A stretch of DNA of 64,000 nt. Source: Crocinitomicaceae bacterium (GTDB taxonomy: Bacteria; Bacteroidota; Bacteroidia; Flavobacteriales_D; Crocinitomicaceae). Each line of letters begins with the position of its first letter. The stretch's first letter is position 1. Both the position numbers and the translations under genes were made by a program. The stretch covers positions 1 to 64,000 of the forward strand of contig JAQXBM010000008.1 in NCBI GenBank assembly GCA_029252405.1. Reading direction: 5' to 3'. Below the pieces are notes generated by a model, which saw only the letters and a list, made by a program, of their open reading frames with translations, was not told where the DNA came from and searched no databases. Positions 1 to 64,000 of the stretch are shown here, piece by piece.

Positions 1-1763
1 ATTTCAATATCTGAAACAAACTTTACGATATCTTGGTCTTCCATGCGTTTAAAGACACTAGACCTAAGTAACCTATGTTCGGATAACTCATCTGTAATAA
101 TCAAAAGCATCTTAGCAAACGTGGGATGCATAAAGTTAAGTTCGTCAATATCCAACTCATGATAAATCACCTCAGTAATACTTGTATCAAACTCTTCTTC
201 CTTACCATCATCGTTTAATTGCTTGTGAGTTAACGCCAGTGTTCCATATTTAACCAAAACACGCATGAGATCGTATTCATTATGATCAGCCAGAGGAGCA
301 CTTGGTTTTGCAGCTGGTGTTGGTGAATTACCATCGCGGTATTCTGGTGGAACATAATCCTCTGGTGGAAGATCAGGATGACCAGAACTAGAGCTTTGAG
401 TTGGTTGCGGAGTTGGTCGAGATCGAGCCGAACGCTTCATGTCCTGATCCAACTTCGCTTTTCGCAATTTGATCAACTCATTCGCCAAGACTTGTTCGCT
501 CATATCGAAACGCTGACCGATTGTCTGCATGTAAACACTTCGAGTAATTTGATCAGGAATTAAGGAAACCGACTGCACAATGTCTCGAATGAATTCTGCG
601 CGTTTGATCGGATCATCAGATTCGCCATTTGTCAAGATATCAGCCTTAAAAGAGATGAAATCTTGTGCATTATCTTTCAGGTATTCTTCCAGCTCGTTTG
701 TACTAACAGATTTCGAATACGAGTCCGGATCTTCACCCTCAGGGAAAAGAACGACCTTTACGTTCATTCCGTCCTCTAAAATGAGGTCAATTCCACGGAA
801 CGAAGCCTTGATTCCCGCCGCATCACCATCGTAAAGAATGGTCATGTTTTTGGTATATCGCTTCACCAATCGAATTTGTTCTTTCGTCAATGATGTTCCT
901 GAGGATGCAACTACATTCTTCACTCCCGCCTGATACATCGCAATCACATCCGTGTATCCCTCGCACAAAAAACACTGATCGTATTTGATGATATCTCCTT
1001 TCGAGTGATACAATCCATAGAGAATCTCACTCTTGTTGTAGATAATGCTCTCGGGCGAGTTGAAATATTTCGCAACTTTCTTATCGGTAATGAGCGTTCG
1101 ACCACCAAAACCAAGTACACGTCCTGAGACGCTGTGGATAGGAAAAATCACTCTTCCTCCGAAGAAGTCAAAGTAGCGATCGTCTTTGGTTTTTGTCAAA
1201 CCAACCTTCTCCATGTACTCCATCTTGTAGCCTTTGGCTAAGGCCGCATCGCTAAATCCTTTTCTTGAATTCAAGCAATACCCAAGTTCGAATTTTTCAA
1301 TAATGTCAGGTCGAAATCCGCGTTCTACGAAGTAGCTCATTCCAATTTTCTTGCCTTCATTTGAATTATGAAGGTTGTCTTTGAAGTGATCTCTTGCGAA
1401 CTCATTGATGACGTGCAAACTCTCTCGTTCCGAAATCGCTGCTAGTTCCTCGGGTGTTGCTGGCTTGTCTTCAGGAATTTGTACCCCGTATCTATCCGCC
1501 AACCAGCGCAAAGCTTCGGGATACGAATAATGCTCCTTCTCCATCAAAAAAGAAACAACATTCCCTCCTTTGCTCGTTGAAAAACACTTGAAAATTTGCT
1601 TCGCTGGAGAAACGACAAACGAAGGTGTTTTCTCATCCGTAAATGGGCTTAATCCTTTCAGATTGGAACCTGCTCTTTTGAGATTGACGAAATCACCAAT
1701 CACCTCCTCGATTCGAGCAGTTTGGATGATTTCATCTACTATATGTGCAGGTATTTTTGCCAT
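1..1763 (-). CDS. dnaG: DNA primase DnaG (C-terminus cut by window edge)
   Basis: Primase that makes RNA primers at the replication fork. The visible part is 587 codons from an ATG at 1763 with no stop before the edge. The N-terminal domain (about residues 1-100) is the CHC2-type fold, but the usual CPFH and CxxC zinc ligands read SPFT and CFST, so three of four ligands are missing, a variant I recall from flavobacterial primases. The TOPRIM core is clear (CEGYTDVIAMY, then LYDGDAAG), followed by a Pro/Ser-rich linker and the start of the helicase-interaction region. The ATG overlaps the stop of the upstream gene by one base (TAATG), so the two are translationally coupled in an operon with a polyprenyl synthase. 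Confidence 0.95.
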   Translation of the reverse strand, partial: MAKIPAHIVDEIIQTARIEEVIGDFVNLKRAGSNLKGLSPFTDEKTPSFVVSPAKQIFKCFSTSKGGNVVSFLMEKEHYSYPEALRWLADRYGVQIPEDKPATPEELAAISERESLHVINEFARDHFKDNLHNSNEGKKIGMSYFVERGFRPDIIEKFELGYCLNSRKGFSDAALAKGYKMEYMEKVGLTKTKDDRYFDFFGGRVIFPIHSVSGRVLGFGGRTLITDKKVAKYFNSPESIIYNKSEILYGLYHSKGDIIKYDQCFLCEGYTDVIAMYQAGVKNVVASSGTSLTKEQIRLVKRYTKNMTILYDGDAAGIKASFRGIDLILEDGMNVKVVLFPEGEDPDSYSKSVSTNELEEYLKDNAQDFISFKADILTNGESDDPIKRAEFIRDIVQSVSLIPDQITRSVYMQTIGQRFDMSEQVLANELIKLRKAKLDQDMKRSARSRPTPQPTQSSSSGHPDLPPEDYVPPEYRDGNSPTPAAKPSAPLADHNEYDLMRVLVKYGTLALTHKQLNDDGKEEEFDTSITEVIYHELDIDELNFMHPTFAKMLLIITDELSEHRLLRSSVFKRMEDQDIVKFVSDIE

Positions 1764-2425
1764 TAACTATTAAATTCTTTGATGCTCGAGCGAATACCGC
1801 TTTCAGTATATTCAACCCATTCGCCGACCTGTTTGTCGTTTTTATAATTTCCTGTGCGCTTTATTATTCCCGTTTTGTATCGCTGAAAGAAAACGCCGTG
1901 TTTCAATCCATCGCGGTATTCCATCATGGAAAGATGAACTCCATTTTCCGAGTAGTAGTCCCAAACGCCTTGACGTTGTTCCTGTTCGTCCAACAACCCT
2001 TTGAGTTTAACTTTGGTTCCATCAGCATAATACTCCGTATAAATTCCCTTTGTGATGTTTACGAGCGGGTTTTCCATTTTGGCATTCGCCTGCTTCTGAA
2101 CACTATTGTTCGAAAGCTTCGTTATTTCCTCATCTGGAATAAGAATATTGTACTTATCTGCCAGCCATCTCAGCGCTTCAGGATAACTCATTTGTTCCTT
2201 TTCCATCAGAAAAGTTACAACCTTCCCGCCTTTTCCTGATTTGAAACACTTATAAATTTGCTTCGAAGGTGAAACGGTAAAAGAAGGTTTTGTTTCATCC
2301 GTGAAGGGACTCAGACCTTTTAAATTGGCTCCTGCGCGTTTGAGCGTAATAAAATCACCAATCACCTCCTCGATTCGAGCAGTTTGAAGGATTTCATCTA
2401 CAATATGTGCAGGTATTTTCGCCAA
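1763..2425 (-). CDS. Chimeric protein: DnaG N-terminal domain fused to MORN-like repeats
   Basis: 220 residues. Residues 1-100 are a near-copy of the neighbouring primase N-terminus (both contain AHIVDEI, TARIEEVIGDF, LKGLSPFTDE and YPEALRWLAD), but the TOPRIM core is absent. Residues about 110-215 are MORN-like repeats homologous to the upstream lipoprotein (shared TEYY, SM.EYR, TG.YK.D.QVG). The start is a TTG directly after the upstream TAA (TAATTG), where dnaG has TAATG. There is no signal peptide, so unlike the lipoprotein it should be cytosolic. The order lipoprotein - chimera - dnaG is what one tandem duplication spanning the lipoprotein 3' half and the dnaG 5' end would produce. The function is unknown; it could bind DNA or replication partners, or be a by-product. 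The frame is open throughout, so it is not an obvious pseudogene. Confidence 0.85.
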   Translation of the reverse strand: MAKIPAHIVDEILQTARIEEVIGDFITLKRAGANLKGLSPFTDETKPSFTVSPSKQIYKCFKSGKGGKVVTFLMEKEQMSYPEALRWLADKYNILIPDEEITKLSNNSVQKQANAKMENPLVNITKGIYTEYYADGTKVKLKGLLDEQEQRQGVWDYYSENGVHLSMMEYRDGLKHGVFFQRYKTGIIKRTGNYKNDKQVGEWVEYTESGIRSSIKEFNS

Positions 2426-2854
2426 TTATTTTCTCAATTTATTGTTGAGTTCAGTGTAGTTGGTGCTGTCCAACAGCTTTCCACTTATGTCATACGTTTT
2501 CCAAATTCCCACTTGAATATCATCTTTGTATTCGCCAGTATAATGAACCGCGCCGTTCGGAAATTTCTTCAGAGAAACCCCATTTCGGATTCCATGGCGG
2601 TACTCAGTCATGGATATTTGTGCTCCATTCTCATCATAAAAATACCAAATCCCATCTCGACGACCTTCCGCATCTTGGCGACCTTGAAATTTTATTTTCT
2701 TCTTCCCAGGATAGTACTCCGTGAACTTCCCGTTTTTGGTTTCAGTTAAGACTTCTTCTTTCACAGGCTCTTCAACAACAGGCCTCTTTTTTTCCTCTTC
2801 TTCTCCACAAGCAATCAGAATACTGAGTGCGCAAAACATTGCTAAGTATTTCAT
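2426..2854 (-). CDS. MORN-like repeat lipoprotein
   Basis: 142 residues with a lipoprotein signal peptide (hydrophobic stretch then ILIACGEEEE, Cys at about 16) and an acidic/lysine linker. The rest is about four MORN-variant repeats of the YwqK type (TEYYPGKKK, YDENGAQISM, FPNGAVHYTGEYKDD, YDISGKLL). Such proteins in Bacteroidota are mostly uncharacterised envelope proteins. It lies 3 bp after the polyprenyl synthase gene and abuts the chimeric gene, so it is probably in one operon with both. Its C-terminal repeats appear to have donated the second half of the chimera at 1763-2425. Confidence 0.85.
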   Translation of the reverse strand: MKYLAMFCALSILIACGEEEEKKRPVVEEPVKEEVLTETKNGKFTEYYPGKKKIKFQGRQDAEGRRDGIWYFYDENGAQISMTEYRHGIRNGVSLKKFPNGAVHYTGEYKDDIQVGIWKTYDISGKLLDSTNYTELNNKLRK

Positions 2855-2857
2855 GTG

Positions 2858-3829
2858 TTATTTTTTTCGATTCGTTGTGTATTCCACCAATCCAATCAAC
2901 GCCGTTTTTGAATCTGAATCTGGAATATCCTTGAGCAAATCCAATGCAGTTTGTTTGAATTCGAGCATCTTTTTGTGTGCATAATCGATTCCGCCGTGTT
3001 CAATGACCAACTTTACGGCTCGCTGCACCTTCTTTGGATTTTCGTTGTGTCGTTTCACAATGTTGATCAACTCTTTTCGCACTTCTTTGCTCGAGTTATT
3101 CAACACGTAAATCAACGGCAAAGTCATTTTTCGTTCCCGAATATCCAGTCCTGTTGGTTTTCCAATATTTCCCGGTTCTCCGTAATCGAAAATGTCGTCT
3201 TTCAATTGAAATGCCAATCCGATTGTTTCTCCGAAAATGCGCATGTTCTCAGTTTGATCGAGACGATCGACGCTAATGGCTCCCGCTTCACAACAAGTAG
3301 CAATTAATGATGCTGTTTTCTGACGAATTACTTCGTAATACACTTCTTCAGTGATGTCCAACTTTCGCGCTTTCTCAATCTGGAGCAATTCTCCTTCAGA
3401 CATTTCGCGAACTGCGCGAGCAACAACAGCCAATAATTTCGGATTCTCCCGCTCAATTGAGAGGAGTAAAATTTTGGAGAGCATGTAATCACCAACGAGA
3501 ACCGCAATTTTGTTCTTCCACAATGCATTCACTGAAAAGAATCCACGGCGTTCGTTCGCATCATCGACAACATCATCGTGAACGAGAGACGCTGTGTGTA
3601 GAAGCTCAACGAGATTGGCAGCATCGTAGGTCTTGTCTGAAACTTCACCTAGCATCTTCGCTGACAGAAAAATAAAGAGCGGACGCATTTGCTTGCCCTT
3701 ACGTTTAATGATGTAGTGCGTAACCTTGTCCAAAAGCGGCGCCTGCGACTTCATGCTTTCGCGAAAACGATCTTCGAATTCACTCATTTCAGCCTGGACT
3801 GGAGCAATTATTTGGTCTACTGTCATCAT
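2858..3829 (-). CDS. Polyprenyl diphosphate synthase (trans-prenyltransferase)
   Basis: Condenses isopentenyl diphosphate with allylic diphosphates to build long prenyl chains, probably the menaquinone side chain. About 323 residues, the normal family length. Both Asp-rich magnesium-binding motifs are present: LVHDDVVDD near residue 85 and FQLKDDIFDY near 210. KRKGKQMRPLF near 43 is the usual diphosphate-binding Lys/Arg region. ATG codons lie at 3829 and 3826; a TTG at 3832 is less likely because a TAnnTTTG promoter element sits just upstream. First gene of the operon leading to dnaG. The chain length (IspB-like or other) cannot be told from the motifs. Confidence 0.93.
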   Translation of the reverse strand: MMTVDQIIAPVQAEMSEFEDRFRESMKSQAPLLDKVTHYIIKRKGKQMRPLFIFLSAKMLGEVSDKTYDAANLVELLHTASLVHDDVVDDANERRGFFSVNALWKNKIAVLVGDYMLSKILLLSIERENPKLLAVVARAVREMSEGELLQIEKARKLDITEEVYYEVIRQKTASLIATCCEAGAISVDRLDQTENMRIFGETIGLAFQLKDDIFDYGEPGNIGKPTGLDIRERKMTLPLIYVLNNSSKEVRKELINIVKRHNENPKKVQRAVKLVIEHGGIDYAHKKMLEFKQTALDLLKDIPDSDSKTALIGLVEYTTNRKK

Positions 3830-3834
3830 CAATA

Positions 3835-3842
3835 CAAATATA
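3835..3842 (-). promoter_or_regulatory. Putative -7 promoter element of the polyprenyl synthase-dnaG operon
   Basis: On the minus strand this reads TATATTTG, an exact match to the Bacteroidota -7 consensus TAnnTTTG. It ends 5 bp before the ATG at 3829, implying a very short or absent 5' leader. No convincing TTTG -33 box is seen. Confidence 0.5.
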
Positions 3843-3943
3843 ACTGGAATCTCCGATCATACGATGATCTGAGGGTTCGATTGTCTCATTTAGTTGAGAT
3901 GCCGATTCAGGTGGGTGGATTAAGGATTAGTTGGATTCGGCAC

Positions 3944-3960
3944 TTCGACTACGCTCAGTG
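3944..3960. repeat. Single half-copy of a dispersed TTCGACTCCGCTCA-type repeat
   Basis: The sequence TTCGACTACGCTCAGTG lies in the 149-bp gap between rlmN and the polyprenyl synthase gene. It matches, with one change, the left arm of the inverted repeats at 26275-26330 and 54596-54682. No right arm is present here, so this is a relic or a shortened form. Confidence 0.5.
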
Positions 3961-3981
3961 AAATCCAGCCTATTCTTCGGA

Positions 3982-5055
3982 TTATTTGAGCACGCGCTCG
4001 TCCTTCTTAATCGCTTTGTTCTTATTCGCAAGTTGACCACAGGCCGCATCGATGTCTTTTCCACGACTACGTCGAACGTTGACGATCAGATTTCTTGCTT
4101 CCAAGAATGCTGCGAAATCATCTACTTTTTTGACGTCTGCCTGCTGGAATTCACCATCGTCGATTGGGTTGTATTCGATGATATTGATCTTACACGGAAC
4201 GCATTTGGCAAAATTGGCAAGGTCTCGAGCATCTTCAATTCCATCGTTGAAATCCTTGAAAATAATGTACTCAAACGTGACGCGCGTTCCAGTTCTCTCA
4301 TGGAAATAGACCAATGCTTCCCTCAACGCTTCAAGGTTGTTGCTTTCATTGATCTCCATGATTTTATCGCGCTTATCGTCGTCGGCTGCGTGCAGAGAAA
4401 GTGCGAGGTTGAATTTCACCTCATCGTCACCCAATTTTTTGATCATTTTTGCAATCCCAGCTGTTGAAACTGTAATTCGCTTGGGTGACATTCCCAATCC
4501 TTCAGACGAACAAATCAATTCCGTCGATCGCAACATTTCCTTGTAGTTGAGAAGTGGTTCTCCCATCCCCATGTACACAATGTTCGTAAGTGGTGTATCG
4601 TATCTCGATTCCGCTTGATTTTTCAAATATGCTACTTGATCGACCATTTCGCCTGCGGTTAGATTTCGCATGAGTTTCAATCGACCTGTAGCGCAAAATT
4701 TACAGGCGAGACTACATCCAACTTGAGAAGAAATACACGCTGTGGTTCTCGATCGCGTTGGAATCAAAACACCCTCAACTACTCGGTTATCGTAGGTTGT
4801 GAATGCACATTTGATTGTTTTATCCGAACTAATTTGCTGATCTTGCAGCTCGATTCGTTCTATAGAAAAGTGCTGATCCAATTGCTCGCGAAGAGATTTT
4901 CCCACGTTCGACATTTCTTCGAAAGAACCTGCGTTCTTTTGCCAAAGCCATTCATGAATTTGCTTCGCACGAAACGATTTCTCGCCCATTTCTGTTAGGG
5001 CAGATTTCAATTCCTCCAAAGAGAGCGATCGGATATTTTTCTTGGTACTTGTCAT
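3982..5055 (-). CDS. rlmN: 23S rRNA (A2503-C2)/tRNA (A37-C2) methyltransferase RlmN
   Basis: Radical-SAM enzyme that methylates C2 of adenosine in 23S rRNA and some tRNAs. 357 residues from the ATG at 5055. The cluster motif CSLACKFCATG (Cys114, 118, 121) follows the family signature ACISSQVG. The methyl-carrying Cys is in DAACGQLA near the C-terminus, and the GMGEPLLN and SLHAADD motifs are present. A TTG 12 bp further upstream is open, but it lies inside a perfect TAnnTTTG promoter element, so the ATG is preferred. Single-gene unit. Confidence 0.96.
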   Translation of the reverse strand: MTSTKKNIRSLSLEELKSALTEMGEKSFRAKQIHEWLWQKNAGSFEEMSNVGKSLREQLDQHFSIERIELQDQQISSDKTIKCAFTTYDNRVVEGVLIPTRSRTTACISSQVGCSLACKFCATGRLKLMRNLTAGEMVDQVAYLKNQAESRYDTPLTNIVYMGMGEPLLNYKEMLRSTELICSSEGLGMSPKRITVSTAGIAKMIKKLGDDEVKFNLALSLHAADDDKRDKIMEINESNNLEALREALVYFHERTGTRVTFEYIIFKDFNDGIEDARDLANFAKCVPCKINIIEYNPIDDGEFQQADVKKVDDFAAFLEARNLIVNVRRSRGKDIDAACGQLANKNKAIKKDERVLK

Positions 5056-5064
5056 TTCTTGCTG

Positions 5065-5072
5065 CAAAGATA
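5065..5072 (-). promoter_or_regulatory. Putative -7 promoter element of rlmN
   Basis: Minus-strand TATCTTTG matches TAnnTTTG exactly and ends 9 bp before the rlmN ATG, so transcription would begin only a few bases upstream of the start codon. Confidence 0.5.
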
Positions 5073-5133
5073 CTCAATTCGTCAGTTCTCCCCCAAAACA
5101 AACCCATTCGAATCGTTTCAATCGCTGAACGTG

Positions 5134-5805
5134 TTAATACTTCAAAGGGATATCGACCAATTCCTTTTGCAAAGCAAGTACGACAAGGCCTGCAACATTT
5201 TTACAGTCCAGCTTCAACAAAAGATTGTTTCGATGACCATCAACAGTGCGGGGACTGATGAATAATTTCTCGGCAATTTCCGGAGCTGAATACTGCTCGC
5301 AAATTAATTGCAAGACCTCTGTTTCCCTTTTTGAAAGCTGAGTTGAGAATTCAATTTTCTCCTTTTTCTTCGAGATCAAGTTTTCGCGAATAATTTCCAT
5401 TACTTCATCTCCATAATGAAACCCTTTCGAATGAACTGCTCGAATCGTTTCTACAACTGTGGCGGGTTGAGAGTTTTTAGGCAAATAAGCCACTGCAGAT
5501 AATTCAATCATGTTGATCACAAATGCGCGACTAAAATGAGTGGATAGAACAATGATCTTCACTTCTGGGAAGTCCTGTCGAATAACCTTCGCTACTTCAA
5601 TCCCATTCATCTCGGGCATTTTCAAATCTAGCAGGAGAATATCGGGTAGTTCGGTCGCATTCTTCAATTGATTGATTAAATCCAAGCCATTCTCAGATTC
5701 CATACTCACATTGATTCCTTCGTAGCCATTCAATAATAATTTCATTCCTTTTCGGAACAATAATTCGTCATCTGTAATCGCGAGTTGAATTGTTTTTGCT
5801 TCCAT
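5134..5805 (-). CDS. LuxR/NarL-family response regulator
   Basis: 223 residues. An N-terminal receiver domain has acidic residues ITDDE, phospho-acceptor Asp60 in ILLLDLKMPEMNG, the switch residue in VLSTH and Lys in YLPKNSQ. A C-terminal LuxR-type helix-turn-helix follows (LSKRETEVLQLI, IAEKLFISPRTVDGHRNN). It should be phosphorylated by the kinase encoded 11 bp upstream and bind DNA as a dimer. Last gene of a four-gene operon with the kinase, a multi-TM protein and a lipoprotein. Confidence 0.93.
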   Translation of the reverse strand: MEAKTIQLAITDDELLFRKGMKLLLNGYEGINVSMESENGLDLINQLKNATELPDILLLDLKMPEMNGIEVAKVIRQDFPEVKIIVLSTHFSRAFVINMIELSAVAYLPKNSQPATVVETIRAVHSKGFHYGDEVMEIIRENLISKKKEKIEFSTQLSKRETEVLQLICEQYSAPEIAEKLFISPRTVDGHRNNLLLKLDCKNVAGLVVLALQKELVDIPLKY

Positions 5806-5816
5806 AGGTTCTATAA

Positions 5817-6563
5817 TTAGACCAAGGTATTGGTCAATTCGATATTCATTTGAACTCCTTCTCCTAGAGCCGATTGATGCGTGAAGTCAGCGTTAATCAT
5901 TTGCAATCTGCTCTCTATATTTTTCATTCCTAACCCTTTTTTACCGTCTTGTTTATCAGGGTTAAAACCAACTCCATCATCCGAATAGCTCAGTTTCAAA
6001 TTGGCCTCGTCAATCTGTAAGTTTATTGAAACTTTACTTGCTTGTCCATGTTTCATCGAGTTGTTACTGAGCTCTTGAATTACTCTGAATAAATTCAATT
6101 CGACCAGTTTGTCTGCAATGGCTGTTTCTCCATCAACTATGACTTCAATCTGAATTCCACCCAAACGGTTAACATTGTATTGAAATTCTCGAATCGCCTC
6201 TACCAGTCCAAATTCCTCCAATGTTGGCGGAAGTAAATCGTGCGAAATAAGCCGAGTAGAATCTATCGTTGTATGGATAACCGACTCTACCTCATCGGTA
6301 ATTTCAGTCACATCGGTCTCGTTTAAGCTAACATCTTTGAGTCGATAAATATTCAACAAAATGACGTTGAGTTTTGACCCAATGGCATCGTGTAAATCGC
6401 GTGCGATTCGTTTCCTTTCTTCCTCTTGTGTTAGAATCGTGCTGTGCAGTAGTTCTTCTTGATTTTGCATCTTCTCTCTCAAAATTTTCTTCTGAGAATA
6501 CGAGGCAAATATGACGAAAGCAAGAGCGAAAGCGAGCATAATAAGTATGCCAGCAGCAATCAT
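5817..6563 (-). CDS. Sensor histidine kinase (HisKA_3 type, NarL/DegS class)
   Basis: 248 residues from the ATG at 6563. One N-terminal TM helix (about residues 2-22), a short coiled coil, the dimerisation/phospho-acceptor motif EEERKRIARDLHDAIG with His58, and a C-terminal HATPase_c domain (VIQELSNNSMKHG N-box, DDGVGFNP G1, KGLGMKNIESR G2). It has no sensor domain of its own. The ATG overlaps the stop of the upstream membrane protein as ATGA, which argues for this start over ATG 6599 and the TTG at 6656. The coupling suggests the upstream membrane protein supplies the input. Confidence 0.9.
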   Translation of the reverse strand: MIAAGILIMLAFALAFVIFASYSQKKILREKMQNQEELLHSTILTQEEERKRIARDLHDAIGSKLNVILLNIYRLKDVSLNETDVTEITDEVESVIHTTIDSTRLISHDLLPPTLEEFGLVEAIREFQYNVNRLGGIQIEVIVDGETAIADKLVELNLFRVIQELSNNSMKHGQASKVSINLQIDEANLKLSYSDDGVGFNPDKQDGKKGLGMKNIESRLQMINADFTHQSALGEGVQMNIELTNTLV

Positions 6564-7240
6564 TGGGACGAGGGTATTTTCCTGTAGTACGCCATCCATA
6601 AAGCAGTGAATATCAGTAATTGAAAAACTAGATTTAAAAAGCCGTTGAAGGTCCAAAAAATGACGTAGATTTCTTCATTCCAAAAGGAAATACGGCTGAA
6701 CATAAATATAAACAAACTTCCCGAGTAGTATGTGATTATCGCTGAATTGATCAACCTGATACTTTTGAATCTAGCGGTATTCAAACTCCTTTGTTCGACA
6801 AGGTTGAAGAAGTAAACAATCGCGTAAAAGATCAAAATAATTTGCACTCCACTTTTCGCTAAGGTGTTGAACTTAAGAATCGACTGAATGAAGATTGAAT
6901 TGTAAATAATCAGCAATGAAACCACTGAAATGAAGTACCAAAACACTTTCTGAAAAATCGCTTTATCTGCAAATACGCTTTTAAAGTAGAAAGAGAGTAG
7001 AATGAATTCAACCAGCGTATAAAGGTGCAGCAAGGGCAAATTATTGAGCCCGACATATTGGAAAATTAGCGCTGATACTTCAATTGCGAAATTGAACAAC
7101 ACAAAATAAAACAACCGTCGAAAAGGAAGGTCCAAGTGCTTAAATTTCAACGCAAAAAACAACACATTCAGCCCCAACACAACAAGTACGAGATTTGCCG
7201 CGTAAAGATTAAGCTGATTTAATAGTGTGTTTGATACCAT
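6560..7240 (-). CDS. Multi-TM integral membrane protein coupled to a histidine kinase
   Basis: 226 residues, almost entirely hydrophobic, with about six to seven predicted TM segments (LVLVVLGLNVLFFAL, LFYFVLFNFAIEVSALI, VFWYFISVVSLLIIY and others). I do not recognise a named family. Its last codons overlap the kinase start as ATGA, and the kinase has only a single TM anchor, so a role as a separate membrane sensor subunit is a reasonable inference. A generic membrane protein is the alternative. Confidence 0.75.
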   Translation of the reverse strand: MVSNTLLNQLNLYAANLVLVVLGLNVLFFALKFKHLDLPFRRLFYFVLFNFAIEVSALIFQYVGLNNLPLLHLYTLVEFILLSFYFKSVFADKAIFQKVFWYFISVVSLLIIYNSIFIQSILKFNTLAKSGVQIILIFYAIVYFFNLVEQRSLNTARFKSIRLINSAIITYYSGSLFIFMFSRISFWNEEIYVIFWTFNGFLNLVFQLLIFTALWMAYYRKIPSSQ

Positions 7241-7269
7241 TGGAATTTCGATTTCGACGGTTGATTAGA

Positions 7270-7770
7270 CTATAATTCTGCTGGTGGCATCCATGAAGGA
7301 CAGGATGTTGGACAAGGCCGAGTGAAGTTGAAGAACAATAAGGTCGTATCTGCTTCTTCCTTGTATGACTCTAAGCAAAAGATAACTTCTGCATGTCCTG
7401 ACTCCTTCGTTCCCTTAATTCCCGTCATGGTGTAGATTCGATTCACCTCACCTAAGCTTTCCAAGCTATCGGACCAGCGCAAAATTCGTCTGAGTTCAAC
7501 CAACTCCACCTCTGCTCCATGAGCCAGAATGCTCTTACTATTTCGAAAAGCTGCGCTCTCATTATCAACTAGACTGTCGCTTAACTCATCAACGTATTCT
7601 GCGTACCGATTGATGCGAGCTTTAGCTGTTTGTTCGGTTAATTGAAAAACGTACGAGCCATCGCGGGGAGCTTCCTCAAATTCGCGTTCCTTTTCCTGCG
7701 CTTCCTGGCAAGAAAAAAGAGTAATGATTCCAAAAAGGATGCTAATAGAGTAAATTGTTACTGTTTTCAT
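7270..7770 (-). CDS. Hypothetical lipoprotein heading a two-component operon
   Basis: 166 residues. The signal peptide has a lipobox-like ITLFSCQEAQE (Cys about 21), followed by an acidic segment. The rest has no domain I recognise; it contains VFQLTEQTAKARI and a C-terminal CPTSCPSW motif. It lies 29 bp upstream of the membrane-protein/kinase/regulator genes on the same strand, so it may be an envelope-side accessory of that signalling system. Confidence 0.75.
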   Translation of the reverse strand: MKTVTIYSISILFGIITLFSCQEAQEKEREFEEAPRDGSYVFQLTEQTAKARINRYAEYVDELSDSLVDNESAAFRNSKSILAHGAEVELVELRRILRWSDSLESLGEVNRIYTMTGIKGTKESGHAEVIFCLESYKEEADTTLLFFNFTRPCPTSCPSWMPPAEL

Positions 7771-7979
7771 AGTGATAGTTTTTGTTTAATCGAACTTACT
7801 CATTATATCTTCAGTCACCATGTGCAAAGCCTGAAATCATGTATTTGTACCCGTGAAATCAGGTTGATCAACCTAGTCGATTCTTTGAGCTAAGAACATG
7901 GCACCACATTTTCCTTAGAACTTGAGATACTGAATCATTCTCTTTTCCGTTTCAACAAACAAATAGCTATCTTTTGTCC

Positions 7980-9848
7980 ATGAAAAAATGCATCCTTTTT
8001 TTAACGCTCTCGCTTCTCTCATTTATAGGAATCACTCAGGAGAAAAGCATTTCAGAAGATTCACTGGTAAACAGACTGAAGTTGAACGATCTGAATTTGC
8101 GCATTGAATCTGGACGCGCAGATGCAAACGACTATTACAACCGCGGAGTTTTGAATACTTTTTTCGGAGATGAAAATGCCGCGTTGGAAGATTACTCAAT
8201 TGCCATTAAAAAGAAACCTGATTTCGATCTCCCCTACCTTAATCGTGGTTCGATCTATCAAAGACAAGAAAAATTTGAACTCTCACTGAAGGATTTTAAT
8301 GACGCCATGAAACTGGATAAATTTCCATCAATTGCATTAAACAATAGAGGTTATTTGTATCAAAGCTGGGGCAAACTAGATAAGGCAATCAAGGATTTCG
8401 AAAGTGCTGTCAAGATCGACCCAGGATATACTCAACCCTACATGAATTTGGTGGATATTTATTTAAGTCAGAATAAAAAAGAAGCGGCATTTGAAGTTTT
8501 GGACAGAATGATCAAAGCAAGACCGAAAGATCCAAAAGCACTCACAAGTCGTTCAGATGTCTATCGAAATGTTGGCAGATTTCAAGAAGCGCTGGATGAT
8601 TTGAATGAAGCCGTTGAAGTATCTGGAAACGATCCTGGATTCATAATCGAGCGGGCAAAATTCAAAGACGATTACATTTTTGAAGATTTTGGTGCTGTTG
8701 AAGATTGTGATCTCGCTATCCAGAAAAATCCGAACGTCGCTGATTATTACTATCAACGCGCTCGCCCCTTGTATGATTTAGGTGACTACACAGCTGTGCT
8801 CGAAGATTGCGACAAAGCGCTTGCACTGGATCCTAAACATGTGAATGCGCTCATCATGAAGGCCAATGTGACGGATATGTACAAATTCCATGATGACGCC
8901 AAGATACTGTATGAACAAGCAATTGCCATTACTCCTGATGACTACGATGCCTACAAACAATTGTCTGTTTCTGAATTTGCCCAAGGAAAAAAGAAAAAAG
9001 CACTGTCAACTTTAGAGAATTACATGAATCGTGGGAATTTTCACAAGGATATCACAGAGCAGCATGGAAAAATTGCCGCTGATTTGAAGCAATTTGATGT
9101 TTCGGTGAAAGACTTCTCAGAACTGGTAAGCAAATACCCTGAAAATCCAGCGTATTATTTCCTACGTGGAATCACCAAAGACTCACTTGGGAATCATGAA
9201 GAAGCCTGTGATGACATGGTTACTGCGGATAAACTTGGGTTAAGGGAAGCTCATCAATACTTGCGCGATCATTGTAAATCACGATTAAGCGCGAAATTGA
9301 TTCAAGTTGAAGACATGCTCGATGAAGCCTTACAATTTGAGCAATACGGAAAGAATGAAGAAGCAATCTTGGTGTATTCTGATTTGATCAAAATCGCACC
9401 TGATTCATCAGTGTTTTATTACAATCGCGGAAAGGTAAAGCGGAGATTGGAAGATCACGAAGGAGCCATTGAAGATTATTTGAAAGCTATTGAGATCAAT
9501 GATGATCGGGTAGTTTACATCGTTTCGCTGGCTGTTTCTTACAGTTACTTGGATCGAAATGACGACGCGATCAAGGAATACAGAAGGGCGATTAAAATTG
9601 AACCTCGCTATGCGATGAGTTATTACAATTTGGGAGGAATTTATGCTCAAGACAAGAAATACGACAAGGCCATTGAGCTGTTTGAAACGAGTTTGGTTTA
9701 CTCACCGAAATATACACGAGCAATGATGGGCTTGGGTGATTGTTATTTAGAGATGAATGAATTGGACAAGGCGTGCGAGTGGTTCAAACGTGCTGAGGAT
9801 GCGGGTGAGACGAAAGCGTTTGGCAAGAGAGTGAGGACTTGCAGGTAG
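7980..9848 (+). CDS. Tetratricopeptide-repeat protein, exported
   Basis: 622 residues from ATG 7980 with a Sec signal peptide (LFLTLSLLSFIGITQEKS), so periplasmic or surface exposed. At least twelve TPR units cover most of the length, with the usual W/Y-LG-Y-A-P spacing (NRGVLNTFFGDENAALEDY, NRGYLYQSWGKLDKAIKDF, YNLGGIYAQDKKYDKAIELF). TPRs mediate protein-protein contact; no catalytic domain is present. An imperfect promoter element TATCTTTTG lies at 7968-7976 immediately before the ATG. Monocistronic. Confidence 0.92.
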   Translation: MKKCILFLTLSLLSFIGITQEKSISEDSLVNRLKLNDLNLRIESGRADANDYYNRGVLNTFFGDENAALEDYSIAIKKKPDFDLPYLNRGSIYQRQEKFELSLKDFNDAMKLDKFPSIALNNRGYLYQSWGKLDKAIKDFESAVKIDPGYTQPYMNLVDIYLSQNKKEAAFEVLDRMIKARPKDPKALTSRSDVYRNVGRFQEALDDLNEAVEVSGNDPGFIIERAKFKDDYIFEDFGAVEDCDLAIQKNPNVADYYYQRARPLYDLGDYTAVLEDCDKALALDPKHVNALIMKANVTDMYKFHDDAKILYEQAIAITPDDYDAYKQLSVSEFAQGKKKKALSTLENYMNRGNFHKDITEQHGKIAADLKQFDVSVKDFSELVSKYPENPAYYFLRGITKDSLGNHEEACDDMVTADKLGLREAHQYLRDHCKSRLSAKLIQVEDMLDEALQFEQYGKNEEAILVYSDLIKIAPDSSVFYYNRGKVKRRLEDHEGAIEDYLKAIEINDDRVVYIVSLAVSYSYLDRNDDAIKEYRRAIKIEPRYAMSYYNLGGIYAQDKKYDKAIELFETSLVYSPKYTRAMMGLGDCYLEMNELDKACEWFKRAEDAGETKAFGKRVRTCR

Positions 9849-9896
9849 ACTCGTTTCGAGTTCAATGCCCACCTCAGTCGAAGATTTCGGTTTTGT

Positions 9897-10715
9897 TTAC
9901 CTTGGATTTCCAGGACAACTCGGCTTCTTACCAATCTTGAAAGTAAGCGTAGCTCCAGTGAAGAAGAACCAATCTTTGTTGGACTCATTTCCACGGCGTC
10001 CAAAGCGATTTCCTGAACGATTCGATAACTCGGCTGCCAGTGGACCATTTTCTGCAGCCAGCGCATCAGCATCAATATAAAGCCCTGCTCCAACATCGTC
10101 GAGGTAATCCGTAAATGTTTTGCGAACACCGAACTCAACTCCTAGAGAACCCCAATCGCCCAATGAAACACGTCCACCAAATCCGAAAGGAATAGCAATT
10201 TGAATTAAGCTGTATTTACTTTTTTGCGTGAGAGATGATCCTTGACCTTCCGTTCCGAGTTCTTGCAAAGCAATATCGTCGCCGTTATAGTTCGTTTTTG
10301 GATTCATGCGAAATGCCGACAATCCAGCGAACAAATATCCTGTTCCTTTGAAACGATCATGTCCAATTCGGAACGGGAAATAATTGAGTTCTACTCCGCT
10401 TCCTAATTCCCAAATTGTTGACTTGAAATTGAGGTTTCGGTCTTGAAGTAATTGTCTGTTCGCATCAGCATCATCTGCTTCAACTCTCAAATAATTCAGG
10501 TTCCCTCGAATTGCCACCCGCGAGTTGACATTGTATCGATAGAATAATCCACCAGCTAACTTCGCATCTCGAAAATGACCGAATTGATTTAAATCTCCAA
10601 TATAATAGGACGTTCCAACCATTACTCCCAATTCAGATCGCGAGTAACGTTGACTCAATCCATTGAAGGAAATCATCAAACTTGTTAAAACCAATAAAAG
10701 AGTAATTCTCGTCAT
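9897..10715 (-). CDS. DUF6089-type outer-membrane beta-barrel protein
   Basis: 272 residues with a Sec signal peptide (LVLTSLMISFNGLSQRYS). It begins ELGVMVGTSYYIGDLN, the hallmark of DUF6089/PorT-like barrels in Bacteroidota, followed by alternating amphipathic strands (GLFYRYNVNSRVAIRGNLNY, GVELNYFPF, GTGYLFAGLSAF). A C-terminal strand ends in TLTFKIGKK. The ATG at 10715 is preferred over an in-frame TTG at 10724. The precise role is unknown; some relatives assist protein export. Confidence 0.82.
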   Translation of the reverse strand: MTRITLLLVLTSLMISFNGLSQRYSRSELGVMVGTSYYIGDLNQFGHFRDAKLAGGLFYRYNVNSRVAIRGNLNYLRVEADDADANRQLLQDRNLNFKSTIWELGSGVELNYFPFRIGHDRFKGTGYLFAGLSAFRMNPKTNYNGDDIALQELGTEGQGSSLTQKSKYSLIQIAIPFGFGGRVSLGDWGSLGVEFGVRKTFTDYLDDVGAGLYIDADALAAENGPLAAELSNRSGNRFGRRGNESNKDWFFFTGATLTFKIGKKPSCPGNPR

Positions 10716-10732
10716 TTCTATCAATAAGAACG

Positions 10733-10740
10733 CAAATGTA
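10733..10740 (-). promoter_or_regulatory. Putative -7 promoter element of the DUF6089 gene
   Basis: Minus-strand TACATTTG matches TAnnTTTG and lies 18 bp upstream of the ATG at 10715. A TTTG at 10766-10769 on the same strand is a few bases further away than the ideal -33 spacing. Confidence 0.45.
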
Positions 10741-10785
10741 TTAAGAAAATTGCGGTATTGGAAACCAAATTTTCAGTTCACTGAA

Positions 10786-12534
10786 TTAGAACGAAGGAGA
10801 CGAAACAGTGCGGTATCGCTGAACTTCTATTCGCATGTTCTTCGGATACTTCACAGTGTAACCAATTTCCTTACTCACGACGCCATTCGCCGCGACTTTC
10901 AATCTCCACTTAACCTCCCCTGTTTCATCATTTTTCGTGCCATCTGAAATTTCATCCGTGGAAACAGTAATCTGATTGCTTTGGGAAATCGGCACTTGAT
11001 CGTACACTTCAATATCAATTGGAGTTGAGTGATTGTTTCTAATGGCCACCTCATACATGTACGAATCGCGCTTGTAGTTCCCCATCGTGCGCTTTGTACT
11101 GAACTCTTTCTTCAACTTGCGCATCACAGTTACTTTGTCGTCGCGACCAAAAGATAGACTTAAAGTATCAGAAACATTTCGCGTATTAATTTGAGAAACG
11201 CCCACATACACTCCACCGAAATACACATTTGTTGGGCCTGGAATCAAATCCAAATCTTGCCAACCAATGATATTCGCCATCAAGAATGCCGAGCGATCCA
11301 ATTTCGGAACGGTGATGTGCGAGAACGTGGCATCCAAATCAACCTCTTTTACATCTACGATGTACGGTTTCATATCTGAAGGGCATGAAAACGCATTTTT
11401 AATGTTGAATTCCGTTGAAAGTTCAGAAATATCAATAGAGCGCATTTGCACCCTTTGTGCATTCACATTCTTTTTTATGCTGAGCTCGCTCTGACTATTG
11501 TCAAAATATCCAGATTTATCGAAACCTTTGTTGATATCACCGGATTCGAAGTAATTATCGTACACGCGATCGTTTGCCCAATTCAAATTTGATATCGCAC
11601 TTTGTCGGTAATCCTGCTGGCGTTGAACCGGCGCGTAATACTTCTTCTTCCCATCTATTGATCCAGTGATGGCGTAGTTTTCAGTTAAGTACCAAGGGCT
11701 CATTCGCGGATGAGATGCCGATAACTGGGGATCTGCAGTTGAAAGTGTTAACGCAATATCAGACCAATCATTTCCGGTATTATTGTAGACCTGCGCCTTG
11801 TATTTTAGGTTGATTTTTCCTGATATATCTGCTGCGGAGAGATCGTACATTGCCGACCAACCGCAATCCGAAACGAGGTAGCTCAATTCTGTCTCCATCG
11901 TTCCTGGTGCATCTAAATCCAACAATACCACCACCTGATTGCTTCGTTGATTCTCATCGTAGTTCATCTCTACCAGTTGCGCACGCATATCTTGAATCTC
12001 TGAATAGTAACGACGCTCTACTTTTCGAAGTTTCGATAATTCCTGATTGATTTCTAAGGTACGCTGACGAAAATACGTAGCTGCCTCTTTGATCTGTTCA
12101 ACGCTCAAATTCTGAGCATTTCCTCCTAAATCGCGGTTGGTATTCATCATACCTTTTTCCGCTTGATACGCATCCATTTGATCTTTTGTGAACTGTAATT
12201 CGTCCTGTAAAGTTTCCAACGAGTCCTTTAAGACAGAAATTCTCGGATTGAATTGTTCAGCGGCAAGAAAATCCATTTCCGTCGATACTGAAACTAGGCG
12301 ATAGCTTCCTACTCCTTTAAATTGAATCGATTGAGGATCGGCATACGCTGAAATTCCTGAAAACTTCAACTTATTACGTCCCTTCATCAATTTAACACGT
12401 TGTTTATGTACCATTTGACCAGCAGTGAGGTACAGTTTCACTTCGTCTATATTGGACTCAATATATTGACTGTGAACAGACTGACCGAATGACAACATCG
12501 GAATAAAAATGAGCAGTAGGCAGAAATTTTTCAT
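10786..12534 (-). CDS. DUF4139/DUF4140 protein, MuiA family
   Basis: 582 residues with a signal peptide (LLLIFIPMLSFGQSVHS). An N-terminal DUF4140 domain (about 25-125: IDEVKLYLTAGQMVHKQRV, GRNKLKFSGIS) is followed by a coiled coil (about 95-195) and a C-terminal DUF4139 domain (about 205-580: SYLVSDCGWSAMYDLS, KAQVYNNTGNDW, LSTADPQLS). The family is named after a mucoidy inhibitor; its biochemical role is unknown. Monocistronic; a near-consensus TACACTTG lies upstream on the minus strand. Confidence 0.88.
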   Translation of the reverse strand: MKNFCLLLIFIPMLSFGQSVHSQYIESNIDEVKLYLTAGQMVHKQRVKLMKGRNKLKFSGISAYADPQSIQFKGVGSYRLVSVSTEMDFLAAEQFNPRISVLKDSLETLQDELQFTKDQMDAYQAEKGMMNTNRDLGGNAQNLSVEQIKEAATYFRQRTLEINQELSKLRKVERRYYSEIQDMRAQLVEMNYDENQRSNQVVVLLDLDAPGTMETELSYLVSDCGWSAMYDLSAADISGKINLKYKAQVYNNTGNDWSDIALTLSTADPQLSASHPRMSPWYLTENYAITGSIDGKKKYYAPVQRQQDYRQSAISNLNWANDRVYDNYFESGDINKGFDKSGYFDNSQSELSIKKNVNAQRVQMRSIDISELSTEFNIKNAFSCPSDMKPYIVDVKEVDLDATFSHITVPKLDRSAFLMANIIGWQDLDLIPGPTNVYFGGVYVGVSQINTRNVSDTLSLSFGRDDKVTVMRKLKKEFSTKRTMGNYKRDSYMYEVAIRNNHSTPIDIEVYDQVPISQSNQITVSTDEISDGTKNDETGEVKWRLKVAANGVVSKEIGYTVKYPKNMRIEVQRYRTVSSPSF

Positions 12535-12619
12535 GGCAATAGTTTTTGATCAAGTGTACAGTTGGGTATCAAATGTGTTCAATTGTTAATTAATTAACGT
12601 TATTTTATTTATTTAACTC

Positions 12620-12648
12620 TTGTTTTTTTAATTAACACTTTATATTTG
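12620..12648 (+). promoter_or_regulatory. Putative Bacteroidota-type promoter of lysA
   Basis: TTG at 12620-12622 and an exact -7 element TATATTTG at 12641-12648, separated by 18 bp, close to the TTTG-N19-TAnnTTTG consensus. lysA starts 19 bp downstream. Confidence 0.6.
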
Positions 12649-12667
12649 TCGGCTAAACGAAAAAATC

Positions 12668-13915
12668 ATGACATCAGATTCGCTCCGTTCGATTGCCGAC
12701 ACATTTGGCACCCCAACTTATGTTTACGAAGCTAATGTAACCATTGAGCAGTACAAAAAGTTACATCAGGCCTTTAATCCGCTTGATGTAAAATTGCACT
12801 ATGCCCTGAAGGCGCTTAACAACATCAACATTTTGTGTTTACTCAAACAGGAAGGCGCTGGTTTGGATGCGGTCTCAATACAGGAAATCTATTTGGGGCT
12901 TCGCGCAGGTTTCGAAGCGGATAAAATCATGTACACACCTAATTGCGTTTCTTTCTCAGAAATTCAAGAGGCGGTAGAACTTGGTGTACATATCAATCTT
13001 GATAATTTAACCATGCTTGAGAAGTTCGGGAGCACTTATGGCGGTTCTGTTCCGATCTGTATACGAATCAATCCACACATCATGGCGGGTGGAAACGCGA
13101 ATATTTCTGTTGGACACATCGATTCGAAGTTTGGAATTTCCATTCATCAACTAAGACATATCTGCCGCATCGTTGAACATTATAATATGTCTGTTATCGG
13201 ATTGCACATGCACACGGGAAGCGATATTATCGATCCAGATGTATTTATCCGAGGAGCTGAATTATTATATGATGCGTCCGAATTGTTTCCCAACCTGAAA
13301 TTCTTGGATTTTGGAAGTGGCTTCAAAGTTTCTTACAAAGACAGTGACCTTGTAACGGAGATTGAAGTGATTGGACAGCGAATAGCCGAATCCTTTCAAG
13401 CGTTTTGCAAAAAAACCAACCGCGATTTGGAATTGTGGTTCGAGCCTGGGAAATTCATTGTTAGTGAAGCTGGGAAATTACTCGTTACCACCAACGTTGT
13501 GAAGCAGACGACATCTACTGTTTTTGTTGGGGTCGATAGCGGACAAAATCACTTGCTTCGCCCAATGTTTTACAATGCGTATCACCAAATCGAGAATGTG
13601 TCCAATCCTATTGGAGAAAAGAAATTGTACTCGATTGTTGGAAATATCTGCGAAAGCGATACACTCGGGCACGATCGATTGTTGAATGAAGTTCGCGAAG
13701 GCGATTTACTCGCGATTTCCAATGCAGGAGCCTATGGATTCTCGATGAGTAATCAGTACAACGCTCGTTTGCGCCCTGCCGAAGTACTGATCTTCAATGG
13801 AGAGGCTCGCCTAATTCGACGAAGAGAAACACTCGAAGATTTAACACGAACGGAAATTCAACTTCCAGAATTATGCACTCCTGAATCTGAGCCTGAATTA
13901 GTCGAAATTACGTAG
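12668..13915 (+). CDS. lysA: Diaminopimelate decarboxylase
   Basis: PLP enzyme that decarboxylates meso-diaminopimelate to L-lysine. 415 residues, family length. It is a fold-III alanine-racemase-like barrel with the PLP Lys48 in KLHYALKALNN, the LHMHTGSDI loop, the glycine-rich FLDFGSGFK phosphate motif and EPGKFIV. The C-terminal domain has the substrate-binding Cys in NICESDTL and the YN motif near the end. A consensus promoter precedes it, and a VOC-family gene follows after 18 bp, perhaps cotranscribed. Confidence 0.95.
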   Translation: MTSDSLRSIADTFGTPTYVYEANVTIEQYKKLHQAFNPLDVKLHYALKALNNINILCLLKQEGAGLDAVSIQEIYLGLRAGFEADKIMYTPNCVSFSEIQEAVELGVHINLDNLTMLEKFGSTYGGSVPICIRINPHIMAGGNANISVGHIDSKFGISIHQLRHICRIVEHYNMSVIGLHMHTGSDIIDPDVFIRGAELLYDASELFPNLKFLDFGSGFKVSYKDSDLVTEIEVIGQRIAESFQAFCKKTNRDLELWFEPGKFIVSEAGKLLVTTNVVKQTTSTVFVGVDSGQNHLLRPMFYNAYHQIENVSNPIGEKKLYSIVGNICESDTLGHDRLLNEVREGDLLAISNAGAYGFSMSNQYNARLRPAEVLIFNGEARLIRRRETLEDLTRTEIQLPELCTPESEPELVEIT

Positions 13916-13933
13916 TTTTCAGAAAAAACAACG

Positions 13934-14350
13934 ATGGCTGAAATAATAGGAATTGGTGGGGTTTTCCTCAAGTTCAAGAATCCAAAGGCAATGCGCACAT
14001 GGTATAAATCCGTTTTGGGAATGGAAACAAACGACTACGGAGTTCTGTTCGAATTCAACGGAAACAACTCACCCAACAAAGGACAATTGCAACTTGGCAC
14101 ATTCGAGGCTTCCACGGACTATTTCGGTGATGTATCCCAGCAAGCGATGATTAATTTTCGCGTAGATGACCTCATTGAATTTGAGGCCATTTTAAAGGGA
14201 AAAGACGTCAAAATCGTTGATACTCTAGAAGAATACAGCTACGGAAAATTTCTTCACATCGAAGATCCTGAAGGAAATAGAATTGAGCTTTGGGAGCCTG
14301 TTAATGACGGTTTTTCAGAAAGTGATGAACCGAAGGTTACAATGCGTTAG
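13934..14350 (+). CDS. VOC-superfamily (glyoxalase/bleomycin-resistance-like) protein
   Basis: 138 residues with a single VOC module: IGGVFLKFKNPKAMRTWYKSVLGM at the N-terminus and HIEDPEGNRIELWEP at the C-terminus, which contains the usual metal-ligand Glu. The substrate cannot be inferred. It sits 18 bp after lysA on the same strand, but no functional link to lysine synthesis is known to me. Confidence 0.88.
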   Translation: MAEIIGIGGVFLKFKNPKAMRTWYKSVLGMETNDYGVLFEFNGNNSPNKGQLQLGTFEASTDYFGDVSQQAMINFRVDDLIEFEAILKGKDVKIVDTLEEYSYGKFLHIEDPEGNRIELWEPVNDGFSESDEPKVTMR

Positions 14351-14538
14351 TTAGACTCGGCTGCGCCTGTTAGATTGTTGGACACGGCTGACGCCTTTGG
14401 ATCGCTGCGCTCTTAGACTGAAGAAGATTGTAGGTTACTTTTGAATGAGTTAGAATATAATTGAAAACAAGAATTAATCCAACGATCCAAGCGTGAAACG
14501 CTCCAAAAATCTGCGAAGCGAAGCGAATCCGCCAAAAA

Positions 14539-14907
14539 CTACTTCAAATTCGAAAAGAAACGCTCAAGATTTTCGTTCTTAACCAAATCATCGTGGCCTA
14601 TTACAAGAACGCGTTTGCATTTGTTTTTATCGACCCACATACGGAAGCTGTTCACAGCAACTTGCAATGTTCCGTTGATATCGATTTTTTGAGTTGGGAT
14701 GTGTTTACGATCGAAAACCGAGTAGATTTCACCGATATCTCTGCGGATATGCTGATTTTCGTTAATTAAAAGAAGTCCTTGTGGCGCTTGATCCTCAGCT
14801 GGTTTAAACTCATAAGAAACCGTTTCAATTCCTTTTGTTTCAGCCCATTCCGTTAGGTATTCGGAGAATTGGCCTCCATCTTTTAGGTATATCGTCTCAA
14901 GTATCAT
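14539..14907 (-). CDS. Conserved-looking hypothetical protein
   Basis: 122 residues, soluble, no signal peptide. I do not recognise the family. The sequence has an alternating beta/alpha pattern (GLLLINENQHIRRDIGEIY, KRVLVIGHDDLVKN) and coding-like composition. Downstream, 14351-14538 holds only degenerate GC-rich fragments and no gene. It lies between the lysA-VOC unit and prfB. Confidence 0.65.
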   Translation of the reverse strand: MILETIYLKDGGQFSEYLTEWAETKGIETVSYEFKPAEDQAPQGLLLINENQHIRRDIGEIYSVFDRKHIPTQKIDINGTLQVAVNSFRMWVDKNKCKRVLVIGHDDLVKNENLERFFSNLK

Positions 14908-14960
14908 TCTTCACTTTATCTAGTTGGCTCAGTTCCAGGTAGCTTTTCCCTAAGCGACCG

Positions 14961-14968
14961 CAAATATA
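14961..14968 (-). promoter_or_regulatory. Putative -7 promoter element upstream of the 122-residue protein
   Basis: Minus-strand TATATTTG, an exact TAnnTTTG match, 54 bp upstream of the ATG at 14907. No clear -33 box. Confidence 0.4.
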
Positions 14969-15075
14969 ACCAATTCGGTTGAACGTATCATCGGAATAAC
15001 AACATTCGCACCAGAAATGTTGCGCTTTACCCGATATAAATGTCAACTCATAGAATGAATCAAGAAAAATGGCAA

Positions 15076-16161
15076 TTAACTACCGTACTCCATCAGGTAG
15101 GCTTTGAGGAAAGGGTTGAGGTCTCCATCCAATACTGCGTCTACGTTTCCTGTCTCGTGAGCAGTTCGAACATCCTTAATTAACTTGTAAGGATGAAGGA
15201 CATAATTTCGAATTTGTGATCCCCACTCGATTTTCTTCTTTGCATCTTCAATTTCGGCGCGTTTTTCCATTCGAGCACGGTATTCGAGTTCGTATAATTG
15301 AGACTTCAACAATTGCATGGCCTTCTCTTTGTTCGCCAATTGTGATCTCGACTCGGAGTTTTCAATGATAATACCACTTGGCTCGTGACGCAATCGAACA
15401 GCTGTTTCAACTTTGTTGACGTTCTGACCTCCTTTTCCACCAGCACGGAAAGTCTCGTATGTCACATCCGCAGGATTTACCGCTATATCAATCGAATCAT
15501 CTACCAACGGGTAAACATAAACCGAAGCGAACGAAGTGTGTCGCTTGGCATTCGAATCGAAAGGAGAAATTCGAACGAGTCGGTGAACTCCATTCTCCCC
15601 TTTTAAATATCCAAAAGCGAAATCACCGGTAAATTCAAGCGTTACGGTTTTAATTCCCGCAACATCTCCTGATTGGTAATTGAGTTCTTTGATTTTATAT
15701 CCATTTTTTTGACCCCACATCGAATACATGCGCTCGAGCATAGCCGCCCAATCGCAACTTTCAGTTCCTCCAGCGCCAGCCGTGATTTGCAGAACGGCAT
15801 TCAGTGAATCCTCCTCTCCGGACAACATGTTCTTCAACTCAAGCTCCTCGACAGATTCTTGCAATTTGAAAAAGTGCTCGTCAACTTCCTCTTCCTCCGC
15901 TTCGCCCTCCTTCGCAAACTCAAACAAAACTTCGACATCACTGAACAATGCCAGACGCTCATCATAAGAAGTAATCCAGAATTTCAATCCACGGATTTGC
16001 TTCATTTGAAGCTCCGCTTTCTTTGGATCGTTCCAAAATTCAGGATCCTGAGTTTTCAATTCCTCCTCTCTCAATTGCATTCGCTTTTCATCGATCTTCA
16101 GGTATTCCCCGATTTTCAATATTCGTTCTTGCAATCCTTTAAGTTGATCCTGATTTACCAT
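15076..16161 (-). CDS. prfB: Peptide chain release factor 2
   Basis: Class I release factor recognising UGA and UAA. 361 residues in one uninterrupted frame from ATG 16161. The stop-recognition motif SPF is in [15 protein letters not shown], and the catalytic GGQ is in [12 protein letters not shown]. At the place where many bacteria have the CUUUGA programmed +1 frameshift (after the YL of the N-terminal helix) the sequence reads TACCTGAAGATC with no in-frame UGA, so the autoregulatory frameshift is absent. Confidence 0.96.
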
Positions 16162-16240
16162 ACCGTAAAATTAGTTAAAAAGATTTCGGATTTGTTCAGA
16201 ACTAAATGCTAAAACGATTATCCAAAGCATCAAAAAAACT

Positions 16241-16248
16241 TACATTTG
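16241..16248 (+). promoter_or_regulatory. Putative -7 promoter element of gcvH-vanZ-tonB
   Basis: TACATTTG matches TAnnTTTG exactly, 18 bp before the gcvH ATG at 16267. No good -33 box is seen. Confidence 0.5.
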
Positions 16249-16266
16249 TGCAACAAATTTTATGAA

Positions 16267-16644
16267 ATGAGCATTCCAAATAATCTTAAATACACAAAGG
16301 ATCACGAATGGGTAAGCGTTGATGGAGACGTTGCTACTATTGGTATCACTGCTTTCGCACAAGGAGAATTGGGCGATATTGTTTATGTTGAAATCGAAAC
16401 TGAAGGTGAAACCTTAGATCAAGAAGAGGTTTTCGGTTCAGTTGAGGCCGTTAAAACAGTTTCTGATTTATTCATGCCTTTGTCTGGAGAAATTATTGAA
16501 TTTAACGAAGAGTTAGAAGCAGCTCCTGAAACAGTGAACAGTGATCCGTACGAAGGAGGTTGGATGATTAAGATTCGTCTTTCAAATCCATCGGAAGTGG
16601 AAGAATTAATGGATGCTGCGGCATATACAGAATTGATAGGGTAG
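16267..16644 (+). CDS. gcvH: Glycine cleavage system H protein
   Basis: Lipoyl carrier protein that shuttles the aminomethyl group between the P, T and L proteins. 125 residues from ATG 16267 (MSIPNNLKY); upstream in-frame codons overlap the promoter. It contains KYTKDHEWV, the lipoylation motif [11 protein letters not shown] with Lys63, and [10 protein letters not shown], all diagnostic. vanZ- and tonB-type genes follow closely, an order I recall from other flavobacteria. Confidence 0.97.
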
Positions 16645-16649
16645 ATTAG

Positions 16650-17030
16650 ATGATCCCCTTGCGCTTACTCCTACCAGGAATAGTATGGATCTTGCTGATG
16701 GCTTTGGTGTTTTACACCCCTATCACGGATCGATGTCTTGTTTATTTTGGATGCGTGCCCGCTCGGTCATTCGTTCATTTATTCATGTTTATGGTGTTTA
16801 GCCATATCTGGTTGGGGACGTGCAAAAAGCAATTGAAGTACCAACAAATACGAGAAAGAGCATTTCAAATTGTTCTTGCAGCAGCAGTATTGCTAGCTGT
16901 ATTCTCGGAAGTTTCACTATACGCCTTCGGTTTCTTACCTTGGTTTAACGGTTGGAATTTATTGTTTGATTTGGTTGGAGCTTCATTAGGCTTGGGTACA
17001 TTTCATTTACTTTACAGGTCGTGTTATTGA
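16650..17030 (+). CDS. VanZ-family membrane protein
   Basis: 126 residues with four TM segments (GIVWILLMALVFYTP, FVHLFMFMVFSHIWL, FQIVLAAAVLLAVFSEVSLY, LLFDLVGASLGLGTFHLLY). The spacing and the E...D motifs in helices 3 and 4 fit the VanZ-like family, which is linked to teicoplanin resistance in enterococci but has unclear function here. It begins 5 bp after gcvH, so it is probably cotranscribed. Confidence 0.82.
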   Translation: MIPLRLLLPGIVWILLMALVFYTPITDRCLVYFGCVPARSFVHLFMFMVFSHIWLGTCKKQLKYQQIRERAFQIVLAAAVLLAVFSEVSLYAFGFLPWFNGWNLLFDLVGASLGLGTFHLLYRSCY

Positions 17031-17089
17031 TTATTCGGCACGAATTTTGTAACATTTTATTCATATATTTACACCTAATTCAATGCGTT

Positions 17090-17764
17090 ATGGAATTAAA
17101 GAAAAGCGAAGAAGTAAACAATGAGCGCCTGAGATACCCGATGATTTTCGTTGGGATGCTATTTACAGGTAGCCTTGTATTGGCCTCTTTCACTTATTCG
17201 ACTCCTGCTGAAGACAAAGGGAGTGGCTTAATTGCTGCTCGTGAATCAGATTCAGGATTTGAGGAAGAAGTGAAAGTTGAAGAGCCAGAAGTTACTCCTC
17301 CGGAGGAACAACAAGCGGATATTACACCGCCTCCAACGGAAGACATTAAAGAGGAAGAATCGAAAGAGGAACCGCCAAAAAGAGACCCGGCGCCACCGCC
17401 ACCGCCACCGCCGCCACCCGGACCAAAATACACACCGCCACCAGCGGAAATTGTGGATTTCCCAGACGTGGAAGCAGCCTTCCCAGGAGGAGCAGCAGCC
17501 ATGAAAAAGTGGATTCAAGAAAATGTACAATACCCTGAAATCTCAAGAGAACTTGGTGACCAAGGTCGTGTTTACGTAACGTTTGTTGTTGAGCCAGATG
17601 GCAAAATTACAGGAGTTGACGTAATGAGAGGTGGTGTTACACCAGAATTGAACAGAGAAGCGAAACGGTTGGTACGTAACATGCCAAAGTGGGATCCAGG
17701 AGAAGTAAAAGGACAAGCCGTGAGAGCGCGCTGTAGATTACCAATCACCTTCACTCTGCAATAA
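17090..17764 (+). CDS. TonB-family energy-transducer protein
   Basis: 224 residues from ATG 17090. One N-terminal TM helix (PMIFVGMLFTGSLVLASF), an acidic/proline-rich periplasm-spanning linker that includes a run of nine prolines, and a C-terminal TonB domain (YPEISRELGDQGRVYVTFVV, ITGVDVMRGG, AKRLVRNMPKWDPG). It should couple the proton-motive force to outer-membrane TonB-dependent receptors. A further upstream start is open but would add a non-conserved leader. An intrinsic terminator follows. Confidence 0.92.
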   Translation: MELKKSEEVNNERLRYPMIFVGMLFTGSLVLASFTYSTPAEDKGSGLIAARESDSGFEEEVKVEEPEVTPPEEQQADITPPPTEDIKEEESKEEPPKRDPAPPPPPPPPPGPKYTPPPAEIVDFPDVEAAFPGGAAAMKKWIQENVQYPEISRELGDQGRVYVTFVVEPDGKITGVDVMRGGVTPELNREAKRLVRNMPKWDPGEVKGQAVRARCRLPITFTLQ

Positions 17765-17792
17765 AAATCGGAGGAAACTCCAATACAATACA

Positions 17793-17835
17793 AGTCCAGA
17801 AATCCGATAAATATCGGGAATCTGGACTTTTTTTT
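17793..17835 (+). terminator. Intrinsic terminator after gcvH-vanZ-tonB
   Basis: Stem AGTCCAGA/TCTGGACT (17793-17800 with 17821-17828) enclosing a nested CCGATA/TATCGG hairpin, followed directly by a run of T to 17835. Confidence 0.88.
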
Positions 17836-17853
17836 GTGCGCTTAAATTTAGAA

Positions 17854-18039
17854 TCACTCATCTGCCTTTAACAATAACTCCATTAGTTTGTCAATGCTAG
17901 CTATTAACTCCTGAACCTCGTCATGGTGATCAAGCTCCTTAGTGCGATTCTCTAGTTCAATTTGAAATAGAAACAGGGCTCTGAATAGAGCAGTATTTCC
18001 ATTAGATTTAACCGTCAATTTGTTTCTTTCTGTTTTCAT
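17854..18039 (-). CDS. Small hypothetical protein
   Basis: 61 residues from ATG 18039 (MKTERNKLTV). It is charged, probably helical, with a coiled-coil-like C-terminus (IELENRTKELDHHDEVQELI). No family recognised. It faces the tonB terminator. The length and composition make a real gene plausible but not certain. Confidence 0.4.
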   Translation of the reverse strand: MKTERNKLTVKSNGNTALFRALFLFQIELENRTKELDHHDEVQELIASIDKLMELLLKADE

Positions 18040-18191
18040 AATTATTGTTTTAGGCTGATCACATGTCAAGGTTTTCATCAATACAAGGCCTGCAAAGCAG
18101 TTCAATTAAGCCTTGAAGAGATGTAAAGCGGACATAGATTTGCCGACAAAACAGGAATTCTGAAAACAGAAAAAAATAGGTGTAGATGAAA

Positions 18192-18233
18192 AGCCTGCTC
18201 CATCCCAATGGTTATCGGAATTCGGAACAGGCC
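18192..18233 (-). terminator. Probable terminator of the deoC-aldehyde dehydrogenase operon
   Basis: On the minus strand GGCCTGTTCC pairs imperfectly with GGAGCAGGC and is followed by TTTTC. It lies 23 bp beyond the stop of the last operon gene. Confidence 0.55.
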
Positions 18234-18255
18234 TAAATAATTTGAATCTAAAAGA

Positions 18256-19137
18256 CTAGTATGAAGAAGTAGCTCCTCCAATATTCTCAATCGGATGCCA
18301 TGTCGTTTTAACTTCTTGGAAATCTGATATCAAATATAAATCTTGACTTTTAGCATCCATCCAGTTTTTATCGTAAGCTCGAACTCTTTTCAAGTTTCCA
18401 ACTGCATTTTCTTGAATGGTTGCTAATGTTGCCGAATCGTTGCCACAATAAGCGATTGCATTCACATCCATGTGCGTTGTCAACGCAGGAATCATTTCAG
18501 CTTGTTTCCCCGTGAGGATATTCACTACTCCACCTGGAACATCTGACGAATTCAATACTTCAGAGAAGGTTACAGAACAGAGCGGCAGGTTTTCGTTTGC
18601 AATTACCACACACGAGTTTCCTCCAGCGATAACCGGCGCGACAATCGATACTAGATCAATCAATGACGTTTTTTGTCCAGCTATAACACCCACAACCCCC
18701 GTCGCTTCGTACGTTGAAAAGTTAAAATGAGCCGAAGAAACTGGGTTCACACTGCTCAATACCTGAACGTATTTATCGCACCATCCTGCGTAATAAATCA
18801 AACGATCGATGGCCAAGTTCACTTCTTTCTCAGCAGCCGCTTTCGTTGCTCCTTGAAAAATCAGTTCATCTATGAATTGCGCTCTTCTACCCTCAAGCAT
18901 TTCGGCAATACGGTACAAAATCTGACTTCTGTTGAACGCCGCTCTCTCAGACCAACCTCCAACAGCCTTTCGCGCCGCGACAACTGCATTTCTCACATCT
19001 TTGCGAGAAGAAAGACAGATATTTCCTAGCGCTTGCCCTTTCGCATTCTTGGGCGAATAATAACGTGCTGATTCCGTTCGTGGGAATTTCCCTCCGATAT
19101 AAATCTTATATGTTTTTAATACTTCCAAACGTTCCAT
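18256..19137 (-). CDS. Truncated aldehyde-dehydrogenase-like protein, ALDH16 second-domain type, no catalytic Cys
   Basis: 293 residues. It follows the ALDH fold through the NAD-domain (GVVGVIAGQKTSLIDLVSI, PVIAGGNSCVVIANENLPLC, PGGVVNILTGK) to YCGNDSATL, then jumps to a short C-terminal segment. The ELGGK glutamate region and the catalytic-Cys loop are both missing, so it cannot be a normal ALDH. The gene starts one base after the full-length ALDH ends. The two together (484+293 residues) match the architecture of ALDH16, in which an active ALDH domain is fused to a shorter degenerate one. I infer a split ALDH16, with this as a structural subunit. It does not look like a random truncation because the C-terminus is ordered and the frame clean. 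Confidence 0.8.
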   Translation of the reverse strand: MERLEVLKTYKIYIGGKFPRTESARYYSPKNAKGQALGNICLSSRKDVRNAVVAARKAVGGWSERAAFNRSQILYRIAEMLEGRRAQFIDELIFQGATKAAAEKEVNLAIDRLIYYAGWCDKYVQVLSSVNPVSSAHFNFSTYEATGVVGVIAGQKTSLIDLVSIVAPVIAGGNSCVVIANENLPLCSVTFSEVLNSSDVPGGVVNILTGKQAEMIPALTTHMDVNAIAYCGNDSATLATIQENAVGNLKRVRAYDKNWMDAKSQDLYLISDFQEVKTTWHPIENIGGATSSY

Positions 19138-19138
19138 C

Positions 19139-20593
19139 TTAATTCATTTTGAGATATCCCTCGAGACCGTGCAATCCACCTTCTCTTCCAAATCCACTTT
19201 CTTTATATCCTCCAAACGGCGAGCTTGGATCAAACTTATTATAGGTATTCGCCCAAACAACACCCGCTCTCAGCTTCGTTGTTAAGTTGAATATGCGCGA
19301 TCCTTTATCTGTCCAAACTCCTGCTGCCAAACCAAACGGTGTGTTATTCGCTTTCTGAATAACTTCATCCACCGTTCTAAACGTCTGAATCGCCAGCACA
19401 GGTCCAAAAATCTCTTCCTGAACCAACTTACTCGATTGAGCTACATTCAACACCAAAGTAGGACGGCAATAGAATCCGCTACCTGGGATATCGCACTTGC
19501 TTTGGTACATTTCCGCACCTTCATCTTTTCCGATTTTTATATAACCGTTAATGATGTCCAATTGCTCTTTTGAGTTAATTGCCCCGATATCCGTGTTCTT
19601 GTCTAATGGATCACCAACGATCAACGAATCCATTCTGTGCTTCAATTTCTCAATCACTGTGTCGTAAACCGACTCTTGAACGAACAAGCGCGATCCCGCA
19701 CAACAAACATGTCCTTGATTAAAGAAAATACCATTGATAATTCCCTCAACCGCTTGATCCAATGGTGCATCGTCCATGATGATATTCGCGGATTTACCTC
19801 CTAATTCAAGGGTCGTTTTTTTATTGGTTCCAGACACTGCCTTCTGAATAATCTTCCCAACTCCCGTTGATCCTGTGAAGGCAATTTTGTCTACGTCGTC
19901 GTGATTGACAATTGCTGCTCCCGTATCTCCGTATCCCGTAACGATATTCACTACTCCTGGAGGTAATCCAGCATCGTGAATAACTTCTGCCAACTTCAAC
20001 GCTGTGAGCGGAGTAGTTTCTGCAGGTTTCAAGACCACTGTATTTCCAGTTGCCAGTGCTGGCGCTATCTTCCAAGCGGCCATCAACAATGGAAAGTTCC
20101 AAGGAATGATTTGTCCTGCAACACCTAAAGGCTCTACTTTGCGATTTGGGAAAGCAAACTCCAATTTATCGGCCCATCCAGCATTGTAAAAGAAGTGATT
20201 CGCTGCCAAAGGCACATCAACATCTCTCGACTCGCGAATTGTTTTTCCAGCGTCTAATGATTCAATCACAGCAAACTCGCGTGAGCGTTCCTGCATCAAA
20301 CGCGCAATGCGGAAAATGTATTTCGCTCTTTCGCTCGGACTTGTTTTTGACCAAACCTCTTCGTAGGCTTTTCTCGCAGCTTTCACCGCCTTATCAACGT
20401 CCTTCTCATTTGCATGAGCTACTTCTGCCAGCAGTTCTTCGTTCGCAGGATTAATCGTTTTAAAATATTTCTTCGATGATGGCTTCACCCACTCACCGTT
20501 AATGTATAAGTCGTATCGCTTTTTTAAATCTATGTGCGATGTACTCTCCGGTGCTGGAGAATAGTCCCAACCTTTTATCTGTTTCTTCGCCAT
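19139..20593 (-). CDS. Aldehyde dehydrogenase (active subunit, ALDH16 first-domain type)
   Basis: 484 residues, full-length NAD(P)-dependent ALDH. It has the IIPWNFPLLMAAWKIAPALA cofactor/substrate region, the GSTGVGK Rossmann loop, the general base Glu263 in LELGGKS, catalytic Cys297 in NQGHVCCAGS, and EEIFGPVLA. It begins 2 bp after deoC, whose product acetaldehyde is a likely but unproven substrate. The downstream gene encodes a catalytically dead ALDH-like partner. Confidence 0.93.
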   Translation of the reverse strand: MAKKQIKGWDYSPAPESTSHIDLKKRYDLYINGEWVKPSSKKYFKTINPANEELLAEVAHANEKDVDKAVKAARKAYEEVWSKTSPSERAKYIFRIARLMQERSREFAVIESLDAGKTIRESRDVDVPLAANHFFYNAGWADKLEFAFPNRKVEPLGVAGQIIPWNFPLLMAAWKIAPALATGNTVVLKPAETTPLTALKLAEVIHDAGLPPGVVNIVTGYGDTGAAIVNHDDVDKIAFTGSTGVGKIIQKAVSGTNKKTTLELGGKSANIIMDDAPLDQAVEGIINGIFFNQGHVCCAGSRLFVQESVYDTVIEKLKHRMDSLIVGDPLDKNTDIGAINSKEQLDIINGYIKIGKDEGAEMYQSKCDIPGSGFYCRPTLVLNVAQSSKLVQEEIFGPVLAIQTFRTVDEVIQKANNTPFGLAAGVWTDKGSRIFNLTTKLRAGVVWANTYNKFDPSSPFGGYKESGFGREGGLHGLEGYLKMN

Positions 20594-20595
20594 AA

Positions 20596-21513
20596 TTAAT
20601 CGATTGAGAAGTAATCCTTTGATTGATAAATTCCAGTTTCTGTTTTCATGATTTGCATCAAGACATCATTCGCTAAGCTACTCGCTCCAAATCGGAACCA
20701 TTCGTTGGTCAGCCAGTCGTTTCCGAGCGTTTCTTTGACCATAACCAAGTTGTGAAGAGCTAACTTCGAATTCGAAATTCCACCTGCAGGTTTCATTCCG
20801 ATCATTTTTCCTGTTTTTAAATGAAAATCACGGATAGCCTCAAGCATGGTGTACGTGACTTGCATAGTAGCCGCCGGTTGAATTTTCCCTGTTGATGTTT
20901 TGATGAAGTCGGCTCCAGCGTACATTGCGATATCGCTTGCTCGACGCACATTATCCAAGGTAACCAGTTCACCCGTTTCAAGGATCACTTTCAATCGAGC
21001 TTTTCCGCATGCCTCTTTGATCGCTGCGATTTCATCAAACACAAAATTGTAATCTCCACTTAGAAACTTTCCGCGTGAAATGACCATGTCAATTTCATCT
21101 GCTCCAGAATCAACTGCGAATTTCGTGTCGATTAATTTCACTTCCAAAGGAGCTTGACCACTTGGAAACGCAGTCGATACTGATGCAACCTTTACTCCGC
21201 TTCCTTTAACCTCGTTGGCTGCTGTTTTCACCATTGATGGATATACACAAACAGCTGCTACAGTTGGAAGACCGGGATGAACATCGTGCAAATGCATTGC
21301 TTTGTAGCACATTTGCTTCACTTTGCCTGGAGTATCTTTACCTTCTAAAGTCGTTAAATCGATCATGTTCAATGCCATTCTCAAGCCTTGCATTTTCGAT
21401 TCTTTCTTGATGCTTCTTTTTTGGAATCTCGCCACTCGCTCTTCTACCCCAACCTTATCGATTTTCGGAGATTGATTGAAGTCGGGTATTTCCAGACCAC
21501 CTTTCTTGTTCAT
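20596..21513 (-). CDS. deoC: Deoxyribose-phosphate aldolase
   Basis: Cleaves 2-deoxyribose-5-phosphate to acetaldehyde and glyceraldehyde-3-phosphate. 305 residues, about 45 longer than E. coli DeoC because of an N-terminal extension. The Schiff-base Lys is in DFIKTSTGKI, with IDMVISRGK, VILETGEL and the phosphate-binding GMKPAGGISN. First gene of a three-gene operon with two ALDH-type genes, making a deoxynucleoside catabolic unit in which the aldehyde product is oxidised. Confidence 0.95.
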   Translation of the reverse strand: MNKKGGLEIPDFNQSPKIDKVGVEERVARFQKRSIKKESKMQGLRMALNMIDLTTLEGKDTPGKVKQMCYKAMHLHDVHPGLPTVAAVCVYPSMVKTAANEVKGSGVKVASVSTAFPSGQAPLEVKLIDTKFAVDSGADEIDMVISRGKFLSGDYNFVFDEIAAIKEACGKARLKVILETGELVTLDNVRRASDIAMYAGADFIKTSTGKIQPAATMQVTYTMLEAIRDFHLKTGKMIGMKPAGGISNSKLALHNLVMVKETLGNDWLTNEWFRFGASSLANDVLMQIMKTETGIYQSKDYFSID

Positions 21514-21532
21514 AGGTTATTGATTATAATTT

Positions 21533-21565
21533 CAAATATAGCTAATCCGATTTTGTATCCACAAA
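21533..21565 (-). promoter_or_regulatory. Putative promoter of deoC-ALDH operon
   Basis: Minus strand: TTTG (21565-21562), 21-bp spacer, TATATTTG (21540-21533), 19 bp before the deoC ATG. The TTTG is part of the T-tract of the preceding terminator. Confidence 0.55.
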
Positions 21566-21587
21566 AAAAGGCTCCAAATTGGAGCCT
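21562..21587 (-). terminator. Intrinsic terminator after the MORN-repeat gene
   Basis: Stem GGCTCC/GGAGCC with a 5-base loop (21570-21586) followed on the minus strand by a run of seven T. It separates the MORN gene from deoC. Confidence 0.85.
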
Positions 21588-21608
21588 CTTGAGTTGTTTT
21601 CTAGTTTA

Positions 21609-22481
21609 TTAAAGTTGACCATCTGAATGATAAACTCCTTTTTTGAAGACTTTTACTTTGAGCAGGATTCCATCAGAATCGTACACATATACTTTTCCAT
21701 CCCAAAGACGACTGTTTCTGAATTCACCATCTTGGCTAATTTCATCGTTATCGTTGTATACTTTATTGTATCCGTTTGCTTTGAATGGCGCTCCTTTCGT
21801 TCTTGGACCTGAAATTTTCGGTGCAACTTCACGATTTTGATCTGGCTCAACGTGATCAACAGGATCACTCACCATGTCTTTACGTTCCGCTTGCTCTACC
21901 TTCCCGTCCGCAGAATAGAATATCACCTCTTTGATGTCACCGTTCTCGTAATAACGAGTCGCTTTACCCGTTGGGATTCCGTTCTGAGCTTCGTACACAA
22001 ACTCTTCCTGTCCATTCGCATAATAATACTTGACCGTACCTTGCTCCTTACCATTCTCAGAATGATCAGATTCGTACTCTAGAATACCGTTTTTATGGTA
22101 GCGTTTTAAAGAACCTTTGTATTTGTTTCGAGAGAACGTTCCTTCTTCTCTTACTTTTCCGTCTGGCCAGAATTTTACATATGGTCCATTTGGGCGGTTA
22201 TTCTCGTAGGTACCTTTCAATTTAGGCGTCTCACCATCATTGTGGTATTTAACCCACTCACCCTCTTTTCGATCATCAATGTAAGAACCTTCCTCAATTT
22301 TTCCATCGGCTGGGTAGCCAGATGTTGGACGATCTTTCCCAAGGTAAACCCACTTACCTTGTTTCTTTCCGTCCACTTTTTGATTGATTCCTCCTTGATC
22401 ACCAATTTTCGACGTGTTCGCAGAAACCGCCCCACTGAGGAAAACGATAAACATTAACGCCAAGAATTTTCTTACAGTCAT
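21609..22481 (-). CDS. Exported MORN-variant repeat protein (YwqK-like)
   Basis: 290 residues with a signal peptide (LMFIVFLSGAVSANTS). About eight MORN-variant repeats (GKKQGKWVY, DDRKEGEWVKYHNDGE, NNRPNGPYVKFWPDGKV, NGIPTGKATRYYENGDI) are interrupted by a charged linker near residues 205-235 and resume at KVYNDNDEISQDGEF. The family is related to what some databases call toxin-antitoxin YwqK modules; no toxin partner is visible here. Function unknown. Confidence 0.85.
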   Translation of the reverse strand: MTVRKFLALMFIVFLSGAVSANTSKIGDQGGINQKVDGKKQGKWVYLGKDRPTSGYPADGKIEEGSYIDDRKEGEWVKYHNDGETPKLKGTYENNRPNGPYVKFWPDGKVREEGTFSRNKYKGSLKRYHKNGILEYESDHSENGKEQGTVKYYYANGQEEFVYEAQNGIPTGKATRYYENGDIKEVIFYSADGKVEQAERKDMVSDPVDHVEPDQNREVAPKISGPRTKGAPFKANGYNKVYNDNDEISQDGEFRNSRLWDGKVYVYDSDGILLKVKVFKKGVYHSDGQL

Positions 22482-22658
22482 AGCAAAGTAATATCAAAGT
22501 TCAGGAGCACAATAGTTTTATTCAAGTTCTAGATGTAACGAATGTACGAAGACAAACGAGATTTGCAAAAAAAAAACATCTTTTTTCGTCGAACTTATCA
22601 ATTTCGTCGACAAATAAAATGCGGAATCCCGCATTCCCAAAAACATCCCGTTAAATCG

Positions 22659-23615
22659 TTAATGTTGTGTTAATAAATCGACATTCACGTTATTAAGCAT
22701 CACATTTACAAGATCTTTCAAATTAAACTCCTCTTTCCACCCCCAATCTTGTCTTGCATGACTATCATCAATTGAACTCGGCCAAGACTCTGCTATTGCT
22801 TGTCGGTAATCCGCATTATAGCCTATTTCGAATTCGGGAATGTGCACTTTAATTTCATCCGCGATTTCTTCTGGAGTAAAGTCACATCCTGCCAAATTAT
22901 AAGAAGATCGAATTCCAATATTTTCAGCTGGCGCTTCCATTAAATCCAAGGTAGCACGTATGGCATCCTCCATGAACATCATCGGTAGACGTGTATCTTT
23001 TTCCAGAAAACAGGAGAATTTATTTCCAAGTTTGGCTTGATAGAAGATGTCCACAGCATAATCCGTTGTCCCACCTCCAGGCAAGGTTGTGTATGAGATC
23101 AATCCTGGGTAGCGTATACTTCTTACATCGACACAGAATTTATCGTGATAGTATTCACACCAGCGCTCACCCGCCTGTTTAGAAATTCCATAAACCGTGC
23201 TCGGTTCCATGATTGTTCGCTGGGGCGTATTGTCTTTTGGAGTTGTTGGCCCGAAAACGGCAATTGAACTCGGCCAGAAAATCTTTTTTAGATGACCTTC
23301 CTTCGCCAAATCGAGAATTGTAAACAATCCTTCCATGTTCAATTTCCACGCGAAATCAGGTTTCTTCTCTGCTGTTGCAGACAACAATGCCGCCAATAGA
23401 TAAACCTCTGTGATTTTTTGATCGATAATGAAGTTTCGTACCGCTTCTCGATCGAGTGCGTCAAGCTGAACAAAGGGTCCATCCTTCAATGAAGGCGGGC
23501 AGTCGGCCTTAACATCGGCTGCTATCGCATTTTCGGAACCTAATTTTTCACGTAATCGGAGTACTAATTCTGTACCAATCTGTCCTCCGGCACCAATGAC
23601 CAAAACCTTTCTCAT
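22659..23615 (-). CDS. L-threonine 3-dehydrogenase, SDR type
   Basis: 318 residues of the extended SDR (epimerase-like) fold: NAD-binding VLVIGAGGQIGTEL at the N-terminus, LAALLSATAEK, the catalytic YGISKQAGE (Tyr-x3-Lys) and RYPGLISY. These features match the flavobacterial SDR-type threonine dehydrogenase rather than the zinc-dependent Tdh. It oxidises L-threonine to 2-amino-3-ketobutyrate. A generic NAD-dependent epimerase is the alternative, but the RYPGLIS and PGGGTTDYAVDIFY motifs favour TDH. Confidence 0.88.
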   Translation of the reverse strand: MRKVLVIGAGGQIGTELVLRLREKLGSENAIAADVKADCPPSLKDGPFVQLDALDREAVRNFIIDQKITEVYLLAALLSATAEKKPDFAWKLNMEGLFTILDLAKEGHLKKIFWPSSIAVFGPTTPKDNTPQRTIMEPSTVYGISKQAGERWCEYYHDKFCVDVRSIRYPGLISYTTLPGGGTTDYAVDIFYQAKLGNKFSCFLEKDTRLPMMFMEDAIRATLDLMEAPAENIGIRSSYNLAGCDFTPEEIADEIKVHIPEFEIGYNADYRQAIAESWPSSIDDSHARQDWGWKEEFNLKDLVNVMLNNVNVDLLTQH

Positions 23616-23737
23616 AATTCAATCCTTAGATCGCAAATAGAGGTATAATTTACCTAAAATCCTACCCAGAAAAGCACTTTTTTCATCTAAGATTATAATC
23701 CTGATTATTGTCATTTTTATTGCGGTATTGTAATCCG

Positions 23738-23745
23738 TATATTTG
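23738..23745 (+). promoter_or_regulatory. Putative -7 promoter element of hmgA-hpd
   Basis: TATATTTG, exact TAnnTTTG, followed by an unusually long leader of about 150 nt before hmgA. The leader contains a short open frame at 23763-23819. Confidence 0.5.
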
Positions 23746-23897
23746 CCTCAAATGTATAAGTCATGTGGACAGAACTAAGTCTATTACTTCTTTTTCTAAT
23801 AAAGCGTAATCCCGAGTGAGGTGACTTTTCTTGGAAAATCATTTTATTATTAACCTGATTACAAGCAATCCGGTTAAAAAGTTTTAATACATAAGAA

Positions 23898-25058
23898 ATG
23901 CCTAGATATCATACACTGGGATCAATCCCACCAAAAAGACACACGACTTTCGAAAAGCCAGATGGTAGTTTATACCAAGAAGAGTTATTCGGTACTGCAG
24001 GTTTCGTTGGAATGTCGTCGTTGATTTATCACTTATACCCACCAACGGTTGTCACAGAAGTAAAACCGTTGAGAGATCTCTCTCCAAAGATTGCGATCGA
24101 AAAGAATATGAAAGCAATGAGTTTCAAAGGGTTTTCTATCCAGCCGGAGGAAGATTACATTGAAAGTCGAAAAGTGCTTTTCACAAATAAAGACCTCGAT
24201 ATTGGATTGGCAGCGCCAAAATCATTCTCAAAAGATTATTTCTACAGAAATAGTGACGCGGATGAGATGCTGTTCATTCACCGTGGTTCTGGAAAGTTGA
24301 GAACACTCTACGGAAACATTGATTTTAAATATGGCGATTACCTCATTATTCCACGAGGAGTTACCTATCAAATTGATTTCGATACAGAGGATAACCGATT
24401 GCTCTTTGTTGAATCCTCGAGCCCTATCGTTACTCCGAAGCGTTACAGAAACAACTTCGGACAGCTTTTGGAACACTCTCCGTTCTGTGAACGCGATTTT
24501 AGAGTGCCAACAGATCTTCAAACACACGATGAAAAAGGAACATTCAAGGTTCTTTCGAAGAAACAAGGAATGTTGTGGGAATACACTCACTCGAACCACC
24601 CTTTTGATGCGGTAGGTTGGGATGGATTCCATTACCCATACGCATTTTCGATTCATGACTTCGAGCCGATTACAGGAAGAATTCATCAGCCACCTCCCGT
24701 GCACCAAACTTTTGAAGGGGCAGGATTTGTGGTTTGTTCGTTTGTACCTCGACTGTACGATTACCATCCAAAGTCGATTCCAGCACCTTATCATCATAGT
24801 AATATTGATTCTGAGGAGCTCTTGTACTACGTAGATGGAGATTTCATGTCACGAAACAACATCGAGAAAGGACAAATTACACTTCACCCCGGAGGAATTC
24901 CACACGGACCGCACCCAGGAGCAATTGAACGAAGCGTTGGAAAAACGAAAACAGAAGAATTAGCTGTAATGATCGATCCATTTTCTCCAGTAATGATTAC
25001 TGAGGAAGCAATGAATTTGCAAGTAGACGATTATTACAAATCATGGATAATTGAATAA
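23898..25058 (+). CDS. hmgA: Homogentisate 1,2-dioxygenase
   Basis: Opens the aromatic ring of homogentisate to maleylacetoacetate in tyrosine breakdown. 386 residues, the compact bacterial form. It begins RYHTLGSIPPKRHTTF, has the cupin strands EMLFIHRGSGKLRTLYG and GDYLIIPRGV, and C-terminal metal-site segments PYHHSNIDSEELLYY and HPGGIPHGPHPG. hpd, for the preceding step, follows after 43 bp, so the two likely form an operon. Confidence 0.95.
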   Translation: MPRYHTLGSIPPKRHTTFEKPDGSLYQEELFGTAGFVGMSSLIYHLYPPTVVTEVKPLRDLSPKIAIEKNMKAMSFKGFSIQPEEDYIESRKVLFTNKDLDIGLAAPKSFSKDYFYRNSDADEMLFIHRGSGKLRTLYGNIDFKYGDYLIIPRGVTYQIDFDTEDNRLLFVESSSPIVTPKRYRNNFGQLLEHSPFCERDFRVPTDLQTHDEKGTFKVLSKKQGMLWEYTHSNHPFDAVGWDGFHYPYAFSIHDFEPITGRIHQPPPVHQTFEGAGFVVCSFVPRLYDYHPKSIPAPYHHSNIDSEELLYYVDGDFMSRNNIEKGQITLHPGGIPHGPHPGAIERSVGKTKTEELAVMIDPFSPVMITEEAMNLQVDDYYKSWIIE

Positions 25059-25101
25059 CAAAACTTAGACCCTCGTTTAGAAGGATCACAATAAAAAAAT
25101 T

Positions 25102-26262
25102 ATGGCAAAGGACATACAAAACGTAGATTACGGACTAGAAAAAATCTTTAAAGGAGCACAAGACTTCTTGCCTCTTTTGGGAACTGATTATGTTGAGTTT
25201 TATGTTGGGAATGCGAAACAAGCAGCTCACTTTTACAAAACAGCATTTGGATTTCAATCACACGCGTATCGAGGACTTGAGACAGGATCAACTGATTCGG
25301 TTTCGTACGTGCTTACTCAGGACAAAATCAAATTGATTTTAACCACTCCATTGAATTCAAAATCGCCAATCAACGATCACATTGTGAAGCATGGTGACGG
25401 TGTAAAGGTTGTTGCTCTTTGGGTTGATGACGCTCGCAGCGCCTACGAAGAAACGACAAAACGCGGCGCAAAATCTTACATGGAACCTACAGTTGAGAAT
25501 GATGAGCACGGAGAAGTTGTTCGAGCTGGAATCTACACATATGGTGAAACGGTACACATGTTCGTTGAGCGCAAGAACTACAAAGGAGCGTTCCTCCCAG
25601 GATTCAAAAAATGGGAATCTGACTACAATCCAGAGCCAGTTGGTTTGAAATACATCGACCACATGGTAGGAAACGTTGGTTGGAATGAAATGGACATCTG
25701 GGTGAAATGGTACGAAGATGTAATGGGATTCGAAAACTTCCTTTCGTTTGATGACAAGCAAATTACAACAGAATACTCAGCATTGATGAGTAAGGTAATG
25801 AGTAACGGAAATGGTCGAATCAAATTCCCAATCAACGAGCCAGCTGAAGGAAAGAAGAAATCTCAAATTGAGGAATACCTTGATTTCTATGAAGGACCAG
25901 GAGTACAACACATTGCTGTTGCAACGAATGATATCCTTTCAACTGTAGCCGATATGCGCAAACGAGGTATCGAATTCTTGAGTACACCTCCGGATGAATA
26001 TTACAAAGCCGTTCCAGAACGTTTAATGGCTCACAACCACAAGTTGAAAGAGGATATCGAGAAGTTGAAAAGCCTCGGAATCATGATTGACGCCGATGAA
26101 GAAGGATACTTGTTACAAATCTTCACGAAACCAATTGAAGATCGCCCGACTTTGTTTTTTGAAATCATTCAACGAATGGGCGCTCGCGGATTCGGTGCTG
26201 GTAACTTCAAGGCGCTTTTTGAATCTATTGAGAGAGAGCAAGCTAAAAGAGGAACATTGTAG
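25102..26262 (+). CDS. hpd: 4-hydroxyphenylpyruvate dioxygenase
   Basis: Converts 4-hydroxyphenylpyruvate to homogentisate, the substrate of the enzyme encoded just upstream. 386 residues with two VOC modules. The 2-His-1-Glu iron site is visible as IDHMVGNV, VQHIAVATND and LFFEIIQRMG, and the family C-terminus GFGAGNFKALFESIE is intact. A dispersed inverted repeat and an intrinsic terminator follow. Confidence 0.97.
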   Translation: MAKDIQNVDYGLEKIFKGAQDFLPLLGTDYVEFYVGNAKQAAHFYKTAFGFQSHAYRGLETGSTDSVSYVLTQDKIKLILTTPLNSKSPINDHIVKHGDGVKVVALWVDDARSAYEETTKRGAKSYMEPTVENDEHGEVVRAGIYTYGETVHMFVERKNYKGAFLPGFKKWESDYNPEPVGLKYIDHMVGNVGWNEMDIWVKWYEDVMGFENFLSFDDKQITTEYSALMSKVMSNGNGRIKFPINEPAEGKKKSQIEEYLDFYEGPGVQHIAVATNDILSTVADMRKRGIEFLSTPPDEYYKAVPERLMAHNHKLKEDIEKLKSLGIMIDADEEGYLLQIFTKPIEDRPTLFFEIIQRMGARGFGAGNFKALFESIEREQAKRGTL

Positions 26263-26274
26263 ATTGAAGCTGGG

Positions 26275-26330
26275 TTCGACTCCGCTCACCCCTCAAGGGT
26301 AATGGAAGTCGAGCATTGAGCGGAGCCGAA
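26275..26330. repeat. Dispersed inverted repeat (TTCGACTCCGCTCA type)
   Basis: Arms 26275-26288 and 26317-26330 are inverted copies with one mismatch, enclosing an inner CCCTCAAGGG hairpin. The 3' flank GAGCCGAAATGTGA recurs after the copy at 54596-54682, so these are homologous elements. Confidence 0.8.
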
Positions 26331-26370
26331 ATGTGATGTACTCCGGCTTAGTATCGATAATAAATATGCA

Positions 26371-26408
26371 AAATCGGGAGATTCATTTGAGTCTTCCGAT
26401 TTTTTTTG
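26371..26408 (+). terminator. Intrinsic terminator after hpd
   Basis: AAATCGGGAGA pairs with TCTTCCGATTT across a 10-base loop and runs into a tract of T (26400-26407). Confidence 0.88.
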
Positions 26409-26667
26409 ATCCCAAACTCTCGAATAAAGGACATTCGGCACAAAGTAACTATCGTTCCTTTTCTTGATTCTATCGAATCGGCTTGCTCAGCCCTCAGAGA
26501 CAGCTCCGATTGGTTCACTCCCATTTATAATCCAAAACTCATCGGAAAATCAGATAATCAGACAATCGAAAACCACCGTTTACCGACAAAATCCAACACG
26601 CGGTACAACTCACCTACTTCTCACCACCATTCACCGATTTCCCCTTTCTAGACCAAAGTTGCTATCT
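26409..26667. other. Intergenic stretch without a supported gene
   Basis: About 260 bp between the hpd terminator and the next promoter. It has short open frames with no recognisable product and Ser/His/Asn/Pro-rich composition. I see no RNA gene or repeat in it. Confidence 0.5.
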
Positions 26668-26675
26668 TACATTTG
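26668..26675 (+). promoter_or_regulatory. Putative -7 promoter element of the LiaF-LytS-LytTR operon
   Basis: TACATTTG, exact TAnnTTTG, 24 bp before the ATG at 26699. No -33 box at proper spacing. Confidence 0.45.
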
Positions 26676-26698
26676 ATCCATAACGAAAAACAAACAAC

Positions 26699-27445
26699 AT
26701 GGAACAATTTGACACTGACTACAGAAAACGGGAACAACAATCAAAAATATTAGCGGGCGTGCTCGTGATCGCATTTGGTACTCTTTTCCTTTTCGATCGA
26801 TCGGGATTTGATATTCCGAATTGGATTTACTCTTGGAAAATGATTTTAATCGCAGTTGGAATTACGCAACTTGTGAAGTACAATTTCAAAACGTTTTGGG
26901 CATATATCATAATTGGTGTTGGTGCCGTGTTCTTGATCAATGATTTCCAACCTGGCAGCATCGACAGAGGACTAATCGTCCCAGTAGTAGTCATTGCTGT
27001 GGGTGTCACCATTCTTTGGAAAGCCCTAGGATTCAATAACAACTCTAAAAACAAAGACTTCGAAGCGGTAATGTTCGACTCGTCAAAAGATGACTCTAGC
27101 GCCGACTACTTTGAATCAAGCACTATATTCGGAGGAACTGAAAAAAACGTCGTCAGTAAGAATTTTCGAGGAGCCAAAATCACCTCTATTTTCGGAGGAA
27201 CTGAACTGAATCTGGCACATGCTGATCTTCAACAGCCCGCGGTTATTGATACCACGACAGTATTCGGAGGACTAACGATTGCGGTTCCCGCAGACTGGAG
27301 AGTTCAATCCGAATTGACAACTGTTTTTGGCGGTGTTGAAGAAAAGCGACCAATGGTGAATGCTTCAGAAATGGACGACCAAAAAGTGCTCGTTCTCAAA
27401 GGAAATTGCTTCTTTGGAGGAGTTGAAATCCATAATTATCTCTAG
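26699..27445 (+). CDS. LiaF-like membrane protein (DUF5668 plus LiaF C-terminal domain)
   Basis: 248 residues. Three to four N-terminal TM helices (KILAGVLVIAFGTLFLFD, FWAYIIIGVGAVFLIND, GLIVPVVVIAVGVTILW) are followed by a soluble C-terminal beta-helix-like domain with repeated FGG motifs (TIFGGTEKNV, SIFGGTELNL, TVFGGLTIAV, TVFGGVEEKR, CFFGGVEIHN). In Firmicutes, LiaF restrains an envelope-stress kinase. Here the next gene, 3 bp downstream, is a LytS-type kinase, so an analogous restraint role is inferred. Confidence 0.88.
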   Translation: MEQFDTDYRKREQQSKILAGVLVIAFGTLFLFDRSGFDIPNWIYSWKMILIAVGITQLVKYNFKTFWAYIIIGVGAVFLINDFQPGSIDRGLIVPVVVIAVGVTILWKALGFNNNSKNKDFEAVMFDSSKDDSSADYFESSTIFGGTEKNVVSKNFRGAKITSIFGGTELNLAHADLQQPAVIDTTTVFGGLTIAVPADWRVQSELTTVFGGVEEKRPMVNASEMDDQKVLVLKGNCFFGGVEIHNYL

Positions 27446-27448
27446 CAA

Positions 27449-28486
27449 ATGAGGCTTCAAAAACAAAGCATATTCAATTACAGGATGGTCCAATTGATCG
27501 TCCTGCTTTTTGCCGTTTGCGCGCTTCCCATTATTTACCTCGCTCATGCTGAAGCGAGTGCGCGAAGTATCTTCATTGATGTTGGCGTTCAATTTGGAAC
27601 TCTTTTGATCTTTTTGGTGATCATTACCGTCATTCAACGTTTCTATCACACCAACAAAGTGTTCGGACTTCCGAATTTATCCAGTACTGCATTGTTTTCC
27701 GGTCTTTCGTTATTGATCATTTATTCCTTAACACGGTACTTATCGGATGAATCGGCTTATTCGACTTTTGTTTACACAACCATCGTCATTCGTGGAGCAC
27801 TGATTTTATTGAGCTTTTTATTGATTACTGCCGTTCTCTGGATTGATCAAGAGCACATTCACGTCCAACGAATTCAGTCTTATGCAGTCGATAAAGAACG
27901 TGAAGCTGTTAAAATCGAACTGAACAGTTTACAGCAGAAGTTCAAGCCGCATTTCTTATTCAACAGCTTGAATTCCATTAGCGCACTCACGGTTTCAGAT
28001 CCTAAAAAGGCACGAGAAATGGTCCAATTGCTATCGGATTTCATGCGTCGAGCGGTTCAAGAAGATGATCAAGAATTGATTCCTTTGAGTGAAGAAATCG
28101 ATCATTTGAAACGCTATATTGCGATTGAGCAAATTCGCTTCGGTGATCGACTGAACGTAACACTCGATATTGAAGATGACGCTCTTGAGAAGAACGTTCC
28201 CTCGCTCATTCTCCAACCAATTATTGAAAACGCTATTAAATACGGATTATATGGTTCACTCGACCAAGTGGAGATTGCTATTTCGATCAAAGACCTCGAC
28301 ACTAAAATTGATGTCGTCGTAACCAATCCATTTGATCAAGATGCACAGCGCGCTTCTTCAGGAACAGGATACGGATTAACTTCCATCAGAAAGAAAATTT
28401 ACCTTATTTACGGTCAGCAGCAACAACTGAAAACTTCTTCGGAAGATGGCCAATTCACCACATATTTAACCATTCCAGTGCTATGA
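27449..28486 (+). CDS. LytS-type sensor histidine kinase
   Basis: 345 residues. Four TM helices in residues 15-135, then a His_kinase domain with phospho-acceptor His168 in KFKPHFLFNSLNSI, and a HATPase domain (LILQPIIENAIKYGL N-box, GTGYGLTSIRKK). It overlaps the next gene as ATGA, so kinase and regulator are translationally coupled, and it follows the LiaF-like gene by 3 bp. Confidence 0.93.
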   Translation: MRLQKQSIFNYRMVQLIVLLFAVCALPIIYLAHAEASARSIFIDVGVQFGTLLIFLVIITVIQRFYHTNKVFGLPNLSSTALFSGLSLLIIYSLTRYLSDESAYSTFVYTTIVIRGALILLSFLLITAVLWIDQEHIHVQRIQSYAVDKEREAVKIELNSLQQKFKPHFLFNSLNSISALTVSDPKKAREMVQLLSDFMRRAVQEDDQELIPLSEEIDHLKRYIAIEQIRFGDRLNVTLDIEDDALEKNVPSLILQPIIENAIKYGLYGSLDQVEIAISIKDLDTKIDVVVTNPFDQDAQRASSGTGYGLTSIRKKIYLIYGQQQQLKTSSEDGQFTTYLTIPVL

Positions 28487-29211
28487 TCAAAGTATTAATT
28501 ATCGACGATGAGCCTTTGGCAAGATCCATTGTGCGTTCCTTTCTTCAAGAGAAAAATGAATACGACGTGATTGGCGAATGCGCTAACGGTTATGAAGGTT
28601 TAAAATCCATCGATGCCCTGAAACCCGATTTGGTGTTTCTCGATATTCAAATGCCCAAAATCAATGGTTTTGAGATGCTGGAACTCGTTGACGCACCCAT
28701 TTCTGTCATTTTCACAACCGCTTTCGACGAATACGCGCTTAAAGCATTCGAAACTTCCGCCGTAGATTACTTACTGAAACCCTTTTCGCAGGAACGCTTC
28801 GATCAAGCACTCACAAAGTGGAAAGGAACTCAGAAAGTAGATGTCGCGAATTCCTTTGGAGAAATTTCAAAACAACCAGATGATCATTTACGGATCGTGA
28901 TCAAAGACAAAAATGCGATCAAAATTATTCCAATTCAAGATGTGACCTATTTGGAGGCATACGATGATTACGTCAAGGTGCACATAGAAGTGAAAACCTA
29001 CCTCAAAAAGAAGACTTTGACGTATTATGAGAAAACTTTGGACCGACGACAATTTGTACGGATTCATAGATCATACATCCTAAACCTAAATGAATTGACT
29101 GGAATTGAACCGTTCGAAAAGAACAGCTATCGTGCTGTACTGAAAAATGGCGAACGCATTCCAATTAGTCGTTCGGCGTATGGACCTTTGAAGGACTCAT
29201 TGGGAGTTTGA
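28483..29211 (+). CDS. LytTR-family response regulator
   Basis: 242 residues. Receiver domain with IIDDEP, phospho-acceptor Asp54 in LVFLDIQMPKING, and YLLKPFS. The C-terminal LytTR DNA-binding domain has DVTYLEAYDDYVKVH and FVRIHRSYILNL. It is the output partner of the LytS-type kinase. Targets are unknown; the LiaF-like gene suggests cell-envelope stress control. Confidence 0.94.
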   Translation: MIKVLIIDDEPLARSIVRSFLQEKNEYDVIGECANGYEGLKSIDALKPDLVFLDIQMPKINGFEMLELVDAPISVIFTTAFDEYALKAFETSAVDYLLKPFSQERFDQALTKWKGTQKVDVANSFGEISKQPDDHLRIVIKDKNAIKIIPIQDVTYLEAYDDYVKVHIEVKTYLKKKTLTYYEKTLDRRQFVRIHRSYILNLNELTGIEPFEKNSYRAVLKNGERIPISRSAYGPLKDSLGV

Positions 29212-29347
29212 TGAATCGCGTCAACAACGCTTAGTTTTTGAGATCTATATCGTCAAATTGAAAATAGAAATGTTGTGAAATGACGCACAAATTTGTAGAC
29301 TTTTTCACAAAGTGATCATAATCATATTCTCACCGATTTGATTTCCT

Positions 29348-29355
29348 TAAATTTG
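29348..29355 (+). promoter_or_regulatory. Putative -7 promoter element of kynA-purE
   Basis: TAAATTTG, exact TAnnTTTG, 19 bp before the kynA ATG. A second CAAATTTG-like stretch lies at about 29288. No convincing -33 box. Confidence 0.45.
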
Positions 29356-29374
29356 GCCAATCGAACAAAGAAAC

Positions 29375-30349
29375 ATGGAGAGAAAAGAACTTATCGACGC
29401 GATTGTTGCAAAGTACGAAGCAATGGGACAGAACCCTGACACACACTTATCAGGCTTGTTGCACGCAGAACCGATCACTTACTGGGACTACATTCAGGTG
29501 GACGCCCTTCTTGGTTTACAAATCCAACGGACACAACTTCCTGACGAAATGGTATTCATCATGTACCACCAAATCAATGAATTGTTGTTTAAGATGATTC
29601 TTTGGGAAATTGAACAAGTATCTCACGATGAAGCAATCACGACGGATAAGTTCACAAAACACCTCTCTCGAATTAGTCGTTATTTCGATATGCTTTCTAA
29701 CTCGTTTACGATTATGGGAGATGGAATGGACGTCGATCAGTACATGAAATTCCGCGACACGCTGACTCCGGCTAGTGGTTTCCAAAGTGCGCAATACCGC
29801 AAGGTAGAATTCGCTTCAACTGAGTTAATCAATCTCATCGATTACCGTTTCAGAGAAACCATTGATCGCGATACACCTTATTCTTACGCCATGGCGAACT
29901 TATATTGGCAAGTCGCAGGTGTCGATCATAAAACAGGTGAGAAAAATGCGCTCCTCAAAAATTTTGAAGAGAAATACACCGAAGAGTTCATCGCCTTCAT
30001 GAAGGAATACAACACGATCAACTTGTGGACGAAATTCAAAAATCTTCCAAAAGAAGATCAGAAGAATGCGGAATTGGTCAATGCCATGCGTCACTACGAC
30101 CATACAGTAAACGTCAAATGGGTAATGCATCACTTGAATGCAGCTGCCAAATATTTGATAAGTAGCGGTGAAGCTGCCGAAGCAACAGGTGGGTCCGAAT
30201 GGCAAAAATACATGCACCCTCGCTATCAGCGTCGAATTTTCTTCCCTGAATTGTGGAGTGAAGAAGAGTTGGAAAATTGGGGTATCACGAATTTAGAAGA
30301 TCACAAAACGGTTGATCAAGCAGATTCATTACCTTTGTTCAAAGCTTAA
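29375..30349 (+). CDS. kynA: Tryptophan 2,3-dioxygenase
   Basis: Haem enzyme for the first step of the kynurenine pathway. 324 residues, family length. Family motifs include [60 protein letters not shown], and [14 protein letters not shown] followed by [13 protein letters not shown]. purE starts 7 bp after its stop, so the two are probably cotranscribed although the pathways are unrelated. Confidence 0.96.
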
Positions 30350-30356
30350 AAACACC

Positions 30357-30842
30357 ATGGCAGAAGTAGGAATAATAATGGGCAGCACATCGGATCTTCC
30401 GGTAATGCAAGATGCAGCAGATATTTTGGATGAATTGGGCGTTGCCTATGAACTGGACATCGTTTCTGCTCATAGAACTCCTGAAAAAATGTTCGACTAC
30501 GCAACGAACGCTCACAAACGTGGAATCAAGGTGATTATCGCTGGAGCTGGAGGTGCGGCGCATTTGCCAGGAATGACGGCTTCTATGACGCCACTTCCCG
30601 TGATTGGTGTTCCTGTAAAATCTCGAAATTCTATTGATGGATGGGACAGCATCCTTTCCATTCTTCAAATGCCAGGTGGAATTCCTGTTGCAACTGTTGC
30701 TCTTGATGGTGCGAAAAACGCGGGAATATTAGCGGCCAAAATCATCGGTTCTTCGAACCCTGAATTGCTTGAACGTCTGTTGAAATATATGGATGAATTG
30801 AAGCAAAAAGTGCTTGACGGCGCTGAGAAAGTGAAGAAATAA
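30357..30842 (+). CDS. purE: N5-carboxyaminoimidazole ribonucleotide mutase
   Basis: Purine biosynthesis: N5-CAIR to CAIR. 161 residues from ATG 30357. Class I PurE motifs are [13 protein letters not shown], the catalytic-His [21 protein letters not shown] and [10 protein letters not shown]. No purK is adjacent. The longer upstream frame overlaps kynA and lacks family similarity. Confidence 0.97.
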
Positions 30843-30946
30843 ATTTCGCTCCTCAAGCAATTTCCGAATTCCCAAATCGTTGGATAACAAGATTGCACGG
30901 TTCTTTTTATTTGATTTCATGAAAATCCGTCGTAGATTGCTTCTTA

Positions 30947-33469
30947 ATGTCCGAAAAAACTTCTTCAAATAGATTAAAATGCTACCGTTTAACCGACGGT
31001 TTATTTGTTTGCTGCACGTTTTTATTTCTCTTTGCTTTCGGAATAAATAGCGCAATTGCCCAAGAAGCTCCAATTGCGAATTACAGCCTCGATGCTAACG
31101 GTGTTGTGCAATTGGAGGTAAACTCAACTTCGACGAAGTATTACATTTTGCAAGTCCGGCACCATCCTGATTCTAATTTTGTTCATGATGTATCGATGAC
31201 TTTGGGTGAAGATGGCTCGACGACGATCACTGAGGCCTTGGGTGCTTATCCTGTTGATCACTATCGTGTTTTGGAGCACTCACGTTTTACTCCAGTGGAC
31301 ACAGATGAAGACGGTATCGATGATATCACAGAGTACAACTTCACTCCTTCTCAAAACCCGTTGAACCCATCGGAAACTCCTCCTTTTCAAGATGGCATTG
31401 TCACGATAGATTCATATGAAACATTCAACGAAATCTCTCTCAAAGAAGAGCTTGTCTTGGATGGAAAAGAATTTGTCAAGTTTGCGATAACGGGCTTTAG
31501 TACGGATCATCCGAAGGTGTATTTCATCAACATGAATTCGCATTTCTTACATGCCGATTTTGGCAATGCTGTTGGTCTAAATTTTCTAGCGCCCGATGTT
31601 GTAAAAGGACAAGTGATTTTGCATCCAACAACAGCATCACCAAATGGAACGCTCGGAACATACGCTTTCAACTACAGTAATGCGGCTGGTTATGACTTTC
31701 AAACTGTGCAACGAACACAGGAACTTCTAGGTGCAAATATGCCCTTTGCAAAAAACAACTTGTCTTATTTCGTGTACGCCACAAACGAGGCTGATTACGA
31801 TAATGAAATCACTCTGTATCAGAATTCACGGGTAACGGTTTTACTTGAAACGAACATTTATGCAGGTATCGACTACATCGGACTCAACAAAACAGAAGGG
31901 TATGGTTTCTTTCGCCAGGTGGGATTAAATGAAGTGCCGGGATTGAAAGAAATTGCGTTGTACGATGCTCTACCAAATTCACTCCCGCGAGTTGGTGGTG
32001 TAATTACATCGATTATTCAGACTCCTCTTTCACATGTCAACTTGCGAGCGATTCAAGACAACATTCCGAATGCCTTCATTCGCGATCCTCTTCTCAATGA
32101 TTCCATTGCTGATCTTCTAAATCATTTCGTCTACTTCAAGACGGAGCAAAGTAATTTCATTTTGCGCGAAGCGACAGTTCAAGAAGTCAATAATTGGTAC
32201 GAATCTATCCGTCCGACCTACGAGCAAACTCCCCCACTCGATCTAAGTTACACCGCAATTCTCTCTTTGGATGATATTGAGTTTGAAATGTTCGACGGTT
32301 TCGGCGCAAAGAATACAAATGTTGCCACAATGCGCACTTTTGGCTTTCCAGCTGGAACGATTCCAGATGGTTACGGAATTCCATTTTATCACTACCAAGA
32401 GTTCATGGAATACAACAATTTTTTTGATCAAATAGAAACGATTTTGAGCGATCCCGCTTTCATTGCTGATCGAGATGTACGCGATGATATGCTCGATGAT
32501 TTGAGAGATGATATTGAAGACGCCACGATGCCACAATGGATGCTCGATGAGCTTTCTGACTTACAATTGTCTTTTCCCTTGGGAACGTCAATCCGATGTC
32601 GATCTAGCACAAACAACGAAGACCTCGCTGGTTTTAGTGGCGCTGGATTATACGATTCAAAGACGCACCATCCGAGCGAAGGACATCTTTCAAAAACAGT
32701 TAAGGAGATTTATGCGAGCCTTTGGAATTTGCGCGCATTTGAGGAACGTGAGTTTTACCGAATCAATCACTACATAGCGTCGATGGGTGTGCTGTGTCAT
32801 CCCAATTACGACAATGAAAAGGTCAACGGTGTTGGTGTAAGTGCTGATCCTGTGTATGGAACGGATAGCACGTTTTATCTGAACTCACAACTGGGTGAAT
32901 TTTTAATCACGAATCCAAACAACAACTCAGTTCCTGAGGAGCTGCTGTTGGTGCAAAACCCAGGTCCTGACGATGAACCTTTGGTGATTCAGTTTTCAGA
33001 TTTAGTCCCCGCAGACTCTCTGTTGCTCACTCCAGAACAAATGGATCAATTGCGCGATTACTTAACCGTGATTCACGAAGAATTCAAAAAGAAGTACTTG
33101 GCGCATAGCAATACAACCTTTGCCATGGACATCGAGTACAAAATTACGGACACCGACCAATTGATTATCAAGCAAGCTCGTCCATGGGTTCAGTATGTTC
33201 CATCCGTATCTTTTGGAGATGTTAAAAGCGGATGTGATTTCTTGATGTCTCCGAATCCAGCGAGCACTGAAATCCAAATCACTTGTCAAGAATGTCAATT
33301 AAGCGCCATTCGAATCGTTCAACCGAATGGACAATTGGTTCTCGAATCAGACATTGATCCCTTGTCCTCAGAAAGTATTCCTGTTAATCGTTTGTCTCTT
33401 GGGGTATACGTCGTTTTGGGATACATTGACGGACAGTTGTGCGGATCGCGAAAATTGGTGAAACAATAA
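30947..33469 (+). CDS. Secreted PEP/pyruvate-binding (PPDK N-terminal-like) protein with T9SS sorting domain
   Basis: 840 residues. Signal peptide ending near SAIAQEA (residue about 39). A type-3-thrombospondin-like calcium motif DTDEDGIDDITEYN lies at about 125-140. Residues about 440-755 resemble the PEP synthase/PPDK ATP-binding domain: FGAKNTNVATM, the SIRCRSSTNNEDLAGFSGAG loop (compare RSSATAEDLPGASFAGQ), ASLWNLRAFEERE and the terminal IIKQARPW. The C-terminus is a T9SS sorting domain (MSPNPASTEIQI). The swivelling phospho-His and PEP domains are absent. An ATP-dependent enzyme outside the cell is unexpected; it may bind a sugar or nucleotide instead. Confidence 0.85.
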   Translation: MSEKTSSNRLKCYRLTDGLFVCCTFLFLFAFGINSAIAQEAPIANYSLDANGVVQLEVNSTSTKYYILQVRHHPDSNFVHDVSMTLGEDGSTTITEALGAYPVDHYRVLEHSRFTPVDTDEDGIDDITEYNFTPSQNPLNPSETPPFQDGIVTIDSYETFNEISLKEELVLDGKEFVKFAITGFSTDHPKVYFINMNSHFLHADFGNAVGLNFLAPDVVKGQVILHPTTASPNGTLGTYAFNYSNAAGYDFQTVQRTQELLGANMPFAKNNLSYFVYATNEADYDNEITLYQNSRVTVLLETNIYAGIDYIGLNKTEGYGFFRQVGLNEVPGLKEIALYDALPNSLPRVGGVITSIIQTPLSHVNLRAIQDNIPNAFIRDPLLNDSIADLLNHFVYFKTEQSNFILREATVQEVNNWYESIRPTYEQTPPLDLSYTAILSLDDIEFEMFDGFGAKNTNVATMRTFGFPAGTIPDGYGIPFYHYQEFMEYNNFFDQIETILSDPAFIADRDVRDDMLDDLRDDIEDATMPQWMLDELSDLQLSFPLGTSIRCRSSTNNEDLAGFSGAGLYDSKTHHPSEGHLSKTVKEIYASLWNLRAFEEREFYRINHYIASMGVLCHPNYDNEKVNGVGVSADPVYGTDSTFYLNSQLGEFLITNPNNNSVPEELLLVQNPGPDDEPLVIQFSDLVPADSLLLTPEQMDQLRDYLTVIHEEFKKKYLAHSNTTFAMDIEYKITDTDQLIIKQARPWVQYVPSVSFGDVKSGCDFLMSPNPASTEIQITCQECQLSAIRIVQPNGQLVLESDIDPLSSESIPVNRLSLGVYVVLGYIDGQLCGSRKLVKQ

Positions 33470-33541
33470 TTGCCCCTACTTGTTCTGACGAAATCACGTT
33501 TTCGGAATAATGTCCGTAACTTCATACCGCAATTTATCCTT

Positions 33542-35005
33542 ATGAAAAATCTGTTATTAACCCTTACTATTCTTGGAATATCGTTGTATTCCATGGCACA
33601 ACAAAGTATTATTTGGGAACCTGAAATTTCCGTTGCTGATGGCTCAATCTATGGAAATACGCGACCACGATTAACCTTGTCGACAAACGATAATCCAGTT
33701 GTCATCTTCGGAGGAGTGGGAGGCGCTTTGCACATTGCTCGACTAAATGGAGCCAATTTTGACTCACCAACTCCAATTGTTCCTGCTGGAATGGAAACAT
33801 ACCTGGCAAATTGGACGGGTCCGGACATCGCGGCTCATGGAGATACAGTAATTGCTGTATTCAAAGCTCAACCGATAAGTACTGGAAATATTTACACGGT
33901 TCGATCAACAGATGGAGGCATTACTTTTTCTGACACCATCCGTGCCGATGATCATGATATTGGCGAAAGCTGGATGCCTGCAATGGACATCGATGACAAC
34001 GGAAATCCCGTGGTGACGTATATGATTTTCAACGCACAGGGACTTGATGAGAGAATTGCTGTTGTGCATTCGACAAACGCCGGATTAAGCTATGAACCAC
34101 AACTCGTGGTAACAGCCACAACAAATGGAGTAGCATGCGATTGCTGTCCTCCTGAAGTTGTAGTTAGTGGAAATACGCAGCTCGCTTTATTCAGAAACAA
34201 CGAATCGAATATCCGTGACAGCTATGGTTCGCTTTCCGAGGATGGAGGAGTGAGTTTTACGTCTGACGCTAATTTGGATAACCTCAATTGGTTAATTACG
34301 AGTTGTCCAGCGACTGGACCAGCAGGCGTGATTATCGGAGATTCGGCTTATGTAGTTTCAGCTTCAAGAGCAGCTGGAACCTACCGCGTTTATGCAAGTG
34401 CTGCTAGCGCGGTTGGAGGACTAAATTTAGGAGATGTCACCATGATGGACCCGCCAACTGCTACCGCTGGAGACATTCAAAATTTCCCGAGAATTTCTGG
34501 AAGTAACGATACGCTTGTGGTTGTTTGGGAAGAAAAACTCTCAGGAAATACAGATATCATTTGCGCTGTGTCGACCGATGGTAATTCATCATCCTTGGGA
34601 ACGTACAAATCGATGGTAAATGCCAGTGCAACTGGAACGCAGAGTAAACCAGATGTTATTTACAAAAACGGATTCGTGCATGTTGTTTATCAAGATTACG
34701 CCTCAGATGACGTGATTTACAGACGAGGAACTATTGCAGATGTCACAGGAGTGAATGATCTCATTGCCGAACAAGTTCATGTATCTCCGAATCCAACTAG
34801 TGGGCATATTCAAATAAGTGGTTTACCCAATATTGATGCAGAAAAAATTGCGGTATTCAATGCCCAAGGTCAAGAAGTTCTGTTCGATTCAGCAATCAAC
34901 CAAAACAGCATCGATCTCGAGATCAAGGACTCGAAAGGAAACTATCAAGTGGTTATCTATTTGATTAATGGCTCGAAGGTGGTGAAATCTGTAATTCTGA
35001 ACTAA
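33542..35005 (+). CDS. Secreted BNR/sialidase-like beta-propeller protein with T9SS sorting domain
   Basis: 487 residues from ATG 33542, which gives a clean signal peptide (LLTLTILGISLYSMAQQS); the longer frame does not. The body has Asp-box-like repeats (VRSTDGGITF, VHSTNAGLSYEP, LSEDGGVSF, VSTDGNSSSL), typical of sialidase/BNR propellers. An unusual CDCCPPEV motif lies near residue 200. The C-terminus is a T9SS sorting domain (VSPNPTSGHIQI). The sialidase catalytic arginines cannot be confirmed, so I call the fold only. Confidence 0.85.
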   Translation: MKNLLLTLTILGISLYSMAQQSIIWEPEISVADGSIYGNTRPRLTLSTNDNPVVIFGGVGGALHIARLNGANFDSPTPIVPAGMETYLANWTGPDIAAHGDTVIAVFKAQPISTGNIYTVRSTDGGITFSDTIRADDHDIGESWMPAMDIDDNGNPVVTYMIFNAQGLDERIAVVHSTNAGLSYEPQLVVTATTNGVACDCCPPEVVVSGNTQLALFRNNESNIRDSYGSLSEDGGVSFTSDANLDNLNWLITSCPATGPAGVIIGDSAYVVSASRAAGTYRVYASAASAVGGLNLGDVTMMDPPTATAGDIQNFPRISGSNDTLVVVWEEKLSGNTDIICAVSTDGNSSSLGTYKSMVNASATGTQSKPDVIYKNGFVHVVYQDYASDDVIYRRGTIADVTGVNDLIAEQVHVSPNPTSGHIQISGLPNIDAEKIAVFNAQGQEVLFDSAINQNSIDLEIKDSKGNYQVVIYLINGSKVVKSVILN

Positions 35006-35023
35006 CTTGAATTCATTCAAAAC

Positions 35024-35067
35024 AAGAAGGGCCGCATCCCGATAGCTATCGGGAGACGACCCTCTTA
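35024..35067. terminator. Hairpin between convergent genes, probable bidirectional terminator
   Basis: The perfect 18-bp palindrome TCCCGATAGCTATCGGGA (35037-35054) is extended by AAGAAGGGCCG/CGACCCTCTT with one bulge and one mismatch. The T-tracts are weak on both sides. Confidence 0.65.
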
Positions 35068-35082
35068 CCTTGTGGCTAGGAT

Positions 35083-38000
35083 TTATTTCTTCATCACTTT
35101 TCGCATGATTGTTTTGGTTCCATCGGTGATTTTCATGATGTAAACTCCAGTCGATAATGGCGAGAAGTTGATCATAGAATTTTCTAAATTTCCATCAAAC
35201 AAGATTTTCCCATTCAAATCAAGAACTTGGTAAGACTGTTTTCTGGTTGAGTTAAATTCAACGTACAACACGTCATTTACAGGATTTGGATACATTGTGA
35301 AATGTGATCCCTCTGAAGTGACATCCGCCATATCTGAAAGTTGTGAGTTTGTTCCCGATCCTATACAGAAGTTCGTCGACTCGTTTGAGGCAAAACTTCC
35401 ACCCGAAGCCAAAGTTGCTCCATTTGAATCATTTGTCAAGGTATAGCTTCCGTTTCCGTAGGCGCAGCAGATGCCATCTCCGTATGCATCACTGATTGTG
35501 AACGTGTAACAACCGTCATTCAAACATAGTGGAATGTTCAATGTTGAACCATCAGCCTGAGAGGCGTATGTTCCACCACTCGCAACAACACTAGAACCAC
35601 TTGTTATTTCCCAACTTGTTTCTTCAGGGTAGTTATCGAATGTAATGGACAAGCTCACGTCTGTGCAGACTGGCGCAGCTCCTTGAACACTAACGGCGTC
35701 AATCGCCATATCTCCCTGCCATGTTGTTCCAGTTGTTCCATTGAATCTTAGTTTTACCGCTGAACTCGATGAATAAGCACTCAAATCTACCGCTGTTGAA
35801 AGCCAAGCATTCCCTTGATTTCCAGTTCTGTTCCAAAGTGTTGTCCAAGTTGTTCCGTCAGTACTTACTTCCAAATTCAACTCACCCATTGCGCTAGCGC
35901 CGTACAAGTGGTAATCGAATGTAACCTCAGGGTTCGATAATCCCGTTAAATCAAAACAAGGGCTTGTCAATTTCGCATTCTTCGTGGCATAATTTGGCGT
36001 AGACGATTCCATGTAAGCATAATAAGACCCCGCATTTGCCGATGTTGGTCCCGTATTGCTCGATGGTGTCGAACCAGATTGTACTGTCCAATTAAAATCA
36101 TCATCGGAATCCTGTGTCCAAGCACCCAAAGTATTCTCGTAACTTTCGTTGTAAGGGAAAGATGTAATTGTTGTTGAACACGAAGGTCCGGAAACCGTTT
36201 CTCCATCAACATTGATATTGTCTACTGCCATATCTCCCTGCCAAGTTGTTCCTGTCGTTCCGTTAAATCTCAATTTAACCTCTGAACTTGAAGAATAAGC
36301 ACTCAAACCAATTGATTCAGATAACCAAGCATTTCCTTGATCGCCTGTCTTTGACCAAACCGTTGTCCAAGCTCCACCATCCGCACTCACTTCCAAATTC
36401 AAGCCGCCCATTGCAGCTGCACCATACATGTGATAATCGAATGAAAAGGTAGGGTTTGTCAATCCTGTAAGATCAAAACAAGGACTTGTAAGCAGCGCAT
36501 TTTTCGTTGCATAGTTTGGTGTAGACGACTCCATGTACACGTAGTAACTTCCTTCGTTCGAAGCACTCGGTCCTGTATTACTTGATGCCGTTGCTCCCGT
36601 TTGTACAGTCCAATCGAAATCATCACCTGTACTTTGAGACCAAGCTCCCAAGGTATTCTCAAATCCTTCTGCATACGGGAAATTTGAGATAGTCGTTGAA
36701 CAAGCAATTGGTCCTGGACCAGATCCGCCGGAAAGTCCTGTAACGATCAACGAGAAATTCTGAGAACCACCACTGAGTGATCCCTTGTGAGTAACCGTAA
36801 TCGTATATGTTCCTGATGCATTCCCAACGTCCACTCGTTCGTAAGGATCAACATCGTTGTCTCCTTTGGTGTTTGATGCTGGTCCTGTTAACCTCCAAGG
36901 CGTATAGTTTGTTCCAGATTTACTTACGCGAATGTCTAAATCGTTCACAAGGTATTTTGTAGATGGATTGACTGTTCCCGTGTTCGCAGTACCTGGAAGA
37001 TCTGTCCACGAAATCGAAGCTAGTAAATCATTAATTCCATCCGCATCTACGTTGATCGTGTAGGTTTGACCTGGTGATAGCGTTAATTCTTGAATCAATG
37101 ATTGACCTCCGTTGTTCGAAATTGCTTCTGCCGCTCGTTTTGAGTTCATAAGTCCCCAACCAAAAACCGCATCCGGTCCATTCGCACCTGCATCATCTGC
37201 CGTATGCAAGGCCAAACCTTTCAATGTTGCCGCTCTCATGTAGGTTCCATTCACATTGTTGTAGTGTTCTTGCAGCAGCAACAACGATCCCGTAACATTT
37301 GGGGACGCCATTGATGTACCAGAGATGCTCGCATAAGCTGAATTACTCGATTCATAGGTTGAATACACTCCTGTTCCGTTCCCTGTAATGTCTGGCTTGA
37401 TTCTCAAATCATCCGTTGGACCTTCGCTACTTCCACTGTTGATACTCACTGAGATCAGGTCTCCAGATGCATTAACGTTCGCATCTTGTGCGTTTGCCAC
37501 AACCAAGTTGTTCTTACATGTAGATGTTCCATTCAACTTATCGTAGGAGCTGTTCCCACCGATTGGATTTGCATTTGCCGTGTTATCGTTCCCATCGTTT
37601 CCAGCGGCAACAACCATTAAATAGTTCGGAGCATTGTACATGATTTGGTCCCAACTTCTGGAAACCCCAATGTATCCTCCAAAATAGTATTGGGGCAATT
37701 GAACATTCCCGAAATTATCTCGAATTCCATAGCCGTAGGAATGATTTGACACCAACATTCCAGATGCGGCAGCATTCGTTGCTTCGGATAAATCAGAATT
37801 CCAATCTGATCCAATCGCATTTGCCATAGGAGCCATTCCCTTCGCGGCCGCCTGAACTCCAGAAGCGATGATTGTCCCTGTGACGTGAGCTGCGTGAAAA
37901 TTCAAGGATGATGATCCATCACCAACTGAGAATCTATTCGCCCCTCCGGCACCATCGTATTCTTGGTGAGAGGCACGCGCAACTCCACCATCCCAAACGT

Positions 38001-38385
38001 AGGCCGTCATGTTATCTCCGTTGAGATTTAACCCGAGCGAGCCTCCTGAATTCAAGTGGTTCGTTCGTGTTGATTCCGAAGCATCGACATTTGATGTAAC
38101 ATAATACAAAGGGTTATCGTTTTCATCAACTCCTTGAAGTTCGGCAAACGATCCTTTCGAGGTTGTAAATGTTAATGGCCAACCGTTAATGGCGGCAAGC
38201 TGCACTGCTCGCTCTTTGGATACTTCAGCTTCCATCTTGAAGTCCTGTTCCAATTTTGATAACTCCTGCTGATTGTAGTCTTTGATTATTTCAGTCTTTT
38301 CTGCGGTGGTTTGTCCGAATAGAAAGCCTGAAAAAACAGTAAAAAAGGTGAAACCAAGCACCCTCCTTGCGTAGAATGAATTCAT
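35083..38385 (-). CDS. Secreted S8 (subtilisin-like) serine peptidase with two MAM-like domains and T9SS sorting domain
   Basis: 1100 residues. Signal peptide (FFTVFSGFLFGQTT), a short propeptide, then a peptidase S8 domain with catalytic Asp132 (YVWDGGVA), His167 (HAAHVTGT), oxyanion Asn (AAGNDGND) and Ser358 (SGTSMASP). A beta-sandwich domain (about 430-560) precedes two near-identical MAM-like modules (about 560-730 and 735-905: FDYHMYGA/FDYHLYGA, GTTWQGDMA), a Gly/Tyr-rich segment with DAYGDGICC, and a T9SS sorting domain (MYPNPVNDVLYV). Surface or secreted protease. Confidence 0.95.
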   Translation of the reverse strand: MNSFYARRVLGFTFFTVFSGFLFGQTTAEKTEIIKDYNQQELSKLEQDFKMEAEVSKERAVQLAAINGWPLTFTTSKGSFAELQGVDENDNPLYYVTSNVDASESTRTNHLNSGGSLGLNLNGDNMTAYVWDGGVARASHQEYDGAGGANRFSVGDGSSSLNFHAAHVTGTIIASGVQAAAKGMAPMANAIGSDWNSDLSEATNAAASGMLVSNHSYGYGIRDNFGNVQLPQYYFGGYIGVSRSWDQIMYNAPNYLMVVAAGNDGNDNTANANPIGGNSSYDKLNGTSTCKNNLVVANAQDANVNASGDLISVSINSGSSEGPTDDLRIKPDITGNGTGVYSTYESSNSAYASISGTSMASPNVTGSLLLLQEHYNNVNGTYMRAATLKGLALHTADDAGANGPDAVFGWGLMNSKRAAEAISNNGGQSLIQELTLSPGQTYTINVDADGINDLLASISWTDLPGTANTGTVNPSTKYLVNDLDIRVSKSGTNYTPWRLTGPASNTKGDNDVDPYERVDVGNASGTYTITVTHKGSLSGGSQNFSLIVTGLSGGSGPGPIACSTTISNFPYAEGFENTLGAWSQSTGDDFDWTVQTGATASSNTGPSASNEGSYYVYMESSTPNYATKNALLTSPCFDLTGLTNPTFSFDYHMYGAAAMGGLNLEVSADGGAWTTVWSKTGDQGNAWLSESIGLSAYSSSSEVKLRFNGTTGTTWQGDMAVDNINVDGETVSGPSCSTTITSFPYNESYENTLGAWTQDSDDDFNWTVQSGSTPSSNTGPTSANAGSYYAYMESSTPNYATKNAKLTSPCFDLTGLSNPEVTFDYHLYGASAMGELNLEVSTDGTTWTTLWNRTGNQGNAWLSTAVDLSAYSSSSAVKLRFNGTTGTTWQGDMAIDAVSVQGAAPVCTDVSLSITFDNYPEETSWEITSGSSVVASGGTYASQADGSTLNIPLCLNDGCYTFTISDAYGDGICCAYGNGSYTLTNDSNGATLASGGSFASNESTNFCIGSGTNSQLSDMADVTSEGSHFTMYPNPVNDVLYVEFNSTRKQSYQVLDLNGKILFDGNLENSMINFSPLSTGVYIMKITDGTKTIMRKVMKK
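35682..36708. repeat. Tandem duplication of a MAM-like domain inside the S8 protease gene
   Basis: Two direct copies of about 500 bp (roughly 35682-36183 and 36204-36708) encode the two MAM-like modules and share long identical stretches, such as those coding for ESSTPNYATKNA and RFNGTTGTTWQGDMA. A recent internal duplication. Confidence 0.75.
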
Positions 38386-38876
38386 TTTGATAGTTTTAGT
38401 TTAGCTCAGAGAATTTTGAACTCCATCTTCATATGTCGCCCTGAGTATCTCATTTGACTCATTGGTAATCGTTAATCAAGAGGGAGTTTTTTGAAGGGCG
38501 TCCTGCTCGAAACATAAGACAGAAATGCGGCGAACAGTCGAATTATTTTCTAGCGCGTTTAAAAGTTAGTAATAATTGTGACTTAAGAGTGAATAAATCG
38601 CACTTAATTTGTAACTAATTGATATATTGATATTTAAACTAGGTTTATTGCCGGTGTATTGAAAACAAGCGCGACGCATGTTGTACTTTTAATGGCGCCA
38701 ATTATTTGCTTGAATTCAGCAACTGAAAAAGAAATTATCAACAATTACTCCCTTTTTGTGATGCTGAATCGGTTTAGTGCGCTTCCGACAAATTTCTAGT
38801 AACGATTTGTTAATCTTGGTATAGTGATGAAGTCTAAATATTGTCCGAGATTTGCATTATCAAACGAAAATAACCG
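38386..38876. other. Intergenic region between divergent T9SS-cargo genes
   Basis: 491 bp that must hold the promoters for the S8 protease (leftward) and the lamin-tail-domain protein (rightward). I see no exact TAnnTTTG element; the closest on the right is GAGATTTG at about 38848. No RNA gene or open frame is recognisable. The region is AT-rich apart from 38480-38560. Confidence 0.5.
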
Positions 38877-41621
38877 ATGAAAAGAATCATTACTTTATCA
38901 ATTGCATTGCTCGCAGGAACTGTCAGCTTTGCCCAATGTTCAGAGCTGTTTTTCTCTGAGTACATTGAAGGATCGAGCAATAACAAAGCGATCGAAATTT
39001 ACAACCCAACAAGCGGTCCGATCGACCTTGCCGATTATGTAGTCAAAAGACACAATAATGGTGCGACAACTCCATCAGGAACGTTTGGTTTCCCAGTTGG
39101 GACAATTCTTGCAGCTAGTGATGTGTACGTAATTGGAAACCCAAGTGCTGACCCTGCTATTCTTGCAGTAGCTGATACAACAAACGCTGCTACCTTCTAC
39201 AATGGAGACGATGCGCTAATTTTGGAAAATCTCGTAACAGGTGATACTGTTGATGTTATTGGAGAGTTAGGTGTAGATCCAGGTGCAGCATGGACTGTTG
39301 GCACAGGATCAACACAAAATTTCACGCTTGTTAGAATGATTGGTATTCAGCAAGGAACCAATAGCTGGACTGTGGGTGCAACTGAGTGGGACGTCTTCCC
39401 ACAAGACGTGTTTGATTCTCTCGGAATGCACACAATGACTTCTTGTGCGCCTCCAGTGCCAATGTTTGGACCTTGTGGTGAGTTATTCTTCTCTGAATAC
39501 ATTGAAGGATCAAGCAGTAACAAAGCATTGGAAATTTACAATCCAACTGGATTTGACATTGATTTATCGAACTATGTTATTTATCGTGCCAACAACGGAA
39601 GCCCAACTCCAACGGACAGTATCTTTCCAGTAGGAACTATTTTGGCAGGCGATGTTTTCGTAATAGGAAACCCAAGCGCAATTGCTGGTATTCAAGCGGA
39701 AACTGATACAACACATACACTTACTTTTTACAATGGTGATGACGCACTTTACATGATTAACATGACCTCAGGTGACACCTTAGATATCATTGGTCAAATT
39801 GGTGTCGATCCTGGTTCTGGATGGACAGTAGGTTCTGGAGCTACAAACAACTTTACGCTTGTGCGTCAAATCAGCATCAATCAAGGTGAATTGAACTGGA
39901 CGGTTGGAGCTACTCAATGGGATGTTTTCCCTATCGATATGATTGATTCATTAGGAGCTCACACGATGACTGCTTGTGGGACACCATGTTCTCCAACGAC
40001 GTTCAACCAAACGATTGTTTCATGTACTCCAGTAACTTCTCCGAGTGGCACATACACTTGGACAACAACAGGAATCTACAACGATACTATTTTCGATGCA
40101 GGTGGTTGTGACAGCTTATATGTTGTCGATCTTACGATCGGAGCGCAAACTACAAGCACAATTTCAGCAACAGGATGTAGCGCTTACTCTTCTCCAAGCG
40201 GACAAGTTTACACTGCATCAGGAATGTACATGGATACAATACCAAATGCTTTAGGATGTGATAGCGTTATCACAATCAACTTGGTAATTGATCCTGCAGG
40301 TGCAGGATGTGCTAATCAATGTTCAGAATTGTTCTTCTCGGAATACATTGAAGGATCGAGTAACAATAAAGCACTGGAAATTTACAACCCAACAGGCGGA
40401 GCAATCGACCTAGTGGATTACGTTGTAAAAAGACATACAAACGGATCACCGACTGCATCTGGAACATACGATTTCCCTGCAGGTACATTCATCGCTGCTG
40501 GTGATGTTTACGTGATTGCAAATTCATCTGCCGATTCTCTTGGGATTATTGTGGTGTCTGATACTACAAACGCTGCAACTTTCTTTAACGGTGATGATGC
40601 CTTGATTTTAGAAAACGTAGCAACTGGAGATACAATTGACGTTATTGGTGAAGTTGGAGTCGATCCTGGAACTAACTGGCCAGTTGGATCAGGTGCGACG
40701 AGCGAGTTCACATTGGTTCGAAACCCTGCTATCCAACAAGGAAACAATGTGTGGGCTTCGGCAGCAGCAGAATGGACGGTATTCCCACAAAATACATTTG
40801 ATTCTTTAGGATCTCACACAATGGTGGCATGTACCGTACTTCCATGTACTGACACAGGTTCATCATTCGCAGTTTCTGATTGTGATTCTTACACGTCACC
40901 AAGTGGAATGACATGGACAGCATCTGGAACTTACAACGATACGATTCAGAATGCTGCAGGTTGTGATAGTGTGATGGTTATTACTTTGACTATCAACACG
41001 AGCACTTCAAATATTATCACAGAGTTTGCTTGTAATAGCTACACAGCACCAAGTGGAGCGGTATTCACCGCTTCTGGAACATACACAGATGTGATTCCAA
41101 ATACTGCAGGATGTGATAGCACAATCACGATCAACTTGACAATTACATCTGTAGATGTGTCAACGACTTTATCGGGAGAGACATTGACGGCTGGTGCAAC
41201 TGGTGCCACTTACCAATGGATTGATTGTGATAATGGAAACGCGGCAATCGTTGGAGAAACAGCTCAGTCATTCACAGCGACAATTACTGGAAACTACGCG
41301 GTTGTCGTAACTGAAAACAGCTGTACGGATACTTCAGCTTGTACATTCGTTCAAGTAGTTGGACTTCCAGAATTCGGATTGAACAACGAAGTTATCGTAC
41401 ATCCTAACCCAACATCTGGTGAAGTAACGATCGACTTTGGATCAACATTGAACAACGTTTCTGTTCGCGTATTGGACGCGATTGGAAGAGAGATTGATCG
41501 AACATCAATCACTTCTGCAGATTTCGTTGAAATGACGATTAACGGAGAAGCAGGTCAATACTTCGTTGAAGTAACTGTTGACGGTGTTAGAGCTGCTGTG
41601 AAGCGCGTCGTTAAGAAATAA
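38877..41621 (+). CDS. Secreted three-fold lamin-tail-domain adhesin-like protein with T9SS sorting domain
   Basis: 914 residues. Signal peptide (LSIALLAGTVSFAQCS). Three lamin-tail (LTD) domains at about 21-185, 200-365 and 480-645, each opening with ELFFSEYIEGSS.NKA.EIYNPT. Between and after them are Cys-containing repeats of the pattern SPSG..WT.SG.Y.DTI.N..GCDS (about 370-475 and 650-765). The C-terminus is a T9SS sorting domain (VHPNPTSGEVTI). LTDs in secreted bacterial proteins often accompany nucleases or act as adhesive modules; no enzyme domain is seen here. Confidence 0.92.
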   Translation: MKRIITLSIALLAGTVSFAQCSELFFSEYIEGSSNNKAIEIYNPTSGPIDLADYVVKRHNNGATTPSGTFGFPVGTILAASDVYVIGNPSADPAILAVADTTNAATFYNGDDALILENLVTGDTVDVIGELGVDPGAAWTVGTGSTQNFTLVRMIGIQQGTNSWTVGATEWDVFPQDVFDSLGMHTMTSCAPPVPMFGPCGELFFSEYIEGSSSNKALEIYNPTGFDIDLSNYVIYRANNGSPTPTDSIFPVGTILAGDVFVIGNPSAIAGIQAETDTTHTLTFYNGDDALYMINMTSGDTLDIIGQIGVDPGSGWTVGSGATNNFTLVRQISINQGELNWTVGATQWDVFPIDMIDSLGAHTMTACGTPCSPTTFNQTIVSCTPVTSPSGTYTWTTTGIYNDTIFDAGGCDSLYVVDLTIGAQTTSTISATGCSAYSSPSGQVYTASGMYMDTIPNALGCDSVITINLVIDPAGAGCANQCSELFFSEYIEGSSNNKALEIYNPTGGAIDLVDYVVKRHTNGSPTASGTYDFPAGTFIAAGDVYVIANSSADSLGIIVVSDTTNAATFFNGDDALILENVATGDTIDVIGEVGVDPGTNWPVGSGATSEFTLVRNPAIQQGNNVWASAAAEWTVFPQNTFDSLGSHTMVACTVLPCTDTGSSFAVSDCDSYTSPSGMTWTASGTYNDTIQNAAGCDSVMVITLTINTSTSNIITEFACNSYTAPSGAVFTASGTYTDVIPNTAGCDSTITINLTITSVDVSTTLSGETLTAGATGATYQWIDCDNGNAAIVGETAQSFTATITGNYAVVVTENSCTDTSACTFVQVVGLPEFGLNNEVIVHPNPTSGEVTIDFGSTLNNVSVRVLDAIGREIDRTSITSADFVEMTINGEAGQYFVEVTVDGVRAAVKRVVKK

Positions 41622-41661
41622 GTTCATCGAACTAGTTAGCAATTTCGCTAGCGAAGAATAA

Positions 41662-41695
41662 AAAACGCCCCACCAAGCTATTGGTGGGGCGTTTT
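41662..41695. terminator. Bidirectional intrinsic terminator
   Basis: Near-perfect stem AAAACGCCCCACCA/TGGTGGGGCGTTTT with a short loop between convergent genes. A-tract on the left and T-tract on the right serve both directions. Confidence 0.92.
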
Positions 41696-41715
41696 ACTTA
41701 AAGCGTTTAATATTA

Positions 41716-42891
41716 TTATTTCACAAAGCGCTCGGTTACTTCCATCTGGTTCTCCATTTGAATCTTCACCAAATAAACACCTTGCGATAACTCATGAAGA
41801 TCTAATGACAAATGCGAAGAGTTTGGACGAGAATCATATACGACATTTCCTACTTGAGAAAAGATTTGCACTCGCTCGACAGCACTTTTTGCGTTAATCG
41901 TCAGTTCATCAATAACGGGGTTCGGAAAAAGCTGAATCAGCGTCTGAGAGTTTTCATCCAAACTTGCACCTGAAAAATCATATCTCCACAAATCCTTTTG
42001 ATCGTTCATTTGCTCGTTCTGCCCTGCACCTGCATAAATTGTGTCGTTGTGCACAAACATGAACGGTGCCCATCGCCCTCCTGCGGGAAAGTCGGCCAAG
42101 CTACTCCATGAATCCGCAATTGAGTTGTACTGCCAGAAATCATCGAAACGTGCAAAATTGATTTCGTCTTCTCCACACATCAAATAAACATTGTCTCCAA
42201 CAGAAACCGCGTTAGCTGCTGATCGTCCGTCCGAGGGGAAACTTGTTCTTGTTTGCCATTGATCTGTGCTTGCATTGTAGGCATACCAATCATCGAACAT
42301 ATCATCTAAATGATGTCCAGTTCCAACATAAATCATATTTCCAACTGTTGCACCTACACCGTGATGACGTTCACTCATGAAGTTTGTTTTCGTTGTCCAA
42401 GTATCGGTTGTTGCATTGTATTCGTACCAATCAGCGAGATCAGCGAAGTTTCCGTTTTGTTGACCTTGCCCTAAGTAAACGCGGTCTCCAACTACTGAAA
42501 ATGCCGGGTGAATTCTACCTGCCGCAGGACCGCTTGTTTTTTGCGTCCATGAATCCAAAACAGCATCGTATTCCCACATTTCCATGTTAGCGGAAGAGCC
42601 GTTGTATCCGCAAGAAACATATCCTTTTCCATTGATGCTAAATCCGATTGCGTAGTTTCTGTTCCCTCCGGGGAAATCAGCTAGCTGTGTCCAAGAATCG
42701 TTGTGAATGTCGTAGCGGTAAAAGTCATCGAACCCGCTTCCGGTGGCAATGTAGGCTGAATCACCTAAGACAAAGCTGCAAGCATGATGCCTGCCTGGGC
42801 CAGGAATATCTGACAATTGCGTCCAAGAACCTTGGGAAAAAGACAGAGTTGCTAGAAATAAAAAAGAAAGGAGAAGATGAGATTTTTTCAT
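41716..42891 (-). CDS. Secreted Kelch-repeat beta-propeller protein with T9SS sorting domain
   Basis: 391 residues. Signal peptide (LLSFLFLATLSFSQGSW). Six Kelch-type repeats (WTQLSDIPGPGRHHACSF, WTQLADFPGGNRNYAIGF, WTTKTNFMSERHHGVGATV, WQTRTSFPSDGRSAANAV, WSSLADFPAGGRWAPFMF) form a propeller at about 20-310. The C-terminus is a T9SS sorting domain (LFPNPVIDELTI). Ligand unknown. Confidence 0.93.
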   Translation of the reverse strand: MKKSHLLLSFLFLATLSFSQGSWTQLSDIPGPGRHHACSFVLGDSAYIATGSGFDDFYRYDIHNDSWTQLADFPGGNRNYAIGFSINGKGYVSCGYNGSSANMEMWEYDAVLDSWTQKTSGPAAGRIHPAFSVVGDRVYLGQGQQNGNFADLADWYEYNATTDTWTTKTNFMSERHHGVGATVGNMIYVGTGHHLDDMFDDWYAYNASTDQWQTRTSFPSDGRSAANAVSVGDNVYLMCGEDEINFARFDDFWQYNSIADSWSSLADFPAGGRWAPFMFVHNDTIYAGAGQNEQMNDQKDLWRYDFSGASLDENSQTLIQLFPNPVIDELTINAKSAVERVQIFSQVGNVVYDSRPNSSHLSLDLHELSQGVYLVKIQMENQMEVTERFVK

Positions 42892-42986
42892 ACGAAGTAT
42901 AGTTTGAACTACTAAAGTATGATTCTCTGTTGATCGAATCCTATTTGAATTGGGAGATCGAAAGAAATTATTGGAAGGCTAATCAC

Positions 42987-44186
42987 CTACTCATAAATCA
43001 AATACTTCGCTCGCACCAACTTAAAAGCATCCAATTTTTCTTGCCACGAAGCGCGAATATCTTCTTCCGATTTACCTGCGTTTAACTGTTGCGCCAATTC
43101 ATCATTTCCAGAAAGCAAATTGAACATTCGCGAGCGATCAATAAAGGTTTTCCCTTTGAGCAAAATATTTGAATTCAATAAAAAGTTAAGATCAAACTTC
43201 GTTTCTCTGTGTCCTTCTTGTTCACCCATGTTGTATCCGTAGCACTTCACATCCTTGTGCTTCGGATTCTTCGATCCAGGTCCGGATTTTGGTGTAAACT
43301 CGAAGTCCATCTCTGGAAAATCGGGATGTCCGTAACGCTCAAATGGACCATCAGTGCCTCTTCCTACAGAAACAGTCGTCGCTTCCAAAATGCACAAGCT
43401 TGGATACAACTGAATGGAAACATCCGATCGCAAATTTGGTGATGGCGGAACTGGCAAGGAATAAGGCGTATTGTGATCGTAGTATTTACATGGAACAACT
43501 GAGTAATCACAAACAAGATCACCTTCCAACCAACCTTCTCCATTGATCATTTTTCCGTACTCTCCAATCGTCATTCCATAAACAATCGGAACTGGGTGCA
43601 TCCCCACAAAAGATTTGTATCTCATGTCCAAAACTGGTCCATCAACATAATGTCCGTTGGGATTGGGTCTATCCAAAACAATTACAGGAATATTCGCTTC
43701 AGCGCAGGCTTCCATTACATAATGCAAGGTTGAAATGTAGGTGTAAAATCGTACACCGACATCCTGAATATCGAACAACACAACATCCAATCCTTTCAAT
43801 TGTTCTTGAGTTGGTTTTTTGTTCTTTCCGTATAGTGAAACAATTGGCAATCCCGTCTTTTGATCCTTTTCACTTGAAATGAACTCTCCAGCGTCTGCTT
43901 TCCCACGAAATCCATGCTCAGGAGAAAACACCTTCATCACATTTATCTCTAAACTCAACAATGAATCTACTAAATGCGTCTCACCAATTAAGGAAGATTG
44001 ATTCCCGACAATTCCTACTTTTTTATCTTGCAATAAAGGCAAATAATCAGTGGTTTGTTCAGCTCCGACAGACACTTGTGCAAGTCGTTCAACTTGATCC
44101 TCGTCGACCACATCTACTTTCTCCTCGTGCTGGGGAGAATTGCTATATCCGCAAGAAGAAATCAAAAAAATAAAAATGCTTTTCAA
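42987..44186 (-). CDS. DUF1343 exo-beta-N-acetylmuramidase NamZ-like lipoprotein
   Basis: About 399 residues. DUF1343 motifs include FSPEHGFRGKADAGE, DVVLFDIQDVGVRFYTYIS, VLDRPNPNG, PIVYGMTIGEYGKM and SVGRGTDGPFE. The NamZ family removes terminal MurNAc from peptidoglycan fragments. A lipobox (FIFLISSCGYS) implies a lipoprotein. The start is uncertain: the TTG at 44186 gives a compact signal peptide, while the ATG at 44249 would overlap the divergent permease gene. Probably part of cell-wall recycling. Confidence 0.9.
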   Translation of the reverse strand: MKSIFIFLISSCGYSNSPQHEEKVDVVDEDQVERLAQVSVGAEQTTDYLPLLQDKKVGIVGNQSSLIGETHLVDSLLSLEINVMKVFSPEHGFRGKADAGEFISSEKDQKTGLPIVSLYGKNKKPTQEQLKGLDVVLFDIQDVGVRFYTYISTLHYVMEACAEANIPVIVLDRPNPNGHYVDGPVLDMRYKSFVGMHPVPIVYGMTIGEYGKMINGEGWLEGDLVCDYSVVPCKYYDHNTPYSLPVPPSPNLRSDVSIQLYPSLCILEATTVSVGRGTDGPFERYGHPDFPEMDFEFTPKSGPGSKNPKHKDVKCYGYNMGEQEGHRETKFDLNFLLNSNILLKGKTFIDRSRMFNLLSGNDELAQQLNAGKSEEDIRASWQEKLDAFKLVRAKYLIYE

Positions 44187-44229
44187 GCACAAAACCTTTG
44201 TGTACTTTAGTCGAAAAGTTCCCAGAAAT

Positions 44230-45930
44230 TTGGCATTCGAATATTTCATATCAAAGAAAACGCTCAAGAGTGTCGTGCAAGGTAAGAAAGTTTCTAAACC
44301 TATTGTTCGAATCTCCGTCATTAGTATTGCTCTGGCCGTAATTGTCAATTTGATTACGATCGCAGTTGTAACTGGGTTTCAGCAAGAAGTGCGCCAAAAA
44401 GTAAGCGGGTTCGGATCGCATATCTTCATCATGGAGGCGAGCGAGAATTCAATCTACGAAAGCGATCCCATTCAGCGCGATCAATCATTTTTAGCCGATT
44501 TACAAAGCGACCCTGGGATAAAATCGATTTCAGCGGTTGGATACAAACCTGTTCTGCTTCAATCTGAAGAACGCGAGATTTCGTACAAACTGGCATCTGG
44601 AAAAGACACAGTTGAAAATCAGTACCAAGTTCACGGTGCGGTAATCAAAGGTGTGGGCGAGGATTACAATTGGGCATTTTTTGAGAGCTACCTTCTTAAT
44701 GGCATTTTACCTGATTATTCTCAGGATTCCTGTGAAAACCACTTGGTGATTTCTCGAAAATTGGCAGCCGATTTGAATTACGAAGTTGGAGATCGCGTTA
44801 GTGCGTTTTTTGTAAAGCAACAACCTGTCAAACGAAAGTTTAAAATCGCTGGAATCTACGAAACAGGGTTGGAAGAATTCGACAAGCAGATTGTCTTAGG
44901 AAGTCTTTCATCGGTCCAACAATTGAATGATTGGGGAATCAAGGCGAGCATTCAGATTGCTGATACAATCATTGACGGGCAGATCGTTGTTGAGGCGGAT
45001 GTCTCGGGAGGAAATGGCTACAACTATCGTTACGATTGGGGACGAGGATTTGACCAGTACTCAGGTTTTACCATTTGTCCACATCAAGACACCACTATTC
45101 GATTGATCGCCACTGATTATTGGACCAATCCACGTGAGGACATTTCAGAATCTGCCATTCCAGATACCGCTTACATGAAGATTACCGTTCAGGAGGGCGG
45201 TGATTATCGCTGTTACTTTGAGTTGAATGAGGAAGGTGAAATTGAGCGAGAACCACTAAATGATGAAGGAACAACGTACGCGTTGGACGACGGCACCAAG
45301 CGATTAATCGTCGAAACCACAGATGGAAAAGGAAGTTACGACGGCTACATCAGTGGATTTGAAATCATGGTGAAGGATTGGTCACAATTGGACGAAGTTT
45401 TGGCACGAACGAAAGGGCGTGTTGAATTGATCTTAATGCCAAATGGTGAAGTTTTGAAAGCAACAAGCATCATTGAAAATGAACCCGACATCTTTGTTTG
45501 GTTAGGTTTTTTGGATTTGAATGTGATCATTATTTTGGTGTTGATGATCTTGATTGGAATCATCAACATGGGATCGGCACTGTTGGTATTGATTCTGATT
45601 CGCTCCAATTTTATTGGGATGATGAAAGCAATGGGAGCTACCAACTGGAGTCTTCGAAAAATATTCTTGATTCAAGCGGGATTCCTAATTGGACGCGGAA
45701 TGCTTTGGGGGAACCTCATCGGACTCGGAATTTGTTTGGCTCAGAAGTATTTTGGTTTGATTCCGCTCGATCCTGAAGTGTATTATTTGAGCCAAGTACC
45801 GATTGAGATCAATGTGTGGCATTGGATACTTCTGAATATTGGAACGCTTGTCGTTTGTCTGAGCGCGTTAATTATTCCAAGTATGGTTATTGCACGGATT
45901 AATCCTGTGAAGGCGATTAAGTTTAACTAG
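44230..45930 (+). CDS. LolC/LolE-type FtsX-family ABC transporter permease with enlarged periplasmic domain
   Basis: About 566 residues. N-terminal TM (RISVISIALAVIVNLITIAVVTGFQ), a large periplasmic region, then three C-terminal FtsX TM helices (LNVIIILVLMILIGIINMGSALLVLIL, the segment around FLIGRGMLWGNLIGLGICLA, WHWILLNIGTLVVCLSALII). Family members extract or move lipoproteins. The periplasmic part carries about 150 extra residues (about 220-370) with Tyr/Asp-rich sequence. A TTG start at 44230 fits homologues best; the ATG at 44176 is the alternative. The ATPase partner is not in the window. Confidence 0.88.
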   Translation: MAFEYFISKKTLKSVVQGKKVSKPIVRISVISIALAVIVNLITIAVVTGFQQEVRQKVSGFGSHIFIMEASENSIYESDPIQRDQSFLADLQSDPGIKSISAVGYKPVLLQSEEREISYKLASGKDTVENQYQVHGAVIKGVGEDYNWAFFESYLLNGILPDYSQDSCENHLVISRKLAADLNYEVGDRVSAFFVKQQPVKRKFKIAGIYETGLEEFDKQIVLGSLSSVQQLNDWGIKASIQIADTIIDGQIVVEADVSGGNGYNYRYDWGRGFDQYSGFTICPHQDTTIRLIATDYWTNPREDISESAIPDTAYMKITVQEGGDYRCYFELNEEGEIEREPLNDEGTTYALDDGTKRLIVETTDGKGSYDGYISGFEIMVKDWSQLDEVLARTKGRVELILMPNGEVLKATSIIENEPDIFVWLGFLDLNVIIILVLMILIGIINMGSALLVLILIRSNFIGMMKAMGATNWSLRKIFLIQAGFLIGRGMLWGNLIGLGICLAQKYFGLIPLDPEVYYLSQVPIEINVWHWILLNIGTLVVCLSALIIPSMVIARINPVKAIKFN

Positions 45931-46072
45931 GCCGATTTTCAGATCGGACGATTCGCTTTGCTTTCTGATTGTCCGACGAATTCAATTCTCCTTTACTACT
46001 GCCAAATATTACATACCTATCCCAAAAGCGAAAAAGATGAACCCGTTTTCTTTGTGTAAATTCGAAAGAACT

Positions 46073-47185
46073 ATGAACCGCCTTTATCTCTTATTTTTGG
46101 TCCTCATTCCGCTGAACTCTTTGTGTCAACACGTCGATTTAGTGGCTCCACTTCACGATTCTTTAATTGAAACATCTGGGTTGATTTTACTCAATGACCG
46201 TTTAATTACGCACAACGACTCCGGTGGAGAACCTGCATTGTACGAAATTGACAGCACTTCGGGTGGGATTCTAAATAAAGTGATCATCGAAAATGCATCG
46301 AATGTCGATTGGGAAGATATCTGTTATGATGATACCTTCATTTACATCGCGGACTTTGGAAATAATGCCGGAACACGAACCAATTTGCGCATTTTTCGCG
46401 TGGCAATTTCAGATTATCTGAACACTCCGAACGACACCATTTCAGCCGACACAATTCTGTTTAATTATGCTGATCAAGTGGATTTCAGTTCGAATACTTT
46501 CTACACCAATTATGACGCAGAAACACTGATTGCTTGGAATGATAGCTTGTATATATTCACCAAGAACTGGGGAAACAACAAGACGAACGTTTATGCGCTG
46601 CCCAAAACTCCTGGCAATTACTCACTACCGATAATTGACAGCATCAACGTTGAGGGATTGATCACTGGTGGAAACTTGGACACATCTTCCAATTCCATTA
46701 TCCTTTCGGCGCACACACTCACTTATCCATTCGTGGTGGAGATCAGTAATTTTACGAATTCCCAATTTTCGACAGCTACGATAGAAAGAACGCAGATTCC
46801 ACTTCCTTCAGGCTATTCCTTCCAGTTCGAAAGTATCGCACCAATTGGAGATAGCACGTATTATTTCACTACTGAACAGAGTTTTTCGGGTGCAGCAGGT
46901 CTGTTCCGATTGGACTTGAATTATTACGCTTCTCATGATGAATTATCCAAAATCGAGTGTTCGATTTATCCAAACCCGGCTTCAGAAGTTGTGTACATTG
47001 ATCATCCAAATGTGAAACGAGTAGAACTATTTTCTTCTCTTGGTGAACGTCTAATTTCCACTACGAGTTCAAGCTTGGATGTTTCGTCTTTGTCGCGAGG
47101 AACGTATGTTTTGATTGCTTTGAATGGTGGTGGAGAAATTATTGGAAGGGAGAAATTGATCGTTGGATTTTCAGGAAAAGAGTGA
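46073..47185 (+). CDS. Secreted propeller-like protein with T9SS sorting domain
   Basis: 370 residues from ATG 46073 with signal peptide (LLFLVLIPLNSLCQHVD). The body has strand-rich repeats (ETSGLILLNDRLITHNDSGG, NVDWEDICYDDTFIYIADFG, YDAETLIAWNDSLYIFTKNW) resembling a beta-propeller. The C-terminus is a T9SS sorting domain (IYPNPASEVVYI). I cannot name a closer family. Confidence 0.82.
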   Translation: MNRLYLLFLVLIPLNSLCQHVDLVAPLHDSLIETSGLILLNDRLITHNDSGGEPALYEIDSTSGGILNKVIIENASNVDWEDICYDDTFIYIADFGNNAGTRTNLRIFRVAISDYLNTPNDTISADTILFNYADQVDFSSNTFYTNYDAETLIAWNDSLYIFTKNWGNNKTNVYALPKTPGNYSLPIIDSINVEGLITGGNLDTSSNSIILSAHTLTYPFVVEISNFTNSQFSTATIERTQIPLPSGYSFQFESIAPIGDSTYYFTTEQSFSGAAGLFRLDLNYYASHDELSKIECSIYPNPASEVVYIDHPNVKRVELFSSLGERLISTTSSSLDVSSLSRGTYVLIALNGGGEIIGREKLIVGFSGKE

Positions 47186-47215
47186 GGAAGAGTGAGAGTG
47201 TAAGAGCGAGTGTGG

Positions 47216-48244
47216 TTAGAAACGAGCGCGACTCATGTCTCGACCCAACATCAGCGTTAAAACCAACTCATGACTTCCCGCGCTATAATTTCTGATGGGA
47301 GTAATCGGTAAATCGAATGAATATCCGAGTTTGAATTGGTTCGAAACGTACATTCCAATATTGGCTACAACTGCATCTTTGTGTCGATACGAAGCGGCGA
47401 ACCAGTAACGCTCTTGGAACTCAAACTGCGACATGATTTCAATCGCAACAGGTGCTGGACGAACATACTTCACTAAGAATGCTGGTGTGATAGTTAAGCT
47501 TCGATTCACTTCTAATTCTATTCCTCCCGTCACGAATAAATGCATCCTAGGATCAAAATTGAAATCCCTGTTGCCAAACTGCACAAAATCCTTCGTGAGT
47601 TGATTCATGGAAACACCTAAAAACCCACCTTTGCCGTGGAAATAAACTCCCGCTTCCAGCTCCATTGTGTTCTGAGCACCTTGATTCGCTTGATACGCAC
47701 TGTAGGTCTGATCAAACACACCAGTGTTCGTTAAAACACTTAATACCTGAGCATTTTCGGGAATGAAAGATCTATTCGAAAGCCCAAGGCTAGTCCCAAA
47801 CGAAAGATTGTAATCTCTAGTAATAGGAAGATGCAAAGCATACGTCCCCATCATTTTAAGCTGTCGGAATGGTCCGTATTGATCCGCAACGAAGTTCGCT
47901 CCAAAGGCATGAACAAGTGAACCGTACCGCATTCTTGGGTGACGAACACTTTTGTTTCCTCTTTTGATAGTCCCGAAAGTACGTTTCATGGAAGCATTTC
48001 TCCACTTTTCCGCTGGTGCGGCAACGTACAAATAAGTCGTTTTTGGTGCGTTTTCCAATCCTAACCACTGTAATCTCCCTCCGACAGTGATATTCATGAA
48101 ATCATAAACGCCTGTCGACGCAGGGTTTACCATGTATTGATTCTGTAAAAATTGGCTGTACTGAGGAACTTGCTGAGCACTCGCAAAAGTACTGAGACAA
48201 CAAATAACCACTAGAAACGTCCATTTTCTCACAGGAGCAAACAT
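47216..48244 (-). CDS. Type IX secretion system PorP/SprF-family membrane protein
   Basis: 342 residues. Signal peptide (CCLSTFASAQQVPQ) then the family opening QYSQFLQNQYMVNPASTGVYDF. The remainder is an outer-membrane beta-barrel (GSLVHAFGANFVADQYGPFR, HLPITRDYNLSFGTSLGLSNRS), ending in ELVLTLMLGR. PorP/SprF proteins associate with T9SS and are often paired with large surface cargo. It is similar to the protein at 49871-50857, and both flank an OmpA-like protein. Likely cotranscribed with them. Confidence 0.94.
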   Translation of the reverse strand: MFAPVRKWTFLVVICCLSTFASAQQVPQYSQFLQNQYMVNPASTGVYDFMNITVGGRLQWLGLENAPKTTYLYVAAPAEKWRNASMKRTFGTIKRGNKSVRHPRMRYGSLVHAFGANFVADQYGPFRQLKMMGTYALHLPITRDYNLSFGTSLGLSNRSFIPENAQVLSVLTNTGVFDQTYSAYQANQGAQNTMELEAGVYFHGKGGFLGVSMNQLTKDFVQFGNRDFNFDPRMHLFVTGGIELEVNRSLTITPAFLVKYVRPAPVAIEIMSQFEFQERYWFAASYRHKDAVVANIGMYVSNQFKLGYSFDLPITPIRNYSAGSHELVLTLMLGRDMSRARF

Positions 48245-48362
48245 ACTGAGTTTTTTTCACTTGAAAGTGTTCGCTAATTAGCAAAATGGCTAAATAGCTC
48301 AATTGCAACAAACAACTATCGTGTAATTATATCAAAAACGGAAGTAGATAGGCTTTCGTTGG

Positions 48363-49865
48363 CTATTTTGTTGATAAAGCGATAAACTGAAACGGTTGAT
48401 ATTTCTCGACATTATCTCTGTCATTCTTATAAAGTGGACCTCCAACCATCGTTTCGGTAATCTCAACAGTGAGTTTGTCACCAACACCCTCACCGCGGAA
48501 ATGGTCCTCCAACATCTTTTTTATTTTCTCAGCTCTCGATTTCGCCAATTGATCATTCGAACTGAATTCGCGCGTTGGCACATAAGACGCCGATGATTTA
48601 ATTGCAACGGTTACCTTTTCACCTTTCTTAATTTGAGATTGAATACCATTCATGAATGCGATCAACTTCGCGTTTTCAGCATCCAACTTGTCGGCATTGT
48701 ATCCGAAATAGTGCGTCATGGCTAATGATTTATCTGGAGCTGCGACAACCACTACTTGTTTCGGTTCTCCGAGAGTAACGGAAGTTGAAGCCGTTTGACC
48801 AAGATCATCTGTTACGGTTACAGTATACTCGCCTTTTGGAATTCCGAAAATGTCCTCTTTCGTCATGCCGTTCGACCAAGAATACGTGAATGGTGCAACA
48901 CCGCCTTTTGTCGTTGAGTTAATTCTTCCATCGCTTCCTTGATACTTCGTGATGTCGGTTCCAGATGCAATAATTGAAATTGGCGGTGGAGCTAAAATTG
49001 AAGCCGTGTAAATATCGCTTCGCACATTCGAACGATTACTTGACCAATACAAATGATCACCTGAATACGTAAAATAAGCATCAAACTTTGCCGAGTTGAT
49101 TGGAGTTCCCAAATTTACTGGAACCGACCATTCTGTCCATGATCCCTGTTTTACAGAGTAAAAAATATCGGCATCACCTTCTCCTCCCATTCCATTACTG
49201 GAAAAGAACAAAGTATCTTTTGAAGTCGATAAGAAAGGAGAAATCTCAAATCCTGTAGAGTTGATCACATTCCCCATGTGCAATGGCTTCGACCAACCTG
49301 AGCTCGTCTTTTCACTTACGTACAAATCTTCTTCACCAAAACTTTTGGGACCATTTTGAGAAATGATGATGGTTTTTCCATCTCCACTCACGTTAAATCC
49401 ATAGGCTTCTCCTTCGATGTCTAGACCTGGAATAGTGATTTTCTCTGGTTTCGACCAACCCTTGCCTGAGCCACTCGATTGAGCGATTCCCTTTTCAAAA
49501 TCTTTCTTGCCATCATAAGCATTGAGGAGGTACATCACCTTCCCATTATTGCCCATCCCGATGATTGCATTGTTGTATTTGTTGTTGAGCGATTTGAGAC
49601 GTTTACAATCAGTATACGTTCCATCATCGTTTCGAGTACTGTACCAAATATCTTGATCGTATTCTCCACCCTTGTTCTTAGGATCGAAGGTTCTCACAAA
49701 ATAAAGCATGGAGCTATCTTTTGAAAAAATGGGAATACTTTCTTCGGCGTCAAAGGTGTTTACTGTCCCTCCAATTTGCACTGGTTTCGATACGCGCCAG
49801 AATTGTGCTTGACTAACAAACGTAATGCAGACAAAAGCTGCAAAGAGTCCAAGGTTTTTCATCAT
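48363..49865 (-). CDS. PD40-repeat/OmpA-like periplasmic protein of a PorP/SprF cluster
   Basis: 500 residues. Signal peptide (FAAFVCITFVSQAQFW). WD40-like PD40 propeller repeats (about 35-290: SIPIFSKDSSMLYFVRTF, FEISPFLSTSKDTLFFSSNG, FDAYFTYSGDHLYWSSNR), a SprB-like/Ig segment (about 300-370: GGVAPFTYSWSNG, GEYTVTVTDDLGQ) and a divergent OmpA-like C-terminal domain (HYFGYNADKLDAENAKLIAF). This resembles PorE-type proteins that anchor T9SS components to peptidoglycan. It lies 5 bp after one porP/sprF-like gene and 118 bp before another. Confidence 0.85.
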   Translation of the reverse strand: MMKNLGLFAAFVCITFVSQAQFWRVSKPVQIGGTVNTFDAEESIPIFSKDSSMLYFVRTFDPKNKGGEYDQDIWYSTRNDDGTYTDCKRLKSLNNKYNNAIIGMGNNGKVMYLLNAYDGKKDFEKGIAQSSGSGKGWSKPEKITIPGLDIEGEAYGFNVSGDGKTIIISQNGPKSFGEEDLYVSEKTSSGWSKPLHMGNVINSTGFEISPFLSTSKDTLFFSSNGMGGEGDADIFYSVKQGSWTEWSVPVNLGTPINSAKFDAYFTYSGDHLYWSSNRSNVRSDIYTASILAPPPISIIASGTDITKYQGSDGRINSTTKGGVAPFTYSWSNGMTKEDIFGIPKGEYTVTVTDDLGQTASTSVTLGEPKQVVVVAAPDKSLAMTHYFGYNADKLDAENAKLIAFMNGIQSQIKKGEKVTVAIKSSASYVPTREFSSNDQLAKSRAEKIKKMLEDHFRGEGVGDKLTVEITETMVGGPLYKNDRDNVEKYQPFQFIALSTK

Positions 49866-49870
49866 TCTAT

Positions 49871-50857
49871 TTATCTTCCTAACATTAAACCTAGAACCAA
49901 TTCGTGACCTCCAGCGCTGTAATTGTTCATTCTAGAGATGTTGAAATCGTATGAATATCCAAATTTGAATCGCTCACTGATGTTCAAACCAGCCATAGCA
50001 ACGAGAGCATCTTGATTTCTGTATGAAGCTCCAATCCACAACCATTCTTTGTATTCCAACTGAAGAGATCCATCAATCGAAATTGGTGCGCCTTGTGTGT
50101 ATTTTGCCAATACAGCTGGCATCAATGATAAATCGCGAGAAAGTGGAATTTTCACTCCAGCAGTTCCTTGAAAATGCATATTTGGATCAAACGTTGTCGC
50201 TACGTTTCCAAATTTGACGAAGTCCTTTGTGAGTTGATCTGCGGATATCCCGAAGAACATGTTTTTTGAATAGAGGTATAATCCAGCTCCGACATCCAAT
50301 GTATTCTGAGATCCAGTATTGGCAACGAAGTTGTCGTAGGTATTATCGACATATGCGGCACCTGTCATCATGTTCAAGGTTTGAGCACGATCTGCTAAAA
50401 AGCTACGGTTTGAAATACCTACGTTCGTTCCAAATGAAAGATTGTAATCTCTCGATAAAGGAAGATGGATCGCATAGGTAATTGAAGCGCGAAGTTGACG
50501 AAATGCTCCGTATTGGTCAGCGATTAATTGTCCACCCAATGCGTGCTTAAATTTTCCTGTTTTGATTTCAGGGTTTCTTACGGGTCCGCTACTAATTCTA
50601 ATTCCTGGGTTGTAACTCACTCTTGACTTTTTTGTCAATGCTGAAGATACGTACAGGTATGAAGTTTTGGGAGCGTCTTCAAAACCGAGCCATTGTAGTC
50701 TTCCTCCAATGGTAACATCAGTAAAGTCGTATACACCTGCTGCGGCTGGATTCACCAAATATTGATTTCGCAGATATTGACTAAACTGAGGTGTTTGCTG
50801 TGCATTCGCCGAGCAGAGAGCGAAGAAACAGGCAATTGCTAGTAATCGTTTCATCAT
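49871..50857 (-). CDS. Type IX secretion system PorP/SprF-family membrane protein
   Basis: 328 residues. Signal peptide (LLAIACFFALCSANAQQTPQ), family start QFSQYLRNQYLVNPAAAGVYDF, beta-barrel strands (GRLQWLGFEDAPKTSYLYVSS, HLPLSRDYNLSFGTNVGISNRS) and terminal ELVLGLMLGR. Paralogue of 47216-48244. First gene of the three-gene cluster on the minus strand. The 269 bp upstream holds no recognisable gene. Confidence 0.94.
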   Translation of the reverse strand: MMKRLLAIACFFALCSANAQQTPQFSQYLRNQYLVNPAAAGVYDFTDVTIGGRLQWLGFEDAPKTSYLYVSSALTKKSRVSYNPGIRISSGPVRNPEIKTGKFKHALGGQLIADQYGAFRQLRASITYAIHLPLSRDYNLSFGTNVGISNRSFLADRAQTLNMMTGAAYVDNTYDNFVANTGSQNTLDVGAGLYLYSKNMFFGISADQLTKDFVKFGNVATTFDPNMHFQGTAGVKIPLSRDLSLMPAVLAKYTQGAPISIDGSLQLEYKEWLWIGASYRNQDALVAMAGLNISERFKFGYSYDFNISRMNNYSAGGHELVLGLMLGR

Positions 50858-51126
50858 AGTTTTTTTAATCCCCTTCCTTGAAGATGAATTACTAGCTAAG
50901 GTAAGCCTTATCGCTGGAAAAAGAAGCGATTTGGACTAAAATCATGTGCATGGCAATACACCTCTTCAAAAGAGAAGTCACTATCTATACGTATGAAACG
51001 AGGAAAAAGTTGGCTCTTCGATGAATTTCTGGTTCGGTATTAGACTAAACTTGTCTCAATCTATTCATTAAGACCTGAAATTGAACTACATCGAAGTTTT
51101 AATGGAATTCACAAAATAACTCTCGA

Positions 51127-51723
51127 CTAGTTCATGCAATCACACGGAGAATCAAATACGAGCTCTGTATTTGGTAATTGCTCTGTCCATTGTTTCTGAA
51201 ACTCTTTATTGAAACGAATTCCGCTGAAATCAACTTTCTGGAGGTTTTTAAGTCGCATCATCGATTGAGGCAAATGACCGATGGGATTATCGTATAAATC
51301 GAGGTACTCTAATTTATGGACGTATTCAATGCAATCCGGTACTGAAGCAATGTCATTACTTCCAATCAACAGTCTTTTCAAATTTTCAAGTTTGCAGACA
51401 CCAATTGGGAACCTGCATAATTTGTTCTTTGTGACATTGAGTTCTTGTAGAGAATCGAAGGTAAAAATGAAATCGGGCAATTCTGAAAGTTTGTTCTTCG
51501 CAAGGTTCAACTGCTTCACGCTTGTGAATTTCGCTAATCCTTCAGGTAACTCGGTAAGCTTATCCTTTTCAAAAGAAATCGCGAAAATGCTATCTGGATT
51601 GGCAGTTTGGACTTCATTCCAATCGTAAACAGTCAGTTCTTGCGCATGCAAAAATGAGCCAGTCCCAGTGAGGGCAAGACTACACCAAAGAATTAAAGTA
51701 AGCGCGAATTGTTTCTTTATCAT
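51127..51723 (-). CDS. Leucine-rich-repeat protein, exported
   Basis: 198 residues with signal peptide (ILWCSLALTGTGSFLHAQE). Five to six LRRs of the LPxxL type (LTELPEGLAKFTSVKQLNLAKNK and the two that follow, then LEYLDLYDNPIGHLPQSM), capped by a C-terminal segment with CDC. Its first 44 bases overlap the 3' end of ribF on the same strand. Protein-binding role only can be inferred. Confidence 0.85.
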   Translation of the reverse strand: MIKKQFALTLILWCSLALTGTGSFLHAQELTVYDWNEVQTANPDSIFAISFEKDKLTELPEGLAKFTSVKQLNLAKNKLSELPDFIFTFDSLQELNVTKNKLCRFPIGVCKLENLKRLLIGSNDIASVPDCIEYVHKLEYLDLYDNPIGHLPQSMMRLKNLQKVDFSGIRFNKEFQKQWTEQLPNTELVFDSPCDCMN

Positions 51724-52621
51724 GATTGAGTTGTTCCATTAAATCCGGAATCGAATCAAACTTCATTTCGTCCCTAAAGCGAGACAACAATTGTACCGTA
51801 ATATACTGATCATAAAGATCACCTTCAAAATCGAAGAGGTTTACTTCTAGCGAAAGATCGTCGTGATTGGCAATTGTTGGGCGAAGTCCAATGTTCATCA
51901 TCCCTTCTTTAATTGTTCCGTCACCCAGAACCACATTCACTGCATAAACGCCCAGTTTCGGAATCAATTTAATGTCACTTTCAATGTCCAAGTTTGCTGT
52001 AGGAAAACCTATTGAGCGACCTACCGCATTCCCTTGAATCACTTTTCCGTGCAACTCAAAAGGCTCGCCAAGGTATGTTTGCGCTAATTTCATGTCGCCC
52101 TCTAAAATGGCATTTCGAATTTTGGTGGAACTGATGTTGACTTCATTAATTTCCAGTGCACTGATTTCTTCCACGGCGAAACCGTAAACAGGCGCTACTT
52201 CCTTCAAGAAATCAATCGATCCTTCTCGGTTTTTTCCAAATTGATGATCGTAGCCAATAACTAGTTTCTTTACCTTCAATCGATTCACAAGGTAATCTCG
52301 CACAAATTCAACAGCAGTCAAGCGTGAAAATTCCTTTGTAAACGGATGAACGATCACATTTTGCAGTCCCATTCTCCGGAGCTTGTCCATTTTTTCAGCC
52401 TGCGTTTGAATCAAGCGTAAACCGTGACTTTCAGGATACAAAACCATTCGCGGATGTGGATAAAAAGTGAACAATACTGACTCTCCCCCAACTGCCTCTG
52501 CTTCGCGATTCAATTGCTGAATAATCTTCTGATGTCCAATATGCACGCCATCGAAGGTACCAATCGTTAAGACTGGATTGGGTATGTCCAAGATTTGATC
52601 AAATCCTTGAAATATATTCAT
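51680..52621 (-). CDS. ribF: Bifunctional riboflavin kinase/FAD synthetase
   Basis: Makes FMN and FAD from riboflavin. 313 residues. The N-terminal nucleotidyltransferase has TIGTFDGVHIGHQKII, VIGYDHQFGKNREG and ISSTKIRNAI; the C-terminal flavokinase has GKVIQGNAVGRSIGFPTANL and GLRPTI. A TAnnTTTG element (52639-52646) precedes it, and it overlaps the downstream LRR gene by 44 bp. Confidence 0.96.
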   Translation of the reverse strand: MNIFQGFDQILDIPNPVLTIGTFDGVHIGHQKIIQQLNREAEAVGGESVLFTFYPHPRMVLYPESHGLRLIQTQAEKMDKLRRMGLQNVIVHPFTKEFSRLTAVEFVRDYLVNRLKVKKLVIGYDHQFGKNREGSIDFLKEVAPVYGFAVEEISALEINEVNISSTKIRNAILEGDMKLAQTYLGEPFELHGKVIQGNAVGRSIGFPTANLDIESDIKLIPKLGVYAVNVVLGDGTIKEGMMNIGLRPTIANHDDLSLEVNLFDFEGDLYDQYITVQLLSRFRDEMKFDSIPDLMEQLNHDKETIRAYFNSLV

Positions 52622-52638
52622 GCAGGTGTCCTTTAGAG

Positions 52639-52646
52639 CAAAGTTA
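52639..52646 (-). promoter_or_regulatory. Putative -7 promoter element of ribF
   Basis: Minus-strand TAACTTTG matches TAnnTTTG, 17 bp before the ribF ATG. No -33 box at ideal spacing. Confidence 0.4.
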
Positions 52647-52713
52647 GCAATCTAGCAGCAAATGAAACGAAATCTTACCGATTAACTTTTTTTCTAAATA
52701 CAAATCTGAAATG

Positions 52714-52745
52714 CTTGTATCAATACCGTAAAATTGGTATTTTTG
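52714..52745 (+). promoter_or_regulatory. Putative promoter of the suf operon
   Basis: CTTG (52714-52717), 20-bp spacer, TATTTTTG (52738-52745), close to the TTTG/TAnnTTTG consensus. The sufA-type gene starts 68 bp downstream. Confidence 0.55.
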
Positions 52746-52813
52746 CCAAGGAAATAGATCGTTATTTAAAATAAGTCTAAATAAAGATAAGGTTCGAATT
52801 TAGTTAAGTAGAT

Positions 52814-53137
52814 ATGATCACAGTTACAGATTCAGCAAAAAATCAGGCCGCTCGCTTGATGCAAGAAGAAGGACAGGAGGGATACTTTATCCGTGTTGGC
52901 GTCGAAGGTGGCGGTTGCTCAGGACTAATGTATCAATTGAAATTTGACAATGAAGAAAAAGAGGGCGACAAAGCATTCGAAGATAATGGTGTAACAGTTG
53001 TGGTAGATAAAAAAAGCTACCTCTACCTCATCGGAACCACTCTTGATTTCTCAGGAGGATTGAACGGAAAAGGTTTCGTATTTGTGAACCCAAACGCAGG
53101 TCGTACTTGTGGTTGCGGTGAATCATTTTCAATTTAA
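52814..53137 (+). CDS. sufA: A-type iron-sulfur carrier protein (SufA/IscA/HesB family)
   Basis: 107 residues. The three conserved cysteines are in [11 protein letters not shown] and at the C-terminal TCGCGESFS. It accepts or delivers Fe-S clusters. It begins the suf locus and is followed by sufB after 8 bp, so the two are cotranscribed. Confidence 0.95.
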
Positions 53138-53145
53138 GAATTAGC

Positions 53146-54594
53146 ATGGCAAATTATACAGAGAACGAACTCGCCAAAGACCTCGAAAACCAAGAGTATA
53201 AATTTGGTTTTACGTCGGATATTGAAGCGGATACGATTCCAAAAGGATTGAACGAAGATGTTATTCGTTTAATCTCAAGCAAGAAGGAAGAGCCAGAATG
53301 GTTGCTGGAATACCGCTTGAATGCATTCCGTACATGGTGTGAAATGATCGAGCCAGAATGGGCACACGTGCACTACACGAAGCCGAATTTTCAAGATATC
53401 GCTTATTACTCTGCTCCAAATCAAACGAAGAAATACGAAAGTTGGGACGACGTTGATCCAGAGATGAAGGAAACAATGGCGAAATTGGGAATTTCTCTCG
53501 AAGAGCAAAAACGTCTTACTGGCGTCGCAGTTGACTTCGTGATGGATTCAGTTTCGGTAGCAACATCTTTCAAGGCGAAGTTAGCCGAACTTGGAATTAT
53601 CTTCTGTTCTTTTTCAGAGGCAGTTCAAGATCACCCAGAATTGGTTCGTGCAAACATGGGAACAGTTGTTCCTCACACAGACAACTTTTACGCAGCATTG
53701 AACTCAGCAGTATTTACTGATGGTTCTTTCTGCTACATTCCGAAAGGCGTTCGTTGCCCGATGGAATTATCAACATACTTTAGAATCAACCAAGGAGGAA
53801 CAGGACAATTTGAGCGCACACTTGTTGTTGCCGATGAAGGTTCATACGTTTCATACCTGGAAGGTTGTACAGCTCCTCAGCGAGATGAAAACCAATTGCA
53901 CGCAGCGGTGGTTGAATTGATCGCAAAGGACAATGCTGAAATCAAATACTCGACGGTTCAAAATTGGTACCCTGGAGACAAAAACGGTGTTGGAGGAATC
54001 TTCAACTTCGTCACGAAGCGCGGAATTTGCGGAACGAATTCTAAAATCTCATGGACGCAAGTTGAAACAGGTTCTGCCGTTACGTGGAAATACCCTTCAT
54101 GTATTTTGAAAGGTGATTATTCGACGGGTGAGTTTTACTCAGTTGCCGTTACGAACAACTACCAGCAAGCGGATACGGGAACGAAAATGATCCACCTAGG
54201 AAAAGGAACAAAGAGTACGATTATCTCGAAGGGAATTTCCGCTGGAAAATCGCAAAACTCTTACCGAGGATTGGTTCAAATTCACAAAAACGCGAAAAAC
54301 GCTCGAAACTTCTCTCAATGTGATTCATTGTTGATGACGGATGAGTGTGGAGCGCATACCTTCCCATATATCGAATGCAAGAACAGTTCAGCGAAAATTG
54401 AGCACGAAGCAACAACTTCGAAGATTGGGGAAGATCAAATCTTTTACTGCCTACAACGTGGAATCAGCGAAGAGAAAGCAATTGGCTTGATCGTAAACGG
54501 ATATTGCAAAGAAGTATTGAATCAATTGCCGATGGAATTCGCAGTTGAAGCACAAAAATTATTGACGATTAGTTTGGAAGGAAGCGTTGGATAG
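53146..54594 (+). CDS. sufB: Fe-S cluster assembly scaffold protein SufB
   Basis: 482 residues, typical length. SufB core motifs include [65 protein letters not shown] and [16 protein letters not shown]. It forms the SufBCD scaffold with SufC and SufD. The 172 bp between it and sufC contains a dispersed inverted repeat. Confidence 0.97.
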
Positions 54595-54595
54595 C

Positions 54596-54682
54596 TTCGA
54601 CTCCGCTCAGCCACCCTTGGGTGCTGACCGTGGATAGCTAGATTATTAAAATAAGAAACGGAGGCCATTGAGCGGAGTCGAA
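54596..54682. repeat. Dispersed inverted repeat inside the suf operon
   Basis: Perfect 14-bp arms TTCGACTCCGCTCA (54596-54609) and its inverse (54669-54682), starting 1 bp after the sufB stop, with an inner ACCCTTGGGT hairpin. The 3' flank GAGCCGAAATGTGA matches that of the copy at 26275-26330. It may act as an RNA hairpin between sufB and sufC. Confidence 0.85.
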
Positions 54683-54766
54683 ATGAGCCGAAATGTGACT
54701 GAAAGTTAACGTGAAAAATGAAAATTAAAGACCAATAAAACGGTCGGAAAGAAATAGATAACTAGA

Positions 54767-55519
54767 ATGATTACAATTAAGAACTTACACGCCTCAATCG
54801 ACGGCAAAGAAATTCTAAAAGGATTAGACCTTACAGTGAATGCAGGCGAAGTGCACGCAATCATGGGACCTAACGGTGCTGGAAAAAGTACACTTGCTTC
54901 AGTTTTGGCAGGTCGTGAGGACTACGAAGTCACAGAAGGTTCTGTTGATTTTGATGGAACAGATTTACTGGACATGGACACAGAAGAAAGAGCTCGAGAA
55001 GGCTTGTTTTTGGCGTTCCAATATCCAGTTGAGATTCCAGGAGTATCGAACATCAACTTCTTGCGCACAGCGATCAATGAAATTCGTGAGCACAAAGGAG
55101 AAGAAGCAATGTCAGCGAAAGAATTCATGGCAACTGTTCGTGAAAAATCAGCATTGGTTGAATTGGATCCAAAGTTAGCCTCAAGAAGTGTCAACGAAGG
55201 ATTCTCAGGTGGTGAGAAAAAACGTAACGAGATCTTCCAAATGGCGATGCTCGAACCGAAGTTGTCCATTCTTGATGAAACTGATTCTGGGTTGGATATC
55301 GATGCACTTCGTATCGTTGCCAATGGAGTAAATACATTGAAAAGCGACAAGAATGCTTCAATTGTGATTACCCACTACCAGCGTCTACTCGATCATATCG
55401 TTCCTGATTTCGTACACGTTTTGTATGATGGAAAAATCGTAAAATCTGGCCCCAAAGAATTGGCTTTAGAGCTTGAGGAAAAAGGATACGATTGGATCAA
55501 AGAAGAAATGGCTCTATAG
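54767..55519 (+). CDS. sufC: Fe-S cluster assembly ATPase SufC
   Basis: 250 residues, ABC-type ATPase of the SufBCD complex. Walker A MGPNGAGKSTLASVLAG, signature FSGGEKKRNEIFQMA, Walker B LSILDETDSGLD with the SufC-specific DETDSGLD, and switch ITHYQR. Followed after 30 bp by sufD. Confidence 0.97.
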   Translation: MITIKNLHASIDGKEILKGLDLTVNAGEVHAIMGPNGAGKSTLASVLAGREDYEVTEGSVDFDGTDLLDMDTEERAREGLFLAFQYPVEIPGVSNINFLRTAINEIREHKGEEAMSAKEFMATVREKSALVELDPKLASRSVNEGFSGGEKKRNEIFQMAMLEPKLSILDETDSGLDIDALRIVANGVNTLKSDKNASIVITHYQRLLDHIVPDFVHVLYDGKIVKSGPKELALELEEKGYDWIKEEMAL

Positions 55520-55549
55520 AGCAGAATAATATTGAAAAAGAACATCTCC

Positions 55550-56782
55550 ATGTTAGAAGGATTAACACCAACATCAATTTTACTCGACGAGAAGGAATTG
55601 AATTCTGCGCAAAATACGCTTGCAAAGAATCAACTGCCGACAACTCGAATGGAAGCTTGGAAATATACGCGTGTTGCGAAATTGGGAAAGACGAACTACA
55701 CTTCTTCGGAAGAAACAGTTACCTCAATTGATAGTTACCGCATCGCCAATGATGCAACAACATTTGTATTCGTGAATGGACATTTTTCTGAAGAACTTTC
55801 TTCGGATGAAATTCCAGCAGGTGTCTCAATTTCTCCACTTTCAGCATGCATGGAAGGTGAAATTGGATCTACGAACCTTATATTAGAAGGTGAAATCTTC
55901 AACGCCTTGAATACGGCATTTTTAACGGACGGAATCATGATCGACATTGAAGCGAAAGCGAATGTTGAGAAACCGATTCAAATCATTCATGTTTTGAAGG
56001 GAGAAGCGAATTTATCGAATTTCAAGACCATCATTAACGCTGGAGACTTCTCGAAAGCTGCCGTTATCCAAGGTTTCTTTGCTGAAGATGCTGACAGAGC
56101 ATTCGCGAACGTTACTTCTGAAATTTCAGTTGGAACGAATGCATTTTTGACGGTGGATAAAGTTCAATACGAAGCTGAAAACACGTCGCACATCTCTACA
56201 GAACAGGTTTCTCAAGGGAAAGACTCAACATTTACAATCAATACAATCACATTAAATGGTGGATTGGTTCGAAACAACTTGAACATTGAAGTGAATGGTG
56301 AAAACTGTGAAACAAACTTGAATGGAGCGTACCTTTTGAAAGGAAAGCAGCATGTTGATAATCACTCTGTAGTAGATCACAGAGTGCCGAATTGTAACTC
56401 GAATGAGTTGTACAAAGGGGTGATTGATGATAAAGCAACTGCAGTCTTCAACGGAAAAGTATTTGTTCGCAAAGACGCTCAAAAAATCAATGCGTTCCAA
56501 TCGAACGGAAACGTTTTAATGACGGACGATGCTAGTGTCAATTCAAAACCTGAATTGGAAATCTATGCGGACGATGTAAAATGTTCTCACGGTTCCACAA
56601 CTGGACAATTGGATGAAGAGGCAGTGTTCTATCTTCGTGCAAGAGGATTGTCTGAGAAATCAGCGCGCCAGTTAATGGTTTCGGCATTTATCGGTGACGT
56701 TTTGGAGAAGATCGAAAACGAAGATGTGTTGAACTTCACTCACAGTTTATTGAAGTCTCGCTTCGGCTGGGATTTCGAATAA
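55550..56782 (+). CDS. sufD: Fe-S cluster assembly protein SufD
   Basis: About 410 residues from ATG 55550; a TTG 18 bp upstream is also open. SufD features are the N-terminal TRMEAWKYTRVAKL, VNGHFSEEL, and the C-terminal core NHSVVDHRVPNCNSNELYKGV, CSHGSTTGQLDEEAVFYLRARG. It partners SufB and SufC. No sufS or sufE follows here, unlike many Bacteroidota suf operons. Confidence 0.96.
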   Translation: MLEGLTPTSILLDEKELNSAQNTLAKNQLPTTRMEAWKYTRVAKLGKTNYTSSEETVTSIDSYRIANDATTFVFVNGHFSEELSSDEIPAGVSISPLSACMEGEIGSTNLILEGEIFNALNTAFLTDGIMIDIEAKANVEKPIQIIHVLKGEANLSNFKTIINAGDFSKAAVIQGFFAEDADRAFANVTSEISVGTNAFLTVDKVQYEAENTSHISTEQVSQGKDSTFTINTITLNGGLVRNNLNIEVNGENCETNLNGAYLLKGKQHVDNHSVVDHRVPNCNSNELYKGVIDDKATAVFNGKVFVRKDAQKINAFQSNGNVLMTDDASVNSKPELEIYADDVKCSHGSTTGQLDEEAVFYLRARGLSEKSARQLMVSAFIGDVLEKIENEDVLNFTHSLLKSRFGWDFE

Positions 56783-56940
56783 GAAAACTACCCGTTTTCA
56801 CCCTCTGATTGAGGCGATGTATTTCCTATATTTTTCTTGTTTCAGTCAAGTTGCTGATTTGACAATGTTTCCTGTACTTATAAGTTGAATTCTTGAAGTT
56901 TAAAAAGTACTTGAGGGTCTCACAACCAAAAAACTTACAA

Positions 56941-57393
56941 ATGAAAACATTAAAATTTAAACCATTCTTTCTATTTATTGGACTTTCCGTAGCACTCGTT
57001 TCTTGCGGTGGAGAAGCCGCCGACGAAGCTAATGGTGGTCAAGAAGGTGAAGATGTAGCGGTAATGACAACAGACGAGTTTATTGCAGAAGCAAACGAAT
57101 TGGGAGCTGACGCTTTCAACGAGAAATACCCAAGAGATTCAGAAATCACTTTAGAAGGTCAAGAAAGAGCACCTGCGACTTGGGCGGACAAAATTGCAGC
57201 GAAATTTGGAACAGGATTGAACGATTTACCGTTAACAGCAGACTTCATGTTCGATGCAAACGGTGGAAAAGACGCGACGTAGGAAAAAGTGAAAGGTGGT
57301 GAAACCATTGTTTTCACAGGAAAAGTTGGAGGACCATTCTTTATGGATGATAAATTCAAACGATGCAGCTTTACAGATTGTATCGCTGAGTAA
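56941..57393 (+). pseudogene. OB-fold-like lipoprotein gene interrupted by an in-frame TAG
   Basis: ATG 56941 begins a lipoprotein with lipobox ALVSCGGEAAD (Cys about 22). After 113 codons a TAG (57280-57282) interrupts the frame. The same frame then continues for 36 codons (EKVKGGETIVFTGKVGG, ending RCSFTDCIAE) to TAA at 57391-57393, and a strong terminator follows. The C-terminal part has the KG..V.. GK pattern plus terminal Cys/Asp expected for tRNA_anti-like OB-fold lipoproteins. I read this as a recent nonsense mutation (for example AAG or GAG to TAG) or a sequencing error; stop readthrough is less likely. Confidence 0.8.
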
Positions 57394-57411
57394 GCAACCT
57401 AATAAAAATAT

Positions 57412-57447
57412 TAATCCCTCTTTCGGTTCTTCCAAAAGAGGGATTTT
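57412..57447 (+). terminator. Intrinsic terminator after the OB-fold-like lipoprotein gene
   Basis: AATCCCTCTTT pairs with AAAGAGGGATT around a 10-12 base loop and is followed by a T run. It sits just beyond the distal TAA, which supports the longer frame as the original gene. Confidence 0.9.
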
Positions 57448-57477
57448 TTATGATCTATATATAACTGAATGGAATTC

Positions 57478-58026
57478 TTAATCCATCAAATTCATGTTGA
57501 TTTCCTTGATGAGGATAGCAATTTCACTCAATATTTCAGATTTCTGCGCATCTGATCGATCTCCTTTTTCGAGGTAGTTTTTCAAGTGTAATTGCGATTC
57601 GAGGATATTTTCTTCCATGTATGGGCCGTCCATATTCTCAATGATCGTTAAGCAGTCAATTGCTTCCATGAATGTTCCTTGCGTAGCAATCAATACGAAA
57701 TCATCAATGTAGCCACTGAAGTCCACTTTCATGTTCCAAACTGCCGTCAAAGCCAAAGGGCGCACCTCAAGCAATTCCTTGTCCTCCAACACATCCATGA
57801 CCTCAGGAACTACAGATGTATCCTTTAAACTACACAGCAACTCTAAAATCGTTGCTTGGTGTTTCTCCGCTAATGCACCTCCTTTCAAAGCATGAAACAA
57901 GGGTTTGATTACGGTTGCGTTTCCGTGAACCTCCAAAGACTTAATTGCCTTTTTCACTTTCTTTGGATCCTCTGAACTTAGATCAGCAATGATTAAGTTA
58001 ACCTTCTGTTGTTGTTTGGTTGCCAT
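57478..58026 (-). CDS. HEAT-repeat-like protein
   Basis: 182 residues, cytosolic, all-helical. HEAT/armadillo-like repeats include KKVKKAIKSLEVHGNATVIKPLF, KHQATILELLCSL and VPEVMDVLEDKELLEVRPLAL. Probably a protein-binding scaffold; partner unknown. A consensus -7 element lies 15 bp upstream. Confidence 0.82.
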   Translation of the reverse strand: MATKQQQKVNLIIADLSSEDPKKVKKAIKSLEVHGNATVIKPLFHALKGGALAEKHQATILELLCSLKDTSVVPEVMDVLEDKELLEVRPLALTAVWNMKVDFSGYIDDFVLIATQGTFMEAIDCLTIIENMDGPYMEENILESQLHLKNYLEKGDRSDAQKSEILSEIAILIKEINMNLMD

Positions 58027-58040
58027 AGCGAAATTTTCTG

Positions 58041-58048
58041 CAAAGATA
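58041..58048 (-). promoter_or_regulatory. Putative -7 promoter element of the HEAT-repeat gene
   Basis: Minus-strand TATCTTTG, exact TAnnTTTG, 15 bp before the ATG at 58026. Confidence 0.45.
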
Positions 58049-58166
58049 GTGCTTTCAGTAACGCAATAACAAAGGAATAATTAAGAATTTGTACAGAGAA
58101 CTACGGCTGCATTGCCCAATCCTAACAATAAATTTTGCACCTATGTCCAAGCTACAGCGAAAGCAC

Positions 58167-58174
58167 TATCTTTG
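58167..58174 (+). promoter_or_regulatory. Putative -7 promoter element of the solute-binding lipoprotein gene
   Basis: TATCTTTG, exact TAnnTTTG, ending 5 bp before ATG 58179. If used, the mRNA would be leaderless or nearly so. Confidence 0.45.
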
Positions 58175-58178
58175 TTTT

Positions 58179-59147
58179 ATGCAGCGCTTGATAAGACCTT
58201 TTTTATGGATCTCCGTCCTATTATTTCTCGGAATAAGTGCGTGCACTGTGGAAACTGCTGAATCGATCAAAAGTCAAGCGCTTGTTGTTGCTTCTGATTT
58301 TCTGCACGAGAAAGACACCGTTTTATTCAAGGATTTTATTCGAAAGAATGATGTTCGTCTGATTATTCGTCACTTGACTCCGGATCAAATGATTAATGAA
58401 ATCGAAAGCAAAGGCTACAACTCTGGTATTGATTTGGTGCTTTCGGACAACATGCAGACTCCAATCAAACTGAACAAGAATGGCATTCTACAGGATTTGG
58501 TTGAATCATCGAGCGAGATCGAAACACAAAATCCTTACATCTCTTACAAGCACAATTTCGTAGGAATAGGTCTTGATCCGTTCGTTTACAAGTACACTTC
58601 TGACTCTATTCGAGAACCGAAAAACTACCGAGACCTGAACAAAGTTAGACACTACCACACCCTTTCTTCATCGGATATTATTAGCTTTTTGAGTCCCATC
58701 AGAAGAAGAATGAATCGTGCGAAAACCTACGAATGGGCAAGAGAATGGACAGAAAATTCTACGTTCAGACCAGAAAAAGGCCCTTGGGATGATTCCACGC
58801 AAGTCGTTTTGTGTAAGTACAGTCAATTGGAAACCTTCAATGACAGTGTCTGGCAGCGTTATCCAAGTGGACATCACTTTCCAAATGGAGAAAGCGCCGG
58901 TGTTTATTTCGACTTGATGTCGATTTCAATTGTGCAACAGGCGGAGCATTTTTCAGATGCTCAGAAATTCTTGGAGCATTGTCAAAATTCTGGATACAAT
59001 GCCACTTTAAATCGCAAATTGAACCGATTTCCCATATATGATTACCTAAAATCTCGATTGGAAGGTCCAAAATTTTATTCGACGCATATCGACCAACTGC
59101 TAAAATATCACGACGTACTTGATAGAATGTTAGACAAACTCAATTAA
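58179..59147 (+). CDS. Iron-type ABC transporter substrate-binding lipoprotein
   Basis: 322 residues from ATG 58179 (MQRLIRPF), chosen because it gives a clean lipobox (LFLGISACTVE). Two-lobed type-II periplasmic binding fold: SQALVVASDFLHEKD, IIRHLTPDQMINEIESKG, GIDLVLSDNMQ, and LCKYSQLETF, which carries a Tyr often seen in AfuA/FbpA-like ferric-binding proteins. No permease or ATPase gene is adjacent, so the transport partner is unknown. A longer upstream frame is open but lacks a signal peptide. Confidence 0.82.
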   Translation: MQRLIRPFLWISVLLFLGISACTVETAESIKSQALVVASDFLHEKDTVLFKDFIRKNDVRLIIRHLTPDQMINEIESKGYNSGIDLVLSDNMQTPIKLNKNGILQDLVESSSEIETQNPYISYKHNFVGIGLDPFVYKYTSDSIREPKNYRDLNKVRHYHTLSSSDIISFLSPIRRRMNRAKTYEWAREWTENSTFRPEKGPWDDSTQVVLCKYSQLETFNDSVWQRYPSGHHFPNGESAGVYFDLMSISIVQQAEHFSDAQKFLEHCQNSGYNATLNRKLNRFPIYDYLKSRLEGPKFYSTHIDQLLKYHDVLDRMLDKLN

Positions 59148-59236
59148 AACAATTTCGTGTTAAAATCTTATTGAAATCACACTGTTTTTTTTAGTCAGAA
59201 GTCCTACCTTAGTATTGCCAAACCTCATACCTAAGT

Positions 59237-59737
59237 ATGACAACTATAAAAGACGAACTTACCTTGCTCTCAGCAAAAATCGATGCGAATGCCCGCGTAG
59301 AGTTGTACGATAAGAACTACCTCTTTCGTATCAAATGGACTTTTCCAGTACTTCTGCTCTCTTCTTTGATTGTACTTTCTCTGCTCTTTTCGACGGGTGT
59401 GATGAATCAAGTTCAATTGATTATTTCCAGCCTTGTAGTGATGGTTTTTCTATTTGTTATCCAATTATTGGCGCGCAGAGCTCGTGTTGCTACTTTGAAG
59501 GGAGATACTATTATTCTTAAGGGCATCGATTCAAAATCAACGGTAACATCAATTAGAAGTATCAGAAGGGCAAATTCCTACCAATTTCTCGGAATACCCG
59601 TTACTCATGTGAACTACACGCTAGATCACAGAAAGAAAACATCACTTGTTTTTGGAACACCATCTGGAATGAAATCTTCGCTGGACCAATTGATCCAACA
59701 TGCGAAGACGTGTAAAAAAATAAAAAGCAAATCATAA
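59237..59737 (+). CDS. Small two-TM membrane protein of unknown function
   Basis: 166 residues. Two TM helices (FPVLLLSSLIVLSLLFS, QLIISSLVVMVFLFVIQLLA), then a cytosolic PH-like beta domain (ATLKGDTIILKGIDSKSTV, VNYTLDHRKKTSLVFGTPSG) and a Lys-rich tail. No named family recognised. The last eleven bases, including the stop, overlap the 3' end of the convergent RNase P RNA gene, and the Lys codons of the tail encode the T-rich terminator of that gene on the other strand. Confidence 0.78.
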   Translation: MTTIKDELTLLSAKIDANARVELYDKNYLFRIKWTFPVLLLSSLIVLSLLFSTGVMNQVQLIISSLVVMVFLFVIQLLARRARVATLKGDTIILKGIDSKSTVTSIRSIRRANSYQFLGIPVTHVNYTLDHRKKTSLVFGTPSGMKSSLDQLIQHAKTCKKIKSKS

Positions 59738-60128
59738 GCCGGGTTCTGTAATCGTTTGCACGACGCCTATCATTTATCTAGCCCTAGCCTCACGACTAGG
59801 ATCGAACGACCTACCCTCCCAGATCAAGCGAGTAGCTCTTCCAATCAAACTTTCGTTCAACCATCCTGGGTTTATTTGGTCTTTCAGCCCGTAAGGTTTA
59901 CCATGCGACTCTTGTCACCAACAGCCCGGTGAGCTCTTACCTCACCTTTTCACCTTTTCCCAGACAAATTTGACTTCGCCTAGGTAGTTCAATTTTCTGT
60001 GGCACTATCTGTATCAACCGAAGCTGATCCTTCCCGTTAGGAAGTACGGTACTCTGTGCTGCCCGGACTTTCCTCCCCCCGCCATCCCGATAGATATCGT
60101 GGAAACGGGCAGCGATAAGCCGATTTGC
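59727..60128 (-). ncRNA. rnpB: RNase P RNA (class A)
   Basis: The catalytic RNA that trims tRNA 5' leaders, about 400 nt on the minus strand. Conserved blocks are GAGGAAAGTCCGGGC (CR-I), GGTGAAAAGGTGAGGTAAGA then GAGCTCACCGG (P7-P10 region), GGTAGGTCGTTCGATCC, and ACAGAACCCGGCTTAT at the 3' end. GCAAATC at 60128-60122 pairs with GATTTGC at 59733-59727 as P1, which sets the ends. A T-rich stretch follows the 3' arm as a terminator. The P3-like arm contains ATCCCGATAGATATCG, resembling a palindrome found elsewhere in the window. Confidence 0.93.
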
Positions 60129-60178
60129 TTTGTGCAAAGGTATGTAAACAGATGTTGAAAGAAGCTTTTTGAAGCGAA

Positions 60179-61261
60179 TTATTGCTTCACGAAAGTTGAT
60201 TTAGCGAATGTCCCGTCGGTATTCTTCACCAAAAGAGTATACGATCCAGATTCAAAATCTTCCAGTGAAATCGTTTGAGAGGAAATGTCAACATCACCTG
60301 ATTGAACCAACTTCCCTTCTGCGCTAATTATGATATACGAGCTTCCTATTTGGAAACCATCCAGTTTGAGTTCATTGGTAGCTGGGTTTGGATAAACGTT
60401 CACTTCTGAAATCAATTCTGAAGTACCAGCCAATAAGGGATCATAAACATCTCTGTATTCGATGTCAGTTACGGTTTCCGTACCATTAAAGTCTGATGTT
60501 GTAATTCTCAAAATCGGCTCCAATTCTCCTGTTGTCCACCACTCATAAATATTACTCGCTGGAATCGGCAATTCAATCCATGTACCGAATTGACCAATGT
60601 AGAGTGAATCTTGCTCCTGAATGGCGTGTCGTATTCTCAAAGCGTCAAAAGATCCAAGAGGTGTTGTAATCTGACCCCATCCATCAATGTTGCTGCTTCG
60701 CTGGCGGTATTGAATCCAAATGGCATCAAAAATTGGGTTTAAATCAAGATTTGTGTATCCTCTTGATGAGTATACATCACCAAAATTTGCTGGGAATTGA
60801 TAACGCGTTTCGATTGTATCTGACTTAAAAGGCACTTCGTTTCCGTCCACAACAATTGAGAAGCCAATTGAAGTAATCGAGTCGGCTGTATTCTTAGAAA
60901 CAGCGTTCACTTCAGAAATGTTTACGGGCAGAAACGATCCAAATTGGTCGAGTGGTAAATCATTAGAAGCCGTATAATTTGTCGCTTGATACGCTGGAGG
61001 TGCAAATCCTCCGAATAAAAACTGCATTAACACTGACGTCCCTCCAAGATCAAAATAGTTCTTCAAAACTTGACTTTCCGCCACTAAACCAGAAAAATCC
61101 CACGTATAGTTTGCTCCTGTCGAGAGAAAATCTATTGTTGGATCAGTAGTTGAGCTCATGCGAACTGTGTCTCCACCGTCAGCAAAATCAGCATTACTCA
61201 ATGTGATTTGTGCAGAAGCAAAACCAGAAATCAATAGAAAGGCAACAAGAAGAGTGCGCAT
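60179..61261 (-). CDS. Secreted protein with T9SS sorting domain
   Basis: 360 residues with signal peptide (LVAFLLISGFASAQITL). The body is beta-rich with no named domain I recognise; it contains TGANYTWDFSGL, YQFPANFGDVYSSRGY and YEWWTTGELEPILRI, a pattern common in Bacteroidota secreted proteins. The C-terminus is a T9SS sorting domain (VYPNPATNELKL, LEDFESGSYTLLV). Monocistronic. Confidence 0.85.
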   Translation of the reverse strand: MRTLLVAFLLISGFASAQITLSNADFADGGDTVRMSSTTDPTIDFLSTGANYTWDFSGLVAESQVLKNYFDLGGTSVLMQFLFGGFAPPAYQATNYTASNDLPLDQFGSFLPVNISEVNAVSKNTADSITSIGFSIVVDGNEVPFKSDTIETRYQFPANFGDVYSSRGYTNLDLNPIFDAIWIQYRQRSSNIDGWGQITTPLGSFDALRIRHAIQEQDSLYIGQFGTWIELPIPASNIYEWWTTGELEPILRITTSDFNGTETVTDIEYRDVYDPLLAGTSELISEVNVYPNPATNELKLDGFQIGSSYIIISAEGKLVQSGDVDISSQTISLEDFESGSYTLLVKNTDGTFAKSTFVKQ

Positions 61262-61319
61262 AATCTTTTTTCTTTAAAGATAAGGCTTTCGAACTGGGAT
61301 AAACAAGTATCTGTGAGAA

Positions 61320-62408
61320 TTACTCAGTAGGGAATGCGATCCCGAACGTTGTCTCGAAATCTAGATCGAGCGTCCCATTTACGTTTTGAACGTCCTGAAC
61401 AGTAGCAACAACATGTGCTCTTACTTTGTAAACAGAATTTCCATTCACATCTTTTCCGTAGTACGACACGTCCTCGAAAGAAACTGTGTTCGCATTATTG
61501 TTGATGATATCCGAAGCGTATGTGATTCCATTTTCCTCCAACTTCACTCTGATGTTGAAATCTCTGTAAAGCAAAGCAAGTGTGCTTGTTTCGAAGAATG
61601 TAATGTCATCGATGAATTTACCACTGAGATCACCGTCAACAATCATCGACTTTGTTCTCTTAGCTCCATTTTCAAAGCTAATCTGAGAGCGCAAAATGTG
61701 ATTCCCTCCAGGGAGTGAATCATACGCAAACTCCGGATTTTCAGAAATAAGAACATCGTTTAAGAACCACTCCACTTTTTCAATGGCTACTTGTGGATCT
61801 ACCACCCATGCAGTCAGCGTTCCGTTTTGGTTCAAGAAGTGCTTGATCGTGCAATTCGCATGACGCTCATACCCTAGGATCATTTCCGAACAAAGCTCCT
61901 CAGACGACGAATCTGTAAAGTAGATCGTTGCACATACTTGGTACTTACCTGGCTCCATGATCGTCAAATCGTTGGTAACTGGTGCACCACCATCAACTGT
62001 CCAAACTACATAATCAATTACATCTACATTTGGAAAAGCATCTTTTGACAATACCGCTACTGGTGCTGTAGATTCTTTCGAAAATACGTGATCTGAAGGC
62101 AAGGAATTGATTGATACGTGACCTGGAATATCAATCATACCATCATAGATTCCTATTTCAACAGAGAGATCCCCATCGCTCAAGTTTCCAGTAAATAATT
62201 GAACTCCATTTTCTTCTTGAATTGACGTGAACATGTAGGCATTATCATCACCTGCAACCAAGTTGAATGCACTGCCGTCAATTGTTCCTTCAGCCGTGAA
62301 AACAGGATCTGTCGAATTCGGCTGATCAATTGTATGCTTTTTACAAGAAGTGATTAATAATCCTCCAAACACTACAATAAACGCTATGTACGCTCTAGCT
62401 CCTCTCAT
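61320..62408 (-). CDS. Lipoprotein with Ig/PKD-like segments, cotranscribed with the sigma/anti-sigma pair
   Basis: 362 residues with lipobox (FGGLLITSCKKHTID, Cys about 22). The middle region has PKD-like strands (DYVVWTVDGGAPV, GKYQVCATIYFTDSS, EKVEWFLNDVLISENPEF). It starts 2 bp after the beta-barrel anti-sigma-like gene, so it is in the same operon. It may be an outer-membrane partner or a regulated product. No family name. Confidence 0.8.
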   Translation of the reverse strand: MRGARAYIAFIVVFGGLLITSCKKHTIDQPNSTDPVFTAEGTIDGSAFNLVAGDDNAYMFTSIQEENGVQLFTGNLSDGDLSVEIGIYDGMIDIPGHVSINSLPSDHVFSKESTAPVAVLSKDAFPNVDVIDYVVWTVDGGAPVTNDLTIMEPGKYQVCATIYFTDSSSEELCSEMILGYERHANCTIKHFLNQNGTLTAWVVDPQVAIEKVEWFLNDVLISENPEFAYDSLPGGNHILRSQISFENGAKRTKSMIVDGDLSGKFIDDITFFETSTLALLYRDFNIRVKLEENGITYASDIINNNANTVSFEDVSYYGKDVNGNSVYKVRAHVVATVQDVQNVNGTLDLDFETTFGIAFPTE

Positions 62409-62410
62409 CT

Positions 62411-63793
62411 CTATTTTCTTAATCTTATTGTTCTTCTCAGGTAGATTTGCCCATCTATTGGCAATTGGTTGTTGTAACCATCGATCAAATCTTCATTCAC
62501 TGACTGCATCAATTGCACGCCAACGTTTGCTCCAATCGTCCAGCTATTGAAACGGTATGAGTAACCTACTGTCGGTTTCAACCCAAAACGCATTAGCGCG
62601 CTGATACTTTGACCGCCTATTTCTTCTTCAATCAATCCATTGATTTGTTCTCTTCTCAAGAATTGTTCGTCTTCAAATACGTGTTTTTGTGTTTGAGCTC
62701 CAACAATAAATGATGGACGTACACCAATATTTACATTGTGTCTTTCAAAGTTATATCCAAGAGTGATTGGCATTTCTATTGAGTAGATTTTCTGAACGTC
62801 GTATTGGTTCGTTCCTTCATTCGATCCGAATCCGTATACTTTTCCTTTTCGTGTTAAGTATAAATCGTCGTGGAAAGATGCTTTGAAATTAACTCCTGTA
62901 TTCAGGTTAAAGCTTCCAAGGTAAGTCTCAACCCCAAGACCTCCACCGATAGATTTCGATACAATTTCAGATGGTGTTATCAACGATTGAGAGATTCCAG
63001 CATTCATTTCAAAATACAATGCTGCTTTCGGACTAACTAGCCCCAAACCAATTGGCATTGCATTTGGCGCCAATTTTTGATTCAAATTCTGATCCAATTC
63101 GTTCGCTCCATTCAAATCAAGTGAAGCTGTAATTGGTGCACTTTGAAGTGCAGACTCTTTTTGATCGAAAGTTTTAGCATTGCTTCGAGTATCAACTACA
63201 TCCTCTGTAGACGAATCTTGTTGCCCTACTGTTTGAGTAATGTTGGTATTATTCGAACCTCCATTTCTCACATTGCGCGTCGCGAAGTTATACATTGAAT
63301 TTGGTCCAACTGCAGGTTGAACTTTCGTATCACCAGTATTCGTTGAACTTGAATTCCCTGAATTATTCTTGTTAGGCGCAGCTGCAGAATTTTCATTCCC
63401 ATTTGAATTCGCACTTTCGTTGTTTGAAAGTTCATTATTCAAATCATTTGATGCCGCGTTAGTAGTTGATTCATTTTGATCTCCGTTCGAAACTGTCGTT
63501 TCATTTGAAGTATTAGCAGTATTAGTATTTTCGTTAGCAGTAGTCAACTCAACATTTGCAAGTTGATCGTTCGTATTATTAAAGGAAGTATCGTTGGCGT
63601 TGTTCACAAAGTATCCTGTTGTCAATACCGCGATAAACACCAAAGCCGTTCCCATCCAAAGGAAATCTTTCCCTTTACCATTTACAGGTAGTGCGCCCTC
63701 AACCTCCGCAAAGTACGCATCATCGTACTTGAAAGACTGGGCTTCCGCACCATCTTTAAATAGGTTATCTATTTCTTCATCCGTCCAGCTCAT
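62411..63793 (-). CDS. Anti-sigma-like N-terminus, one TM helix, long linker and C-terminal outer-membrane beta-barrel
   Basis: 460 residues from ATG 63793, which overlaps the sigma-factor stop as ATGA. Residues 1-45 form an acidic cytosolic segment (MSWTDEEIDNLFKDGAE) like short anti-sigma domains. One TM helix follows at about 50-65 (WMGTALVFIAVLTTGYFV). Residues about 66-250 are an Asn/Ser/Thr-rich linker. Residues about 265-460 are an OMP_b-brl-type barrel (ALYFEMNAGISQSL, IEMPITLGYNF, VNIGVRPSFIVG). No cleavable signal peptide. The layout suggests one chain spanning both membranes, like the dual-membrane-spanning anti-sigma factors reported from Bacteroides. The longer start at 63871 is less likely. 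Confidence 0.82.
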   Translation of the reverse strand: MSWTDEEIDNLFKDGAEAQSFKYDDAYFAEVEGALPVNGKGKDFLWMGTALVFIAVLTTGYFVNNANDTSFNNTNDQLANVELTTANENTNTANTSNETTVSNGDQNESTTNAASNDLNNELSNNESANSNGNENSAAAPNKNNSGNSSSTNTGDTKVQPAVGPNSMYNFATRNVRNGGSNNTNITQTVGQQDSSTEDVVDTRSNAKTFDQKESALQSAPITASLDLNGANELDQNLNQKLAPNAMPIGLGLVSPKAALYFEMNAGISQSLITPSEIVSKSIGGGLGVETYLGSFNLNTGVNFKASFHDDLYLTRKGKVYGFGSNEGTNQYDVQKIYSIEMPITLGYNFERHNVNIGVRPSFIVGAQTQKHVFEDEQFLRREQINGLIEEEIGGQSISALMRFGLKPTVGYSYRFNSWTIGANVGVQLMQSVNEDLIDGYNNQLPIDGQIYLRRTIRLRK

Positions 63794-64000
63794 ATCACCA
63801 TTCTCTGATTCCGATTTTCTAATCGGTCTAATTTTTCTCTTAATATTTTTCGTGCTGTTGACAAGTGCCATTTAGAAGTTCCTTCTGACATGTCCAGCTT
63901 TTCACCAATCTCTCTGTGCGAGTACCCTTCAATCACGTATAAATTGAATACATGCCCTGAAACTTTGGGTAATTCTTGCACAAGCATCATGATGTTCTCA
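63790..64000 (-). CDS. ECF-type RNA polymerase sigma factor (N-terminus outside the window)
   Basis: Only the last 69 or so codons are inside the window. They form the sigma-70 region 4 helix-turn-helix (LPKVSGHVFNLYVIEGYSHR, EIGEKLDMSEGTSKWHLSTA) followed by a charged tail. The stop TGA overlaps the ATG of the next gene, an anti-sigma-like transmembrane protein, which is the usual arrangement for ECF sigma/anti-sigma pairs. Confidence 0.9.
   Translation of the reverse strand, partial: ENIMMLVQELPKVSGHVFNLYVIEGYSHREIGEKLDMSEGTSKWHLSTARKILREKLDRLENRNQRMVI

Follow-up and report, generated by a model that had tools for sequence, protein, structure and literature searches.

This study has linked an ECF sigma factor gene to a neighbouring protein through which the outer membrane could address it directly. 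In the window, a stretch of 64,000 nucleotides of DNA from a Crocinitomicaceae bacterium, the gene following the sigma factor (hereafter dma) very probably encodes a trans-envelope anti-sigma factor: sequence and structure prediction arrange a cytosolic motif, a single inner-membrane helix, a disordered tether and an outer-membrane barrel along one chain, which would retain sigma at the inner membrane until triggered from the outer one. The feature is real, well conserved and of an already known kind, and a signalling design familiar from gut Bacteroides is now seen in a family of the Flavobacteriales. The natural alignment of 78 members allows motif, tether and barrel to be distinguished, and the small three-gene unit to which dma belongs is amenable to genetics.

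Table 1. Position of dma, its predicted parts and the adjoining genes in the window
Feature	Position	Strand	Basis
Dma-like anti-sigma gene (460 aa, candidate dual-membrane-spanning)	62411..63793	-	frame, hydropathy, AlphaFold2
ATGA stop/start overlap	63790..63793	-	same offset in 64/78 loci
ECF sigma C-terminus, last 69 codons	63790..64000	-	TIGR02937, Sigma70_r2 and r4_2 matches on full gene
Residues 1-43, single-copy motif presumed to bind sigma in the cytosol (anti-sigma), with two predicted helices	63665..63793	-	AlphaFold2, profile match
Residues 43-66, lone helix predicted to cross the inner membrane, N-in	63596..63667	-	hydropathy, AlphaFold2
Residues 67-255, disordered Asn/Thr/Ser-rich periplasmic tether	63029..63595	-	pLDDT <50 for 62-251
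Residues 256-457, predicted outer-membrane beta-barrel, OmpA/OmpX/NspA-like	62423..63028	-	AlphaFold2, Foldseek, profile match
Third gene, 362-aa lipoprotein, 2 nt past dma stop	61320..62408	-	conserved position, lipobox pattern
T9SS type-A sorted protein, neighbour	60179..61261	-	Por_Secre_tail E 3.4e-8

The window edge truncates the sigma gene (Table 1); the same contig supplies the remainder, with the start at window-equivalent position 64359. The complete protein of 189 residues matches TIGR02937 (E 7.6e-26), the only one of the 25 NCBIfam families listed for it to exceed the cut-off, and the Pfam models Sigma70_r2 and r4_2 match the full gene; 14 aligned rows share 65-98% identity with the window's sigma factor. 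The TGA of the sigma gene (63790-63792) and the ATG of dma (63791-63793), both on the minus strand, share bases as ATGA. A mechanical list of open reading frames places the dma start 26 codons earlier (486 residues), but the 460-residue form is preferred because the relatives begin at the overlapping ATG. Wherever the junction is not ATGA, dma starts between -84 and +19 nt from the sigma stop. The 78 members comprise 26 loci from one reading and 52 from another; at the 26, proximity to a sigma gene is partly by construction, because four genus loci with no sigma gene in view were dropped. Upstream of the pair, a possible promoter or leader element approximately 18-44 nt 5' of the sigma ATG (L009:4378-4405, window-equivalent 64377-64404) is kept among 22 compared sequences. 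The pattern taken from it, scanned over the genome, gave one site at three or fewer mismatches and no regulon.

The initial annotation had described dma as an anti-sigma-like start, a single helix, a low-complexity linker and a C-terminal barrel, with a start codon overlapping the sigma stop. The overlap holds, and hydropathy and AlphaFold2 agree with the description of the chain. With the window's protein and 22 relatives as input (23 sequences), AlphaFold2 predicts cytosolic helices at residues 5-18 and 25-33 with moderate confidence (block pLDDT 50-66), a helix spanning residues 43-66 and a region of pLDDT below 50 over residues 62-251. The sole hydrophobic peak on the Kyte-Doolittle scale begins at residue 45 (1.82), and residues 65-250 of the tether are 22% Asn, 12% Thr and 11% Ser. 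The full-chain prediction, which the initial annotation had proposed as a check, places strands between residues 256 and 457 at a block pLDDT of 77-96; from the strand list and the Foldseek matches, we read the predicted barrel as having eight membrane strands. Foldseek ranked OmpA first (1bxw, E 8.8e-7, target TM-score 0.52) and NspA second (1p4t, 0.65), with OmpX at rank 8 (1qj9, 0.52) and Ail at rank 10 (3qrc, 0.52). Larger barrels (Tsx, OmpG) rank between the small ones at target TM-scores of 0.20-0.30, and the fits are modest, the small-barrel matches having an rmsd of about 9 A. For a second member, a relative carrying four motif copies, the prediction gives four helical hairpins, a membrane helix and a similar barrel.

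The same chain could be viewed as an ordinary outer-membrane protein, its helix a cleaved signal peptide and the sigma gene adjacent by chance, and the profile libraries give it no name that would speak against this. No Pfam or NCBIfam model exceeds its cut-off on the window's dma protein; the genome's 15 matches to PF13568 (OMP_b-brl_2) exclude the window's dma gene, which gives none above the gathering score, and Pfam barrel models at E <=0.01 are matched by one of 26 relatives. Matches to Neur_chan_memb and RCC1_2 lie below the cut-off and were taken as chance. The initial annotation had itself named a cleaved signal peptide as evidence against a dual-membrane chain, and on this point the 78 members argue for an intact helix: it begins anywhere from residue 43 to residue 171, and is followed by AXA in six members and by a lipobox in none. 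Lys and Arg are commoner before the helix than after it in 71 of the 78, and this charge bias, the rarity of AXA and the complete lack of lipoboxes fit an uncleaved N-in anchor. The tether that would follow the anchor measures 94-241 residues (median 152.5; 78 members). Since the gene also starts close to the sigma stop throughout the 78 members, 26 of them partly by construction, we find the signal-peptide reading scarcely credible.

The barrel was present in 29 of the 34 searched genomes of the genus, in 30 of 60 relatives and in 79 of 150 genomes of the family, as well as in 37 of 150 from the order, where the five cases outside the family were weak (E 1.2e-5 to 5.6e-4). A search of genome contigs gave 23 loci, all metagenome-assembled and labelled Flavobacteriales, Fluviicola or Crocinitomicaceae (18), Bacteroidetes or Bacteroidota (three), Chitinophaga (one) or only 'bacterium' (one); these named loci overlap the genus genome set, and the two sets are not independent. 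Because both the barrel and the ATGA junction are conserved, an origin of the feature by chance is excluded.

FecR-type anti-sigma factors and TonB-dependent receptors pass an outer-membrane signal to an ECF sigma factor by means of two separate proteins. The present system shares the direction of signalling but would place it in one chain, and no FecR domain is listed at E <=1 for the window's dma protein. Dma proteins, by contrast, are described in PMC13088901 as found solely among Bacteroidota and as consisting of an anti-sigma domain, a helix, a long disordered tether and a barrel, with an ECF21 sigma factor adjacent. A helix, tether and barrel (all predicted), an adjacent ECF sigma gene and a Bacteroidota host are likewise found here and, by analogy with this published layout of Dma1-3, the window's protein is probably a member of the Dma kind. 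Dma1/Das1 and Dma2/Das2 of B. thetaiotaomicron (Dma2 being BT_1558) have the same succession of anti-sigma domain, one helix, disordered tether and barrel beside an ECF sigma factor. The same source assigns dma2 to a three-gene operon (PMC13088901). In comparison with Dma1 and Dma2, the third gene here encodes a lipoprotein of approximately 360 residues, some relatives carry motif arrays and there is no known link to vesicles. Dma3 of B. thetaiotaomicron, of the same family, has the sigma part built into its N-terminal end (PMC13088901), whereas sigma is a separate, overlapping gene here. The sigma-then-anti-sigma layout recurs in M0N98_03760/03761 of Phocaeicola vulgatus, from another bacterial order. 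There, PMC9308784 describes an anti-sigma factor of large size whose chain is predicted to cross the periplasm and to carry a barrel in the outer membrane.

The initial annotation had likened the pair to the anti-sigma factors of B. thetaiotaomicron that span both membranes, and that likeness is supported by the sequence, the predicted fold, the coupling of the genes and their conservation. It had also seen novelty, if the two are homologous, in the occurrence of the layout in Flavobacteriales and in a very different linker. The linker does not serve as a distinguishing trait, a disordered tether being part of the Dma definition. The novelty is thus smaller than was supposed, because Dma is described from Bacteroidota alone with the same domain order, long tether included. 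A literature search combining the Dma family name with Flavobacteriales found no paper; the 2024 Dma1 paper, which is cited in PMC12045153, lay outside the scope of that search. PMC8999054 and PMC12611786 had nothing to add.

The lipoprotein gene comes next after dma in all 22 named relatives, with a gap of -4 to 11 nt, and its product carries a lipobox pattern in 21 of them; the frame found at L079 is 112 residues long. Its profile was seen at 16 of 16 loci in a set that includes duplicates (L168-L183); among 40 additional loci of the family (L184-L223), it was seen at 25 and not at the other 15. One genome of the same genus with no barrel match, G023, lacks the sigma, dma and lipoprotein genes at the locus, where only 191 bp separate SixA from the T9SS gene. 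The G015 locus lacks the T9SS gene as well as the trio; in both genomes, absence was read at the locus only. With the block missing from G023 and its neighbours kept, sigma, dma and lipoprotein look like the genetic unit. The T9SS-sorted protein, the sole full-length copy found in the genome, is encoded downstream in every one of the 22 named relatives and had been considered as a core part; its retention in G023 without the trio led us to downgrade it to a neighbour, probably outside the core unit.

On the other side, a rhomboid gene (PF01694) stands two genes upstream in 20 of the 22 named relatives, a position that would suit a protease cleaving the membrane helix to free the sigma factor. 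However, a homologue is contained in all 22 genomes for which the search of the genus and relatives gave no barrel match, one of them (G014) showing the sigma gene. Rhomboid is seen next to SixA at five of these 22 loci, four of which have no sigma gene in view, and longer stretches in G023, G015 and G035 bear this out. The gene is also kept at the G023 and G015 loci, where the trio is missing. Release by this enzyme was consequently dropped as highly unlikely, and the adjacency looks like plain synteny.

In the mechanism that we propose, the N-terminal helices would keep sigma at the inner membrane while the system is at rest, and the same polypeptide would continue through that membrane and a disordered tether into a small outer-membrane barrel. 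The likely trigger would be a change at the barrel, caused by a partner such as the lipoprotein, by a ligand or by failed assembly of the barrel itself; this may weaken the hold on sigma or lead to cleavage of the chain, and sigma would be set free to act on its target genes. The invariant residues Y320, S324, P445, D447 and G448 lie near the outer hairpins as read from the predicted model, and these positions, together with the co-inherited lipoprotein, lead us to favour a partner or ligand. Strands hold further invariant positions (G357, P407, G410, Y411 and G421), so conservation extends beyond the loops.

Failed assembly deserves separate consideration. Small OmpA/OmpX-type barrels have no wide pore, and a barrel of this type might serve to report on outer-membrane protein insertion, an uninserted chain being unfolded and degraded so that sigma is released. 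For the related Phocaeicola pair, an inducer and a regulon are reported, with cell-envelope stress as the suspected inducer (PMC9308784), which would agree with such a role. A specific partner is nevertheless suggested by the residues near the outer hairpins, although others lie in strands, and by the inheritance of the lipoprotein with dma; we regard a barrel that reports on insertion as a serious but less probable alternative and retain a partner or ligand as the preferred trigger.

By pattern count, 64 of the 78 members, the window's own protein among them, have a single cytosolic motif, and the other 14 have two to five. Two copies are present in L044, three in L047, L058 and L061, and four in L050, L051, L057 and L064. 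Six members from other genera have five, one of which may have matched by chance. On the barrel tree, the single and multiple states need four changes, at least three of them forced by well-supported branches; gain and loss are indistinguishable on this tree, in which a number of branches are long, that of the repeat carrier L221 included. We tentatively suggest, as something short of an even chance, that the presumed sigma-binding domain acts as an adjustable array, that one outer-membrane receptor could hold several sigma factors and that the number of copies would determine how large the response is or at what threshold it starts. Of the whole system, the arrays most deserve to be followed; they would make anti-sigma stoichiometry directly testable. 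No paper turned up in a literature phrase search for anti-sigma domains in tandem or in duplicate. In anti-sigma candidates of other Bacteroidota families (L107, L114, L118, L120 and L122), inspection by eye also showed W-containing motifs repeated ahead of the membrane helix, four of them in L122.

Profile comparisons were made with anti-sigma candidates from other Bacteroidota families, which had been picked for their helix and long chain. The cytosolic regions of the 64 single-copy members aligned by hhalign to those of 16 selected candidates with a probability of 97.05 and a score of 49.1, the best of 20 shuffled controls scoring 12.4. The barrel aligned to that of ten selected dual-membrane candidates (alignment A7) with a probability of 98.2 and an E-value of 5.6e-14, in a comparison run without a shuffled control. 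A full-chain profile comparison recovered the barrel only, the motif match having come from the separate comparison. Of ten such candidates scanned, seven match a Pfam OMP_b-brl model at E <=0.01 and two exceed its cut-off; among the ten A7 rows, eight were scanned and seven of these matched. On the strength of the motif and barrel matches to other families, the layout extends beyond Crocinitomicaceae, also into genomes labelled only as belonging to the same phylum. An attempt to reach the Bacteroides Dma proteins by sigma searches in 20 genomes of other families was abandoned: beside weak matches, the genes that followed were of other kinds, several having cysteine-rich starts by eye.

Some further proteins, mostly encoded beside ECF sigma genes, also came to notice. 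A 620-residue protein adjoining one such gene (L093:1623-3485; G000 contig C86) has an anti-sigma-like start, one helix and a linker, and ends in a barrel that matches PorP/SprF from type IX secretion (E 6.8e-19). Its first 110 residues have matches in 38 of 60 relatives; at loci of this type the sigma stop is overlapped at the same offset in 11 of 11 read, and PorP_SprF is found at E <=0.001 in five of six proteins scanned. Two others, L092:657-2180 and L025:162-1451, follow ECF sigma genes in the same genome; each opens with a short cytosolic segment and a single helix, from which a linker leads to a C-terminus resembling a barrel. The barrels were judged by eye, with no Pfam match above the cut-off. 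In L017:600-1454, an anti-sigma candidate with a membrane helix, the C-terminal part gives a hit to CHU_C, a type IX secretion signal (E 2.2e-13). Two more genes placed after ECF sigma genes combine a membrane helix with other domains, namely FGE-sulfatase in L019:1701-3110 (E 9.4e-26) and YfbK_C with von Willebrand in L094:4841-7006 (E 1.6e-65).
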